Made by a program: the position numbers and the translations under genes. Positions 1 to 64,000 of a stretch of 64,000 nucleotides of DNA are shown here, in pieces. This DNA is from Chryseobacterium gleum. GTDB lineage: Bacteria; Bacteroidota; Bacteroidia; Flavobacteriales_D; Crocinitomicaceae. Under the pieces are notes generated by a model that was given only the letters and a program-made list of their open reading frames with translations, was not told the DNA's origin and did no database searches. The stretch's first letter is position 1; each line of letters opens with the position of its first letter. Location of the stretch: positions 1-64,000 of the forward strand of contig CAMDMY010000003.1 of NCBI GenBank assembly GCA_945902775.1, in the 5' to 3' direction.

Positions 1-932
1 TTCCCAAAATCTTCTGTAGTATGTTCTGACTTATTTCGAGCCATATCCATTTGAATAGCATCCCAAGAAAAGAAAAGTGTAATCCCTATAATCGCAGTAG
101 CTGAAGCGAGTAAACTAAATTTAACTCTAAAATGAATTAACGCCCAAACACCCACAGCGGCAAAAACACTCAACCAAGCTGCACGTGTATAAGAGAAATA
201 CAAACCGCCTAAATTTAAAGCAATGAAAAACAACAATATAGCTTGAATTAAAGGGGAATGTTTTTTTGAGAAATACAATCCAAAAACCATTGGAACAGTA
301 AAAGCAACCATTGCTCCATAAATCGTGTGATCTTTGAAAAATGGCCACATTACCCAATGCCCCTCTTTTTCGCCAAAACCATACGAAGCATGAACAACAA
401 GTGTATAAGCAATCGCAATCATCATCCCAATAACATACAACCATACAAAAGTTCGAATATTTTTAGCTTTCTGAAATACCACTGGACCATATAATAATAG
501 CGGAACCATGAACCACAAACGAGCCAATAAAAATTTAAAGGATATGATTGGTTGTGAACTAGTTATGGAAGTAACAAAAATCCAAAAAACATAGAAAAAA
601 ACCGCCCAAATAATCGGGTTTTTCCAAATTTCAACTGGGAATAATTGCTTTCGAATGTTCATCATTAACAACAAAACCATCATTCCAAAAAGTAACGGTT
701 CTGTTGGAATATACAATCCAAAACTTTGTGTATATTCTTCAATATTGATTGATAAAGGAGTTAGAAAAGCAATCGATAAAAAAGTGAAATCAGTGTAAAA
801 AATGGCCGCATAAACAGCAATTAATCCAATAGAAGCAAGCGAAAAATAAGCTTGATCATTCCAAACGAAATAAAGCGTAAGGAGGGTGTAAACTACTCCT
901 AATAAGAGGATTATGCTATTTTTCTTAAACAA
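1..932 (-). CDS. O-antigen ligase/polymerase-like multi-pass membrane protein, 3' end outside window (partial)
   Basis: Manual reverse-strand translation gives a continuous hydrophobic frame (LFKKNSIILLLGVVYTLLTLYFVWNDQAYFSLASIGLIAVYA...YFSYTRAAWLSVFAAVGVWALIHFRVKF), preceded by an in-frame TAA; likely TTG start at 930-932. Not in ORF track; the listed 127..444 ORF is another frame of the same strand. Confidence 0.7.
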   Translation of the reverse strand, partial: MFKKNSIILLLGVVYTLLTLYFVWNDQAYFSLASIGLIAVYAAIFYTDFTFLSIAFLTPLSINIEEYTQSFGLYIPTEPLLFGMMVLLLMMNIRKQLFPVEIWKNPIIWAVFFYVFWIFVTSITSSQPIISFKFLLARLWFMVPLLLYGPVVFQKAKNIRTFVWLYVIGMMIAIAYTLVVHASYGFGEKEGHWVMWPFFKDHTIYGAMVAFTVPMVFGLYFSKKHSPLIQAILLFFIALNLGGLYFSYTRAAWLSVFAAVGVWALIHFRVKFSLLASATAIIGITLFFSWDAIQMDMARNKSEHTTEDFG

Positions 933-944
933 AATTTAGAAGTA

Positions 945-1940
945 CTAAGCTTGTTTTTTCAACTCTTTGAATTTCTCGTTGATCAACAATAAGAAAACCA
1001 TAAAAACAAACGTTCCCATTGCTGCTAAAAGCACGATGATTAAACGTTTTGGCTTGTCTTTTTTATCAGCAACAACTGCTCTTTCCACAATGAATTTATG
1101 GGTAAAATTAGCATAGGCATCCGATTCAGCTTGTTCGTATGAATCTAAGAACTTCTCTAATTTCACGATTTTCTCATCACGCATTTGCTCTAATCCATCA
1201 AAACGTGCACCGTATAATAAATTTACATCTATCTGTTTTTTCAAAAATTCTCTGTCTTGTGAAGATTTAGCCTCAACAAAAGCTGTATATAAATTTGTTC
1301 TTCCTTCTATTGAAATTACTCCTTTTTCAGCTAAAGTATCCAATTGAACTAATATCGTTTTTAAATCTTGATCCAATAAATCTCTTTTACGTTTATTTAC
1401 TTCAAAAGCTGGCATTGTACGTTCATTGATCATCGTGTTTTTAACCGTATCGATTAAGTCTACAATTTTGTTTGCTATTTCAGCAGCTATTTCAGGATTT
1501 TCATCTAAAACATCAATTGATATAGAACCATAACGTGTACGTGTGAAACTGATATGTCCTTCATATTCCTTCATCATTTTGAAGTTTTTATTGACATCCG
1601 TAGAATCAATTCCATAGTGCTCCATCAATCCAAATTGAGTAATCACTTTTTCTCTAATTCGAGATGATTGAAGAATTTGAACCAATTGTTCTGCTTGTTC
1701 TTCCTCTCCAAAATCCATTGAAGATGCTTTAGCATTTCGTTGTTCCGAAAAAGAAACAGAACTAGTAGCCGCGGGAAAAACGATGGCTGTAGAAAGAAAC
1801 AAAGGTTTCATCAACATTGCTACAACTAAAGCTAAAACAGAGGCTATACCAGTTACAACGATAATAGGTTTACGCTTTTTCCAAATGAATAGCAGTAAAT
1901 TCTGTCTTTCTTTTTCAATTTCTATTTGTTCGTGCTCCAT
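945..1940 (-). CDS. Wzz/GumC-like polysaccharide chain-length determinant protein
   Basis: Two terminal TM segments flanking a coiled periplasmic region (KRKPIIVVTGIASVLALVVAMLMKPLFLSTAIVFPA ... KPKRLIIVLLAAMGTFVFMVFLLLINEKFKEL); adjacent to O-antigen ligase-like gene. Confidence 0.8.
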   Translation of the reverse strand: MEHEQIEIEKERQNLLLFIWKKRKPIIVVTGIASVLALVVAMLMKPLFLSTAIVFPAATSSVSFSEQRNAKASSMDFGEEEQAEQLVQILQSSRIREKVITQFGLMEHYGIDSTDVNKNFKMMKEYEGHISFTRTRYGSISIDVLDENPEIAAEIANKIVDLIDTVKNTMINERTMPAFEVNKRKRDLLDQDLKTILVQLDTLAEKGVISIEGRTNLYTAFVEAKSSQDREFLKKQIDVNLLYGARFDGLEQMRDEKIVKLEKFLDSYEQAESDAYANFTHKFIVERAVVADKKDKPKRLIIVLLAAMGTFVFMVFLLLINEKFKELKKQA

Positions 1941-2185
1941 AGTTTTATTGTAAACTCGCGAATTTAATCAAAATTTAGTTTGAATGAATGAAATAGCCAC
2001 GATTAGAAATGTAAACTCTAATTAAAATTTAAAAGGCGTATTCCATATGACCATTAAAAATAAATTTCTACATATGAACGAACGGTTTAGATTGGGTTTT
2101 ATTGTTAGTTATTGAGATTAAGACTGAGGTTGAGGTTGAAAAAAAGATTGATGCTAATGTCAATATTAAGAATTCTGAACAAAAA

Positions 2186-2214
2186 ATCCCCAAGTAAATA
2201 AATACTCGGGGATA
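2186..2214. terminator. Hairpin terminator-like (ATCCCC-aAGTA-loop-TACTc-GGGGAT)
   Basis: Inverted repeat aatccccaagtaaataaatactcggggat in the gap downstream of the 2270-3826 gene. Confidence 0.6.
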
Positions 2215-2269
2215 TAATCAATTTTTAACTTCCGTCAGGCTTAACCTTAACCTCAGTATAAACTATATT

Positions 2270-3826
2270 CTATAATTCAAACTTAATTCCTTGCGCTAAT
2301 GGCAAACTGTCTGAATAGTTAATTGTATTTGTTTGACGTCTCATGTATACTTTCCAAGCATCAGATCCAGACTCACGTCCACCACCTGTTTCTTTTTCAC
2401 CACCAAAAGCACCACCAATTTCAGCACCAGAAGTTCCGATGTTAACATTAGAGATTCCACAATCTGATCCAACACATGATAAGAACAATTCAGCTTCTTT
2501 CAAGTTGTTTGTCATAATTGCTGATGATAATCCTTGAGGAACACCATTTTGGATTTTGATTGCATTTTCAACACTTCCAGAATATTTCATCACGTAAAGA
2601 ATTGGTGCGAAAGTTTCATGTTGTACTACTTCATAATGATTTTCAGCAGCAACGATTGCAGGTTTAACATAGCATCCAGACTCATATCCTTCACCTGTTA
2701 AAACTCCTCCTTCTACAATGATTTTTCCTCCTTGAGCAACAGCTTGTTCCAAAGATTCAAGGTACATTTTAACAGCATCTGTATCGATAAGCGGTCCAAC
2801 GTGATTTGTTTCATCTAAAGGATTACCGATACGAAGTTGTCCATAAGCTTTCGCCATTGATTCCAACACTTTATCGTATATATCTTCGTGAACGATTAAA
2901 CGACGTGTAGTTGTACAACGTTGACCAGCAGTTCCAACAGCACCAAATACAGCACCCGGAATTACCATTTTCAAATCACAACTTGGCGCCATGATAATTG
3001 CGTTGTTTCCTCCTAATTCTAATAAAGAACTTCCTAAACGAGCACCTACTGCAGCACCAACAGATTTACCCATACGAGTTGAACCTGTTGCAGATACTAA
3101 AGGAACACGTTTGTCTTCAGCCATTAATTTTCCAATTTCAGCACCTCCAATTAACACACATGAAACTCCTTCAGGAACATCATTTGCTTCGAAAACTTCT
3201 TTGGTGATTTGTTGACAAGCGATAGCCGTCAATGGTGTTTTTTCTGATGGTTTCCAGATACAAACATCACCACAAATCCATGCCAATGCTGTATTCCAAT
3301 TCCAAACCGCAACTGGAAAATTGAAAGCAGAAATAATTCCTACTATTCCAATTGGGTGGTATTGCTCATACATTCTGTGTCCAGGACGTTCAGAGTGCAT
3401 TGTTAAACCGTATAATTGACGAGATAACCCCACTGCGAAATCACAGATGTCGATCATTTCTTGAACTTCTCCTAAACCTTCTTGTAAAGATTTCCCCATC
3501 TCATAAGAAACCAATTTCCCTAATGAATCTTTGTGAAAACGTAAACGATCAGCTAATTGACGAACGATATCTCCTCTTTTTGGTGAAGGAACTGTTCTCC
3601 ATACTTTAAAAGCTTCTTGTGCTTTCAAAACTGCTGCTTCATAATCAACTTCAGTTGCAGAATTAACAGATGCGATTAATTTTCCATCTACTGGAGAATA
3701 TGAATCGATTCTTTCTCCTCTTGTTTTTAACCATTTACTTCCTAAAGAAGCCCCATTGTTAATTTCCTCAATTCCAAATTGAGCTAAAATTTCTTGTATA
3801 CCAAGGTCTTGCAATACTTCTGCCAT
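2270..3826 (-). CDS. Aldehyde dehydrogenase, ALDH7/antiquitin-like (alpha-aminoadipic semialdehyde / piperideine-6-carboxylate dehydrogenase type)
   Basis: Full-length ALDH with LELGGNNAIIM and GTAGQRCTTTRRL catalytic region typical of ALDH7. Confidence 0.85.
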   Translation of the reverse strand: MAEVLQDLGIQEILAQFGIEEINNGASLGSKWLKTRGERIDSYSPVDGKLIASVNSATEVDYEAAVLKAQEAFKVWRTVPSPKRGDIVRQLADRLRFHKDSLGKLVSYEMGKSLQEGLGEVQEMIDICDFAVGLSRQLYGLTMHSERPGHRMYEQYHPIGIVGIISAFNFPVAVWNWNTALAWICGDVCIWKPSEKTPLTAIACQQITKEVFEANDVPEGVSCVLIGGAEIGKLMAEDKRVPLVSATGSTRMGKSVGAAVGARLGSSLLELGGNNAIIMAPSCDLKMVIPGAVFGAVGTAGQRCTTTRRLIVHEDIYDKVLESMAKAYGQLRIGNPLDETNHVGPLIDTDAVKMYLESLEQAVAQGGKIIVEGGVLTGEGYESGCYVKPAIVAAENHYEVVQHETFAPILYVMKYSGSVENAIKIQNGVPQGLSSAIMTNNLKEAELFLSCVGSDCGISNVNIGTSGAEIGGAFGGEKETGGGRESGSDAWKVYMRRQTNTINYSDSLPLAQGIKFEL

Positions 3827-4036
3827 AGCTTCGTGTTTTTTTACGTTTTTTACTCTTGTTACAAAATTAACTCAAAAAAGTGAATATTGTTAATATTTTA
3901 GTAAGACTATTTAATATTATGAATTTTTAAGAAATCTGGGGTGATTGAAAATCAAATTAATCTTGATTTTTTAAATAAATATTGAAAAGAATTTAATGTT
4001 CTTACTTAAATTGAAGTATAAAATACAAATTTACAT

Positions 4037-4270
4037 AATGGAGCGGAAAATATTTCGCACATACAGTTGCCATTAAACACAATTGGGTCGGTTATTCGGG
4101 GATTTAAAATTGGGGTTACAAAATGGTTGCGACAAAACACAAAAATTCATGATGTTTGGCAACGAAATTATTATGACATCATAATACAAACTGAAAAATC
4201 ATACTACACTATTTCTGAATACATTGAAAACAATCCTTTAAAATGGAATAGTGATAAATTTTTCAAATAA
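4037..4270 (+). pseudogene. C-terminal remnant of a REP-associated tyrosine transposase (RAYT / Y1_Tnp family)
   Basis: In-frame NGAENISHIQLPLNTIGSVIRGFKIGVTKWLRQNTKIHDVWQRNYYDIIIQTEKSYYTISEYIENNPLKWNSDKFFK matches the characteristic RAYT C-terminus; N-terminal HUH/Tyr region absent, in-frame stop just upstream. Confidence 0.8.
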
Positions 4271-4323
4271 TTAAAAATTAACACTAAAAAAGACTTTTAC
4301 AAATGCTATTTATTTTTTTCGGT

Positions 4324-4331
4324 TATATTTG
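4324..4331 (+). promoter_or_regulatory. Bacteroidota -7 box (TATATTTG, consensus TAnnTTTG)
   Basis: Match to TAnnTTTG about 50 nt upstream of the 4378 start codon. Confidence 0.5.
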
Positions 4332-4377
4332 CGACACATTACAAAATAGAAAAAATAATATTTAAAATATAAATACA

Positions 4378-4755
4378 ATGTCACAAGAAAGCACACGTTA
4401 TTCTGAAGCGGATTTAGCTGAATTCAAAGAAGTTATTTTAGTGAAATTGAAAGAAGCAAAAGAGGATCTAGAGATGTTAAATAATTCATTATCAAATGGT
4501 GATAATGGTACGGATGACACTGGTAGAACTTTCAATATGATGGAAGATGGTTCTCAAACATTGACGAAAGAAGAAACAGCTGCATTAGGAGCTCGTCAAG
4601 AGAAATTTATTCAAAGTTTGGAATTTGCATTGGCTAGAATCGAAAACAAAACATACGGTATTTGTAGAGTGACTGGAAAATTAATTCAAAAAGAACGTTT
4701 GTTATTGGTTCCTCATGCTACTTTGAGCATCGAAGCTAAAAACATGCAAAAATAA
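4378..4755 (+). CDS. TraR/DksA family zinc-finger-like protein
   Basis: C-terminal ALARIENKTYGICRVTGKLIQKERLLLVPHATLSIEAKN typical of Bacteroidota DksA/TraR-like proteins. Confidence 0.85.
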   Translation: MSQESTRYSEADLAEFKEVILVKLKEAKEDLEMLNNSLSNGDNGTDDTGRTFNMMEDGSQTLTKEETAALGARQEKFIQSLEFALARIENKTYGICRVTGKLIQKERLLLVPHATLSIEAKNMQK

Positions 4756-4762
4756 TTTCTTT

Positions 4763-5467
4763 GTGAAAAAAAATATAATAATAGTGGGGATCTTAGTTAT
4801 CCTCATTTTATTTTTAGATCAACTTTTAAAAATTTACATTAAAACGGAATTTTTACCTGGAGAGGTACGTCCTTTATTAGGGAAATGGTTGGTTTTAGAT
4901 TACATTGAAAATCCTGGAATGGCGTTCGGAACTACTTTTGGTTCAGCTATTTGGCATAAGCTTGCGCTCAGTATTTTTAGAATTTTTGCAATTGGTGCAA
5001 TTTGTTATTATTGGCATCAACAAGCGAAAAAAGGAGCTAAAATAGAATTCTTAATTGCTGTTGGATTAATATTAGCCGGTGCAACTGGAAACCTAATTGA
5101 TTCGATGTTTTATGATTTTATCTTTAAATATGATCCTTGTATGGGGTTTAATCATTCACCAGGATCAGGTATTAAAACAGATTGTGGCTTTTTTGGAACG
5201 ATTGAAACAAGACATAAAGGTTTTCTTTTAGGAAATGTAGTTGATATGTTTAAGTTTCAAGCTAGTTGGCCTCAATGGGTTCCTGTAGTTGGTGGAGGTG
5301 AAGTTTTCCCTGCTATTTGGAATGTTGCTGATTTCTCAATTTCGACTGGAATAATTCTTATATTTATTCGACAAAGAGCTTATTTCCCAAAAGATATTAA
5401 GAAAAATACGGAAGAAATTGCTCCTGAAACAATGAATGTGACAGAAGATCGAAAGGATGAAGAATAA
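4763..5467 (+). CDS. lspA: Lipoprotein signal peptidase (signal peptidase II)
   Basis: VLDYIENPGMAFGT, GATGNLIDSMFYD, FPAIWNVADFSISTG motifs; GTG start. Confidence 0.93.
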   Translation: MKKNIIIVGILVILILFLDQLLKIYIKTEFLPGEVRPLLGKWLVLDYIENPGMAFGTTFGSAIWHKLALSIFRIFAIGAICYYWHQQAKKGAKIEFLIAVGLILAGATGNLIDSMFYDFIFKYDPCMGFNHSPGSGIKTDCGFFGTIETRHKGFLLGNVVDMFKFQASWPQWVPVVGGGEVFPAIWNVADFSISTGIILIFIRQRAYFPKDIKKNTEEIAPETMNVTEDRKDEE

Positions 5468-7580
5468 ATTAGTAATTGGTTTAATACTCTTTTTTAACTC
5501 TACCAGTTGGGGACAACTAATTAATTCATTTATTACAAGTCAACAAATTCAACCTCCTGCTAATGAACAAGTTGGAAAATACAAAAAACTCGAATTTGGG
5601 TTTAAATTTGCTCCTAAAATACAATCTAAAATAGATCAGTTTATAGTTGAAAACGATACTTCAGGAATCAATCCGTACGATCCAGAACAATTAAATTTTG
5701 AAGCTGACTTCATTTCTCCAACAGGAATTCACACTAAGCGATATGGTTTTTATTATCGCCCATTCAAAGCAAATACAACCTTTGATAGATGGGAAGAAGA
5801 CACAACATCATGGCCTTTTAGAGTACGTTTTTCACCGGACGAAATTGGTAAATGGAAAGTGAAAATTGAAATTTATAGCAAGCGTCAATTATATCCTATT
5901 AACCACGAATTAGAATTTATTTGTACTGAATCCGATCATAAAGGAACATTAAAAGTTTCTAAAACAGATTCTGATGCAGACCGTTATTTGTATTACAGTG
6001 AAACCGGAGAACCTTTCTTTTCTATCTCAAACAATATTTCGAGTGGAGGTTTTTTAACCTATTTACCTTCGCAAAATAGAGATCATCTGAAAGGTGTTCA
6101 ACAATTAATCGATGTTGGAGGAAACTTTACACGATTTGATATGCAACCACAAGCAGGTCTGCCAGATTGGCCAAATATTAAAAATTACAGCGGAAAACTT
6201 GACGAAATGTTTGCCTTTGATAAAATGGTTGAATTATGTGAGAACAATGGTGTATATTTTATAGCGTTTCGTCACCATGTAGAATTAATTGATAGCTATT
6301 TTAATCCTGGAGGGTCTGATTGGAGCGGAGTAAGTTGGTATGACAATCCGTATAGATCTAGTTTACATTTAGCTAGTAAAAAAGAATATTTAACGAACGA
6401 AGAAGCGATAAAATGGCAATTGAATTCATTGCGTTATGTTTTTTCAAGATGGGGTTATAGTCCGAGTTTTAGTTTTTATGGTTATTCCGAAATCAATAAT
6501 TGGTATAGTGGGATTATTCAAGAAGAACAAAAAGAGAATCCCAAATTTGATGATAGTGAAGCAATTACGCTATTTAAAAATTGGTTTGTAAATCAACAAA
6601 ACTATATTAAATCGAATCTAAGTAAAAAAATACTATATTCAAATTCATATAGTAACATTCCGAAAGCTGAAACAAATTCAAATTTTGACGGTCTTTTCAA
6701 ACATTCTGATGTAATTTCAATTCACGATTATGCTACCAACAAAGACGGGAATTACAAAAACAGATACAATAAAATAGATGAATTTTGGAACCTATATAAA
6801 AAACCTGTTATTCTTGAAGAAATGGGTATTTCAGATAACAAGTTACGTATCTATTGTTGCACAGGAATCGAATACCACAATAGTATTTGGGCAAGCTCAA
6901 TGATGGGATCAATAGGAACCGGAATGGATTGGTGGTGGAACAGAGGTGTGCACGATTTTGGTTATCATTTAGGATTAAAACAAGTGCAGACTTTCTTTGA
7001 AGGAGAGGACTTAAGAAAAGGAGTATACAGTCCTCAAAAGTGGAGCGATTCTCCTTCGAATAATAAACGAACATTAGAAAATATAGCGCTCGTTAGTGAA
7101 AATAAAGAAAGAGCACTTGGATGGATTCATAATGCTACTTTTTATTGGCGAAATTTAGAAAAAGAATCACCTTGTATTCAAGAATTAATAAGTAAAAGCA
7201 AATTAACCTACCCTTGCTTTGTAGTTGGCGGATACGACATAAACAATGAAGGTCCAGGAGATTACGACAGAAAAAGCTATGAAGATGATTATACAAATAC
7301 AGGTGGAGCACAAGAAATTAAAAGTTCAACAAATTTTTTAGATAATCCAACTTTTGAGTTGTCAGAGTTAAAAAGTAGTTTTGGTTCAAGAAAAAATTGG
7401 TATAAAGTTGAGTTCTATGCTACCAATGGAAAGAAATTGGAAATAATTGATCAATTCACTCAAGTTGTTTCTTCAACCATTTTCTCAAAAATAAAAATTC
7501 ATACACCCGATTTAGACAAAATAAATCCAGATTACTCTTATAAAGTAAGTTATCTTGGTAAATATGAGAAAAATCGATGA
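5457..7580 (+). CDS. Secreted DUF5060-containing glycoside-hydrolase-like protein
   Basis: Signal peptide; N-terminal domain (QVGKYKKLEFGFKF...FEADFISPTGIHTKRYGFYYRPF) like DUF5060 followed by TIM-barrel-like region (VELCENNGVYFIAFRHHVEL..., KPVILEEMGI). Overlaps the lspA end by 11 bp. Confidence 0.65.
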   Translation: MKNKLVIGLILFFNSTSWGQLINSFITSQQIQPPANEQVGKYKKLEFGFKFAPKIQSKIDQFIVENDTSGINPYDPEQLNFEADFISPTGIHTKRYGFYYRPFKANTTFDRWEEDTTSWPFRVRFSPDEIGKWKVKIEIYSKRQLYPINHELEFICTESDHKGTLKVSKTDSDADRYLYYSETGEPFFSISNNISSGGFLTYLPSQNRDHLKGVQQLIDVGGNFTRFDMQPQAGLPDWPNIKNYSGKLDEMFAFDKMVELCENNGVYFIAFRHHVELIDSYFNPGGSDWSGVSWYDNPYRSSLHLASKKEYLTNEEAIKWQLNSLRYVFSRWGYSPSFSFYGYSEINNWYSGIIQEEQKENPKFDDSEAITLFKNWFVNQQNYIKSNLSKKILYSNSYSNIPKAETNSNFDGLFKHSDVISIHDYATNKDGNYKNRYNKIDEFWNLYKKPVILEEMGISDNKLRIYCCTGIEYHNSIWASSMMGSIGTGMDWWWNRGVHDFGYHLGLKQVQTFFEGEDLRKGVYSPQKWSDSPSNNKRTLENIALVSENKERALGWIHNATFYWRNLEKESPCIQELISKSKLTYPCFVVGGYDINNEGPGDYDRKSYEDDYTNTGGAQEIKSSTNFLDNPTFELSELKSSFGSRKNWYKVEFYATNGKKLEIIDQFTQVVSSTIFSKIKIHTPDLDKINPDYSYKVSYLGKYEKNR

Positions 7581-7599
7581 TAAAATAAATTCATTATCG

Positions 7600-7607
7600 T
7601 AAATTTG
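7600..7607 (+). promoter_or_regulatory. Bacteroidota -7 box (TAAATTTG)
   Basis: TAnnTTTG match 15 nt upstream of the 7622 ATG. Confidence 0.45.
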
Positions 7608-7621
7608 TAAAAAATACACAA

Positions 7622-7843
7622 ATGAACAAAGCATATTTATACATTGGAATCGCAGTTTTTGGAACATTTTTATCATGTAAACAAGCTGAAGTTGTATCTA
7701 CTCAAAAAACAGCACCTGTTGAGAATAAAAACACCAAAATAAAAACGGAAGCAAGTTCAGTTGAGCATAATGCAAAACCAGAAACATTTGAAACAGAAAA
7801 TGAACGTCCTAGACCAACTAAAACAAACACTCCAAAAAAATAA
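7622..7843 (+). CDS. Small putative lipoprotein
   Basis: N-terminal hydrophobic segment followed by lipobox-like FLSCKQ; polar low-complexity tail. Confidence 0.6.
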   Translation: MNKAYLYIGIAVFGTFLSCKQAEVVSTQKTAPVENKNTKIKTEASSVEHNAKPETFETENERPRPTKTNTPKK

Positions 7844-7992
7844 CAATCTATTAATCAGTATCTTATAGCATCTGATTTGAACTTTATATTTCTATAAACA
7901 GTTATTAACATAGGAACGTTAATGCAAAAATAAAATTGTTCATAAAAGAGCCTCTATTTTAAGTAAGTTTGTTATGTAAGAAGGTAATAAAC

Positions 7993-9009
7993 ATGTTTAA
8001 ATTAGTTTTCATAGCGGTTTTGGTTTCATTTATAGGAAATGCACAAAATTTTATCACTATAAATGATAAAATTTTTGCGGGTTTTCTATCAAATAACTTC
8101 CCTAACTGTATGAATGAAAATAAATTAGATGCTTCTTCTGAGATTATTCGTTCAACTGAAAACTTAAATTTAAACGGTCTTCAGATAGAAAATATAGAGG
8201 GAATTCAAGCATTTATTAACTTGAAATCGTTAGAGTGTTTAGAAAATAAGTTAAGTTACTTACCTCAACTTCCTTCTAATTTAGTGAAATTAGATTGTAG
8301 TATGAATCAATTAGTTGCTTTACCTACTTTACCAGTTACTCTTGAAGAATTAAGTTGTGCCGTTAATAAATTGACAAAACTTCCTAATTTACCAACTTCT
8401 TTAAAAGTATTGTATTGCAATTTCAATGAAATTACTTCATTACCATCACTACCAAATGAATTAGAATACCTAGCATGTGGATCTAACAAAATCACTTGCT
8501 TACCTACATTACCTTCAACTATTTATTTAGGTGATATCACATTAAATCCTATTAATTGTGTTGCTTCACATGCAGAATGGATGGATGAAGAAAGCTTAAA
8601 AATCCCAATTTGTGAAGAGCATGCTTCGTCTGAAAAATGTATTTGTATATCAACGTCAATATTAAGTGTTGAAAAATCAGATAGTGATGAAAATAAATCC
8701 ATTCAATTAAATTCAACGATTGTTTCAAGCACTGAGGCGAATAATTTAACTTTAATTAATTCGGATAATATTTCCATTTTCCCAAATCCTTTTGAAAAAA
8801 TAATTACTGTAAAATCAAAAGATATTATACATTCAATTCAAGTTAAAGATATTGATGGAAAAATTATTCAACTTTCAACTTTAACCAATCAATCGATTAA
8901 TTCAAATCAAATTGAATTAGACTTAACTGAATTAATTAATGGCATCTATTTTATAGAAACATCCGTTGGAAATATCATCACAATCTACAAAGTGATTAAA
9001 ACAAATTAA
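7993..9009 (+). CDS. Leucine-rich-repeat protein with T9SS type A sorting domain
   Basis: Repeated LxxLPxLPxxLxxLxCxxNxLxxLPxLP units; C-terminal ISIFPNPFEKIITVKSKD...GIYFIETSVGNIITIYKVIKTN. ATG at 7993 (MFKLVFIAVLVSF) fits better than the TTG at 7969 used in the ORF track. Confidence 0.8.
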   Translation: MFKLVFIAVLVSFIGNAQNFITINDKIFAGFLSNNFPNCMNENKLDASSEIIRSTENLNLNGLQIENIEGIQAFINLKSLECLENKLSYLPQLPSNLVKLDCSMNQLVALPTLPVTLEELSCAVNKLTKLPNLPTSLKVLYCNFNEITSLPSLPNELEYLACGSNKITCLPTLPSTIYLGDITLNPINCVASHAEWMDEESLKIPICEEHASSEKCICISTSILSVEKSDSDENKSIQLNSTIVSSTEANNLTLINSDNISIFPNPFEKIITVKSKDIIHSIQVKDIDGKIIQLSTLTNQSINSNQIELDLTELINGIYFIETSVGNIITIYKVIKTN

Positions 9010-9223
9010 TACTCGTTCTCATTTTTATAAACTTTTATAAGTGGTTATTAGATATTAATTTAATGATTTTCAGTTAAACTTTTACTTTAATACTTTAATA
9101 AAATTAATTATAAATGTATTTTAACAATACGTTAACTTCCACTTATTCATATTAAGAAAAATAATTCATTACTTTAAGAAACTATTTTGTATATTAACAT
9201 AAAAACTATTAACATTCTATACC

Positions 9224-10549
9224 ATGGCTAAGAAAAAAAAAATATACGTACTTGACACGTCCGTCCTTCTTCATGACCACCAGGCAATTATGAGTTTTGG
9301 AGAAAATAATGTCGCGATTCCAATTACGGTATTAGAAGAATTAGACAAATTTAAGGTTGGAAATGATTCAAAAAACTTTAGTGCAAGAGAGGTAATTCGA
9401 TTTATCGATAAACTTTCTGGCGAATCGAGTTTACAAGAATGGATTTCACTTGGTAGTCACCACGGAAGTTTTAAAATTGCTTTAGAAAGCAACCCAAGAG
9501 AGGTGAATGCAGAATATGTTTATTCTATAGGAAAAAACGATCACAAGATTATCAATGCCGCTTTATTTTTAAAAGAAACTGAACCAAAACTTGAGGTAAA
9601 GTTGGTTACCAAAGATATCAATATGCGAATCAAGGCCAAAGCTCTTGGAATTGTAGCAGAAGATTATGCGACTGGTAAAGTAGATCCGGCTGAATTAGAT
9701 AAATCTGGAACATATACAATTGATCATGTTGATTCAGAAGTAATTCGTCAAATTTTTACTAGAGGTAAAATTGATGAAGACGGAATTTTAGGAGAGAAAA
9801 AAACACCAAATGGATATTATATCTTAAAAAATGGTAAAACATCTTCTTTAGTTGTTTATGATGAAGCTAATCAACAAATTGAACGAATTGAAAAGGAATT
9901 TGTTTACGGAATAAAACCTAAAAACGCTGAACAGGCATTTGCTTTTCATGCATTATTAAATAATGAGGTAAAACTTGTAGCTCTTCAAGGAGTTGCAGGA
10001 ACAGGGAAAACTTTGCTTGCCCTTGCATCTGCTTTAGAACAAGCAAAATCATATCAACAAATTATCTTAGCTCGTCCGATTGTTCCACTTTCAAATAAAG
10101 AAATAGGTTTCTTACCTGGTGATGCAAATGATAAAATTAGTCCATACATGGAACCACTTTGGGATAATTTGAAATTCATCAAATCACAATTTGGTGAAAA
10201 TGAGAAAAAACACCGAGCTATACTAGATATGGAGCAACAAGGTAAAATTGTCATTACACCACTTGCTTTTATTAGAGGTAGAAGTTTATCCAATATTTTA
10301 TTCATTGTGGATGAAGCACAAAATTTAACACCACACGAAATCAAAACAATTATTACACGTGCTGGGGAGAATACAAAAATCATTTTTACTGGAGATGTTC
10401 ATCAAATTGATACACCTTACTTAGATGAACATAGTAATGGCTTGGCTTACTTAATAGATAAATTAAAAGGTCAACCACTTTTTGCGCATGTTAAACTAGA
10501 ACGTGGTGAACGATCTGACTTGGCAAATTTAGCAAATGATTTATTGTAA
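9224..10549 (+). CDS. PhoH family ATPase with N-terminal PIN domain
   Basis: YVLDTSVLLHDHQAI PIN start; GVAGTGKTLLALASAL Walker A; FIVDEAQNLTPHEIKTIITRAGENTKIIFTGDVHQID PhoH signature. Confidence 0.93.
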   Translation: MAKKKKIYVLDTSVLLHDHQAIMSFGENNVAIPITVLEELDKFKVGNDSKNFSAREVIRFIDKLSGESSLQEWISLGSHHGSFKIALESNPREVNAEYVYSIGKNDHKIINAALFLKETEPKLEVKLVTKDINMRIKAKALGIVAEDYATGKVDPAELDKSGTYTIDHVDSEVIRQIFTRGKIDEDGILGEKKTPNGYYILKNGKTSSLVVYDEANQQIERIEKEFVYGIKPKNAEQAFAFHALLNNEVKLVALQGVAGTGKTLLALASALEQAKSYQQIILARPIVPLSNKEIGFLPGDANDKISPYMEPLWDNLKFIKSQFGENEKKHRAILDMEQQGKIVITPLAFIRGRSLSNILFIVDEAQNLTPHEIKTIITRAGENTKIIFTGDVHQIDTPYLDEHSNGLAYLIDKLKGQPLFAHVKLERGERSDLANLANDLL

Positions 10550-10571
10550 GAAATAAGAATATAGTTACTTC

Positions 10572-10595
10572 AAAATCCGTCAATTGGCGGATTTT
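10572..10595. terminator. Rho-independent terminator-like hairpin downstream of phoH-like gene
   Basis: AAAATCCGtcaattggCGGATTTT followed by gttgtttt. Confidence 0.75.
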
Positions 10596-10649
10596 GTTGT
10601 TTTATTCTAGACTTTAGATATTTAGACGGTAGAGATGTTAGACTTCTAA

Positions 10650-11537
10650 TTATTTCCCGTAAACCTCCTTAAACGTCTTCTCTAAATCGGTAAAATGGAA
10701 TTTAAAACCTGCGTCCACTATTTTCTGATTCGACACATTAACTCCTTTCAAAACAATCACAGCCATTTCACCCAGTATTAGATTTAAAATAAACGCAGGA
10801 ACTTTTGGAAAGAAAAAAGGTTTGTTTAAAGCTTTCGCTAATGAACTTGAAAATTCTTGGTTAGAATGATTTCCTCCTACTATATTAAACGAACCTGCTA
10901 TCGAATTTTGAATTGCAAACAAAAAAGCATTCGTTAAATCATCTATGTGAACCCACGACATGATTTGTTTACCATCGCCTAATGGAGAACCGATACCGAT
11001 TTGAATTGGTTTAGCAATTTTAGAAAGTGCTCCCTCCTTTTCATCTAAAACAACTGCAGTTCTCATTTTGACAACTCTACACTGACTTTCGAATAAATTA
11101 GCTACATTTTCCCAACTCTTAACTAATTGAGATAAATAATCGCTTCCAAACGGATCTTCTTCTGAATATATTTTCTGATTATCTTCAAAACCATAACAAG
11201 AGATTCCAGAAGCTGAAATGTAACATTCCAAATCAGGTAAATCATTTATTAAACTATATAAAAATTTAGTCGGTTCAATTCTTGAATGAAAGAGTTCTTC
11301 TTTTCTTTTGGCTGTCCAACGTTTATCTCCGATTCCAGAACCACATAAATTGATAATTGCTGAAACATTTTCAAGCGCTTTTTTATCAATCTCTCCTTTT
11401 GAAGGATCCCAATGAAATTCATTTGATTTTTTGGGCGAACGTGAAAGAATCGACACTTTATAATTCGAATTTTCTAGTAGTTTCTGAATTCTTCTTCCAA
11501 TAAAACCTGTTCCGCCAGCGATTAAAATTGTTTTCAT
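10650..11537 (-). CDS. TIGR01777-type NAD-dependent epimerase (SDR39U1/YfcH-like)
   Basis: ILIAGGTGFIGRRIQKLL, INLCGSGIGDKRWTAKRKEEL, SWVHIDDLTNAFLFAI. Confidence 0.88.
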   Translation of the reverse strand: MKTILIAGGTGFIGRRIQKLLENSNYKVSILSRSPKKSNEFHWDPSKGEIDKKALENVSAIINLCGSGIGDKRWTAKRKEELFHSRIEPTKFLYSLINDLPDLECYISASGISCYGFEDNQKIYSEEDPFGSDYLSQLVKSWENVANLFESQCRVVKMRTAVVLDEKEGALSKIAKPIQIGIGSPLGDGKQIMSWVHIDDLTNAFLFAIQNSIAGSFNIVGGNHSNQEFSSSLAKALNKPFFFPKVPAFILNLILGEMAVIVLKGVNVSNQKIVDAGFKFHFTDLEKTFKEVYGK

Positions 11538-11588
11538 TTTTTAATGTTAAGGATAATATTGAGGTTAAGATTGAGGTTAAGATTGAGG

Positions 11589-12041
11589 TTAAGATAAATA
11601 AAATCTTCCATTAACCCATTCTGGATCTAGGATTGCATTCTTATACTTATAAAATTCGATTGCTGATTCATTCCAATCTAATACTTGCCAATCCATTCGT
11701 TTGACTTTCTTTTCTTTCGCAATTTCAACAACTCTATCAAATAATTTCGAACCAACTCCCAATCCTCTAGTTGATGGTTTAACATAAAAATCTTCTAAAT
11801 ATAAACAAACACCTTTCCAGGTTGAATAAGATGTATAATATAAAGCAAAGCCAACAATTTCATTTTCTAACTCATAAACGATTGCCTCACAAATCTTTTC
11901 ATCAAATAAATGTTTTGCTAATTCTTCTGAAGTATTTGACACCTCATTGGGCGCTTTCTCAAAAGTTGCTAAGTCTTTTATTAATTGATAAATAGCTAAT
12001 TCATCACCTCTTTGTGCTTGTCTAATTGTTTCCTTTTTCAT
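11589..12041 (-). CDS. GNAT family N-acetyltransferase
   Basis: IRQAQRGDELAIYQLIKDLA; LYLEDFYVKPSTRGLGVGSKLFDRVVEIA; DWQVLDWNESAIEFYKYKNA. Confidence 0.9.
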   Translation of the reverse strand: MKKETIRQAQRGDELAIYQLIKDLATFEKAPNEVSNTSEELAKHLFDEKICEAIVYELENEIVGFALYYTSYSTWKGVCLYLEDFYVKPSTRGLGVGSKLFDRVVEIAKEKKVKRMDWQVLDWNESAIEFYKYKNAILDPEWVNGRFYLS

Positions 12042-15000
12042 TATTGAACGCCAGCTAAATTAAAACGTAATTTGATACCACAACTCATGTTTCCTGTTGG
12101 ATAAGATGTTGCTATTTTAGGATTTGTAATCACCTGATCATAATATGCTTGAATTACTAAATTTGGTCCAACATTGTAATCTGCAGATGATTTAATAGAG
12201 ACTACTTTTTGTCCTGCAGTTGCTTGATTTGAATTCTCAACAATTTTTCTAATGACAGTTAAGTTATCACGAATAGATAAATCAAATCTTAAATTAACCG
12301 GGCTAGAAGGAATATTTTTAATTGGTATTTTCACCTTCGTGAATTTATATCCTGTCCCGATTACCCATTCAGTTCCTAAAACTTCCGTCACCTGATTATT
12401 ACTCAAAGAAAGAGTCGCACTTCGCTCTTTTTTAATTTCAAATTTTGTAATTAATCCTTGTCCTCCGACATTCCAAGTAGCATCAATTCCAAGTAATGGA
12501 GAAAAACGCTCAACGATTGTTACATTTTGAATCACTCTTTGTGCTTCAAAATTGTTATTAATATCTCTACTAGTCCCCGCTTCGTTGGCCTTTAAATTTG
12601 TTTGCATTCCAGCAATTGAAACTGTTGAACTGTAACCATGACGAACAACAAAATTTTTAGCTAATTTTTTCATAAAAGCCATTTTCGTTAATCCATTGTA
12701 ATTTATGCTCCAATTTGGAATCGGTAAATTTTTAATCGGATTAACATTTCGAGCATTTACAGTATTATTAGTATAAGATGTAAGGAACGCGCCCAATACC
12801 ACTTGTTGTTGAGAACCGTCGTATCCATCGAAGTAACCTGAAGGCAATTTAGTAGAAGTTGGATTGGCTTGACCTAACAAAGCAGAAACCAATTGGCGAT
12901 TTGCTAACAATTTATCAAAAGTTGCAGAACCATACTGATTGCTTCGATTTGACAAAGCAAAAGCAGAATTAGTTGAAACAGTTGTATACGTCAACGTTGC
13001 TGTTTCTACCTGACTTTGAGCCCTAAATTGACCAGATGCATTTGGATCTGTGCTAGTTGGGTCATCCTTTTGCCATCTATAAAAATCACTTGAATTATTT
13101 GTATATGTTCTGTTTGCATTTAACTCAACCATAACATCTTTAATAGGTTCAACACTTCCTCTAATGGTAATGTTTTGAGTATGTGTTACAACGTGTGCTT
13201 TCGGAAGTGCATCATTCTTAACTAACCAATTATTGGTTGTATTTCCTACTTCCGCACTTCTTGAAGAAGCAATGTCGGCAACACTATATCCATTTGGTCT
13301 TCCTAATAAATCATAACCTTGCTTTCCAAAAGTAAAACTTGTTAAAGGAGAATTTAATCCATTTGTTGTTCCTAAAACTCTAGAATCCTGATTAAAACCA
13401 GGTAATAAAGTTCCATCGGTCATTGCGTAAGTGCCTGATACATTTCGAACACTCATCAACATTCTCGCTAAAAACCCAGCTAACGGATCAACACTTTCTT
13501 TACTTCGTTCTTCTCTATTTTTTTTACGTTTATCTCTTCGTTCTTGTCGTTTCTCTTTTCTTTCTCTTTTACGTTTCGCTTTTTTCTCCTCCTCTGTCAT
13601 TTCAGATTCAGGTTTCTCTTCTATTGCCGGTTTATTTTTAGTTTCTGATTTCCCTTTAAAATCATCTTGTTTTTCGTCAATTCTTGATTTCGCTCCAGCG
13701 GTTTGACGTTGTGCTTTACCACCACTATTTACTTTCTTTAGATAGGGGACTTTATTATACAAGTTCGTAAAATTCATCTGACTAGTCATGTTGACTGTTC
13801 GCGTATTTTGAATTGTATTCCCAAAATCTGTTTGTCCTAATGGTGCACGTTGCCAATTATAAGATCCTCCATATTTAACATTTCCAGTCATCCAATTTAA
13901 GGCTGGAATTTTATCAAAAGGCACATTATAACCCAGCGAGAAATTTTGCGTATAATCCATTGTTTTACCACCTGATGGAAGTTGGGAAGAAATGGTATCT
14001 TTAAAAGCTCTATATCCATCTGGATTGTCTTTTTTATTTACTTGTCCTTGACCTTCTTCAAAAATCGATTTGTTGGTCGCATCAAACGTAAACTTTAAAT
14101 TCTTAGTGATATCATATCCCAATGTATACTGTCTTCTCCATGTAAACTGCTTCACATAAACTGCTCTGAAATTATACTCTGGAACCAAGTTATTTCTAAT
14201 TTGACGCTCATTATAACTTCTCATTAAATCATTCGTGAAAGCCACATTTTTAGGAACTAAATACAAATTCATATCCTTTACAATCGACCACCATTTTGAC
14301 TTTTGCATGAATTTTACATTCTTAAACGGCTCTATTGGTTTAGCACTAAAAGAATAATTATAATTCAACGCACCTGTGTAAGTCTTTGTTCTATCGTACT
14401 TGGTATTAAAATCTTTCTTTAAATTTTCTGCATAAGCATAACTTGCAGCCCAATTCGAAACTTTCCAAAAATGAGGAGTTGACCCTGCAGCCGCTTCTTT
14501 TCGAACATTTGTAAAATTGAATGATTTACGTTCAGTTAAATCTTGTCCTAATTGTGCTTTTTCTTTTCTCGTTTTTAAATCATAATCCGACAATTTAATA
14601 TCTGGATTAAAAGGATCATATTCTGGATTTATAACATTCAAAGAATGTCCATAGAAGAAAGGTAAGGAAAGGCGGGTTTGTTTTCCAAAAAATTGGCCTA
14701 ACTGAATATTTGTATTTAAATCTAATCCGATTTTTTCATTTCTTTGACGTTCTTGTACTCTACTTTCTACACTTCCCCAGTTAACACCGCTGTAATTTCC
14801 AGACATTGAAACATTGGCAAAATCAGCAGCTTGGACTTGTGCTTGAGCTACAGCAGCTGACCCCCCTTCAGTAGTAAAATCAGATAATCGAAGCTCATTA
14901 ATCCAAACAATAGCACATTGTGATGCTCCATTATCAGCTCCCCCATTTGGCCAAGGATTTATTTGAGTTTTTGCTGGATTACGAAGTCCAACCATAAGCG

Positions 15001-18000
15001 TTTTTATCCCTTGTAAATTCGGACTACCCTTTACCTTCAACATCCTCTTCGGATTTTTAGGGTCAATTTCCGAATATTCTAAAACATACGAAATAGTATT
15101 ACTTCCATTTTCAACCGCCTTGTTTCTTGCTGCTTTTAAATTCAATAAATCATCAAAAACAATCTCCATATTGTTCGACTCAGGCCAAATATCTTCAGGA
15201 AGTGTTGCGCCATGAGCGGTTTTATTCAATGGAAATTCATATTCATAATAATTGTCACTAAAATCTGAACCTAATCGAACAAACAAGGTTAAATCTTCAT
15301 TATTGTAAGGCATTGCAGCACTTACCTCTTCAGCATGAACAAACATTTTCAATTTCTTATACGTTCGAACATCAAATAGTACGTTTTTATAAGTTGCCCT
15401 AGCATCACCATCTTTCAAATTACAAACATCTAAAACTAATGATTGCTCATTCAATTGACGCTGAACCGCTTGTGATGGGTCTGTTTCACGAACAATTCCT
15501 GGTGGGACTTCATATTTAATTGGCTGACGTTGATCGTTTTCTTCTACGTTTACTGTTCCAATATTAAAAGCTGTAGAATTTGGTTCCGGATTTATTCCAT
15601 CACCAGGCTGATTTAAATCATCTACGTATTTTCTCCACTCACCTCTTACTAATTCTAATTTTGCGAAACGTAAAACAACCTCTTCATCAAAATCCTTGAC
15701 AAACATTCGCATAAAACGGATGGATCTAAAATCTTGAATTCCATTCACTTTTCGTTGATATTCTTTTACAGGAACTTTAAATTGAATCCAACGTTCTGTC
15801 TTTTGAGTTGTGCCAGAACCAACTGTTAATTCTTGAATACTTGTAATATAATTCTTCCCTTCAACTATTTCATTTGGACGTAAACTAACTCTGTATTGAA
15901 AATAACTTTCAGATTCAGCTAAATTGTTATCTCCATTTATATCTTCAATATCAGGTGATGTATTTGCAGCGGTTGGATATGCTCCTTGATTGATTGAATT
16001 AGACATAGTTGGAGTCGGTGAATTTCCCTCTAATCCATTGAATCTTTTATACCTTCCTAAAATGTTAACTTTCTCATCATCATAACGATCATCTCTATAA
16101 AACGTGTAATTATCATTCGATGGATCCGAAATCATTTTAGCTTTTGCGGAAGGTGATAATGTTGAATTGTTATTCACCCAATTTACATAATTCGTATAGG
16201 CATTTAATTCATCTACATCTTTGTAGCCATCCAAACCAACATCTTGATTTGCTCTTGCAACATCATCATTATCAAACGCATTTACAATAGTTTGTTGTGA
16301 AGATACTCTAGCCCAATCAGTTGTATCTAAATCATTTTGGATACTTACGCCTGTTGGAGGTAATCCATTTTCAAAACTTTTATGTGCATCAGGCAAAATA
16401 TCTTCTGAGATATTTCCTAAATTGAAATACAATGTCCCTCCACTATGAGCAGCATTTGGATTTACCTTTTCAGCATCTACGTTAAAAGGGTCTAACATCC
16501 AAAATTGAATGTATTCAATATTAGTTTGCTCAAAATCATTGGTTGATAACGAACGCATAATACCACCCCAACGATCTTCTGGATTTACCCAAGTTCCATC
16601 CGGATTTACAGTAGAAGTTGTATCATAATTATAGATTCCTCTTTCCAAAGGATAATAAGCTAAATCAAGTGTCTGAATTGGAGTTGGCGTACCATATGCT
16701 AATTGTGTATTAGGAAATAATTCTTTTGTTTGAATAATCCTCATACGACTATCTGAAAGCATCTCAGGATCGTCTTTTATGTGTTGGGGAGTATAACTAT
16801 TACTAGCATAAAATAACTGATCTATTTGATACCAAGAAATTTTTGAACGCTTAAAATTGTTTGGTAATAATTTTGTTTTTGCTTCTGGAAATAAATCATC
16901 TTGACCTTGAGGAATAGTTGCTAATTTCCACGCATTTTGAGATTTTAAATCGATTGTACTTTGAGCCCCTTCAAAATCATCTACATAGGAAATTCCAGCT
17001 TTACTGATTGCACTTGGAGCACCCGGAATAATATGTGCGAACTCACCCGTAAAAGATAATGTTGATTTCTCAATAGTAGAAATTACAGGAAGAAAATCGA
17101 CCATTTTTGTTAAAAAAGGAAGATTAGTTTTATAGGCTATATCGAATCCTAAAATATTATTTTTAAATGGTTCACTTCCAATATCTACTTTTTGTGTAAC
17201 AGGACGTTCCATCATTCTCATCCACGTTGCTCCAACATTGAAATTTGGATTAAACATATAATTATATCTACCTCCAACTAATGATTTTGATTGAAATCCA
17301 AAAACAGAATTACTTTCAATCGATATTTTAATCGGTGTATTCGATTCTAAAATACCTGTATTTAATATTTTAACTCTTCCTAAGTTATAATCAACCGTAT
17401 AATCTGATCCCTCAATTAATTTAATTCCACCTGCAGTAACAGAAACAGCTCCTTCAGGAACGTTCAGTGCATTTAATGGAATATCAGAAGTAACTGTTGA
17501 TTGATACTCACCCTTAAAACTAAAACGATTTTTACTCGGGATTTGTTGAGCGGCTATTTTTGTTGAATCGTATAATTCTGAATAGGCTACTTGATCTATC
17601 GTAACGTCTGAAAGTCCAGCTGCCTTCAATTTTAATTTTAAAGTTGCTCCAAAAGGTTCAATTGTAGAGAAATAAACTCGGCCATTTTTAGTATTAATTG
17701 TTCCTCCATTATCCGCTTTGTTGCCATTAAAATTCATTGGAGCAAAATCGAAAACACCATCTCCAAAAGGTTGATTGTTTTGATTGATTTTATCCATGTC
17801 TAACAATTCAACAAGCAATTTATCATCAACGCCAGGATATGGAAAAAATGGAACGGGTAAAGAAGTGGATGGATTATTGTATAACAAATTCATTTTAAAT
17901 CCCTGTTGTCCAACTTGATAGGCTCCAATTGAATATACATTTTTCATCATCAAATCCCATAATTTATTTTTAGGATTTGTGATTGTTGGTTTTAATAATT

Positions 18001-19450
18001 TAACAATCAAAGCTGACTGACCAGCCACACCATCTGTTGAAAGTTCGCCTACTGTATAGGTTTCTCCTTTATAGGTGTATTCGTAAGCAACAGCCAAAAC
18101 CTCATCGTTATTCAGAGGTAAATTCAAAGAAATGAAACCTAAAAGTGAATTATAAGAAAATTCAGCATCCGTTAATTTACGTGCATTTTGAACTTTCTCA
18201 TAGTGTGTCGCTTGAACAAAAGGCCCAGGTGAAGTGGTAGTTACACTAAGAGCATTTACTGCATTTGAAAACCCTCTAATTTCTGGATTTGCAGGGTCTG
18301 AAGCCCATTTGTACAGCCCATTTGCTTGATTATCAGGCAAATCCAAAGCAGTATAATTACCTGGATTTCCCTGACAATTAGATTGTTTTGCTTCCCCTAA
18401 ATCGGTAAAACCAATTATATTTCTTGTGTTTTCTGTATTATTTGTTTTGTTTGTCAACCAAACCTCCATTCTAGTAATACTTACTCCAGAACTAACAATC
18501 GGCAATGTAGACATCGCGTGATCATAATTGTCTTTGTGATATAAATTGACAAAATAATGCTTGTTTGTCTCGTAATTATCAGCACTTAACTCAAATGTTT
18601 GAACTTGCGCTTTACCAGCAATATTAATCTCTTGGCGTTTTCCTTTTGAAGAAGCTGCGATTAAATCAACAGTTGCTCGTCCAAATTTTAACTTTGTTTG
18701 AACTCCAAATAACGTTTGAGAACCTTGAATTAAAGAGGTTGGAAGAGGCATCGAAACATTCCCTAACGCTATTTTTTGCATAATTTGATCTTCATTTCCA
18801 GTATATTCAAGTTTGGAAATATTGTCAAAATCAAATGCAGCCTGTGTATTATAGCTAGTTCCAATTTTAAACTTTGTTCCAATTTGGCCAACTAAATTCA
18901 ATTGAATTTGTGGTTGAAAATCAAAACGTGTTATATGCCTTTGTTTAACAGGTAGAATTGGGTTATCATATCGAGAAGAATTTACTCCAAAAGCTAGTTC
19001 AACAGAACCTGCTGGACGAATAGTTATCTGATCCGATCCAAAGAAATTTTCAAATAATTTACTACCTACTTTAATTGGAAATTCAAATGGTCTACTTTTA
19101 GCAGTTTGGTCTTTTATTTGAGCTTTCCAATTGTTACTTTGTGATTTTTGACGTTCGTATTCGATGTATTCATCCAGCGTCATCATCGATGGATTTCTGT
19201 AATTTACATCCGAATTACCAACTGTTTCCTTGAAAACATATGTGCCAGTAACTGGATCATATACAATGGTTTGTTTCATCGAAGAAGGATCTCCTAAGTC
19301 GAAACTTTGCGGTTTTGTTTGAGTTGGATCAACATTATTTTTAATAGGAAATCTCAATGTATCTTGCGCCGAAACACACCAAGAATTACTTAGTAATAAG
19401 AGTAGTGCGACGGTTTGAACTAAATTATATTTCCTATTTATCTTATTCAA
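12041..19450 (-). CDS. sprA: SprA-family cell surface protein (T9SS translocon)
   Basis: 2469 aa beta-rich secreted protein; organisation and motifs (YEYTYKGETYTVGELSTDG, SYVDDFEGAQSTIDLKSQNAWKLATIPQ, IVWINELRLSDFTTEGGSAAVAQAQVQAADFANVSMSG) characteristic of SprA. Confidence 0.93.
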   Translation of the reverse strand: MNKINRKYNLVQTVALLLLLSNSWCVSAQDTLRFPIKNNVDPTQTKPQSFDLGDPSSMKQTIVYDPVTGTYVFKETVGNSDVNYRNPSMMTLDEYIEYERQKSQSNNWKAQIKDQTAKSRPFEFPIKVGSKLFENFFGSDQITIRPAGSVELAFGVNSSRYDNPILPVKQRHITRFDFQPQIQLNLVGQIGTKFKIGTSYNTQAAFDFDNISKLEYTGNEDQIMQKIALGNVSMPLPTSLIQGSQTLFGVQTKLKFGRATVDLIAASSKGKRQEINIAGKAQVQTFELSADNYETNKHYFVNLYHKDNYDHAMSTLPIVSSGVSITRMEVWLTNKTNNTENTRNIIGFTDLGEAKQSNCQGNPGNYTALDLPDNQANGLYKWASDPANPEIRGFSNAVNALSVTTTSPGPFVQATHYEKVQNARKLTDAEFSYNSLLGFISLNLPLNNDEVLAVAYEYTYKGETYTVGELSTDGVAGQSALIVKLLKPTITNPKNKLWDLMMKNVYSIGAYQVGQQGFKMNLLYNNPSTSLPVPFFPYPGVDDKLLVELLDMDKINQNNQPFGDGVFDFAPMNFNGNKADNGGTINTKNGRVYFSTIEPFGATLKLKLKAAGLSDVTIDQVAYSELYDSTKIAAQQIPSKNRFSFKGEYQSTVTSDIPLNALNVPEGAVSVTAGGIKLIEGSDYTVDYNLGRVKILNTGILESNTPIKISIESNSVFGFQSKSLVGGRYNYMFNPNFNVGATWMRMMERPVTQKVDIGSEPFKNNILGFDIAYKTNLPFLTKMVDFLPVISTIEKSTLSFTGEFAHIIPGAPSAISKAGISYVDDFEGAQSTIDLKSQNAWKLATIPQGQDDLFPEAKTKLLPNNFKRSKISWYQIDQLFYASNSYTPQHIKDDPEMLSDSRMRIIQTKELFPNTQLAYGTPTPIQTLDLAYYPLERGIYNYDTTSTVNPDGTWVNPEDRWGGIMRSLSTNDFEQTNIEYIQFWMLDPFNVDAEKVNPNAAHSGGTLYFNLGNISEDILPDAHKSFENGLPPTGVSIQNDLDTTDWARVSSQQTIVNAFDNDDVARANQDVGLDGYKDVDELNAYTNYVNWVNNNSTLSPSAKAKMISDPSNDNYTFYRDDRYDDEKVNILGRYKRFNGLEGNSPTPTMSNSINQGAYPTAANTSPDIEDINGDNNLAESESYFQYRVSLRPNEIVEGKNYITSIQELTVGSGTTQKTERWIQFKVPVKEYQRKVNGIQDFRSIRFMRMFVKDFDEEVVLRFAKLELVRGEWRKYVDDLNQPGDGINPEPNSTAFNIGTVNVEENDQRQPIKYEVPPGIVRETDPSQAVQRQLNEQSLVLDVCNLKDGDARATYKNVLFDVRTYKKLKMFVHAEEVSAAMPYNNEDLTLFVRLGSDFSDNYYEYEFPLNKTAHGATLPEDIWPESNNMEIVFDDLLNLKAARNKAVENGSNTISYVLEYSEIDPKNPKRMLKVKGSPNLQGIKTLMVGLRNPAKTQINPWPNGGADNGASQCAIVWINELRLSDFTTEGGSAAVAQAQVQAADFANVSMSGNYSGVNWGSVESRVQERQRNEKIGLDLNTNIQLGQFFGKQTRLSLPFFYGHSLNVINPEYDPFNPDIKLSDYDLKTRKEKAQLGQDLTERKSFNFTNVRKEAAAGSTPHFWKVSNWAASYAYAENLKKDFNTKYDRTKTYTGALNYNYSFSAKPIEPFKNVKFMQKSKWWSIVKDMNLYLVPKNVAFTNDLMRSYNERQIRNNLVPEYNFRAVYVKQFTWRRQYTLGYDITKNLKFTFDATNKSIFEEGQGQVNKKDNPDGYRAFKDTISSQLPSGGKTMDYTQNFSLGYNVPFDKIPALNWMTGNVKYGGSYNWQRAPLGQTDFGNTIQNTRTVNMTSQMNFTNLYNKVPYLKKVNSGGKAQRQTAGAKSRIDEKQDDFKGKSETKNKPAIEEKPESEMTEEEKKAKRKRERKEKRQERRDKRKKNREERSKESVDPLAGFLARMLMSVRNVSGTYAMTDGTLLPGFNQDSRVLGTTNGLNSPLTSFTFGKQGYDLLGRPNGYSVADIASSRSAEVGNTTNNWLVKNDALPKAHVVTHTQNITIRGSVEPIKDVMVELNANRTYTNNSSDFYRWQKDDPTSTDPNASGQFRAQSQVETATLTYTTVSTNSAFALSNRSNQYGSATFDKLLANRQLVSALLGQANPTSTKLPSGYFDGYDGSQQQVVLGAFLTSYTNNTVNARNVNPIKNLPIPNWSINYNGLTKMAFMKKLAKNFVVRHGYSSTVSIAGMQTNLKANEAGTSRDINNNFEAQRVIQNVTIVERFSPLLGIDATWNVGGQGLITKFEIKKERSATLSLSNNQVTEVLGTEWVIGTGYKFTKVKIPIKNIPSSPVNLRFDLSIRDNLTVIRKIVENSNQATAGQKVVSIKSSADYNVGPNLVIQAYYDQVITNPKIATSYPTGNMSCGIKLRFNLAGVQ

Positions 19451-19452
19451 GC

Positions 19453-20028
19453 TTACAATATTTTCAATGCTTGTTTAATTAATTGCTCAACAGTTTCTTC
19501 TCCGGTTACAATTTTATCAAGTGCTTTATCGACTAATTTTTTATCGAAACCTAAAGATACTAATGCAGTTAACGCATCAAATCGATTTGTATTGTTTTGA
19601 GTGAACACATTTTCCGTTGAAAATGCCATTTTTACCATTTTATCTTTTAAATCAATAATTACTCGTTGAGCTGTTTTCACACCAATTCCTTTTACACTTT
19701 GAATTGTTCTTACATCTTCCGATTGAATAGCGTGTGCTACTTCAACAGGAGTCAATGAGGAAAGCATGATCATTGCTGTATTTGGACCGATACCTGAAAC
19801 AGAAATCAAATGATTAAAAATATCGCGTTCTTCTTTCGTTGCAAAACCAAATAACAATTGCGCATCTTCACGCACAATAAATTGCGTAAAAACTTTGATT
19901 GACTCATCTGATCCGATTGCAGAAAAGGTTGTTAATGAGATTTTTACCTCATAACCAACCCCACTGCATTCAATAATTAATGCAGTCGGATTTTTCTCTA
20001 TTAACTTCCCGTTTAAATGTGAAATCAT
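19453..20028 (-). CDS. ruvA: Holliday junction branch migration protein RuvA
   Basis: MISHLNGKLIEKNPTALIIECSGVGYEV; VSGIGPNTAMIMLSSL; VKGIGVKTAQRVIIDLKDK. Confidence 0.95.
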   Translation of the reverse strand: MISHLNGKLIEKNPTALIIECSGVGYEVKISLTTFSAIGSDESIKVFTQFIVREDAQLLFGFATKEERDIFNHLISVSGIGPNTAMIMLSSLTPVEVAHAIQSEDVRTIQSVKGIGVKTAQRVIIDLKDKMVKMAFSTENVFTQNNTNRFDALTALVSLGFDKKLVDKALDKIVTGEETVEQLIKQALKIL

Positions 20029-20030
20029 TC

Positions 20031-22319
20031 CTATTTATTTTGAGCGTCTACAACGGCAATTTTTACCATATTAATTATCTCTCTTACTGAAGATCCCAAT
20101 TGAAGAACGTGAATTGATTTTTTCAACCCAACTAATACTGGACCAATTGCATCACCTTCAGTCATTTCTTGTAATAATTTATATGCAATATTTCCAGCAG
20201 AAAGATTTGGGAAAATTAACACATTTACTTGTTTATTAGCTAAATGAGAGAAAGAAAATTTCTCATTCATTAAGTCATTATTCAATGCAAAATTTGCTTG
20301 AACTTCACCATCAACTACCAATGATGGATAGTTTGTATGTAAAATATCAACCGCTTTTGCCATTTTTTCTGGATCTTTCCCTGGTGAAGAACCAAAGTTA
20401 GAATAACTTAATAAAGCAATTTTAGGAGTCACTTTGAATTTACGTACCATTTTTGCAACGTTATTCGTTAACTCCGCAATTTCTTCAGCCGTTGGGTCTA
20501 AATTGATTGTTGTATCAGCCAAGAACAATGGCCCTCTCTTCGTAACCAAGATGTACATTCCTGCGATTGTTTTCACATCTTTCTGTAAACCAATCGTTTG
20601 TATAACCGGACGAACAACATCTCTATAATTTCTAGTCACACCAGAAACCATTGCATCCGCATCTCCCAATTCAACCATCATCGCACCGAAGTGGTTTCTT
20701 TCACGCATAATTTGAATTGCTTCAAACTCTGTAATCCCTTTTCTTTTACGTTTTTCAAAGAAAGCTTTACCGTATCTTATTCTACGTTCTTCTTCTTCAT
20801 CCGATTTCGGATCAACTATCGTAACCTTGCTAAATTCTAAAGAATATTCTTCGATAAGAGCTTCAATTACTTTACGTTTCCCTAACAAAATTGGGTAGGC
20901 AAAACCTTCTTCTAAAGAAGTTGACGCAGCTTTTAAAATTTTAATATTATCAGCTTCAGCAAAAACAACACGTTTAGGATTGCTTTGCGCTTTAGTCGTA
21001 ATGTCACGAATCAATTTATTATCAATTCCCAAACGTTTTTTCAATTCCATTTCGTAAGCATTCCAATCTTCGATTGGTTTTTTCGCTACACCAGAATCCA
21101 TTGCCGCTTTTGCTACCGCTGGAGCGATATAATAAATCAAACGTGGATCTAAAGGTTTAGGAATAATTTGTTCACGACCGAAAAGAATATTTTTCTCTCC
21201 GTACGCTTCGATAACTTCTTCTGGAATTGTTTCTTTTGCTAAAGATGCGATTGCTTTTACAGCTGCCAACTTCATTTCTTCGTTGATTGTAGTCGCACGA
21301 ACATCTAAAGCACCCCTAAAAATATAAGGGAATCCAAGTACATTGTTCACTTGATTAGGATGATCAGAACGACCAGTAGCCATTATGATATCCTTACGAA
21401 CTGAGGTTGCATCTTTATATGAAATTTCTGGTTCAGGATTCGCTAAAGCAAAAACGATAGGATCATTTGCCATTTGTGCGATCATGTCTTTTGAAACCAA
21501 TCCACCTTTCGACAAACCTAAAAATACATCTGCCCCTTTGAAAGAATCAAACAAAGTCGCGTCATCATCGTGATTAGCAAAAAATTGTTTTTGTTCGTCA
21601 AGATCCGTTCTGTTTTTATTGATTAATCCTTTAGAATCAAAAAGATAAATGTTTTCTAATCTCGCCCCCAACATATTGTATAAACGAGCACAAGAAATAG
21701 CAGCAGCTCCTGCACCTGAAACGATGATGCGTACATCTTCTATTTTCTTTCCAGCTAACTCTAATGCATTCAATAAAGCCGCTGAAGAAATAATTGCCGT
21801 ACCGTGTTGGTCATCGTGCATCATCGGAATATCCAATTCTTCTTTCAGTCTTCTTTCGATTTCGAACGCTTCTGGCGCTTTTATATCTTCTAAATTAATT
21901 CCTCCAAATGTTGGAGCAATTGCTTTAACCGTTTGAATAAATAATTCAGGATCACTTGCATCTATCTCAATATCAAATACATCGATATCAGCAAATATTT
22001 TAAATAATAATCCTTTACCTTCCATTACAGGTTTAGAAGCTTCCGGACCGATATCACCCAATCCTAAAACTGCTGTACCATTTGTGATTACAGCAACTAA
22101 ATTTCCTTTAGCAGTATATTTATAAACGTCTTCTTTGTTTTCTGCGATTTTCAAACAAGGTTCTGCAACACCTGGCGAATATGCTAACGATAAATCTCTT
22201 TGTGAAGAATATGGTTTTGTTGGAATTACTTCAATCTTTCCTGGCTTTCCAGAAGAGTGGTAATCTAATGCTTCTTGTTTGCGATTTTTTGACATAGTTT
22301 TGCTTATTGTAACCCTCAA
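20031..22319 (-). CDS. maeB: NADP-dependent malic enzyme with C-terminal phosphotransacetylase-like domain
   Basis: [48 protein letters not shown]-like second half. Confidence 0.94.
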
Positions 22320-22411
22320 AGATACTAAAATGGATTAGATTTTAGCAAGAGAATCGGTACATTTAACGTAATGTTAAAGTACTGTTGATTTTTTTAAAGA
22401 TTAATCAATTT

Positions 22412-24139
22412 CTAAACACTCGCACGAATATCTTTGATATTTAATTGAAGTGTTTCTCTATCTTTCCAAATGTTTGTTTCTAAGGTGTATAGCACATCAA
22501 AAGGTAATCCTGAAGCTACTAAATCCATTTTATCGGCCATTTTAAATGCGATACCTTCTAGTACAATATCCGAATTAGGTTGCGTCATCGACAGTTTTAA
22601 ATGTTCTTCTTTTAGAAGTCGAACATCAGTAGAAAACACATTGGTTGACATAAAAACAGGTTTCATATTTCCTGGCCCGTGTGGTTCTAACTGGTTCAAA
22701 ATTCGTTTCAATCGAGGAATCTTCAAACGATTTTCGTCTTTTGTAAAAATCTCATCAAAAGCTATTTCTATATCTACATTTTCTTCTGGCAACAAATCTT
22801 CTGATGCAATTGTCTGACTAACAACTTCTTCGAAACGTTCCTGAAATTTAGTCAAATTATTTAATGTCAACGACATACCTGCTGCGTGTTTATGTCCCCC
22901 GAATTGTTCTAATAAATCTTCGCATTGAATCAATGCTTCGTGAATATCAAAATCATTCACTGTCCGAGCAGAACCAGTTACCATACCATTCGATTCTGTA
23001 AGTACAATTGTTGGTCGAAAATGACGTTCAATCAAGCGAGAAGCAACGATTCCAACAACCCCTTTGTGCCAATCATTTTGAAAAACGACAGTTGATTTTT
23101 TAAAAGAATAATTGGTGTCATTTTCAATTTGTTCTAATGCTTCAAACGTAATTTGTTGATCTAATACACGTCGTTCCAAATTGTCATCGTTTATTTCCTT
23201 TGCAATTTTTGAAACCGTATCATACTCTTCCGAAATCATTAATTCCACTGAATGTCGACCCGAACGTAATCTTCCAGCTGCATTAATTCTAGGCGCAATA
23301 GTAAAAACAACATCCGTTAACGTAACAGGAAATTGACGTTTAGCAATTAATAATAATTCTCGAAATGCCAAACGTGGAGATTCATTCAATCTTAACATTC
23401 CGTGATAGCACAACACTCTATTTTCACCAGTAATTGGAACGATGTCAGCACCTATACTCACAGCTACTAAATCCAAATAAACAAACAATTCTTCCTCGTT
23501 CCACTTATTTTGTTTGGCTAATGCTTGTAAAAGTTTAAATCCAACACCGCATCCTGATAATTCTTTAAAAGGGTAGTTACAATCTTTTCGTTTTGGGTCG
23601 AGAATAATTCCATCGGGTAAAATTTCTCCGGGATTATGGTGATCACAGACTATAAAATCGATTCCTTTTTCATTGGCATATTGAACTTTATCTATCGATT
23701 TAATTCCACAATCCAATGATATAATTAGCGTACAATTTGTCTCTTTAGCATAATCAATTCCTAAAAAACTGACTCCATATCCTTCTTTGTAACGATCAGG
23801 AATGTAAAAATCAACATTTTCATATTTCTGAATCAAATAGGAATACATTAATGCTACAGCTGTCGTTCCATCAACATCATAATCTCCAAACAAAAGTATT
23901 CTCTCATTTTTTGAAATAGCTAAATTGATACGTTTAACTGCTCTATCCATATCCTTCATTAAAAAAGGATCATGTAATTCTGTAATCGAAGGTCTAAAAA
24001 ATGCTTGAGCTTGATCAAAGGTGGTAATTTCTCTTTGTAGTAATAATTCAGAAACAACTCTATCTACTTTTAATTCTGAACGTAATTCTTCTACTTTAGA
24101 AGTTTCAATAGGTGATTTAACAAGCCATCTTTTTTGCAT
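22412..24139 (-). CDS. recJ: Single-stranded-DNA-specific exonuclease RecJ
   Basis: LLFGDYDVDGTTAVALMYSYL; VCDHHNPGEILPDGIILDPKR; APRINAAGRLRSG; FGGHKHAAGMSL. Confidence 0.95.
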   Translation of the reverse strand: MQKRWLVKSPIETSKVEELRSELKVDRVVSELLLQREITTFDQAQAFFRPSITELHDPFLMKDMDRAVKRINLAISKNERILLFGDYDVDGTTAVALMYSYLIQKYENVDFYIPDRYKEGYGVSFLGIDYAKETNCTLIISLDCGIKSIDKVQYANEKGIDFIVCDHHNPGEILPDGIILDPKRKDCNYPFKELSGCGVGFKLLQALAKQNKWNEEELFVYLDLVAVSIGADIVPITGENRVLCYHGMLRLNESPRLAFRELLLIAKRQFPVTLTDVVFTIAPRINAAGRLRSGRHSVELMISEEYDTVSKIAKEINDDNLERRVLDQQITFEALEQIENDTNYSFKKSTVVFQNDWHKGVVGIVASRLIERHFRPTIVLTESNGMVTGSARTVNDFDIHEALIQCEDLLEQFGGHKHAAGMSLTLNNLTKFQERFEEVVSQTIASEDLLPEENVDIEIAFDEIFTKDENRLKIPRLKRILNQLEPHGPGNMKPVFMSTNVFSTDVRLLKEEHLKLSMTQPNSDIVLEGIAFKMADKMDLVASGLPFDVLYTLETNIWKDRETLQLNIKDIRASV

Positions 24140-24204
24140 TTTCTCAATTTTTACCTGAAGATAATTAAAAATATGAAAATTAAAATTAAAATTATTAGTA
24201 AATA

Positions 24205-24888
24205 TTGAATTTGATACTAATTAAAAAACTAAATTTGAGTATGAGACATATCGTATTATTACTTTCTTATTTTATTGTTTTTCAATCATTCAGTCAGGTT
24301 TCGTATGATTTCTCTGAGGCTTTACCATTAGATGAAAATCCAATTTCAAGTGTTTCAACTTCTGATTTTGGGACCTATTTTTCTGAAAATAAAGAAACTA
24401 AATACATTTTCGACGCTCAAGGCATTTGGATTGAAACGACTATTTTCAACTCCATATCTAAAGATACTATTCGTGAATCGTCTAAATATACTGTTCGAAA
24501 TGGCTATATTTTCGGTGTTGTTTTAAATGATTCGCTTCCTTGTGTTTTAGATGAAAATCGTTATCATTTTGGAATGAAAGTGAGAGAACAAGTTGCCGGT
24601 GGGACTTCAAAAAACGTTCTTAAAAAATTAAAAGGATCGAGTTACATCATAAATTACAATGAAAACGATGGGTATACTCCAAGTTTATTTACATTAGTTG
24701 GTAAAACGCTTACTATTCAATATTTCGATTACGAGACGGGGACTACTATTTTTGATGTCATTGCTCAACAGTCATCTAAGAAAGTTCAGGGAATGAATTA
24801 TATTTCTCTTGCGCCTACTAAAAAGGAATGGAAAGGAATTGATATTGCTAAACTCTTCGGGGACAAGGTGTTGTATTTTAAAAATTGA
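24205..24888 (+). CDS. Uncharacterised secreted protein (start may be ATG 24241)
   Basis: ATG at 24241 gives a signal peptide (MRHIVLLLSYFIVFQSFSQ); no family recognised. Confidence 0.6.
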   Translation: MNLILIKKLNLSMRHIVLLLSYFIVFQSFSQVSYDFSEALPLDENPISSVSTSDFGTYFSENKETKYIFDAQGIWIETTIFNSISKDTIRESSKYTVRNGYIFGVVLNDSLPCVLDENRYHFGMKVREQVAGGTSKNVLKKLKGSSYIINYNENDGYTPSLFTLVGKTLTIQYFDYETGTTIFDVIAQQSSKKVQGMNYISLAPTKKEWKGIDIAKLFGDKVLYFKN

Positions 24889-24903
24889 CTTTAAATAAAA
24901 TTA

Positions 24904-25250
24904 CATCATCATAGCAAAGGACTTTGATTGGGTTGATTGAATGATGGACTATGAGGTTGGGTAAAAATAAAACATAATTAAAATCATGCTAATCATTAAA
25001 TCACATAATCATAGCCAAAGGACTTTGATTGGATTGATTGAATGATGAGCTATGAGGTTGGTTAGAAAAAATATACATAATTAAAATCATGCTAATCATT
25101 AAATCACATAATCATAGCAAAGGACTTTGATTTCCTTGATTGAATGATGGACTATGAGGGCTGGGTAGAAAAAATATACATAATTAAAATCATAGTAATC
25201 ATTTAATCACATAATCATAGCTAAAGCGCATGATTGAATGATGGACTATG
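24904..25250. repeat. Tandem repeat, about 100-103 bp unit, about 3.5 copies
   Basis: Core catag[c]caaaggactttgatt...ttgattgaatgatggactatgagg starts at about 24910, 25010, 25113 and (diverged) 25216; linker ataattaaaatcatgctaatcattaaatcacataat also repeated. Confidence 0.92.
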
Positions 25251-26417
25251 AAGGTCAATAATTGTCTTTGCAACTAAATATCCTGTTGAAACACAACCTT
25301 GTATTAAATAACCTCCTGTTGGTGCATCCCAATCTAACATCTCTCCACACGCATATATGTTTGAGTACTGTTTGAGTTGAAATTCACTTGTAACAGAATT
25401 CATTGATATACCGCCAATTGTAGAGATAACTTCATCTATTGGTCGAAGTGAAGTGGGTTTGAATTGTAATTTTTTGATTCGATTCGCTAAAGTTTCTGTA
25501 TCTGAAAACTCCTCTTTAGTTGTCAAAATTTTAATAAGTTGTATTGCTGTTTTTGAAAGATGTAATGCTTTTAATCCTTCTGTTATATTTTTTGATTTTT
25601 GTAGAACTTTTACAATTTCCTCTTGTGTTTTTGTAGGTTTTAAGTCGATAGATAGATCTCCCTCTCTATTTTCTCTAAATGCTTTGTTTACATAGTAAAT
25701 AGGTGTTCCTTCTAATCCGTAACTTGAAATTACCACATCTCCTTTTCGCGAAATTAAACCAAATGAAGTATCGGTATTTTTTAAGGTTTGGCCTTCTAAA
25801 CTCGCTAATTTATCAGAATTTTCTACCTCAAATCCTGAATTACTTGATTCGAATGGAACGCACTCAATCTGTTTTAAAAGGAAAAGATCTAGCCAATCTC
25901 CAGTTGAGCCTGTTTTCTTCCAAGAAGCACCACCCATTGCGAATACTAAATGATCAAATGAGTAAGTAACTTCCTTTTTATCATGTTCTAAAACAACTTC
26001 TTTTTCGCTAAAATCAATTAGTTTATGAGAATAATGGATAAATCCTCCTAGTTTTTCGATTGTAGTAAGCCAATTCGTTAGAACTTCTATTGGCTTGATT
26101 CCTTTGATCGGGAAGATTTTTCCTGAGCTTCCTACATAAGTTTCAATTTGAATGGATTGTAACCATTTTCTCCACTCATCATTATCAAATTTTAGAAAAG
26201 CATCTTTTAGAAAAGGATGATTGTATTTTGCTTTGAAGGACTCTTTAACTTCTGAATGTGTAAGATTAAATCCTCCGTGACCAGCGACTAAAAACTTTCT
26301 TCCAGCTGCTTTTTTATGATCGAAGAAATGAACTTCAAAACCTGCTTGTAAAAGAGTTGTTCCTGTCATTAATCCTGCAGGTCCCATTCCGATAATACAA
26401 ACTTTTTTTGATTTCAA
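25221..26417 (-). CDS. HI0933/TIGR03862-like NAD(P)/FAD-dependent oxidoreductase
   Basis: CIIGMGPAGLMTGTTLLQAGFEV; KKAAGRKFLVAGHGGFNLTHSE; YACGEMLDWDAPTGGYLIQGCVSTGYLVAKTI. Confidence 0.9.
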   Translation of the reverse strand: MKSKKVCIIGMGPAGLMTGTTLLQAGFEVHFFDHKKAAGRKFLVAGHGGFNLTHSEVKESFKAKYNHPFLKDAFLKFDNDEWRKWLQSIQIETYVGSSGKIFPIKGIKPIEVLTNWLTTIEKLGGFIHYSHKLIDFSEKEVVLEHDKKEVTYSFDHLVFAMGGASWKKTGSTGDWLDLFLLKQIECVPFESSNSGFEVENSDKLASLEGQTLKNTDTSFGLISRKGDVVISSYGLEGTPIYYVNKAFRENREGDLSIDLKPTKTQEEIVKVLQKSKNITEGLKALHLSKTAIQLIKILTTKEEFSDTETLANRIKKLQFKPTSLRPIDEVISTIGGISMNSVTSEFQLKQYSNIYACGEMLDWDAPTGGYLIQGCVSTGYLVAKTIIDLHSPSFNHAL

Positions 26418-26427
26418 TTTCTTACGT

Positions 26428-27498
26428 TTATTTTAATTCGTCCCAATAAATAGCCAGCTTACCTGTTGACGATTTATTTTCTAGAATTTCGTGTGCTTTC
26501 GCTATTTCGGAAACAGAATAATTTCCTCCTTTTTGTGGTAGGATAACCCCTTCTTTATATAGTTTCAAAACTTGCTGTAAACAATAAGACATCACTTTTT
26601 GTTTGTTATCAGCAATCTTTAACATATTGACACCTACTATATTTTTTGAGCGCATCATCAATCCAATAGGAATAACCAAGCCCATTTTACGAACGAAATT
26701 TAAAGTCGAGAAAAATCCCCATTTTGAGCCCGACATCTCAGCTCCTCCAAATAAAATCAATCGACCCCCTGAACCTAATAACCTGAAATCTTTTTTAAAT
26801 GTTGAACCTGCCACCGGATTATAACTTATATCCAAACGTTCGCCATTTAATTGTTTTTCAATCTCAGTTTCGTAATCAACTAGATTATAATTAATTACAA
26901 AATCAGCTCCTAATGATTTTACTAATTCTCTTTTATCTTCCGAACCAATTTTAGCAAATACTGTTGCACCCTTTTTTTTGGCTAATTGAATCAAAATCGT
27001 ACCAACTCCTCCGGCAGCAGCGTGAACCAATACTTTCTCCCCTTCTCTTACGGGTGTTAAATATTCTGCCATATAGTAAGCTGTAACCGATTGAGTACAA
27101 AGTCCCAAAGCTATTGTAGCATCCATCTCTTCAATCTCTACAACAGCAGATTCAAAAGTAGTAACGTGTTTTGCATATCCTCCGAATCGACAAAAACCCA
27201 CTACTCGCTTTCCAATTTTATCATTTGAGACGTTTACTCCAACATTTACAATTTTTCCAACTACCTCATATCCAATAATACAAGGCATCGGTGGCGCTTC
27301 TCTGTATAACCCATTTCGAGCCATTACATCTGCATAATTTAACCCAAAAGCTTCTACTTCAATGATTACCTCATTTTCCTTAGGAAGCGAAACGGTAAAA
27401 ACTCTTTTTTCAAAAGCTTTGTATGCATTTCCTTTTTGAATTAGATAAATTGCTTCAGAGTTAATTTTTCCCATTTTTCCCTTCAATAATAATAACAA
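26428..27498 (-). CDS. Zinc-type alcohol dehydrogenase / quinone oxidoreductase family protein
   Basis: VEAFGLNYADVMARNGLYREAPPMPCIIGYEVVGKI; VLVHAAAGGVGTILIQLAKKKGATV. Start overlaps the rsmI end; in-frame ATG at 27474 possible. Confidence 0.88.
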   Translation of the reverse strand: MLLLLKGKMGKINSEAIYLIQKGNAYKAFEKRVFTVSLPKENEVIIEVEAFGLNYADVMARNGLYREAPPMPCIIGYEVVGKIVNVGVNVSNDKIGKRVVGFCRFGGYAKHVTTFESAVVEIEEMDATIALGLCTQSVTAYYMAEYLTPVREGEKVLVHAAAGGVGTILIQLAKKKGATVFAKIGSEDKRELVKSLGADFVINYNLVDYETEIEKQLNGERLDISYNPVAGSTFKKDFRLLGSGGRLILFGGAEMSGSKWGFFSTLNFVRKMGLVIPIGLMMRSKNIVGVNMLKIADNKQKVMSYCLQQVLKLYKEGVILPQKGGNYSVSEIAKAHEILENKSSTGKLAIYWDELK

Positions 27499-28141
27499 TT
27501 TCGCCTTTTGGAGGATGTAGTTCGTAATACTCTTTTATTTCTTTTGCTGTCCCTCGTTTGTATTCTTCGTAAATTTTTGACAACTCGCGAACTACACACA
27601 CTTTTCGGTCTGGCCCCATAAACTCTTCTATTTGAGCTAAACATTTCACCAAACGATGCGGAGATTCATACAAAATAGTCGTTCTTTCTTCTTGTTCGAT
27701 GGCTAATAATTTTGTTTGACGTCCTTTTTTATGGGGAAGAAAACCTTCAAAACAAAAACGATCGCATGGAAATCCACTCGCTACTAAAGCAGGAACAAAA
27801 GCCGTTGGGCCAGGCAAACATTCAACCTCAATTCCTTCTGAAACACACTCTCTTGCTAATAAAAATCCAGGGTCAGAAATTCCAGGCGTACCAGCATCAG
27901 AAACCAAAACAGCAAGAGTGCAACTTTTAATTTTATCAATCGTTGAACTTAACGCTTTGTGTTCGTTATGCGAATGAAAAGGCAAAACATGTGCACTAAT
28001 TTCTAAATGATTCAGCAATTTTTTTGTGACACGTGTATCTTCAGCAAAAATGATATCTGCTTCCTTTAAAATTCGAATGGAACGTAATGTTATATCTTCC
28101 AAATTGCCAATAGGCGTGGGTACTAAACAAAGTTTTGCCAT
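27461..28141 (-). CDS. rsmI: 16S rRNA (cytidine(1402)-2'-O)-methyltransferase
   Basis: LVPTPIGNLEDITLRSIRILKEADIIFAEDTRVTKKLL; LVSDAGTPGISDPGFLL; CLPGPTAFVPALVASGFP. Confidence 0.95.
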   Translation of the reverse strand: MAKLCLVPTPIGNLEDITLRSIRILKEADIIFAEDTRVTKKLLNHLEISAHVLPFHSHNEHKALSSTIDKIKSCTLAVLVSDAGTPGISDPGFLLARECVSEGIEVECLPGPTAFVPALVASGFPCDRFCFEGFLPHKKGRQTKLLAIEQEERTTILYESPHRLVKCLAQIEEFMGPDRKVCVVRELSKIYEEYKRGTAKEIKEYYELHPPKGEIVIIIEGKNGKN

Positions 28142-28275
28142 AAAGTATGTTTTTACACTGTAAAGATAGAGAAAGAGATGAATGATTTGATTATTGTCAA
28201 TTGATAATTATAAATAGTTCTGTAACAATATAGAATTCAACCGTTATAGAGTAAATTCTCTCCAAAATTGAAACT

Positions 28276-28581
28276 ATGAAAACGATCACACTCCTTATTG
28301 GACTAGTTGCTTTTAATGCGATGAGTCAAAATGAAAATCTAACAACTCAAAGTAAAGAAATGGAAGTATTAATTTACCCAAATCCAGCGATTGATAACTG
28401 TGTTATAAAAGTGGATGAAGGCACTAACTGTAGTTTAATTAACTCAGCAGGAACAATCATTGGAACGTGGAAAGTAGATTATTCAAACACCCTCCATTTA
28501 TCCGATTTAAAATCAGGAATATTTCAACTACTCATTGAAAAAGATGCAGTTCGAGTGATTAAAAAAATTATTGTATTATAA
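28276..28581 (+). CDS. Very short secreted protein made almost entirely of a T9SS type A sorting domain
   Basis: Signal peptide MKTITLLIGLVAFNAMSQ, then MEVLIYPNPAIDNCVIKVDEG...LKSGIFQLLIEKDAVRVIKKIIVL. Confidence 0.75.
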   Translation: MKTITLLIGLVAFNAMSQNENLTTQSKEMEVLIYPNPAIDNCVIKVDEGTNCSLINSAGTIIGTWKVDYSNTLHLSDLKSGIFQLLIEKDAVRVIKKIIVL

Positions 28582-28585
28582 ATCA

Positions 28586-28621
28586 AAAAGCGTCTGAATC
28601 AAATTGAAACAGACGCTTTTA
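28586..28621. terminator. Bidirectional terminator between convergent genes
   Basis: AAAAGCGTCTG aatcaaattgaaa CAGACGCTTTT. Confidence 0.85.
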
Positions 28622-28639
28622 ATTTTATATTAATTTCGA

Positions 28640-30268
28640 TTATTTGAATAAACAAATTCCGTAGTAAATTAAGGCTGCCAGACCCGCACTAACAGGAATA
28701 GTAAGCACCCAAGCCCAAAGTAGACCGATAGTTACACCCCAACGAACAGCACTCAAACGTTTAGTTGCACCAACACCGATAATAGAACCTGTAATCGTAT
28801 GCGTTGTAGAAACTGGTATACCTAAATTACTTACAACAAATAAAGTCAAAGCTCCAGCTGTTTCAGCACAAACACCTTCTAAAGGGGTTACTTTTGTAAT
28901 TTTAGAACCCATTGTTTTCACAATCTTCCAACCACCGAATAAAGTACCAATAGAAATCATTAAATAACATCCAAAAGAAATCCAAAAAGGCATTGTGCTT
29001 GAATTTACTTTAGTCACTAATTTATGTTCAGATTTCAATTCCCCTTTCACGACAAAGTCACTAAACAATCCAGCTTTCGAATATTTTTGTGATAAATTTT
29101 TACTTTTGAATATAACCTCATCAGAATCAGCATCATAAATATCATGCCCTTTCGAATACACATGTAAATGATCTAATTCATCCTCAGCAGATTTATAATC
29201 AGAAAATTTATTCGATTTTGAATAATTTGTGTTTAATTTTTCATTGTTAAAGATAACCTCTTTCGATTTTAAATCAATGATTTTATCATCTTGTGCATAA
29301 AAAACTACATTTTCTACTTTCCCTAATTCAGGTTTGTATTTATGTTTTTTTCCATTTTCATCCTTAAATTCAATTTGCATTACCTCTGCAATTTTGAAAT
29401 TTGAGTCAATATTTTCAACTTTATTTTCAGGATTACGACTATAGTTTCCATAAACCATTAAAGCAGCACATATAATCCCCATTACTTTTTGTGAATCTGC
29501 ACCTCCATGACCTAAAGAGAAAGCTGCAGAAGAAAGCAATTGTAATCTCTTGTACATATTTGATTCTTTTAGAGCAGTTTGCTTTTTACCATGGAAAAAC
29601 ATGTAATACAAATAAGCTAAAATGAAGATAACCAACATTAAAAGTACAATATTCATCATAACTGGTTTCATATCCATGTATTCAACCATGTAATTCATAA
29701 CGAAATACAATCCAATTGAACCTGCTAAAATGATAAAGAATTTCAAAAATACTTTCCTACTCAAAGTTACTAAAGCAAGAATAAAAGCGATGATTCCTCC
29801 AATAAAAGGAGAAAGAAAAATAAAAGCAATAATTTTTAATATTTCAGTAGAATCAATTACTCCAAAACCACCATGGGCAACAGCAGCACCTGCAAAACCA
29901 CCTATTAATGTATGAGAAGAAGAAGATGGTATCCCTAATTTCCATGTAAATAAATTCCAAATAGTTGCCGCTAAAAGTCCCGCTAAAATCACCCATAAAT
30001 CTATCGCACTGTTATCTACCGTTTTAGCAACAGTATTACCAACACTCATGTCAAATACCCAAAACGCTAGAACGTTGAAACCAGCTGCCCAAACAACGGC
30101 TTGAAAAGGAGACAACACCTTAGTGGCAACAACTGTAGCAATCGAGTTAGCCGCATCGTGAAAACCATTCACTAAGTCGAACAACAATGCAATAACGATT
30201 ACAACTATTAATAATTCAAACATATTGATGTATTTAATTAAGAATAATTTATTAAGCGTACTTAACAA
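28640..30268 (-). CDS. PiT family inorganic phosphate transporter with large central soluble insertion
   Basis: DLVNGFHDAANSIATVVATKVLSPFQAVVWAAGFN; LGIPSSSSHTLIGGFAG; LGIPVSTTHTITGSIIGVGATKRLSAVRWG. Confidence 0.93.
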   Translation of the reverse strand: MLSTLNKLFLIKYINMFELLIVVIVIALLFDLVNGFHDAANSIATVVATKVLSPFQAVVWAAGFNVLAFWVFDMSVGNTVAKTVDNSAIDLWVILAGLLAATIWNLFTWKLGIPSSSSHTLIGGFAGAAVAHGGFGVIDSTEILKIIAFIFLSPFIGGIIAFILALVTLSRKVFLKFFIILAGSIGLYFVMNYMVEYMDMKPVMMNIVLLMLVIFILAYLYYMFFHGKKQTALKESNMYKRLQLLSSAAFSLGHGGADSQKVMGIICAALMVYGNYSRNPENKVENIDSNFKIAEVMQIEFKDENGKKHKYKPELGKVENVVFYAQDDKIIDLKSKEVIFNNEKLNTNYSKSNKFSDYKSAEDELDHLHVYSKGHDIYDADSDEVIFKSKNLSQKYSKAGLFSDFVVKGELKSEHKLVTKVNSSTMPFWISFGCYLMISIGTLFGGWKIVKTMGSKITKVTPLEGVCAETAGALTLFVVSNLGIPVSTTHTITGSIIGVGATKRLSAVRWGVTIGLLWAWVLTIPVSAGLAALIYYGICLFK

Positions 30269-30896
30269 TAATAGATTCCATCACATTTCCTGCATCTTCA
30301 CATTTATCTGTAACGATTTCCATTAATTTATAGATTTCTCGTTTCTTGATTAACGTTTTAATATCCTGTTCATTATCAAAAAGATTTTCAATGCTTGAAT
30401 CAAATAAATCATCCGCTTGATTTTCAATGCTATTGATTTTAATGATGCAATTCATCACTTTTTGAGTATTTTTCAAATCTCTCAATTCTGTAACTGCACT
30501 ATTTACAGCTAAGACAGATTCTTTTATCGCATCAGCCATTTTCTTTATAGATGGGTCAGATGGATCAATTTTATAAAGATTTATTTTTTTACCAACTGCA
30601 TAAATGAAATCAGCAATATCATCTAAAGCGGTAGCTAAACTATGAATATCTTCTCTATCAAACGGAGTTATAAAGTTTTGACTTAACTCTATAAAAATTT
30701 GATGAGTCAATAAATCATTTTTATGCTCCAAATCTTCCATATCTTTAATGATAACCGCTCTTTTGTTGAAGTCAAGCTCGTTAACACATAAAACCAAATT
30801 AGATGCTATCAATTCTAAGTTCGCACTAGCATTTTCGAAAAGAGTAAAGAATACTCTATCTTTTGGTAAAAAGAATTTTAAAATTTTAGAAGCCAT
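30252..30896 (-). CDS. DUF47 family (PhoU-like) Pit-accessory protein
   Basis: Directly upstream of and overlapping the PiT gene; ALDDIADFIYAVGKKINLYKI and KMADAIKESVLAVNSAVTELRDLK. Confidence 0.9.
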   Translation of the reverse strand: MASKILKFFLPKDRVFFTLFENASANLELIASNLVLCVNELDFNKRAVIIKDMEDLEHKNDLLTHQIFIELSQNFITPFDREDIHSLATALDDIADFIYAVGKKINLYKIDPSDPSIKKMADAIKESVLAVNSAVTELRDLKNTQKVMNCIIKINSIENQADDLFDSSIENLFDNEQDIKTLIKKREIYKLMEIVTDKCEDAGNVMESIIVKYA

Positions 30897-31204
30897 ATCA
30901 TTAATTTTTGGGCAAAGATATAAGTAAATTTTAGGCTTGCTTCACAAGAAGCAAAAAAGTAATGTTAACATAATATTGAATTAAATTAAAACGAAATGAA
31001 GTTCAATAGATTTAAAACCTTCATCAGTCAATAATCATCTTAATATCAAACATATAACACAAACTATACTAAAAAAATACATATTGATAAATACAATTAT
31101 AGATTAATAAGTTTTATTTTTTTAAAAATTAAGTTTAAAATGAATGTCCCCGAAATTTAAAAATAAAACATACTTGATTAAAAGTCCTTTTTCCTATTTA
31201 AACG

Positions 31205-31480
31205 TTAATTAAAATTTAATGGAAGTGTCTCAGCGATATCTGAAACTGACCAAGAAGTAGTTTTAATTTCTTGACCGTGTTTCATGTATTTTTTTAGAAG
31301 AATTTGATCTTGATTTCTTTTTACAATACCTTCAAACATTAATTCTCCAGTCTCATAATAAATTTTTAATGGTCCTTCTATGGTTTTATTTACATGTGAG
31401 ATTTTAATTCTTGGATTACCATTTTTCCATAAATACTCCCAAGTGTTTTCAACTTTGTTATCAATAAAACTTCCAAACAT
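31205..31480 (-). CDS. Hypothetical protein with MORN-like motif
   Basis: KIYYETGELMFEGIVKRNQDQILLKKYMKHGQE resembles MORN/YwqK repeats. Confidence 0.55.
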   Translation of the reverse strand: MFGSFIDNKVENTWEYLWKNGNPRIKISHVNKTIEGPLKIYYETGELMFEGIVKRNQDQILLKKYMKHGQEIKTTSWSVSDIAETLPLNFN

Positions 31481-31599
31481 ACTTTATATCATTAATAAAT
31501 TATAGGATAAAAGTAGAGGTAATATTATAAAAGATGTTTACGAGAAAATTAAGACTATATTAGGATTATAGTATTTTATATTTACAATTACTTTACATT

Positions 31600-31635
31600 A
31601 AAAATCCCCTTCCGAAAATTCAGAAGGGGATTTTT
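31600..31635. terminator. Bidirectional terminator
   Basis: AAAAATCCCCTTC cgaaaattca GAAGGGGATTTTT, perfect 13-bp stem. Confidence 0.9.
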
Positions 31636-31672
31636 GTCTAATTTATTCAGTCTAAAAATCTAATTTCTAGAA

Positions 31673-32086
31673 TTAACAAAATTCTTTGTAAGCTTCTGAA
31701 AGATTATCAGCGATCATTTGCGCAGAACCACCTTCAATATGATGCCTTTCTAAGAAATGAACCAACTTTCCATCTTTAAATAAAGCAATTGATGGAGAAG
31801 ACGGAGGATACGGTAAAAAATACTTACGTGCTTGAGCAACAGCATCTGTATCTACACCCGCGAAAACTGTCGCTAAATGTTTAGGAGCTTTGTCAGCATT
31901 TAAAGATAATTTTACACCTGGACGCATATTTCCTGCTGCGCATCCGCATACAGAATTTACAACAACAAGTAAAGTACCATCACTATTTTTGATTGTTTCA
32001 TCTACTTGATCTGCTGATATTAACTGTTCGAACCCTACGTTTGTAAGATCGTTTTTCATTGGTTGAACTAATTCTGGAGGATACAT
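31673..32086 (-). CDS. BrxA/BrxB family bacilliredoxin
   Basis: LLVVVNSVCGCAAGNMRPG (CGC motif), YPPSSPSIALFKDGKLVHFLERHHIEG. Confidence 0.92.
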   Translation of the reverse strand: MYPPELVQPMKNDLTNVGFEQLISADQVDETIKNSDGTLLVVVNSVCGCAAGNMRPGVKLSLNADKAPKHLATVFAGVDTDAVAQARKYFLPYPPSSPSIALFKDGKLVHFLERHHIEGGSAQMIADNLSEAYKEFC

Positions 32087-32246
32087 AGTATATCTATTTA
32101 AAATTATTTACTACAAAAATACTAATTTAGATAGATTCTAAGTAAAAAAATCAAATAAATAGATACTTTCTACCATTCAAAAGAAATTTGCAAAATAATT
32201 TAATAGAAAACCATATATTCGCTCTATTGATTTTTTAGAAACTCGT

Positions 32247-34502
32247 ATGAAAAAATATTTATTTTCTATCTTATTTAATTTACTATTAGGAAATTTTGTT
32301 TTTTCTCAAACAACAAATTTAGGTGAACCGTTGCTTTTAAAGTCAAAAATTCAACCAACTCAATCATTCTACCGCACGCCTTCTGTTGATAATGCATTAG
32401 AATTAAAATCTTCACAGAATGATCTTACGAAAGTCCGTTATTTTGGGAAAGAATTCAATGTATCAATCGATGTCTTAGAATTAGCTGAAAAAACAGTTCT
32501 CCCGAGTGGCGATATTCTGTATCAATATGGTATTGAATGTAAAAATGCCCTTTCAATCAATCTTCAATTCGATCAATTTTATCTTCCCGAAGGAGCTACT
32601 CTATATTTAGTCGATCCTATTCATCGTAAATTTGATGGAGCTTACACTCATTTCAATAATAACAAAGCAAGTATGCTTGGAACAGAGATTTTAAAATCGG
32701 ATAAAGTGATTATTGAAGTCGTAATTCCAGCAGATAAGCAACAACTTGCAAAATTAAATTTAGGGTTGATAGTACATGGGTATAAATCTATCGAATCTAT
32801 GCTAAAATCATTGAACTCTTCTGGAACATGTGAAATAGATGTTAATTGTCCTTTGGGATTGGGATGGGAAAATCAACGAAATTCGGTTGCTCTTATGATT
32901 ATGGGAGGTTCAACTTGTACCGGCTCTTTGGTGAACAATACTTCTGGGACAATAATTCCCTATTTTTTATCTGCTAATCATTGTGGTACATCTCCTGGAG
33001 CATGGGTATTTCGTTTCAAATGGGAATCTCCTGAGAGTCAAGTTGATTGTGGAACTGCTGCACCTTCTGTTAATGGGCCAACCAATATGACTGTTAATGG
33101 AGGAACATTGTGTTCAAATTATTCGGCATCTGATTTTACCTTAACCCTGTTAAATCAAGCTCCAGATCCAAGTTGGGATATTTATTATAACGGTTGGGAT
33201 AGAACAGATGTTCCTGCAACTCAGCTAACTGTTATTCATCATCCAGCAGGCGATATTAAAAAAATATCCCGAGATAATAGTTCTGCTGTCTCTGCCTCAT
33301 TTAACGGAGGAGCTGCTGATAGCCATTGGCAAGCACCCTCTTGGGATTATGGTGCAACTGAAGGCGGTTCTTCTGGTTCGCCGCTATACAATCAAGACCA
33401 TAGAACAATCGGTCAATTACATGGTGGAAACTCAGATTGTGGCGCATCCCCTTCAAATATGAATGATGAATTTGGAAAATTTTATGTTTCTTGGGATGGT
33501 GGTGGCACTGATCTTACTAGATTAAGTAATTGGTTAGATCCTGGAAATATTGCACCTGATTTCATTGATGGTGTAAATCCTGCAATACCCTCCTTAACTG
33601 CCGATGGTGGGATAGGAAATGTAACCATTGAAAAAAGCACCTTATGTGGTGGTAATTTAACCACTCATTTACAAATATATAACGCTGGAATCGATACTAT
33701 ATTTACAGCTGATATTCAGTATTCATTTGACAACGGGACAAGCTTGATTTATCATTGGTCAGACACATTGACTTCAAATCATTCAACCCCGATAACACTT
33801 CCTACAGTTACATTATCTGGCGGAAATCATTCTGTTAAATGTATTTTTATAAACACAACCAAAACTGACTTAAATCCAAAAAATGATACGATTGTAAAAA
33901 CGTTTAAAACAATCGATAATGGAATTATTTTAAAATTAAACATGACTATATTTTGCGATGCAAATGAAAATTCATGGAAATTAATTGATGAAAATCAACA
34001 AGTTGTTGCATCTGGTGGTCCATTTGCTAATATAACGCCTAACATTATTAAAGATTCTGTTTGTATAACTCCTGCTTGTTATACTTTTAAATTGTTTGAC
34101 ACGTATGGTGATGGTATAGTAGGATATGGTAATGGCTGTGAATCAGGATTTTATAAATTAATGAATTCAGACAGCACCATTATAAGTCAATTGAACCAGG
34201 ATAGCGCTGCATTTGGGTTTACTTATTCTTCTACTTTTTGTTCTAAAATTGAAGAAACTTTAACAGCTGATGGTTTAACTATTTATCCAAATCCAAGCAA
34301 TTCATTTATAACTATTAATTCATCTGATATACAAATCAAGACATTAGAAATCACATCCATAACTGGACAAAGAGTCTACTACGAAGATGAAATCAATCTT
34401 CACTCAAAAAAAATAAATGTATCCAACTATTCAAAAGGAATATATTACTTGAAAATTTCTAGTAATAATGAAATTGTTGTGAAATCGTTGGTGGTAAATT
34501 AG
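32247..34502 (+). CDS. Secreted trypsin/lysyl-endopeptidase-like serine protease with T9SS type A sorting domain
   Basis: GGSTCTGSLVNNTSGTIIPYFLSANHCG (His), GATEGGSSGSPLYNQDHRTIGQLHGG (Ser), C-terminal LTIYPNPSNSFITINSSD...KGIYYLKISSNNEIVVKSLVVN. Confidence 0.88.
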   Translation: MKKYLFSILFNLLLGNFVFSQTTNLGEPLLLKSKIQPTQSFYRTPSVDNALELKSSQNDLTKVRYFGKEFNVSIDVLELAEKTVLPSGDILYQYGIECKNALSINLQFDQFYLPEGATLYLVDPIHRKFDGAYTHFNNNKASMLGTEILKSDKVIIEVVIPADKQQLAKLNLGLIVHGYKSIESMLKSLNSSGTCEIDVNCPLGLGWENQRNSVALMIMGGSTCTGSLVNNTSGTIIPYFLSANHCGTSPGAWVFRFKWESPESQVDCGTAAPSVNGPTNMTVNGGTLCSNYSASDFTLTLLNQAPDPSWDIYYNGWDRTDVPATQLTVIHHPAGDIKKISRDNSSAVSASFNGGAADSHWQAPSWDYGATEGGSSGSPLYNQDHRTIGQLHGGNSDCGASPSNMNDEFGKFYVSWDGGGTDLTRLSNWLDPGNIAPDFIDGVNPAIPSLTADGGIGNVTIEKSTLCGGNLTTHLQIYNAGIDTIFTADIQYSFDNGTSLIYHWSDTLTSNHSTPITLPTVTLSGGNHSVKCIFINTTKTDLNPKNDTIVKTFKTIDNGIILKLNMTIFCDANENSWKLIDENQQVVASGGPFANITPNIIKDSVCITPACYTFKLFDTYGDGIVGYGNGCESGFYKLMNSDSTIISQLNQDSAAFGFTYSSTFCSKIEETLTADGLTIYPNPSNSFITINSSDIQIKTLEITSITGQRVYYEDEINLHSKKINVSNYSKGIYYLKISSNNEIVVKSLVVN

Positions 34503-34551
34503 AATGAGATTAAGCTGAATTTCTCAACTTAACCCCAACCTCAACCTTATA

Positions 34552-35994
34552 TTAATACTTTATAAACACATTTTTAGGTTCTGTAAAGAAACGTAAGGCT
34601 TCTAATCCACCTTCTCTTCCAACACCTGAAGATTTCATTCCTCCGAAAGGTGTTCTTAAATCTCTAACCATCCAAGAATTAATCCATACAATTCCAGATT
34701 GTGCTTGATCAGCTACTCGGTGTGCTCTTTTTAAATCGGATGTCCAAAGTGTTGTTTGAAGTCCGTATTCTGTTGAATTTGCCATCATCAATACTTCTTC
34801 TTCCGTATCAAAAGGTGTAATTGTCACTACTGGTCCGAAAATTTCTTCTTGGTTCGTTCTGCAATCGTATGGTAATCCTTCGATTACTGTCGGACGCATA
34901 TAATAACCATTGTCGTAAGGAGCGTCTAATTGAACACGAACGCCACCAGTTAAAACAGTACCACCTTCTTCTTTTGCTAATTCAACATAAGACAATACTT
35001 TCTCGATGTGTGGTAAAGAAACCAATGCACCCATATTTGCTTTAGGATCAGTAGGATTCGAAACAACCGAACGATTTACTTTGTCTACAAATGCTTTTTT
35101 GAATTTTTCGTAAATAGAACGCTCAATAAAAATACGAGATCCGCATAAACAAATCTGACCTTGATTTGCAAATGAAGAACGAATCGTTGTACTCAACATA
35201 TCATCAAAATCACAATCAGCGAAGATAATCACTGGATTTTTACCTCCTAATTCAAGCGATAATTTCTTGAACATTGGTGCCGCAGTTCGTGCTAAATATT
35301 CACCTGTTTTTGTTCCTCCTGTAAATGAAATCGCTTTGATTTTTTTATGTTTCACAATTGCATCACCTACCTTGTGACCTAAACCATGCAAAATATTTAA
35401 AACTCCGGCTGGCATTCCTGCTTCTTCGGCCACTTTTCCAAGTAAATAAGCCGTATAAGGTGTTACCTCAGACGGTTTTGCTATAACGCAGTTCCCTGCC
35501 GCTAAAGCTGGAGCTATCTTCCAAGAAAATAAATACAAAGGCAAATTCCAAGGAGAAATACACCCTACAATGCCGATCGGTTTACGCAAGGTATAATTGA
35601 TCCCTTCGCCTTCCATATAATGAGATTCAGAAGAAAAATGCGTAATTGCAGTTGCGAAAAAATGGAAGTTTGATACAGAACGAGGAATATCAACATGCGC
35701 TGCCAAAGAAACTGGTTTACCATTATCTCTCGATTCAGCCTGAACAAATTCGTCCATTCTACGCTCTATCCCTTCTGAAAGTCGAACCAAAATTTTACTT
35801 CTTTCTTCCACGGTCATTTTAGACCAAATAGGAAATGCTTTTTCAGCCGCCTCAACCGCTAATTCAACATCTCTTTCATCAGAATCAGGAATTAAACTGT
35901 AAACATTTCCCGTTGCAGGTTCGTAATTATCAATATAGTCCCCGCCAATCGGTGCTCTGTATACACCATCTATGAAATTTTGTAATTTTTCCAT
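34552..35994 (-). CDS. Aldehyde dehydrogenase, 2-aminomuconate/2-hydroxymuconate semialdehyde dehydrogenase-like
   Basis: ALDH motifs LSLELGGKNPVIIFADCDFDD and ANQGQICLCGSRIFIE; near KMO and KynU. Confidence 0.85.
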   Translation of the reverse strand: MEKLQNFIDGVYRAPIGGDYIDNYEPATGNVYSLIPDSDERDVELAVEAAEKAFPIWSKMTVEERSKILVRLSEGIERRMDEFVQAESRDNGKPVSLAAHVDIPRSVSNFHFFATAITHFSSESHYMEGEGINYTLRKPIGIVGCISPWNLPLYLFSWKIAPALAAGNCVIAKPSEVTPYTAYLLGKVAEEAGMPAGVLNILHGLGHKVGDAIVKHKKIKAISFTGGTKTGEYLARTAAPMFKKLSLELGGKNPVIIFADCDFDDMLSTTIRSSFANQGQICLCGSRIFIERSIYEKFKKAFVDKVNRSVVSNPTDPKANMGALVSLPHIEKVLSYVELAKEEGGTVLTGGVRVQLDAPYDNGYYMRPTVIEGLPYDCRTNQEEIFGPVVTITPFDTEEEVLMMANSTEYGLQTTLWTSDLKRAHRVADQAQSGIVWINSWMVRDLRTPFGGMKSSGVGREGGLEALRFFTEPKNVFIKY

Positions 35995-36200
35995 TATTTT
36001 AGACTTTAGACTAATAGACTTTAGACCGCTTTGCTCAAAGACTGATACAATGTGTTAAAATCTTTCGTCAAAATTAATTATTTATTCAAATATATCCCTT
36101 AAATCTCAGTTGTACGAAAAAATTGTACAACTGAATAAATCTATTAAACATCAGTCTATGAGTTTCAAAGAAACGTTCTAATGTCTAAAGATCTAATGTC

Positions 36201-36743
36201 TCAAAGTACTTTCACATTATATTCCTTCAACTGATCCAAATATTCTTTTGAATGAAAATCGATTCCTTTCAATTCGGATGTCTTTGCCGATTTTAATTCT
36301 TGACGTTTAATACTAGTCAAAAAACGTCGAATATCCTCATCATTCTCTAAAATAATTCCTGGAACTGGAACAGATTCACCTTTCTCATTTTTCGCCACCA
36401 TTGTGAAATAAGAAGAATTGCAGTGTTTCTTTTCTCCTGTTCGAATGTTTTCAGAATCCACTCGAATTCCAACTACCATCGAACTTTTTCCGGTATAATT
36501 TATCGAAGCTCGAAGTGTAACTAACTCCCCTACTTCAATCGGATTTAAAAAATCAACTGTATTTACTGAAGCAGTAACACTATAATTTCCAGAATGTTTT
36601 GAAGCACAAGCAAAAGCAATTTGATCCATCAACGATAAGATATATCCCCCATGAATTTTACCGCTAAAATTAGAATTACTCGGAAGCATTAATTGTGAGA
36701 ATAATACTTCCGAATCTTTTTTATATTTAAATAGTTTACTCAT
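36201..36743 (-). CDS. Acyl-CoA thioesterase (hotdog fold)
   Basis: SGKIHGGYILSLMDQIAFACASKHSGNYSVTASVNTVDFLNPIEVGELVTLRASINYTGKSSM. Confidence 0.88.
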   Translation of the reverse strand: MSKLFKYKKDSEVLFSQLMLPSNSNFSGKIHGGYILSLMDQIAFACASKHSGNYSVTASVNTVDFLNPIEVGELVTLRASINYTGKSSMVVGIRVDSENIRTGEKKHCNSSYFTMVAKNEKGESVPVPGIILENDEDIRRFLTSIKRQELKSAKTSELKGIDFHSKEYLDQLKEYNVKVL

Positions 36744-36848
36744 AAGTTAGACAATAGATATTTAGACAATAGACATTAGACTTAAGTTCATTCTTGCTAT
36801 TGTTTGTCTAAAAGCAAAGCGATCTAATATCTAACTATCTAAAGTCTA

Positions 36849-38183
36849 TTAAACCAACGAAAGCATTTTATCCATTACTTCTTGAGAATCCCATTTTTCT
36901 TCGATGTTTGGAAGTTTCATTACTTGTTCCATAATCGCGTCTTGCTCTACCCCATTTTGAACTACTTTATTGTAACGAATGTGACTAAATGTAACTTGAG
37001 AATACAATGGCAACCATTTATCAGGGTGTAAATCATTGAACTTACTTTCAATTTTTTTACGTAATAACCATTCTTTATTCCCAGTTAAGTCTCTCATTTC
37101 AACGTAATTTCTCAACGATAAATCGATGATTGCATTTCCATCTGGAACTCTTTCTTTTGAATAAGCACTCAATAAACCATCCCAATTTCCGTTTGCTGCA
37201 TCCAACATTTCTCCGAAAATTGTACAATCTTCAAAACCACAATTCATTCCTTGTCCGTAGAAAGGAACTGTAGCGTGAGCTGAATCACCTAATAAAAGGA
37301 TTTTATCTTCGTAATTCCATGGACTACAACGAACCATTACCAATGAAGAAGTTGGATTTTCCATATAATCATCCAATAAAGTTGGCATTAAAGGTATTGT
37401 GTCGGCAAATGTTTCATTGAAAAATGCACTTACTTTCTCTTTTGTATTGATCGTATCAAATGATTTTTCACCAAACATTGGGAAGAATAATGTACACGTA
37501 AAACTACCATCCATATTCGCTAAGGCAATCATCATGAATTCACCTCTTGGCCAAATATGTAAACAGTTTTTATCTAATTTATGTGTACCATCTTCGTTTG
37601 CAGGGATCACTAATTCTTTGTATCCGTGGTCTAAATATTTTTGAGAATAATCAAACATCGGTGTTTTTTGCATTCTAAAACGAACAGCAGAAAAAGCACC
37701 ATCTGTAGCAAAAATTGAATCAAAAGCATGTTTTTCTTCTTCTTTTGTTTCAAGGTTTTCAAAAATTAGTGTGTTTGTATTTAGCTCAACATCCTTACAT
37801 TTTCTATTGAAATTATACTTAATTGACGGATATTTATCTGCTAAATTCATCAACTTTTGATTCAACCCTCCTCTAGGTACAGAATAAATAGCCTGATCTT
37901 CTTTACCATACTGTTGATATGACAAAGTCCCATCCACTGCGTGCATACAGCGTTTGTACATCGGTATCGACATTGCTTTGATATCTTCTTCAATTCCAGC
38001 TTCTCTCAAGGCTTTTAAACCTCTGTCAGAAAGCGCAAGATTGATTGATTTTCCAGCTAATAATTTTGCTTTACGTAAATCTGGTCTGTTTTCAAATACA
38101 GTAACATCATACCCTTTTTTCGCCATTAAGATCGCTTGTAAACTCCCTACTAAACCTGATCCTACAATTCCTATTTTTTTCAT
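36849..38183 (-). CDS. kmo: Kynurenine 3-monooxygenase
   Basis: IGIVGSGLVGSLQAILMAKKGYDVTVFENRPDLR; AGKSINLALSDRGLKALREAG; LLLGDSAHATVPFYGQGMNCGFEDC. Confidence 0.94.
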   Translation of the reverse strand: MKKIGIVGSGLVGSLQAILMAKKGYDVTVFENRPDLRKAKLLAGKSINLALSDRGLKALREAGIEEDIKAMSIPMYKRCMHAVDGTLSYQQYGKEDQAIYSVPRGGLNQKLMNLADKYPSIKYNFNRKCKDVELNTNTLIFENLETKEEEKHAFDSIFATDGAFSAVRFRMQKTPMFDYSQKYLDHGYKELVIPANEDGTHKLDKNCLHIWPRGEFMMIALANMDGSFTCTLFFPMFGEKSFDTINTKEKVSAFFNETFADTIPLMPTLLDDYMENPTSSLVMVRCSPWNYEDKILLLGDSAHATVPFYGQGMNCGFEDCTIFGEMLDAANGNWDGLLSAYSKERVPDGNAIIDLSLRNYVEMRDLTGNKEWLLRKKIESKFNDLHPDKWLPLYSQVTFSHIRYNKVVQNGVEQDAIMEQVMKLPNIEEKWDSQEVMDKMLSLV

Positions 38184-38312
38184 AAATTTTTATTTTTGAG
38201 ACATTAGATAGTTAGACATTAGACCGTTTCCTTTGGAAACTTTTAGACTGATAATTGAAAGTTAAAACATTCTATTCATAAGTCTAATGTCTATCGTCTA
38301 AAAATCTATCGT

Positions 38313-39590
38313 CTATATCGCTTTTTCCAATATTTGTCCGAAGTAAAACACATCTTCAAACGAGTTGTATAACGGTGCTGGAGCAACACGAATTACGTTT
38401 GGCTCTCTCCAATCTGCTATCACTCCTTCTTCTGTAATTTTATCAAATAATTTTCTTGCTTCACCGTGAACTAAAATCGACAATTGTGCGCCTCTTTTGG
38501 TTTTATCTCTCGGTGTAATGATTTCAAACGTGCAATTTTCTTTGTTTCTTTCTGAAATATCATCGATTACATATTCTAAATAAGCTGTTAAAATATCTCT
38601 TTTAGCGCCAATTCTATCCATTCCTGCCTCTTCAAAAATATCCAAAGATGCATTGTGAGCTGCCATTCCTAAAACTGGAGCATTACTTAATTGCCATCCT
38701 TCAGCTCCTTTCATCGGTTGAAATCCTGGTTCCATTAAAAAACGAGTAGCTTTATCATGACCCCACCAACCTGCGAAACGAGGTAATTGAGGAGAATCAG
38801 CGTGACGTTCATGTATATACATTCCAGAAACACCACCTGGAGAAGAGTTCAAATATTTATAACTACACCAAGCAGCAAAATCTACTCCCCATTCGTGTAA
38901 TTTCAAATTGACATTTCCAGCTGCATGCGCTAAATCGAAACCAGCAATAGCTCCTACTTTGTGTGCTGCTTCTGTAATCGACTTCATATCAAACAATTGA
39001 CCAGAATAATAATTTACTCCGCCAATCATTACCAAAGCTAATTCATCACCTACTTCAGCGATTTTAGCTAAAACATCTTCTTCTCTAATCAAATGTTCAC
39101 CTTCTCTAGGAGCAATTTCAATTAAGTCTTCTTCCATACTTAATCCGTGAAATTTAATTTGAGATTCCAATGCATATTGATCACTTGGAAACGCTTTTGC
39201 CTCACAAATTAATTTCTTTCTTTTTCCTTCTGGTCGGAAAAAAGAAACCATCAATAAATGTAAATTAGTTGTTAATGAATGAGTTACTACAACCTCAATC
39301 GGTTTAGCGCCAACAATATTTGCTACTTTATTTGTTAAATTTTCGTGGTATGAAAACCAAGGTTTTTTCGCTAAAAAATGAGCTTCAACTCCGTATGATG
39401 ACCAAGCATCTAACTCTTCTAACAAATACTCTTTCGTTGATTTTGGTTGTAATCCTAACGAATTCCCAGTGAAATAACGAATTGTTTTTTCATGGAAATT
39501 TGGCAGATGAAAACGTTCTCTAAATGATTTTAATGGATCTTTTTCATCCATTTGTTGGGCAAAAGAAAGGGTATTCTCAAAATTACTCAT
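38313..39590 (-). CDS. kynU: Kynureninase
   Basis: IRYFTGNSLGLQPKSTKEYLLEELDAW; AHAAGNVNLKLHEWGVDFAAWCSYKYLNSSPGGVSGMYIHE. Confidence 0.95.
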   Translation of the reverse strand: MSNFENTLSFAQQMDEKDPLKSFRERFHLPNFHEKTIRYFTGNSLGLQPKSTKEYLLEELDAWSSYGVEAHFLAKKPWFSYHENLTNKVANIVGAKPIEVVVTHSLTTNLHLLMVSFFRPEGKRKKLICEAKAFPSDQYALESQIKFHGLSMEEDLIEIAPREGEHLIREEDVLAKIAEVGDELALVMIGGVNYYSGQLFDMKSITEAAHKVGAIAGFDLAHAAGNVNLKLHEWGVDFAAWCSYKYLNSSPGGVSGMYIHERHADSPQLPRFAGWWGHDKATRFLMEPGFQPMKGAEGWQLSNAPVLGMAAHNASLDIFEEAGMDRIGAKRDILTAYLEYVIDDISERNKENCTFEIITPRDKTKRGAQLSILVHGEARKLFDKITEEGVIADWREPNVIRVAPAPLYNSFEDVFYFGQILEKAI

Positions 39591-39791
39591 AGAAACTTGT
39601 GTTTTATTTACGCAAAATTATGTGTACTATTTATGTTTTCAAATATAGACAATTTGAAACCTATTTTAACTCAAAAATAGGGGAATGTTACAGAAATAAC
39701 ATAATTTTTTAAATATGTATGAATGTTCATACTTGAGAATATTGAAATAGAACTTCTTTAAGTTATTTATTAATTCGTTTTAACAAACCAA

Positions 39792-39824
39792 AAAGAGGCT
39801 ATATCAATGTGATATAGCCTCTTA
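39792..39824. terminator. Terminator hairpin
   Basis: AAGAGGCTATATC aatgt GATATAGCCTCTT, perfect 13-bp stem. Confidence 0.85.
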
Positions 39825-39854
39825 AACAAAATTTTATTGTTTTAAAAAACAGAT

Positions 39855-40556
39855 TTATTTTTTTACAATATTTTTCACTTTATTGATCAAAAAAGAAATA
39901 ATAGATTTATTTTTTGAAGAACCAGTATCACTATCTTTTTTGAAAAATGACTTTGATTCGCTGTCTTTACCGCTCGGCTCAGACAATTGGTCATAAACTT
40001 CAACTAACGATTGCTTATTTTTTGTAATAGCGATTAATGTTAGAGGATCATTTCCTTTACAGTCACCACAAGTAGAATTAACAGTATACGTCTTTTCTTC
40101 CGTTTCATGTTGGATACCATCAATTTTTGAAAGACTTGTTAAATTTGAAATTTTTGCATCAAACTGTTCTTGTTTCACTTTATTTAAAGATCTTGGGTTT
40201 TTGTAAAAACCAGCATATCCATGCACTGTTGCTTCACTTTTACCTCCAAAAAACAATAAGATTTTTTTTGTTGTTGTAACACTATAAATAGGATCAACTA
40301 AAATATCTACATTGTTTTCAATAATAGCGTTAAAATAGGCTTCCTCTTTTGCCGATTTTTCAACTTTATGTTTCTTAGTTGAAGAACCTTTTATTCTTTT
40401 ACTGAAGTTAGGCTCAACATCAACTACAAATTTATCAGTGACAACATCCTGATTTGAAATATCTACTATTCTTGAAGAGTGAGAATATGTTTTACATGAC
40501 GTTAGAGCAAGAACAAAAGAACCAGCGATTATTATTTTAGAAAAAATTGTTTTCAT
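39855..40556 (-). CDS. Putative lipoprotein, paralog A
   Basis: Lipobox-like LALTSCKTYSHSSR; close similarity to the neighbouring 40583-41149 gene. Confidence 0.75.
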   Translation of the reverse strand: MKTIFSKIIIAGSFVLALTSCKTYSHSSRIVDISNQDVVTDKFVVDVEPNFSKRIKGSSTKKHKVEKSAKEEAYFNAIIENNVDILVDPIYSVTTTKKILLFFGGKSEATVHGYAGFYKNPRSLNKVKQEQFDAKISNLTSLSKIDGIQHETEEKTYTVNSTCGDCKGNDPLTLIAITKNKQSLVEVYDQLSEPSGKDSESKSFFKKDSDTGSSKNKSIISFLINKVKNIVKK

Positions 40557-40582
40557 AATTGTTTGAATTTAAAGTTTTTAAT

Positions 40583-41149
40583 TTATTTTTTTAATTTTTT
40601 GTAGACTTCAACTAATGAAGACTTGTTTTTAATAATTGAAATCAAAGAAATTGGATCTTTACCTTTACAATCACCACATTTAGCCGCAGAAAAAGTTTTC
40701 TCTTCTGATTCTTCAAGTATTCCGTCGATTTTACTAAGCTTCTCTATATCTTTTATTTTTTGATCTAAATCTGCTTGTTTTGCTTCACTAGCAATTTTAG
40801 GATTTTTATAAAAGCCAGCATATCCATAAACTGTCGCTTCACTTTTACCTCCAAAAAATAACAAAATTCTTTTTGTTGATGTAACACTATAAATTGGATC
40901 AACTAAAACATCTACATTGTTATCAATTACTGCATTAAAATAGGCTTCTTCTTTTGCTAATTTTTCCACTTTATGTTTCTTGGTTGAAGAACCTTTTATT
41001 CTATTACTAAAATTTGGTTCAACATCAACGACAAAAGTGTTGGATTCAACATTCTTGTTCTCTAGATCAATTTCTCGAGAAGAATGCGAATATGTTTTAC
41101 ACGAAGCTAAAACTCCCAGTGCAAAAACAGACAAGATTAATCTTTTCAT
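40583..41149 (-). CDS. Putative lipoprotein, paralog B
   Basis: GVLASCKTYSHSSREIDLENKNVESNTFVVDVEPNFSNRIKGSSTKKHKVEK; tandem duplicate of 39855-40556. Confidence 0.75.
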   Translation of the reverse strand: MKRLILSVFALGVLASCKTYSHSSREIDLENKNVESNTFVVDVEPNFSNRIKGSSTKKHKVEKLAKEEAYFNAVIDNNVDVLVDPIYSVTSTKRILLFFGGKSEATVYGYAGFYKNPKIASEAKQADLDQKIKDIEKLSKIDGILEESEEKTFSAAKCGDCKGKDPISLISIIKNKSSLVEVYKKLKK

Positions 41150-41162
41150 TATTTAACTGTAT

Positions 41163-42362
41163 TTATTTGATTATTAATTTAGTACCTGGATATATATTGT
41201 TGCTTTTTAAATTATTTAATGCTTTTAATTTTTGTATTGATAAATTAGTGTTAACAGAAACTCTGTATAAAGTTTCTCCCTCGTTAACTACATAAAATCC
41301 ATTTTTCATATTTTCTGCTTGCGATTCTGTAACTGGTATATCTGTTTTCCATTTAGAATTAGTTATAGAAGTATTCAATTGATTTTGACCTTTATTCGCT
41401 TCCGAAATTGAATTAGAAATAATCAATTTAGTACCAGCCTTTATATTATTATTTGTTAAATGATTTAATTCCCTGATTTTTTCAGTTGAAACATTCGTAT
41501 TTATAGAAACTCTATATACTGTTTCTCCTTCATTTACTAAATAAAATCCTTTTTTAATATTTTCTTGCTGCGCTTCTGTAACGGGTATATCTGTTTTCCA
41601 TTTAGAATTAGATTGTGATTGAACATTTGACTGATCGCTTTTGGATTTGTTAATAATAGCTACAGGGGCTGGTTCAGTTAATATTGTTTTAGATTCCGAT
41701 TTCGGTTCTTTGACGTTTTCCTTATTTACAATAGTTAAGGTATCTGGAAACGTCTGTTTCATTGGTTCAATAATTTCAGTTTTAGAAATTATAATTTCTT
41801 GAATGGGTTGAGTATTAACTTCATTATTTGAAGGTTTAGTATCTGTTGCTGAAATTTCTGAATTTAAATTTTGTTGTTGACTTTGAAGTGGGATTTTAAA
41901 ATAGTTTGCATCTGCTAATTCTACAGCACTTATTTTATTTACTTTATTAAATTCAGCAACAAGTAACTCATTTCGCTTATTAATATTCTTATCTCCTATT
42001 CTAATGTATTCCAAATAGTTAGATTCTAAAAGCAATAAATTTGGTGTATTGATTTCAGCTGCTTTCAAAGAAGTAATTTCTAATTTACTATACTTTTCTT
42101 CTGATGACGCTCTTTTTAACCAATCTGCATATTTTGAGTCTGCTATTTCTATCGATTTTGATTTATTTAATTCAAGATTCTTTAAAACTGTATAAACCTT
42201 ATGATTTTCTTTTGAAGAATTCTTTATGTACTCAAAATAAACTGAATCAGCTTTTAGTGTAGCGGATTTAGTATTTAATTTATTAGGGTAAAATTGACCA
42301 AATAAAACTACCGGCAACATTATAAAAAAAAGAGTAATTAATTTAAGTGGTTCTTTGGTCAT
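41163..42362 (-). CDS. LysM-domain protein with two near-identical C-terminal cassettes
   Basis: SKWKTDIPVTEAQQENIKKGFYLVNEGETVYRVSINTNVSTEKIRELN and SKWKTDIPVTESQAENMKNGFYVVNEGETLYRVSVNTNLSIQKLKALN. Confidence 0.85.
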   Translation of the reverse strand: MTKEPLKLITLFFIMLPVVLFGQFYPNKLNTKSATLKADSVYFEYIKNSSKENHKVYTVLKNLELNKSKSIEIADSKYADWLKRASSEEKYSKLEITSLKAAEINTPNLLLLESNYLEYIRIGDKNINKRNELLVAEFNKVNKISAVELADANYFKIPLQSQQQNLNSEISATDTKPSNNEVNTQPIQEIIISKTEIIEPMKQTFPDTLTIVNKENVKEPKSESKTILTEPAPVAIINKSKSDQSNVQSQSNSKWKTDIPVTEAQQENIKKGFYLVNEGETVYRVSINTNVSTEKIRELNHLTNNNIKAGTKLIISNSISEANKGQNQLNTSITNSKWKTDIPVTESQAENMKNGFYVVNEGETLYRVSVNTNLSIQKLKALNNLKSNNIYPGTKLIIK

Positions 42363-42456
42363 TTCTAATAATTAACACCGCAAATATAGTTAACTAATAT
42401 TAACCAAAAATTATTTTAACAACAAATTTACTTTTTTTAAAAAAATTTTAAAAATT

Positions 42457-42464
42457 TAACTTTG
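42457..42464 (+). promoter_or_regulatory. Bacteroidota -7 box (TAACTTTG)
   Basis: TAnnTTTG match upstream of the amidase gene. Confidence 0.45.
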
Positions 42465-42539
42465 TAGTTATGTTCGGACTGTTTCAACAATCACCTTTTA
42501 GTAAAGTTTCAAAATAGTTATAAAACGATCATTGAAAGC

Positions 42540-43547
42540 ATGTATTTTTGCAAAATGAAATTAAGTGTCTTTATCTTTTTTTTAGCTGTTTCATTCGCTT
42601 CTTTTTCTCAAGGAAAGAAAATTACAGTCGTTATAGATGCGGGTCACGGAGGAAATGACCACGGTTTTATTGCGGAAGATGCAACACTCCTACCCGAAAA
42701 AGCACTGAATTTATTGATAGCAAACAAGGTTGGTGGATATGTTCAACAATATTTGACGAACATTGAAATTATATATACGCGAACAGATGATACTTATATC
42801 AGTCTAGACGACCGTGTTTTCAAAGCAAATTCAATAAATGCAGACTTGTTTATCAGTATTCATTGTAATGCGAATGATCATCAGATGGTGCACGGAACTG
42901 AATCGCACGTGCATACTTTAGATTCTAAAAAATCGGTTGATTTAGCACAAATAATGGAAAAAGAATTTTCTTCTAAAGCGGGCAGACATTCGAGAGGAGT
43001 TAAAGACAGTGATGACAGACAACATTCACTTCAAGTATTGAAATACACGAATATGACTAGCTTATTAATTGAGTGTGGCTTTATGACGAATGCAAAAGAA
43101 GCGAAATACTTAAATACTACGGAAGGTCAGGATGTTATTGCATCCGCCATTTTCAGAGGAATTCGAACGTATGTTCAAAAAGAGAATCCAAATACCAATT
43201 TCATTAAATCAACAATCACTGCTAAACCGATAGCAAAAAACAATACAACAACTCCACCAGTTACTTCGCCTAAAACAACGGCAAATTCAACCGCTACAAC
43301 TGCTGCTAAACCAATCGATGCTACCTATGCAATTCAAATTCTATCGACTAAAGAACCTATTGAAATAGATGCGCCAGCATTCAAAAAAATAGATGAAAAA
43401 GTAATCCGACAGAAAGTGAATACAACAAGTGAATTTAAATACCGTTATTTAGTGGGTTCATTTGATTCTAGAGAAGCCGGGGCAACCACTTTAAAGAAAA
43501 TTCAAACCAATGGTTTCAAGGATGCAATTATCATTCAACTTGATTAA
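42540..43547 (+). CDS. N-acetylmuramoyl-L-alanine amidase (Amidase_3) with C-terminal SPOR-like region
   Basis: VVIDAGHGGNDHGF; ADLFISIHCNAND; TSLLIECGFMTNAKEAKYL; C-terminal YAIQILSTKEPI...YRYLVGSFDSREAGATTLKKIQTNGFKDAIII. Confidence 0.9.
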   Translation: MYFCKMKLSVFIFFLAVSFASFSQGKKITVVIDAGHGGNDHGFIAEDATLLPEKALNLLIANKVGGYVQQYLTNIEIIYTRTDDTYISLDDRVFKANSINADLFISIHCNANDHQMVHGTESHVHTLDSKKSVDLAQIMEKEFSSKAGRHSRGVKDSDDRQHSLQVLKYTNMTSLLIECGFMTNAKEAKYLNTTEGQDVIASAIFRGIRTYVQKENPNTNFIKSTITAKPIAKNNTTTPPVTSPKTTANSTATTAAKPIDATYAIQILSTKEPIEIDAPAFKKIDEKVIRQKVNTTSEFKYRYLVGSFDSREAGATTLKKIQTNGFKDAIIIQLD

Positions 43548-43644
43548 TTAATTTAAAATCAATGAGTTATTAAAATAAACCCTAAAATTATCCATTTTTA
43601 TTAAAATTTTTCCAAAATTATCTTTGTTAAATAAATTCTTTCAT

Positions 43645-43652
43645 TAACTTTG
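43645..43652 (+). promoter_or_regulatory. Bacteroidota -7 box (TAACTTTG) for tRNA-Asn
   Basis: TAnnTTTG about 30 nt upstream of the tRNA, with an upstream TTTG in the -33 region. Confidence 0.6.
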
Positions 43653-43682
43653 CAGACGCTAATACAGAAATGTACGCAAAAT

Positions 43683-43756
43683 TCCTTCTTAGCTCAGTTG
43701 GTTAGAGCATCTGACTGTTAATCAGAGGGTCCCTGGTTCGAGCCCAGGAGAGGGAG
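43683..43756 (+). tRNA. tRNA-Asn (GTT)
   Basis: Cloverleaf by eye: acceptor TCCTTCT/AGAGGGA, anticodon stem CTGAC..., anticodon GTT in ctgactGTTaatcag, T-arm CCTGG-TTCGAGC-CCAGG. Confidence 0.95.
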
Positions 43757-43758
43757 CA

Positions 43759-43788
43759 AAAAGACTTACAGAAATGTAGGTCTTTTTT
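43759..43788 (+). terminator. Terminator downstream of tRNA-Asn
   Basis: AGACtTACA gaaa TGTAgGTCT followed by TTTTT. Confidence 0.8.
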
Positions 43789-43802
43789 GGTTTCTGTGAG
43801 AT

Positions 43803-44930
43803 TTATTTTTCATTAAACAAATCCAAATAATCTTTAAAAACATACAATTTATTTCTTTGTCCCCCAGATATCTCTTTTAAAATTTCCAATTGCTCTAAAT
43901 CAGAGATTAATTTATAAGCAGTCACGTTCGATTTTTGAATAATTTCTTCAACTCTAGAAACTTCAATAACAGGTTGGGTATATAAATATTCGATTACTTT
44001 TTGTGCATCAATTCCCCTATTTCCAAGCCCCTTTAATTTATCCTCTAAATTCTTTTGCAATTGCAGAATGCCATCAAAGGTAGTAACTCCTTTTTTCGCT
44101 GTTTCAATAATACCTGTCAAGAAAAACTTTAACCATTGATTAATATCATTATGAGTCCTTGCTCGCATGAGGTTATCATAATACAGCATTCTATTCTTTT
44201 CAAAGAAATCAGACAAATACAATATTGGCTGTTTTAAAATGTTTTTACTTACCAGATACAAAGTAACTAAAAGCCTACCAACTCTTCCATTACCATCCAA
44301 AAATGGGTGTATCGTTTCAAACTGATAATGTATAATCGCTATTTTTATTAAATCAGGCAATGGCTTATGTTCATCATTTGCAAATTTTTCCAGATCAGAC
44401 ATCAATTCATTAATACTCGTATGTATTGGAGGAATAAATACAGCATCACTTAAAGTAGCACCTCCAATCCAGTTTTGACTACTACGATATTTACCTGGTA
44501 ATTTATGCTCTCCTCTTACACCTTGTAATAATATTTCATGCGTTTGTTTAATCAACCTTGATGAAAATGGCAATTCATACAATAATTTTACTGCTTCATT
44601 CATTGCACTTATATAATTTTGCACTTCTTCCCAATCATCTCGCTTTTCATTCGAAATTTCCTCTTTACTTAGAAATACTTCCTCCATGTTGGTTTGTGTA
44701 CCTTCGATTTTAGAAGATTGTGTTGCCTCTTTTGCAATGTGCATCCGAATAAACAAATCAATATTTACATATTCTGAGTACATATCTAATCTTCCTAATT
44801 GCCTATCGGCTTTGCTCAGCAATTGTATTACTTCCATATCATTTATTTGCCAATTTCTATTAATTAGATTCGGTTGAAAACTTTTATGATAACCTTGATT
44901 AATATAAGTTCCTGAAATGAATGTATCCAT
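43803..44930 (-). CDS. Fic/DOC family protein with N-terminal inhibitory motif and C-terminal winged-helix-like region
   Basis: Fic motif HPFLDGNGRVGRLL; class II-like inhibitory helix SSKIEGTQT; C-terminal VIEVSRVEEIIQKSNVTAYKLISDLEQLEILKEI. Confidence 0.92.
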   Translation of the reverse strand: MDTFISGTYINQGYHKSFQPNLINRNWQINDMEVIQLLSKADRQLGRLDMYSEYVNIDLFIRMHIAKEATQSSKIEGTQTNMEEVFLSKEEISNEKRDDWEEVQNYISAMNEAVKLLYELPFSSRLIKQTHEILLQGVRGEHKLPGKYRSSQNWIGGATLSDAVFIPPIHTSINELMSDLEKFANDEHKPLPDLIKIAIIHYQFETIHPFLDGNGRVGRLLVTLYLVSKNILKQPILYLSDFFEKNRMLYYDNLMRARTHNDINQWLKFFLTGIIETAKKGVTTFDGILQLQKNLEDKLKGLGNRGIDAQKVIEYLYTQPVIEVSRVEEIIQKSNVTAYKLISDLEQLEILKEISGGQRNKLYVFKDYLDLFNEK

Positions 44931-45160
44931 TTTTTTAATTTAAATATTCTTAAACAAATATAACACTATTTAAGAAATCATCAGAAAACTTAAATAGAAA
45001 ATTTATTATTTAATAAATAGGGATAAAATCTTAAATAATAGGCGTTTCTAATGAATGCTTTGATAGTTTTGTTTAAGTCCTCTAAGTTGAAGTAAAGATC
45101 ATTTAGTTCAATCCTTCATAATAAGGCTCGACAAAACAAAATTAAGGAGGGAGCAAAATT

Positions 45161-45194
45161 AAGTCCAATAAGCTAATGTTTATTGGACTTTTTG
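45161..45194 (+). terminator. Terminator hairpin downstream of a tRNA-3'-end-like repeat
   Basis: AAGTCCAATAA gctaatgt TTATTGGACTT TTT, 11-bp perfect stem. Confidence 0.75.
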
Positions 45195-45476
45195 CTTTTT
45201 AGAGGTTTTTTGTGATTTGCTATTATTTTATTAAAAAGGGATAAATAATAGTAAAGCATCTACTTATTAAAAATAGGGAAAATCATCTAAAATGGTACTT
45301 GCGAAAAATTGATATATTAATAAATAAAAAAGAATAATTGGCAAGGTTATTTAACCTCATTTATTTCAACAAGTGAGATTCAATATCAAAACTTCTTAAG
45401 TTATTCAAAATAAAAAATATTAAACTCTAATTAGTTAATTGAAAAATTATAAATTTGTTTAAATAATATATATCAC

Positions 45477-45881
45477 ATGAAACTAACTATCTTTTTTCTA
45501 CTAATATGTAATAGTTATTTTGCTCAAAATATTAAATATTGCAGCGATGCTAAAGGAGTTGAAATACAAAAACTAAAAGATGTAAGTGAAGACAAATCAT
45601 TCAGTCATAAACCTACATATCAATTAAATGATACTCTTTATAATGGAGAAATTAAATCTTGTTTCCCAAATGGCACTTTACATATGACTTGTAGTATTGT
45701 TAAAGGCAAATATCATGGAAAACAAATTTGTTACTCAAATGGAAGTGTTAGAAGTATTGCATATTATATCAATGGACAGCTTGAAGGTAAGGTAGAGTTT
45801 TACGATGTAAATGGGAAAATATGGAGAACCGAAATTTATAAAAAAGATAAATTAGTAAGTTGCAATGGGGATTGTCGATAA
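45477..45881 (+). CDS. Secreted MORN-repeat (YwqK-like) protein
   Basis: Signal peptide; YNGEIKSCFPNGTLHMTCSIVKGKYHGKQICYSNGSVRSIAYYINGQLEGKVEFYDVNGKIWRTEIYK. Confidence 0.75.
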   Translation: MKLTIFFLLICNSYFAQNIKYCSDAKGVEIQKLKDVSEDKSFSHKPTYQLNDTLYNGEIKSCFPNGTLHMTCSIVKGKYHGKQICYSNGSVRSIAYYINGQLEGKVEFYDVNGKIWRTEIYKKDKLVSCNGDCR

Positions 45882-45887
45882 TTAATT

Positions 45888-46709
45888 ATGAAAATTATAA
45901 TTTTTCTTGTAATGACTAGTATCTATTCTAAAATATTTTGTCAAAATTATGTATTCCCTTTTGGTGAGCCATTGCGAAAAGTTGTTCAAAATGATACATC
46001 TTCAAAAAAAATATTTGTTTTAGGTGTTTACGCTAGTGCCGTTCATGCAAAATGGTTAACTCCCGAAGGGAAAATTTTAGTAAAAGCAATTGCAGTAGCG
46101 AGTGAGCCTTCTATTTTTTGGAGAGGGGATTCAATTGAAGCCCATAATATAATTTCTAAAATTAGGATTCCAGAAAACTTAGGAAAACTAGTACCAAGTT
46201 TAGATTCTTTAAATGGTCCATCTGGAAGAAGTTTGGATTCAAATTATTTAATTCCTCTTGGTTTTAATAGAGAAGCTGCTTGGCTTTGTGATTTAGTTCC
46301 ATATTCATGTCAAAACGCTTCTCAAAAATCAGCATTAAAAAGAGTCTACGATAATTATATATTGGAAAATAAACTACCTCAATATGATATTCCAGATGTA
46401 CCAAAAATACTAGCTTCAGAAGATAGAATAAATGAAATTTTAATCGAATTAAAAAAGTCTAACGCAGACACAATAGTCCTATTGGGTGATCAACCTATTA
46501 AATATTTTCTTTCAAAATTTAGTAAAGATTATAAAAAATTAACTGATTTTGAAATATATGGGAGCCCTACAAAAGTTTTAATTGATAATAAAATGTATAC
46601 TGTTATCGCTTTAGCACATCCTAGACAAGTTAGTAAGTTAGGGTCATCGAATAATAAATGGTATGAATTGCATAAAGAATGGGTAAATAATTTATTAAAA
46701 AACAATTAG
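45888..46709 (+). CDS. Uracil-DNA glycosylase-superfamily-like protein with signal-peptide-like N-terminus
   Basis: YVFPFGEPLRKV..KKIFVLGVYASAVHAKW, GFNREAAWLCDLVPYSC, TIVLLGDQPIKYFL, VIALAHPRQ resemble the UDG-like fold; preceded by MKIIIFLVMTSIYSKIFCQN. Confidence 0.55.
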   Translation: MKIIIFLVMTSIYSKIFCQNYVFPFGEPLRKVVQNDTSSKKIFVLGVYASAVHAKWLTPEGKILVKAIAVASEPSIFWRGDSIEAHNIISKIRIPENLGKLVPSLDSLNGPSGRSLDSNYLIPLGFNREAAWLCDLVPYSCQNASQKSALKRVYDNYILENKLPQYDIPDVPKILASEDRINEILIELKKSNADTIVLLGDQPIKYFLSKFSKDYKKLTDFEIYGSPTKVLIDNKMYTVIALAHPRQVSKLGSSNNKWYELHKEWVNNLLKNN

Positions 46710-47116
46710 TGGCGATAAACTTCTTTCAAAAGTAGTAAAAGAGTAATAATATCAATGGTCATTAATATTCCAATTGCTTTCATATTATTCGTCTTAGACA
46801 GGTTGGGAAAATCATTTTCGTCTATCTTACATTTATTTCTACCACCAACATATCCAGATTGTTTTAAAATTGATGGATATTGAATCAAATTCTGTTCTGG
46901 AGTATTTTAAACAGATTCACATAATGTCTCAATAAATATAAACCAAGTAGAATTAATGTAACAAACCTCCTTCCTCTTTTAAACTAAATTTTAAATATTC
47001 ACTCAAATCACGATTTTACACATTTATAATACCAATTTGGTATTTGATTTGGGTTTCTTAATTTGATTTTGTTAACTTAATTTAAATAGGTATTAACAAC
47101 TTAAAACTAGGGAGTT

Positions 47117-47335
47117 ATGGAAAATTCTATAAAACAACCTTTGACTTCAACAAAAGAAAAGGTGACACTTTATTTATTGGGAATAGATAAAAAATGGGTA
47201 AGAGGGGGAAATAATCAATGGGTTGAAGACATTGAAAAAGAAGTCCCAAAAAAAGCACATGAATCAATACACGAAGAAGTGCAGGAAGAAGTGAAAAAAA
47301 CAAGAAAATGGTGGCAATTTTGGAAAAGAAAATAA
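47117..47335 (+). CDS. Small uncharacterised protein with amphipathic WWQFWKRK tail
   Basis: Clear ORF MENSIKQPLTSTKEKVTLYLLGIDKKWVRGGNNQWVED...KKTRKWWQFWKRK preceded by aagggag-like spacing (actagggagttatg). Confidence 0.55.
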   Translation: MENSIKQPLTSTKEKVTLYLLGIDKKWVRGGNNQWVEDIEKEVPKKAHESIHEEVQEEVKKTRKWWQFWKRK

Positions 47336-47374
47336 TTAAGTTAAAACATCCCCACTAAGGGTTTGAACATTTAA

Positions 47375-47825
47375 TAAACCATTCTTCGATGAAGAATTGG
47401 TTTAGATGATATTGTAATCCAAAGCGAGGAAAGTCTTGACGTATTAGATTATATTGTTGGGAGAGCAAAAAATCTACATCGATTAACAACTATCATTTAA
47501 ACTTGTCAATTATAATAAGCTTATCAATCTCTTACTTTTTCTTGATAAGAGAAAACACTGTTTTCGAAGGATAAGCAAAAATCAAGGATCTTTCAAAGGA
47601 ATTTTTCACTTCATTTATTTTATAAAAGTCAACAAACATAGCTAGTGAAGTGAAACCGCAGGTAAATACTTTCCTTCACGCTCTCTTTCGCTGAAAAAGC
47701 GAAACGCGATTACGGAAAATTTACAGCTAATTCGTTAGAAAGACCAATTCTAATTAGTGCTTCGCAAATAGGTGCTATTATTCTTTCTAAATTTTGGTTA
47801 CATTTTTAGTCCCAAAGTTTTGGGA
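47375..47825. other. Hairpin-dense non-coding intergenic region
   Basis: Six inverted repeats: 47375-47404, 47520-47549, 47604-47613/47646-47655, 47686-47704, 47735-47743/47782-47790, 47810-47825. Confidence 0.6.
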
Positions 47826-47955
47826 TTGATCTGTTTTGCTTATTAATTCGAACATCATGAATAAATAATATGTTTTAAAATCATATTATTTTGCATTTAT
47901 AGCACATAAAATTCAAAGAAATAAAGCCTACATTTATATTCTGAAAAGTTATCAA

Positions 47956-48114
47956 ATGGCAAAGCAAAAGAATACAGACAACAAAAAATTGCATTCTAAA
48001 TTAATGGGGCAGAAGAAAAACAAGAAGCAGCTTCAGAAAGAGAAAAATAAATTGCGCCTTCGTGAGTTGAATCAAAAAGTGAATGAAATGAATAATTCAG
48101 ATTCAGAAAATTAA
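47956..48114 (+). CDS. Small very basic protein (52 aa), below the ORF-track cutoff
   Basis: Manual translation MAKQKNTDNKKLHSKLMGQKKNKKQLQKEKNKLRLRELNQKVNEMNNSDSEN*. Confidence 0.45.
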   Translation: MAKQKNTDNKKLHSKLMGQKKNKKQLQKEKNKLRLRELNQKVNEMNNSDSEN

Positions 48115-48194
48115 GGGATTAAATGCAAAAGTTGGGGATTGAAAACAATTCCAAATCAATTGTCACGTTGGTTTCGAGTACCTCAACCAACTTA

Positions 48195-49376
48195 TTATTT
48201 GCTTTCATTCAATTTCAAATTTGTAACTAAACTAGCTGCATATTCTCTCGCTTCACGATCACTCTCAACAAAATCTTCGTATTCAGGTTTAGAAATACAA
48301 TTGCAATTAAACAATGTTTCTTCATTGATATGAGCAATGTCTAAAAAGCTAATTTTTTCTTTCAAGAAAGCTTCAACAGCTACTTCATTAGCCGCATTTA
48401 AAATACACGCAGCCGTTCCTTCCATATCCATTGCTTTATAGGCTAAATCTAGATTTTTGAACGTTTCTTTGTCTGCTTTTTCAAATGTCAATTGCGGATA
48501 ATCCATAAAATTAAATCGAGGAAAATCTGTTTTCAAACGATCTGGATAGGTCAACGCAAATTGAATCGGTAATTTCATATCAGGTAAACCCATTTGCGCT
48601 TTCATACTTCCGTCTTCAAACTGTACCAATGAATGTACAATCGATTGAGGATGAACAATTACATCAATTTGTTCTGCTTTTAAACTGAACAACCATTTCG
48701 CTTCGATTACTTCTAAGCCTTTGTTCATCATTGTAGCTGAATCAATCGTGATTTTCGCTCCCATTGCCCAATTTGGATGCTTTAACGCTTGTGCTAATGT
48801 TACTGTTTGCAATTGCTCTGTTGACCAGCCTCTGAATGGTCCACCAGATGCAGTTAAATATATCTTTTCAATTTTATTATGAAATTCGCCTACTAAGCAC
48901 TGAAAAATTGCAGAATGCTCAGAATCAACAGGATAGATATTAACTCCATTTTCTCGAGCTAATTTTGTCACCAATTCACCTGCACATACCAATGTTTCTT
49001 TGTTGGCTAAAGCAATTGTCTTTTTAGCATTAATTGCGGCTAATGTTGGTTTTAGTCCTGCATAACCTACTAATGCAGTCAAAACCGTATGGACTTCGTT
49101 GAATTCAACTACTTGCGATAAGGATTGTTCACCTGTATAAACAGTAATATCATAGTCCCAAAGCGCTTGTTTTACTTTTTCGTACAAACTTTCATCACCG
49201 ATTACAACTGTATTTGGTTTATGTTTAATCGCTTGGGCAATCAACAAATCAGCATTTGAGTGTGCTGTAATTACTTGTAAATCAAAAATATCTGGATAGG
49301 CTTCAATAACTTCTAAAGCTTGCGTACCGATCGACCCTGTAGATCCTAAAATAGCTATTCCTTTTTTCGCTTCCAT
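48195..49376 (-). CDS. dxr: 1-deoxy-D-xylulose-5-phosphate reductoisomerase
   Basis: KGIAILGSTGSIGTQALEVIEAYPD; PVDSEHSAIFQCL; TASGGPFRGW; HPNWAMGAKITIDSATMMNKGLEVIEA. Confidence 0.96.
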   Translation of the reverse strand: MEAKKGIAILGSTGSIGTQALEVIEAYPDIFDLQVITAHSNADLLIAQAIKHKPNTVVIGDESLYEKVKQALWDYDITVYTGEQSLSQVVEFNEVHTVLTALVGYAGLKPTLAAINAKKTIALANKETLVCAGELVTKLARENGVNIYPVDSEHSAIFQCLVGEFHNKIEKIYLTASGGPFRGWSTEQLQTVTLAQALKHPNWAMGAKITIDSATMMNKGLEVIEAKWLFSLKAEQIDVIVHPQSIVHSLVQFEDGSMKAQMGLPDMKLPIQFALTYPDRLKTDFPRFNFMDYPQLTFEKADKETFKNLDLAYKAMDMEGTAACILNAANEVAVEAFLKEKISFLDIAHINEETLFNCNCISKPEYEDFVESDREAREYAASLVTNLKLNESK

Positions 49377-49477
49377 AGTACAAAAATAAGGATAATTCGT
49401 ATGAAGTTAGAAAAGATTTGAAAATAGATGCGGAGACTACTTTATATTGTTCTTTTCTAAGAATTAGGGTTTATTTT

Positions 49478-49629
49478 ATTTTGAGGTGCTGGAGTTGTTA
49501 AATATATTGGAATGGGCTGAAGCCGCATTCCAATTCAATCCTCACAATATGCATTAATTTTAAAATAGGAGAATTACTTTTTTATCCATATAAGATTTCA
49601 ATAGAAATTTAATACCAGCACCTCAAAAT
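49478..49629. mobile_element. MITE-like element bounded by 15-bp perfect inverted repeats
   Basis: ATTTTGAGGTGCTGG at 49478-49492 and CCAGCACCTCAAAAT at 49615-49629; internal palindrome GGAATGGGCTGAAGCCGCATTCC at 49509-49531. Confidence 0.6.
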
Positions 49630-50210
49630 AATTTTAACCTCAACTTCGACAAGCTCAGTTGCCGTTAATTTATTTATACCAATCTCAATCTTAATTTCGA
49701 CAAGTTCAATTTCCGTTAATTAATAGCCATTCATTTTAAATGCCTCTAGCTTTAGCTGGAGGTAATAAAAAAATCAAATGAATCGGCTTTAGCCAAAATA
49801 ATAGTTACTATCATTTTATTTTAAGAATAACATTCTCTAGTTTTAATTCAGTATTTATAGGTTTTGGCTAAAGCCGATTTGTATGGAAATATTCTATTTG
49901 AATGGGCTGAAGCCGCATTCCAATTCAATCCTCAAAATGTGTATTAATTTTATAATAGGAGATAAATAAATCTTGATAATTATGAAAATGAAATAAAATT
50001 GGTCAAAAGATAATTGGAATAAAATAGAAATGATACAATAAAAAAATTACTTTTTTATCTATATAAGATTTCAATAGAAATTTAATACCAGCACCTCAAC
50101 TTCGACAAGCTCAGTTGCCGTTAATTTATTTATACCAATCTTAATTTCGACAAGCTCAGTTGCCGTTAATTTATTTATACTAATCTTAACTTCAACAAGA
50201 TTTAAATTAC
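49509..50210. repeat. Compound REP-like repeat array
   Basis: Direct repeats at 49509-49571 and 49900-49962; 49574-49625 and 50046-50098; about 45-bp ttcgacaagctcagttgccgttaatttatttata units from 49645, 49696, 50101, 50146; hairpins cctctagctttagctggagg (49743-49762), and aatcggctttagccaaaa (49781-49798) inverted to ttttggctaaagccgattt (49862-49880). Confidence 0.88.
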
Positions 50211-50213
50211 TAA

Positions 50214-51212
50214 TTACAAACCTTCAGAATCAGCTTTATGAAATTTCTTATTTGAAGTATGAATAAACGAAAATTCAAGTGCTTGAGTATCATACGATCT
50301 AAAATAAGTCAAAGGAGATGCATAACTCAATCTAAAAGTAGAATTTTTAACCATCAAACCGGCTTGAAAAACCAATGCTTTTTTATGCACCAAATTTATT
50401 CCAATAATTGGTTCATAATTCTCCTGCATAACATAATTCATTAATGCCCCAATATTATACTCATCCACTTTGTATTGATTCATATATAAAAATAGTGGTG
50501 TAATTTTAATTTTACTACTAACAGAATAGATAGCAGAAGCATGAACGTTAATTCGCATTCCAATTGTATTTGCAACAACTGTAGTTTCATCCTTTTTACC
50601 AATATGATAAACAGAAAATCCACTAGATATAACCAATTTATCGTTTTTTGATTTAGTACGATAATAAGCGCCAAAGTTGTAATCAAACTTATAATAACTC
50701 AATTGAGAATGTATTTCACCTGAAGGAATGTTATTATCGAAACCTGTACTAGAAGTTGGAGAATATTGAGAAGCATAAATAAACGTTTTAGTGTTCATAC
50801 TATTGTTCAATAAACCAGCTTGTAATCCAACGGAAAGATTGTGACGATTATTATCATCTTTAGATGAAATTATTCTATAAGATCCTGAAAGGAGAATGTT
50901 AAACGAATTAAATGCCCCGTCAACACTTCTATTATTACCAATAAACTGACCTATAGATAATCGATTATTCAATGGAACATCTATACCAACAGCTATAGAA
51001 TTAAATGAACTACTACTTTTTGAATAGGAAGCTGATTGATCTCTGTAATTAGCTGACAAAAGCACCCCTTTTTGTTTGTTTAATCTCTCACCTGTTAACG
51101 CAGGATTTAGATACAAAGGATTAGCATCAAATTGAGATAAATGGAAATCCTGAGCAAAAGAATTCGCAAGATTAAATAGAATCACTACTACAAAACAAAT
51201 TTTATTTTTCAT
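50214..51212 (-). CDS. PorP/SprF family type IX secretion-associated membrane protein
   Basis: QDFHLSQFDANPLYLNPALTGER...KGVLLSANYRDQ; beta-barrel-like C-terminus. Confidence 0.92.
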   Translation of the reverse strand: MKNKICFVVVILFNLANSFAQDFHLSQFDANPLYLNPALTGERLNKQKGVLLSANYRDQSASYSKSSSSFNSIAVGIDVPLNNRLSIGQFIGNNRSVDGAFNSFNILLSGSYRIISSKDDNNRHNLSVGLQAGLLNNSMNTKTFIYASQYSPTSSTGFDNNIPSGEIHSQLSYYKFDYNFGAYYRTKSKNDKLVISSGFSVYHIGKKDETTVVANTIGMRINVHASAIYSVSSKIKITPLFLYMNQYKVDEYNIGALMNYVMQENYEPIIGINLVHKKALVFQAGLMVKNSTFRLSYASPLTYFRSYDTQALEFSFIHTSNKKFHKADSEGL

Positions 51213-51231
51213 TATTTTAAACTGTTAATTT

Positions 51232-54231
51232 TTATCTAGTTAAGTTAACAATACCGAATAAATTGATGTTTTTTTCATCGACTGTTGTACCAGTAATTAA
51301 ATAATGATACGAACCTTCGGGTTGTAACTCCCCTTTATACGTTCCATCCCAACCAATCTCTTGAGAAATACTTTCAAAGATTAAATTTCCCCACTGATTA
51401 AAAATTTTGAAATTTAATTCTTTACAAGGGCCTCCTAGCAATTTAAATAAATCATTTTTCGAATCACCATTTGGAGAAAAAGCGGTTGGAAGAGCCAATT
51501 TTTTAGAACCTATAATAGTAATAGTATCACAAAATTTTGAAAAACAAAATTCGGAAGAGGAAGCGGTAAGACAAATTTCATATTTTGCCGAATCACTATA
51601 CGTATGAGTCGGATTAGTAATTCCTGAGAATGATAAATCACCAAAATCCCAATAATACTCTGTTGCACCAACTGATTTATTCAAGAAAGAAATAGGTAGA
51701 CCAGGAATTAAAGTTGATAACGTTTCAATTTTAAAATCAGCTATCGGCGCTTCCTTTAAAGAAATATACTTTGTTTTCACCAAAGAATCTAAACAACCTT
51801 GAGGCGAAGTTACAATATACTTTACTGTAAACGAGTCTATTGTAGTATAAATATGACTCGTGTCATTAGCTAATCCACTAGTTCCATCTCCAAAGTGCCA
51901 TTCGTAGGTAGAACCTACAGGAGCAGTTGATAAATCAGTAAATTCAACATCTTGAGGAATACAACCAACTAAAACATTTGCTTTGAAATTGACAACTGGT
52001 TTTTGATCAATAATCACATCTTTAGTAAATGAACTACTACAACCTTGATTCGATGTAGTTGTTAATTTAACTGAATACTTACCTGAAGAAGTATATACAA
52101 AAGAAGGGTTTTGAATAGTGCTTGAACTACCATTTCCAAAATCCCAATCCCAATTTGTAATTGTACCAGAAGTAATAACTGAGTTATCAGTGAAAAGTGT
52201 AGTAGAATTGGTACATCTATTTAATTCCGTAAAACTTGGGGATATAGCACTTAAAACATTAATATATCCTGTTTTAATTAATGAGTCACTACAACCACCT
52301 GGAGCAATAACAACTTCTTTTACAGTAAATGAACCATTCGTAGTGTAAACGTGGATTGGATTTTTAATAGTTGAAAAAGTATTATCTCCAAAATCCCAAT
52401 TATAGGTCGAACCAGTAGCTGTAGAGGAAAGGTCTCCAAAAGTAACGTTTAATGGAGTACAACCCGATAAAGTAGGAGTATTAAACTGTACAATTGGTTT
52501 AGAATTTATAATAAGTGTTTTTGTTAATGTACTTTGGCATCCAAAATTGGTTGTTGTGGTAAGTGTTACGGTATAACTTCCGTTAACAGAATATATGTGA
52601 GTAGGGTTTTGAAGTGACGAAGTAGAATTATCACCAAAATTCCAAGACCAAGAAATGATATTATTGGCAACGATAGTAGATTGATCAGTAAAAGAAATTA
52701 CTGTATTTACACATCCATTTGACATTGAGAAATCGGTAACGGTAGCATTTAAAACAGTCACATACGATGTTTTAATCAAAGAATCTTTACATCCACCTGG
52801 AGCAGTTACAACTTGTTTTATAGAATAAGATCTACTTGATAAAAAAGTATGAGATGGGGATTGATCTGCAGAAATTATGTAATCTCCAAAATCCCAATAA
52901 TAAGTTGACCCAGTATCCGTTGTTGAAAGATCGGTAAAATTAACATTCAAGGGTGAACAACCAGATAAATTATCTCCTTCAAACTGAACAATTGGTTTGT
53001 TATTTACAACAATCGTTTTTGAAATAGTACCTTTAGAACCAGTATTACTTGTAACTATTAATTTTACAGTGAAAGTTCCTGCAGTAGAATAAGTATGAGT
53101 AGGATTTTGAAGAGTTGATGTTAAATTATCCCCAAAATCCCAAGCCCAACTTGCGATCGAACCACCTGGAAAAGTAGAAACACTTGTGAAATTAACAGCT
53201 GTACCTTTACACTTATTAGGTGAAGAAGTAAAATTAGCAGTTGGTTTATCAATCACAACGTTAGTTGTAAAAGTATTCGTACAACCTACATTCGTTCGTG
53301 TTAATAATGAAACAGAATAAGTGCCTCCAAGATTATATTGATGAACAGGATCTTGTGATGTTGCTACATTTAAATCTCCAAAATTCCACTCCCAACTTAA
53401 TGTTGCTATATCAGGTAAAGGAAAAATATTAGTAAAATAAACACTGTCTTTGGTTTTATCAAAAACATGCGTAAAGTTAGAAATAGGCGATTTATTCACT
53501 ATTATCGATTTAGAGATCGAATCTTTACACCCTTCCGTAGTAATTGCAACCAACGAAACACTATAGGTGGATTCTTGACTATACTGTGTTGTAGCATTTT
53601 GTAGGGTAGATGTTAAACCATTACCAAAATACCATAAATAACTAGCAATTGTTCGCCCAAAAGAGGTAGAAGGATAAGTAAATGCAACATCAACTTTTGA
53701 ACAAACAGGACCAGAAGTAAAAGAAGTTTGATAAGAAGAAGATAATGGTGGTGTGATATAATTTTTACACGTATTACTATTCAACAGCGTACTAATAGAA
53801 TTAAAATCAGAAACATCAACTTTCGTACAACTAGAAGCCAATTGAAAACGTAAGTATAATAAAGTTGTATTATTAGGTGTTACATAATTAAGTGATGGGC
53901 CAGAAGTTGTATTTCTTAAAAATGCATCGGAAGGATTTAAATACGAAAGTGGATCTAATTGTGAAATTATTTTATTAGTGGAAATATAAGTAAGTTTGGT
54001 TTGATCAAATTTCATTCTAAAATCAAATGAACTAATTTGATTTGAAGAACGAATATAGATAGGTAAATCTAAATAATATAACGTTCCAGTATTAGAATAG
54101 ATTGCTTTCTGAAGATCAAAAAATAACGTATCATTTGCAAATGAAGGTGGTGGTGGTGGTGATGCTAATTCGGCTTTAGCTGAAATATCAATAAATGTAA
54201 AAAATGAAATAATAAATAGTAAAGTTCTCAT
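51232..54231 (-). CDS. Multi-PKD-domain surface protein with gliding-motility-type (type B) T9SS C-terminal domain
   Basis: Repeated WxFGD..SxxxxPxHxYxxxGxYxVxL units; C-terminal ALPTAFSPNGDSKNDLFKLLGGPCKELNFKIFNQWGNLIFES...GTYKGELQPEGSYHYLITGTTVD. Confidence 0.93.
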   Translation of the reverse strand: MRTLLFIISFFTFIDISAKAELASPPPPPSFANDTLFFDLQKAIYSNTGTLYYLDLPIYIRSSNQISSFDFRMKFDQTKLTYISTNKIISQLDPLSYLNPSDAFLRNTTSGPSLNYVTPNNTTLLYLRFQLASSCTKVDVSDFNSISTLLNSNTCKNYITPPLSSSYQTSFTSGPVCSKVDVAFTYPSTSFGRTIASYLWYFGNGLTSTLQNATTQYSQESTYSVSLVAITTEGCKDSISKSIIVNKSPISNFTHVFDKTKDSVYFTNIFPLPDIATLSWEWNFGDLNVATSQDPVHQYNLGGTYSVSLLTRTNVGCTNTFTTNVVIDKPTANFTSSPNKCKGTAVNFTSVSTFPGGSIASWAWDFGDNLTSTLQNPTHTYSTAGTFTVKLIVTSNTGSKGTISKTIVVNNKPIVQFEGDNLSGCSPLNVNFTDLSTTDTGSTYYWDFGDYIISADQSPSHTFLSSRSYSIKQVVTAPGGCKDSLIKTSYVTVLNATVTDFSMSNGCVNTVISFTDQSTIVANNIISWSWNFGDNSTSSLQNPTHIYSVNGSYTVTLTTTTNFGCQSTLTKTLIINSKPIVQFNTPTLSGCTPLNVTFGDLSSTATGSTYNWDFGDNTFSTIKNPIHVYTTNGSFTVKEVVIAPGGCSDSLIKTGYINVLSAISPSFTELNRCTNSTTLFTDNSVITSGTITNWDWDFGNGSSSTIQNPSFVYTSSGKYSVKLTTTSNQGCSSSFTKDVIIDQKPVVNFKANVLVGCIPQDVEFTDLSTAPVGSTYEWHFGDGTSGLANDTSHIYTTIDSFTVKYIVTSPQGCLDSLVKTKYISLKEAPIADFKIETLSTLIPGLPISFLNKSVGATEYYWDFGDLSFSGITNPTHTYSDSAKYEICLTASSSEFCFSKFCDTITIIGSKKLALPTAFSPNGDSKNDLFKLLGGPCKELNFKIFNQWGNLIFESISQEIGWDGTYKGELQPEGSYHYLITGTTVDEKNINLFGIVNLTR

Positions 54232-54338
54232 TATACAGAAAATTTTGAATCGTTTAAAACTGATGAACCCAAACTACGCTTAGTTGATATAGATTCCTCA
54301 GCATTCAAAATTAGACCTTTAATACTAACACAAAATAA

Positions 54339-54380
54339 AGCCAATGTTATTAATTTTTAAAGGAATTAATAACATTGGCT
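54339..54380. terminator. Terminator-like long hairpin
   Basis: AGCCAATGTTATTAAT ttttaaagga ATTAATAACATTGGCT, 16-bp perfect stem. Confidence 0.7.
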
Positions 54381-54405
54381 ACAAGGAAATCAGTGTAAAC
54401 AAAAA

Positions 54406-54433
54406 AAGGTCGTAATCCGAAGACTACGACCTT
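54406..54433. terminator. Second hairpin just downstream of the 54456 gene
   Basis: AAGGTCGTA atccgaagac TACGACCTT. Confidence 0.75.
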
Positions 54434-54455
54434 AATCGTTCAATCAATGTATAAA

Positions 54456-57400
54456 TTATTTATTTACTACGATTCTTTCAACAGAGTTGAAGTTTTCATT
54501 GTAAACTTTAACGATATACATACCATTAGAGAAATCAGAAACATTAATTTCTTGTTTCACATTTGCATTTAAAGTAGATGTAAACATTACTTGTTTACCT
54601 GTTAAATCAGTGATTTCAACTGTAGAATTTTCACCAGCAATAACATTTAAGATACCTGTTGTTGGGTTAGGGAAAATATTTACAGCATTCTCTGAAGCTT
54701 TGATAGAAGATAAACCTAAAGCACCTGTTCTCAATTCAACATTTGCATCTTTACCATTCAATAAAGCTCTGTATGTTGTGAAATCATCTGCAGAGATTGA
54801 TCCTTTTGATAAATCAAAACGAACAACTAATAAATCAGAATTTACATCAATTGCAGTTGTATTACTTGCAGTAAAACGTAACGTTTTATCGTTTGTGTTA
54901 TAATAACCTAAACCATCAACATTGTTTGAAACAACCGTTTCATTGAAAGAAAGATGATTCTCATCAAATGTTAATTGGAAGTCAAAAGATGTAACTGGTG
55001 TAGTTGAAACAATAGTAACAGGAACATCTACAGATGTACCATTTATTAAAGCTCTAGTGAAATCAAAAACTAAACGATCTCCAACTGCAACACTACTTTT
55101 AACTAATGCATTAGGAGTTGTTTCTAAGTTACCATCAACATCACCTAATAAAATACCTTTGTAAGTTTCAGCAGTAACTGCAGGACAGTTATTGAAATCA
55201 GTTACAGTAGCAGGTAAAGTAAAAGGAGTTACAGGAACTCTTGATTTAGAGAAACCAACACCATCATTTAAAGGGAAAGTAGCAGATATTTGGTATGCGC
55301 TGTTATTTTTAATTCTTAAAGAATCAACAAATATCCAATCTTTAGAAGCAGAACCATTAGATACACCTGCATTAGAATAATTCCAAGCTTGTCTGTATTC
55401 AGGAATTTTTAATACTGTTCTTTGTTGCATTTGAGAAATATCACCAGCACTAATAACACCATCTAAATTTACATCTAAAGCAATAACTTGGTAGATAGAA
55501 GGTGTAAAAGAAGGATCATTCAACAATAACAATTTTCCAAAAGCAGCATCTTGTCCAGTATAAATACCAAATAAATCTGTTGCTGGAGCAATATCTTTAT
55601 TGATACTAATTGCTAAACCATTTCTCATATCGTAAGAGAAAGTACCATTTACGTCTGGTTGAACAGCAGCGTTAGCGCTCAAAGCACCTGTATTAACGTC
55701 AGCACCAATTATATTTGTAATTAAATGATCATTTGGACTTGCTGCGTTGTAATTAATTGCACCATTTCCTTTCCAGAATTTTAAAGCTCCAACAAAGAAA
55801 TAATCTTTAAAAGTTATTGCTTTTCCAGAAGAAGCAGCTTTAGTAGAAACTCCAGTAATGTAACTTTCTTGTAAGAAAGGAACTGAAATTAAAGCTGTAT
55901 CAACAGATGCAAAGTTTACAGTTTTAGCAAACTCAACTGTGAAGATGTTACCAATACCATTGAACTCAGCATTAGCTGGTGCATTTGAATTGAAAGATAA
56001 AACGATGTTCATTTTACCATTTACAGCATCAATTGTATTTTGAGTTTCAACGTAAGTAGGGTTGATTAAGTTATTTAAAACTGTAATGTTTCCAGTTGGA
56101 GTAACTCTAGTTTTATCGTAGTTTAAAACGATATCGTATCCAATTACATCATTCACTGTATTTGTAGCAGCTGCAGCAACAGGAACATTGAAAAGCGCAG
56201 TATTACATTTTTGAGAAACAGTAACAACTTCATAAGGAAGTGCGTTTGGATCTGCAATGTTTAATGTTAAAACTGAAGATGTAGTAATTGCACCTTTGTT
56301 ATCTGTAGATTTAACAGTAATGTTTTTTAAACCTGGAGTACTTGTCCAATCATAAGAATATGGAGAAGTTACATCAGTAGCAATTGAAACATTGTTTATG
56401 AAAAATTCAACACCTGTAACAGTTCCATCAGAATCTGTAGCTGTAGCATTAATTGTAACTACTGTTGGAGCGATAATAGTAGCTGAAGCTAAAGGAGCTG
56501 TAATAACAGCAGTTGGAGGATTGTTTGCAGCAACTGAGATATTAGCGATTGAAGATGTTGTAGCTAAACCTAAATCATCTGTAGCAGTAGCTTTAATTGT
56601 GTGAGCACCTACCGTTGCAGTCCAATCATTTGTAAATGGAGATGCATTATCTACACCAACAGAAACATTATCAACAAAAAACTCTACTTGAGCAACAGTT
56701 CCATCAACATCACCAGCAGTTGCTGTTATAGCAATAACATCACCAACTATTGCAGTTGTAGCAGCAGAAACAGAAACTGTTGGAGCTTGGTTGTTTGCAA
56801 CTGAGAAGTTACGTGTAGAAGATTGTGTTTGATCAGCATCTGCTGAATTATCTGTAGCAATCGCATAAACAGTATGAGCACCTGCAACTGCAGTATAAGT
56901 AACTGTAGAAGATGTGAAAGGAGCTGTATTATCAGTACCTACAGAAACACCATCAACAAAAAACTCTACACTAGTAACTGATCCATCAGAATCTGTTGCA
57001 TTAGCAGTTAAATTCATAACTGTACCTGTAATAATAGAAGCATTATTTGCAGGAGAAGTCAAACTTACAACTGGTGGAATATTTGGCTCCAAAATTAAAG
57101 TAGGTATAGTTAACTCACCAGCTTGAGGATTAGAAGAAACATATTTTTGAGATACACCAGGTGTTGGAGTTCCAATTTGAACGTTTAATTCAAATCTAAA
57201 AACACCATCTGTTGTGAATTGTCCGATTAATACTCTATTTGTAGCAGTTGGACCAGTAACACCCGTTTGTGATGCAATCGCACCATTTGTAGATATAAAA
57301 GATCCACCAGCTGGTGCTTTATGAAAAATACCATTTGCTAAATTGATACCTGCAAAACTTGGAGTTTGAACAGTTGCATCAGCAAAATAACCATCTTGCG

Positions 57401-57899
57401 TATACAATGGAATACCCATTTTTACAGCATTGTTACGTAACAATGTGTTCGGTGATAAAATATTACTAGCACCATCAGTATCTTCAGCTTTCATTACACC
57501 TGCAAAACCATCTGCTGCAGCTCCAATAGAAAACCATGAATCTAAAGCTAAAAGATAATCCTGTCCAGAACCAGAACCTAAAACTGTAGGGTCGTATGCA
57601 TTAGGGATAAAAGAACTCCCACCAGCTGTTGGAGAATTAAAAAAAGTTGTTGATGATGTAACTTTTAAAGCGTGAGCAGCATCACCATACAATGCTTGAA
57701 ATTTATATCCAGTTAACATATCTACATAAACTCTATACGTAACAGAGTTTGGTGCTAACTTACCTCCTGATGCAGCAACATCTGCAGCATTCGCTATGTA
57801 GTATTTCTCTACAATAATGTTCTCTAATCCATTTTGAGCTTGGGCAAAACCACTAATAAGGGCAAGACCTAGACCAAAAATAATTCTACTTTTTTTCAT
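54456..57899 (-). CDS. Surface protein: novel N-terminal domain, three Ig-like repeats, dockerin-like motifs, T9SS type A sorting domain
   Basis: PPVVSLTSPANNASI...VTSVEFFVDGVSVGTDNTAPFT repeats; DVNLDGVISAGDISQMQQRT; C-terminal VNIFPNPTTGILNVIAGENSTVEITDLTGKQV...GMYIVKVYNENFNSVERIVVNK. Confidence 0.88.
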   Translation of the reverse strand: MKKSRIIFGLGLALISGFAQAQNGLENIIVEKYYIANAADVAASGGKLAPNSVTYRVYVDMLTGYKFQALYGDAAHALKVTSSTTFFNSPTAGGSSFIPNAYDPTVLGSGSGQDYLLALDSWFSIGAAADGFAGVMKAEDTDGASNILSPNTLLRNNAVKMGIPLYTQDGYFADATVQTPSFAGINLANGIFHKAPAGGSFISTNGAIASQTGVTGPTATNRVLIGQFTTDGVFRFELNVQIGTPTPGVSQKYVSSNPQAGELTIPTLILEPNIPPVVSLTSPANNASIITGTVMNLTANATDSDGSVTSVEFFVDGVSVGTDNTAPFTSSTVTYTAVAGAHTVYAIATDNSADADQTQSSTRNFSVANNQAPTVSVSAATTAIVGDVIAITATAGDVDGTVAQVEFFVDNVSVGVDNASPFTNDWTATVGAHTIKATATDDLGLATTSSIANISVAANNPPTAVITAPLASATIIAPTVVTINATATDSDGTVTGVEFFINNVSIATDVTSPYSYDWTSTPGLKNITVKSTDNKGAITTSSVLTLNIADPNALPYEVVTVSQKCNTALFNVPVAAAATNTVNDVIGYDIVLNYDKTRVTPTGNITVLNNLINPTYVETQNTIDAVNGKMNIVLSFNSNAPANAEFNGIGNIFTVEFAKTVNFASVDTALISVPFLQESYITGVSTKAASSGKAITFKDYFFVGALKFWKGNGAINYNAASPNDHLITNIIGADVNTGALSANAAVQPDVNGTFSYDMRNGLAISINKDIAPATDLFGIYTGQDAAFGKLLLLNDPSFTPSIYQVIALDVNLDGVISAGDISQMQQRTVLKIPEYRQAWNYSNAGVSNGSASKDWIFVDSLRIKNNSAYQISATFPLNDGVGFSKSRVPVTPFTLPATVTDFNNCPAVTAETYKGILLGDVDGNLETTPNALVKSSVAVGDRLVFDFTRALINGTSVDVPVTIVSTTPVTSFDFQLTFDENHLSFNETVVSNNVDGLGYYNTNDKTLRFTASNTTAIDVNSDLLVVRFDLSKGSISADDFTTYRALLNGKDANVELRTGALGLSSIKASENAVNIFPNPTTGILNVIAGENSTVEITDLTGKQVMFTSTLNANVKQEINVSDFSNGMYIVKVYNENFNSVERIVVNK

Positions 57900-58081
57900 T
57901 TTTTTAATTTTAAAAATTAATTATTCAACAAAACAAAAGTTCCCTAGTTAAACGTCGTTTATCAGATAATAATTATTTAAAGCTAGTGTGTATTATGAAT
58001 ATAAAAATTCTAAATAATCTGCTAGATTTTATTCTGAAATGAGGCTTAACTAAGGAACTTAGTTATTTTTATTCTTAGAAA

Positions 58082-60202
58082 TTAGTTACAAGCGTTTCCA
58101 AAGTTACCAATCAACTGTAAGAAATCTGTTACGTCTGTTGTTCCATCAGCATTGATATCTGTTGGACAAGCAACTAAACCTTTAGTAGCTCCTAAAACTT
58201 GAGAGTAAGACCAATCAGATAACCAGTTGTTTTTTGGATCTGAAGAAAATGCACCTCTATAAGCAGCAGCTCTGAAGAAACCATCAGTTGGGGCAGTTGG
58301 ACAACCTGCAACTGATAATGCTGGATTTGGCACTACATCATTTTGAACAGAAAATGCGTTAGTTGTATTATTTACAGTAAATTCATAGTTAAAACCAGGT
58401 AAATTATTACCAGCAACAATTACGTTTCCATCTGTAGTAGTAAATTTTGTTAATTGTGTTGCATCAAATGCTGTACCAGCTGCTGTTTTAGTTGCATCTA
58501 CTGCGGCAGGAGTAGTTGTACCAACAAATGTATTACATTTAATTTTTAATAAATCATTAGTCCAATTTGATAATGTATTAGGCAAACCAGCACCAGTATT
58601 AGCAGTTACAAGGTGTAAACCATTTCTAAAATTAGCAAAAACTGAATTGTAAATTTCACCTTCAGCACCATCTTTCATGCAAAGAGCTGCTAATGCAGTG
58701 TTATCAGTATTACCTACACTTTTACTATTACCAACCATTGTTACATTATAAATAACTGGGTGTGATTTTATACCTGTACCACTGTTATCATAAGTATCAG
58801 CTTCAAAACCACCATCAGAATCTGTAGATGCAGTATTATCTGTTTTCATACCAAAAATAAATTGTGCTTTACCAGACCAACCTAAATCGTAATCGATCAT
58901 ATCATCATTACCAAACAAAGTAGAAATATATTTTAAGTTAACTGTACCACCAAATAATTCGACGTTATCATCAGCACAAGAAACGATTTCAATGTGTTCA
59001 ATTGTAGTACCTCTTCCAACAGAAGCTAACGTTAAACCATTGATCTCAGCACCTACTGCTAAAATAGCACCAGAGTGACGGATAGAAACATATTTCATAA
59101 CACCTGAATTATCATTGTCATCAAAAGTGCTATTTCCAACGGCGTTATATACTCTAGCGAAATTTGTTTTACCTCCTGAAACATCAAATGGACCATAAGT
59201 GTTGTTTGCAAAAGTTGGAGCAGTTGCTACAGTATAAAAAGTTGTTGTTGTTGAAGGAGCTAAAGGATAAGTACCTGTAAAAGTATAATTTCCACTAATA
59301 GCAGCGATTAATGGTTTAGATAAAGTAATAGTTGCACCAACAACTGAAGTAACAGTTGTACCAGCATCAATACCTACACCCGAAATAGGAATACCATAAT
59401 ATGCATAATATGCAGCAGTTGCATTACTAAAAACAATAGTTGAAGAACCAATCACACCTGAACCTAATGCAGGTGCTACAGCAGTAGTTTGAGTACCTGT
59501 AGCTAACTCAAAAGAATAAGTGGATGAAGCTGGAGAAGTACCAGTAGCAATATTTGTAGGCGCAGATAATTGAACACCATACTGATCTTGAGTATTAGAA
59601 GAAGCAAAACCTTCAACTGTTCCTAGACCATCAGCAACAGCTAATTTACCAGAACCACCTGGAACGAAAGGACCGTTAGCAGCGAAAGTTAAGTTGTTTG
59701 TAGCTTTTCCTAAAACTACAACACCACCCCACTGACCTTTGTTAGCAATTGGGTAATCACCATCTAAAGCATCAGCTTCAGCAGTAAATATAACTTGACA
59801 ATCAGCTTGACCTTCAGCGTTAATTTTACCCCCTCTTTCAATAACTAATGCAGTAGCTTCAGCAGCTACAGCATTTACTCTACCTTTTAATACAGTACCA
59901 GGAGCAATGTTTATTACTTGTCCTGAAGGAATGTATATTTTTTTGTCAATGATATACATCTTATCACACGTTAATGTAGCACCTTGTGTTAACTCTCCAC
60001 CATAAGTACCAGCAATAGCAACATAACCAGGCAAAGATGACATCAGTACAGTATTTGCTGGAAGAGATCTAGTTGCAACAGAAGGACAACCACAAGCAGC
60101 TCCTACAGTTAAATTGTCTGTTTGCGCAAAACTTGGCGCAATAGAAGCAACCGCTATTGCAGCAGAAGCGACTAATTTTGAGATTTGTTTGTTTTTTTTC
60201 AT
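58082..60202 (-). CDS. Beta-helix-like surface protein, commonly TonB-receptor-associated family in Bacteroidota, with C-terminal dockerin-like motif
   Basis: KKIYIPSGQVINIAPGTVLKGR..ALVIERGGKINAEGQADCQVIFTAEAD..DGDYPIANKGQWGGVVVLGKA; MKYVSIRHSGAILAVGAEINGLTLASVGRGTTIEHIEIVSCADDNVELFGGTVNLKY; C-terminal DINADGTTDVTDFLQLIGNFGNACN. Confidence 0.75.
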   Translation of the reverse strand: MKKNKQISKLVASAAIAVASIAPSFAQTDNLTVGAACGCPSVATRSLPANTVLMSSLPGYVAIAGTYGGELTQGATLTCDKMYIIDKKIYIPSGQVINIAPGTVLKGRVNAVAAEATALVIERGGKINAEGQADCQVIFTAEADALDGDYPIANKGQWGGVVVLGKATNNLTFAANGPFVPGGSGKLAVADGLGTVEGFASSNTQDQYGVQLSAPTNIATGTSPASSTYSFELATGTQTTAVAPALGSGVIGSSTIVFSNATAAYYAYYGIPISGVGIDAGTTVTSVVGATITLSKPLIAAISGNYTFTGTYPLAPSTTTTFYTVATAPTFANNTYGPFDVSGGKTNFARVYNAVGNSTFDDNDNSGVMKYVSIRHSGAILAVGAEINGLTLASVGRGTTIEHIEIVSCADDNVELFGGTVNLKYISTLFGNDDMIDYDLGWSGKAQFIFGMKTDNTASTDSDGGFEADTYDNSGTGIKSHPVIYNVTMVGNSKSVGNTDNTALAALCMKDGAEGEIYNSVFANFRNGLHLVTANTGAGLPNTLSNWTNDLLKIKCNTFVGTTTPAAVDATKTAAGTAFDATQLTKFTTTDGNVIVAGNNLPGFNYEFTVNNTTNAFSVQNDVVPNPALSVAGCPTAPTDGFFRAAAYRGAFSSDPKNNWLSDWSYSQVLGATKGLVACPTDINADGTTDVTDFLQLIGNFGNACN

Positions 60203-60410
60203 TTTCTAATAGTTTAATTTTTTTACCTGAGCATAACCCTATACTCATTTTGCGATACAAATATCGGGAAGGTTCACTAGAAAGCTATAAAGAGTATATT
60301 ATCAAAAAAATATTTTTTTTGTGATTTCGTGTTTAGATTATGTTATCAAAAACGAGCTTAATATTAATTGAATTAACATTACGTTAATATAAAAAAAGTG
60401 GCACAAAAAA

Positions 60411-60435
60411 AAGCTACCTCACAGTGAGATAGCTT
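60411..60435. terminator. Terminator-like hairpin downstream of the 60460 gene
   Basis: AAGCTAcCTCAC a GTGAGaTAGCTT. Confidence 0.6.
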
Positions 60436-60459
60436 ATTAATAGAATAATAAAATGCTTT

Positions 60460-61137
60460 TTATAAATGTGTGTAAAATCCAATCGATGGAGAAATACCGT
60501 ATAAATATTTCTTAACAGATGAACTAGTAGAAATAGAAGTTAAAGATTGTTTATATAAACACTCCATTTTGAAATACCATCTATTAGTAAGAGCAACATC
60601 AAATCCAAGACCGGCTTGAACTGATAAATTTATCTTAGCCATCGATGAATTATCAATAATTCTAATATCTGATGCATTTCCTTCCACTTTTGTAACAATG
60701 GTATGATTTAAAAACACAGATGGTGAAATTCCACCAGTAGCATACAATTTCATTTTCTTTTGTAAAAAATAATAATTAGCACGAACAGGAATATCCAAAT
60801 AATAATAATGATTTGTATAATTATTTAGAGCGGGTGTTAATTGCTTCTTTGTTTTTTCACCCTTGTCAGAAAATTGAAAACCAAGTAAAAAATCCAATTT
60901 AGTAGAAAAATGATACACGCCATTCAATCCGAATGAATAACCATATTTAGAAAATTCTAAGGAATCATAATTATCTACAATCCATTCATTATCAGAACTA
61001 GAAGTTAAATAACGGTAACTATATTCAGGAGCAAAACCAAAACCTACATCAAACTTAGTAAAACTTGAGGTATCCTCTTCTTGAGCAAAAACTGCAATTG
61101 GAAGAACAAGGAAACAGAAATAAATTAGCTTTTTCAT
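60460..61137 (-). CDS. PorT-family outer-membrane beta-barrel protein
   Basis: Signal peptide; DVGFGFAPEYSYRY..LDIPVRANYYFLQKKMKLYATGGISPSVFLN..VQAGLGFDVALTNRWYFKMECLYKQSL. Confidence 0.82.
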   Translation of the reverse strand: MKKLIYFCFLVLPIAVFAQEEDTSSFTKFDVGFGFAPEYSYRYLTSSSDNEWIVDNYDSLEFSKYGYSFGLNGVYHFSTKLDFLLGFQFSDKGEKTKKQLTPALNNYTNHYYYLDIPVRANYYFLQKKMKLYATGGISPSVFLNHTIVTKVEGNASDIRIIDNSSMAKINLSVQAGLGFDVALTNRWYFKMECLYKQSLTSISTSSSVKKYLYGISPSIGFYTHL

Positions 61138-61140
61138 ATT

Positions 61141-61860
61141 TTAATCTTTTACGCATCTAATACTAAAACCATACTGTTTATAGGTATAATGTCTAAAAAT
61201 AGTTTTCATTTTGCTATCTATATAACGATAATATACCTGATCATTTTTTTCTGATGAAGTCCACCAAAAAGCGGTGTTACTTGACACGTTATAAGAACCG
61301 TTAAAAACTCTACATCCACCAGGTAAAGCGGTAAACCCAGAGCCATTCTTCCCAAAATGAACCGGATCAGACCAACCTACAGACGATTTTATAACCAAGT
61401 TTTCAGCTTGATCAATACCTCTCCATCCAGTTTTTTCAGCTTCTGAAGCAGCCATCCCTATTTCAACTTCTAACTTTTTCCAATCATCATCTGTTGGAAT
61501 ATGCCATCCTTTTGGAGCTATCAGTTTTTTATCATTAACGACAAACCAATTATATAACAAACCATAACGATCATCCGTCTTACAAAAAGCAGCAGAATCA
61601 AGTTTTGCCCAAATAGAATCATTTTCAATAGATAAAATTGATCTGATTTTTGAACCATCATTAAAAGAAGTAACTTTTAAATTTTCTGTCATCCACCATT
61701 GACTGCCTATTTTTACCGTCCCATAAACATTCCCATCAACATCAGTTACTGTTCCTGTAGTAGTAGCGTCAACATTCGTATTTGTTTTCTTTTCACATCC
61801 AGATAAGAGAAAAAGAAAAAAAGGTAAAATAACGAAAGATGTAAATCTTATAATTTTCAT
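61141..61860 (-). CDS. FISUMP-domain lipoprotein
   Basis: Lipobox LLSGCEKK; TVTDVDGNVYGTVKIGSQWWMTENLKVTSFNDGSKI...GWHIPTDDDWKKLEVEIG...FTALPGGCRVFNGSYN...AFWWTSSE...YGFSIRCVKD. Confidence 0.92.
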   Translation of the reverse strand: MKIIRFTSFVILPFFLFLLSGCEKKTNTNVDATTTGTVTDVDGNVYGTVKIGSQWWMTENLKVTSFNDGSKIRSILSIENDSIWAKLDSAAFCKTDDRYGLLYNWFVVNDKKLIAPKGWHIPTDDDWKKLEVEIGMAASEAEKTGWRGIDQAENLVIKSSVGWSDPVHFGKNGSGFTALPGGCRVFNGSYNVSSNTAFWWTSSEKNDQVYYRYIDSKMKTIFRHYTYKQYGFSIRCVKD

Positions 61861-61872
61861 TTTGAACTTATA

Positions 61873-63192
61873 TTATTGTTTAATAAATGTTTTACTTTCA
61901 TATGAATCACCAACAGATACACGGATGTGGTATATACCATCATTTAAAGTTGATAAATCGATTTCTTCATTAATAATACGGTTATGCAATCCTAAATCTT
62001 TTGTTAAAACAACTAAACCGAAAGAATTATAAATACTATATTGAATCGTTTTCACTTCACCTGAAACAACATTTAAAAACACATTGTTTTCAGTTGGATT
62101 TGGATGAATTGTAAATTCTGAAGAAGATTCTAAAACAGTTGGACATACAATTGAAATATCTCTCCCATTACAAGAACCTGGATAACAACATAGATTTTTA
62201 ATCAAGAAATTAGCTGAAGGATCAAAATTACAAGCTAGCGTATCAGTACAGCCATACACAATAGGTGTTTTACAAGCGCCCTCTAATGAACAAGCATATT
62301 TAGAACTATATTCCATGTAATTAGCATCTTTACAACCACAAGAAAGTGGATACTTTAAAAATGGACTGTATTTTTCGCCAACTACAAGCGCGCTGTCTTT
62401 TGCAACATATTTAACTTTAGTTAAAACATTATTGATCATTTGTTCTAGTTCCAAATTAATCTCAAAACTTAACTCCCCTTTTGTAGTAATCTGACCAATT
62501 AAAATTTGGTTTAAATCTGGATTTACTCCGACAGTACCCGAATTTCTAAGTACAAATTGTTTACTAGAAAATTCTTTACCAACTTGAGTAGATCCGAAAA
62601 TTGTCATATCAGACCCCATAACTACCATACCGTAATCAAACCAAGTCGAAGGAATGTTAACCATCGTATCCATACCATCAGCTTGTGTTAAAGGTAAACC
62701 AGCTATAGGATTATTATTGTTTAATAAACCATTCGAAATAGCTGCACTACCACCATCATTATTCGCTCCACCAATAAACGAACCATCAGTGTCTTGCTCT
62801 TTTAATATCCCAAAATAAGTTTTTCCACTTTGTGTTTTTGCAGTTTGGCCAAGTGTTAACCAACTATCCAAAGCAACCGTGTTATCGGAATATCTATTTT
62901 TATTAAAATTAAAACCAAAAGATTGACCATCAGAAGTATTATTAAATACGTTGTCTGTACTTTTAATTGTAAAAGGATGAGCATCGTCACCATACATTTG
63001 AGTTAATTTTTGACCTTTAGGCAGATCGACGTAAATTCTATACGTTACTGAACCTGAGTCAAGTTTACCTCCTGTTACATCTGTAGAATCAAACTGATCT
63101 GAAACGTAATATTTTTCAACAATAATATTTTCAACTTGCGCATTAAGAAATGAAATCCCTAAAACAGAAAATAGAATAAATAAATACTTCAT
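61873..63192 (-). CDS. Surface protein sharing its N-terminal domain with the 54456-57899 product; T9SS type A sorting domain
   Basis: Start MKYLFILFSVLGISFLNAQ preferred over the 63273 start; VENIIVEKYYVSDQFDSTDVTGGKLDSGSVTYRIYVDLPKGQKLTQMYGDDAHPF; C-terminal FTIHPNPTENNVFLNVVSGEV...DGIYHIRVSVGDSYESKTFIKQ. Confidence 0.85.
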   Translation of the reverse strand: MKYLFILFSVLGISFLNAQVENIIVEKYYVSDQFDSTDVTGGKLDSGSVTYRIYVDLPKGQKLTQMYGDDAHPFTIKSTDNVFNNTSDGQSFGFNFNKNRYSDNTVALDSWLTLGQTAKTQSGKTYFGILKEQDTDGSFIGGANNDGGSAAISNGLLNNNNPIAGLPLTQADGMDTMVNIPSTWFDYGMVVMGSDMTIFGSTQVGKEFSSKQFVLRNSGTVGVNPDLNQILIGQITTKGELSFEINLELEQMINNVLTKVKYVAKDSALVVGEKYSPFLKYPLSCGCKDANYMEYSSKYACSLEGACKTPIVYGCTDTLACNFDPSANFLIKNLCCYPGSCNGRDISIVCPTVLESSSEFTIHPNPTENNVFLNVVSGEVKTIQYSIYNSFGLVVLTKDLGLHNRIINEEIDLSTLNDGIYHIRVSVGDSYESKTFIKQ

Positions 63193-63211
63193 ATTTTTTA
63201 AATTTAAAAGT

Positions 63212-64000
63212 TTATAATTTATATGATACTCCAAGTACAAAATTTGTCCCATACCTAAAACGGTCAAAATCAAGCCATCCAGTTGGTAATTTATATGCTC
63301 TTACTACTGGAGCATTTAATACATCTCTTATCGTTAAACTTGTACTGAAATGTTTTCCTAACGTTTTTGATACTTTAAAATCGATTGTATTTCTTGGTAA
63401 TTCATAAACATCAGGTCTACCTTTAACAACACCTGTTATAACCAATCTTGGACCTTGAATATTATAACTTAAAGTTGCTGTTAAACCAAGACTATCTGAT
63501 TTATAAGAAGCAATGGCATTGATAATATAAGGTGCTTGACCGAACATAGGACGCATAACAGTATCAATTGGTGTATAGATTTTTTCTCCATTAATTACAT
63601 CCATACTTTTTCTAACAAATTCAGATTGAGAATTTACCAAAGTAACATTCGCTTTTAAATCAAAAAACTTAGTAATTTTTTTCTTACCTTCAAATTCAAA
63701 ACCAACAACATTAGAATTTTCTATGTTCTGCCAAGTAATCCCCGCATTTCCAAATCCCATCTCAATATGATTCGTAAAATCTTTATAGAATAAACTAACA
63801 GAAACATTATCTCCATTATTGAAAAAAGATTCAGCTCTGAAATCATAATTTTTGATTTGCACCGTTTTTAAATCTGAATTACCATAAATCAAGGTTCTAT
63901 ACTCATTATCAAAAACTGCAACATCGTTTAACTCTCTGATACTTGGTCGAGCAACAGTTTGACTGAAATTTGCTCTAATATTCATTTTACCAAATGATTC
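63212..64000 (-). CDS. TonB-dependent receptor, C-terminal barrel (partial, 5' end outside window)
   Basis: MNIRANFSQTVARPSIRELNDVAVFDNEYRTLIYGNSDLKTVQIKNYDFRAESFFNNGDNVSVSLFYKDFTNHIE; terminal GTNFVLGVSYKL. Frame is open to the window edge. Confidence 0.9.
   Translation of the reverse strand, partial: ESFGKMNIRANFSQTVARPSIRELNDVAVFDNEYRTLIYGNSDLKTVQIKNYDFRAESFFNNGDNVSVSLFYKDFTNHIEMGFGNAGITWQNIENSNVVGFEFEGKKKITKFFDLKANVTLVNSQSEFVRKSMDVINGEKIYTPIDTVMRPMFGQAPYIINAIASYKSDSLGLTATLSYNIQGPRLVITGVVKGRPDVYELPRNTIDFKVSKTLGKHFSTSLTIRDVLNAPVVRAYKLPTGWLDFDRFRYGTNFVLGVSYKL

Follow-up and report, generated by a model that had tools for sequence, protein, structure and literature searches.

The 64,000-nucleotide stretch of DNA analysed here, referred to below as the window, contains a dense array of nested short repeats between dxr and a PorP-like gene, and the question raised by this locus is what the array is made of and how its repeats have been spread. 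The array is very probably a decayed, tandemly duplicated compound MITE, in which an ISAon1-type DDE shell surrounds REP-type content. The initial annotation had suggested a non-autonomous element or a REP family; both are present at once, the former as the MITE shell and the latter as its content. The array is a compound of three things, extends over 49467-50210 and is non-coding, with no open reading frame of at least 80 aa. The names of the two flanking genes are those of the initial annotation, and the name PorP-like is putative. The individual features, with their positions in the window, are as follows.

48195-49376, minus strand: flanking gene dxr, with transcription directed away from the array; orthologues in relatives, up to 94% identity
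49467-49492, plus strand: left terminal inverted repeat (GGGTTTATTTTATTTTGAGGTGCTGG) of the ISAon1-type MITE and, after it, the left-arm remnant AGTTGTTAAAT; supported by the consensus of more than 50 ends
49467-49639, plus strand: MITE copy 1, which has lost the left interior and hairpin motifs B and A by deletion
49510-49530, plus strand: REP palindrome C (GAATGGGCTGAAGCCGCATTC), copy 1
49615-49639, minus strand: right terminal inverted repeat of copy 1 (CCAGCACCTCAAAATAATTTTAACC)
49640-49735, plus strand: two TTCGACAAGCTCAG-type (TTCGAC) units between the MITE copies
49739-50099, plus strand: MITE copy 2 without its left end, consisting of the REP core and the right arm
49742-49762, plus strand: REP palindrome B (GCCTCTAGCTTTAGCTGGAGG)
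49781-49879, plus strand: REP palindromes A (AATCGGCTTTAGCCAAAA ... TTTTGGCTAAAGCCGATT), inverted 18-bp arms with 63 nt between them
49900-49920, plus strand: REP palindrome C, copy 2
50088-50099, minus strand: right terminal repeat of copy 2 (CCAGCACCTCAA), shortened at a TTCGAC unit
50093-50190, plus strand: two more TTCGACAAGCTCAGTTGCCGTTAATT units
50214-51212, minus strand: flanking PorP-like gene, its 3' end adjoining the array

All of the repeats named in the initial annotation were found where it had placed them, and three short motifs are far more frequent in the 64 kb than in shuffled sequence: GGCTNNAGCC occurs 4 times (0.08 expected), TTCGACAAGCTCAG 4 times at up to 2 mismatches (0.22 expected) and TTGAGGTGCTGG 3 times at up to 1 mismatch (0.11 expected). 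The 15-bp perfect inverted repeat at 49478-49492 and 49615-49629, spanning 152 bp overall, is the inner part of a longer pair (25 bp, 88% identity) returned by the repeat search. The array had been taken to begin at 49478; its start is moved to 49467 because the terminal repeat reaches GGG. Likewise, the 152-bp segment with inverted ends is present as described but represents an internally deleted copy and not a full-length element. The two copies of palindrome C lie inside a 68-bp repeat (93%), the inverted pair formed by AATCGGCTTTAGCCAAAA at 49781-49798 and TTTTGGCTAAAGCCGATT at 49862-49879 is 100% identical over 18 bp, and four TTCGACAAG.TCA units start at 49645, 49696, 50101 and 50146.

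The outer parts of the array were identified by their terminal repeats and by the DNA just inside them. The full terminal repeat is 26 bp long (GGGATTATTTTATTTTGAGGTGCTGG) and is accompanied by 8-bp target duplications. A scan of public species genomes with the end sequence yielded 53 stretches in MAGs labelled Flavobacteriales, Flavobacteriia, Crocinitomicaceae, Fluviicola and Chryseobacterium gleum (the last apparently mislabelled), and more than 50 ends, from several named genomes, give the consensus GGG(A/T)T....TTATTTTGAGGTGCTG, with GGG outermost. L202 (VEQH01000008.1) holds a near-complete IS of ~1.15 kb with the same ends, a perfect 8-bp target duplication (CTTTTTTT) and a frame-broken transposase. 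The pieces of this transposase match NF049917 with E = 1.7e-35 and 2.4e-10; as the reading frame is damaged, they stay under the 250-bit cut-off for the whole protein. In G005, TNAIAESVNAKIKDAIRQNKGSRDLDFFHYRIAIII is encoded inward of the right end; it corresponds to the C-terminus of NF049917 (ISAon1 family) with E = 1.6e-7 and also matches NF033550 (ISL3 family). The transposase C-terminus in these copies is encoded right up to the terminal repeat.

The 26-bp ends are common to the MITE and to the IS copies of L202 and G005, and the similarity continues beyond them. MITE subterminal DNA aligns with both IS ends (shuffle p about 0.0005-0.001), the left arm with the transposase start-codon region and the right arm with the last codons and stop, and the DNA just inside the right terminal repeat of copy 1 in the window corresponds to the transposase 3' end. 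Copies of the MITE contain no transposase gene and occupy many dispersed sites. The terminal repeats are those of a MITE, a non-autonomous derivative of an IS that probably belongs to the ISAon1 family (ISL3-like, DDE). Several genera of the bacterial family have more distant relatives of the transposase that look intact, mostly at 31-41% identity. The source genome of the window and its genus yielded no intact ISAon1 transposase, the assembly being fragmented and collapsing such repeats. A right-end relic of the IS is present on C83 of the source genome. Separately, public MAGs labelled Chryseobacterium gleum (CAMDAO and CALPSU records) appear to belong to the Crocinitomicaceae genus of the window.

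In line with the mobile character that the initial annotation had attributed to the array, its repeats are not unique to this locus, and conserved element ends, 8-bp target duplications and empty sites in relatives were all found. The core (~360-415 bp) is also present on C165, C47, C16, C88 and, in part, C89 of the source genome (3.09 Mb, 168 contigs), with pieces elsewhere. In a search of 40 genomes, it was detected in the source genome and in G001, G003, G006 and G007 of the same genus, in a diverged form in G005, and beyond the genus only as two short weak matches. Searches of phage and plasmid sequences gave no match to the array. Cores of the source genome are 91.5-96.1% identical to one another and those of G001 and G003 96.4-98.9%, so that the spread in the latter two was probably more recent. 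Copies in relatives are almost all located at contig ends, and elements of this kind break metagenome assemblies.

Two loci, for which the gene names adk, obgE and truB were assigned from sequence and synteny, allow occupied and empty sites to be compared. Downstream of truB, the gap is ~110 bp in G006 versus 683 bp with the element in the source genome. The adk-obgE distance is ~130-240 bp in eight relatives, and the source genome has the array there on contig ends C165 and C89: C165 ends with two complete and one partial tandem copies after adk, at a spacing of ~480 bp, and at the start of C89 the right end of a copy precedes obgE. The assembly was evidently broken by the repeats at this junction. 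An empty site for the exact window copy was sought in relatives and none could be shown, because the dxr-PorP junction is not conserved in the relatives examined. A further dispersed non-coding repeat was noted at 47458-47850 of the window; its pieces (70-91%) lie beside or inside MITE copies on C165, C88 and C141, and it also occurs on C16, on C13 and in G003.

Contig ends divide most copies, and target duplications were therefore sought by matching the letters that flank left and right ends within each genome. Five exact 8-letter matches, and none of 9 letters, were obtained among 130 left/right pairs in G005. Exact or one-mismatch 8-letter matches were also observed in G001, in the source genome and at L198, a MITE described below; those at C47 of the source genome (TGATTTTT/TAATTTTT) and at L198 agree in 7 of 8 letters. 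By eye, no perfect 8-bp duplication surrounds the window array, where the left flank is AAGAATTA and the nearest match on the right, AAGATTTA, is imperfect and may be due to chance. The outer flanks of the C165/C89 array showed no 8-bp duplication; what they share is a terminator-like stretch (GAGACGTATTATTATACGTCTC). The left end on C141 and the right end on C88 have the exact 8-mer GAAAATCA in common, but C88 continues past its element into other sequence, and the two are not taken as halves of one copy.

The content of the shell belongs to a different class of element. The core carries palindromes of types B, A and C, and the same three recur in the same order, without IS ends, on C13 of the source genome. 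L308 (G004) has an intact Y1_Tnp gene (PF01797) with type A, B and C palindromes around it, and the L308 protein was therefore used as the query for an order-wide search of 399 genomes, in which GGCTNNAGCC was counted within 400 bp of the 30 best loci. The motif was found near the Y1 gene at 13 of 13 loci at least 51% identical to L308 versus 2 of 17 more distant ones (Fisher p = 1.8e-6, for loci that are related and not independent). The 13 close loci come from several genera and three families, and the more distant loci mostly have different palindromes of their own. L308 and related proteins carry the motif Y---Q--HH, which is the one given for TnpA_Y1 subclass 1.2, a low-copy group generally without typical terminal secondary structures (PMC6006769). 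The 13/13 association thus provides this subclass with lineage-specific palindromes in Flavobacteriales. A GTAG/CGTC-type tag adjoining the palindrome is a feature of REP/RAYT systems (PMC3733652).

The source genome has three Y1 genes, all of other lineages; a search of it for one of the GGCTNNAGCC lineage found none, and no Y1 gene of any kind was found in or near the window copies. Non-coding GGCTNNAGCC copies of the source genome are nearly all located in MITE copies or in the C13 cluster. The core looks like a Y1 (HUH) element of the GGCTNNAGCC lineage minus its transposase gene. The A palindromes are read as the two sides of the lost tnpA_Y1 gene, and the 63 nt between them contain no recognisable tnpA remnant. 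The REP content of the window copies was accordingly classed as derived content and not as a RAYT element. Palindromes were also noted around other Y1_Tnp genes: two of the source genome, G000:C69 (L126) and G000:C50 (L127), have their own sets on both sides (GGATGTAATCC and CCCTGAAAGGG/GGGTGAAGCCC), and distant loci across Flavobacteriales (flanks of L350-L379) show long perfect palindromes with TTTAAA-like centres that are lineage-specific.

The proposed explanation is that the shell would consist of two ISAon1-family (ISL3-like) IS ends between which a deletion left only a few dozen bases from the start and from the end of the transposase gene. An intact relative would supply transposase in trans, and this would act on the 26-bp repeats, insert the shell and leave 8-bp duplications; the copies of the source genome itself would at present be inactive. 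The shell would enclose the two sides of an IS200-like Y1 (HUH) element of the GGCTNNAGCC lineage whose gene is absent. As the REP palindromes lie inside a DDE-movable shell, they have apparently spread as passengers.

Nesting of REP-type content within ISAon1-type ends was observed in three cases and with two REP types. Besides the window family, L198 (JAIPAL010000083.1) is an ISAon1-type MITE of ~510 bp, with palindromes of the GCCCTGAAAGGGC type in its interior, together with 30 residues of a Y1 transposase. These residues share 63% identity with the Y1 protein encoded on C50 (E = 5e-12), and the C50 gene is flanked by the same kind of palindromes as the L198 interior. In the third case, L303 (G004), an intact Y1 gene of the C50-type lineage lies ~160 bp inside a left ISAon1 end; the right end was not found there, so that this case has a single outer end. 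The three cases are suggestive of a recurrent process and not proof of one. A tentative generalisation, somewhat doubtful as a whole, is that two unrelated systems repeatedly nest, with Y1/HUH elements becoming enclosed in ISAon1-type ends and dispersed as DDE cargo, and that REP palindromes could in this way colonise genomes without a RAYT gene of their own.

The same nestings would also be expected if REP-type Y1 elements preferred ISAon1 ends or remnants as targets, the shell being only a landing site. The window family, the fragment of a Y1 gene within L198 and the intact gene within L303 fit such a preference; three cases are nevertheless too few to establish it, and the window family is found in five species as a single unit whose core is conserved between the two ends. 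As the sole account of the array, target preference is unlikely. It would explain how the cargo entered and not how the copies spread, and it therefore complements the compound MITE reading. Very unlikely is an explanation of the array as a selected regulatory or terminator element, in which hairpins are kept between the PorP-like gene and dxr to end or stabilise transcripts. The hairpin core does fold strongly (z = -5.1 as DNA and -5.4 as RNA), two terminator-like sites are present versus 0.4 expected, and the array lies between two genes of the same reading direction. Against this, the same core adjoins unrelated genes in five genomes and is absent beside dxr in the relatives examined, its copies show ordinary drift (91-96%), and Rfam returned no match; promoter-like sites in the array are at chance level. 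Domestication of single copies is possible but secondary. The least credible explanation is a plain BIME/REP cluster spread by a RAYT (Y1) transposase, with the 15-bp repeats as just another palindrome. In its favour, the core does consist of true REP-type palindromes clustered together and linked to a Y1 lineage, and a shell-less cluster exists on C13. Against it, the ends bear a DDE-type signature (26-bp terminal repeats, transposase-gene remnants and the 8-bp duplications, which by themselves already contradict it), and in the source genome no Y1 gene was found for the GGCTNNAGCC motif, which hardly occurs in non-coding DNA outside the MITEs and C13.

Within the compound MITE reading, the array at dxr would have arisen from one element that was partly duplicated in tandem, lost pieces and gained TTCGACAAGCTCAG units. 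The TTCGACAAGCTCAG unit, at up to 1 mismatch, was found at 20 places in the source genome versus 0 for the reversed control; over half of the places are distant from any MITE, and the unit therefore constitutes a third repeat family. A TTCGAC insert like that at 49640-49735 is also present in the C165 tandem array and in G006, where it separates the left arm of the MITE from the core; it is absent from the MITE of G001, G003 and G007, so that the insert is probably later than the MITE. The C165 unit consists of TTCGAC units, REP core and right end, repeated head to tail with no left end. The order in the window matches it: copy 1 (left end, deleted interior, right end) is followed by TTCGAC units, core, a shortened right end and further TTCGAC units. 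We infer that the window array was built up from element copies in this manner. The initial annotation had favoured an insertion hot spot over a single insertion; more than one copy is indeed present, but the array looks like the product of tandem duplication and decay of one element plus one dispersed repeat and not of many independent insertions. As a separate observation, TTCGACAAGCTCAG units often occur in runs of CAACCTCAACCTC-like low-complexity DNA (e.g. G000:C46:16799, C35:17049 and C7:54215).

A cognate RAYT transposase is generally regarded as necessary for REP palindromes, and REPs in genomes without a RAYT gene are usually put down to gene loss. The source genome, in which the cognate gene was not detected, would carry its REPs as content of a MITE from a different transposon class; carriage by a MITE is a concrete and testable route of REP spread. 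MITEs and REP/RAYT elements are each already well known, and no description of REP content without its own transposase in a DDE-type shell was found in the open-access papers searched, which likewise yielded nothing on ISAon1 or on TTCGACAAGCTCAG.

Like other IS-derived MITEs, the element is short, non-coding and mostly intergenic, has the terminal repeats and subterminal remnants of its parent, and occurs in many copies with target duplications. It differs from MITEs of the type of MITECca01, which is derived from an IS982-family element in Cardinium (PMC9769881; review PMC10969869), in its ISAon1-family (ISL3-like) parent, in its tandem copies in the source genome and in an interior that is a REP cluster and not only IS remnants. 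Palindrome clusters that are specific to a Y1 transposase lineage and surround its gene are shared with REP/RAYT (TnpA_REP) and TnpA_Y1 subclass 1.2 systems; unlike subclass 1.2 as described (PMC6006769), the palindromes here are clear, lineage-specific and dispersed without the gene inside a DDE-type MITE. The A ... A' pair resembles the inverted REP pair with a short spacer of BIMEs and REPINs (PMC2817692, PMC3116915), but there the REP pair is itself the mobile unit, whereas here the larger DDE shell carries the target duplications. With ISAon1 (NF049917) and ISL3 (NF033550, PF01610), the element shares a parent transposase best matched by NF049917, 8-bp duplications and repeats starting with GG. 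The copies found with exactly these ends have decayed or are interrupted by contig breaks, and the curated score cut-off was missed for this reason.

Two other kinds of nesting that involve the MITE were noted. At L159 (G001:C115, about 1548-1800) and L165 (G003:C44), the MITE is interrupted by a further small element of ~270 bp, whose inverted ends are AACCTCAGTTCGACTAATATTTT / AAAATATTAGTCGAACTGAGGTT. At L158 (G003:C56) and L163 (G001:C126), a window-type MITE lies in or beside a Y1_Tnp gene of another lineage (NHIH motif), inserted at the same site in two species.
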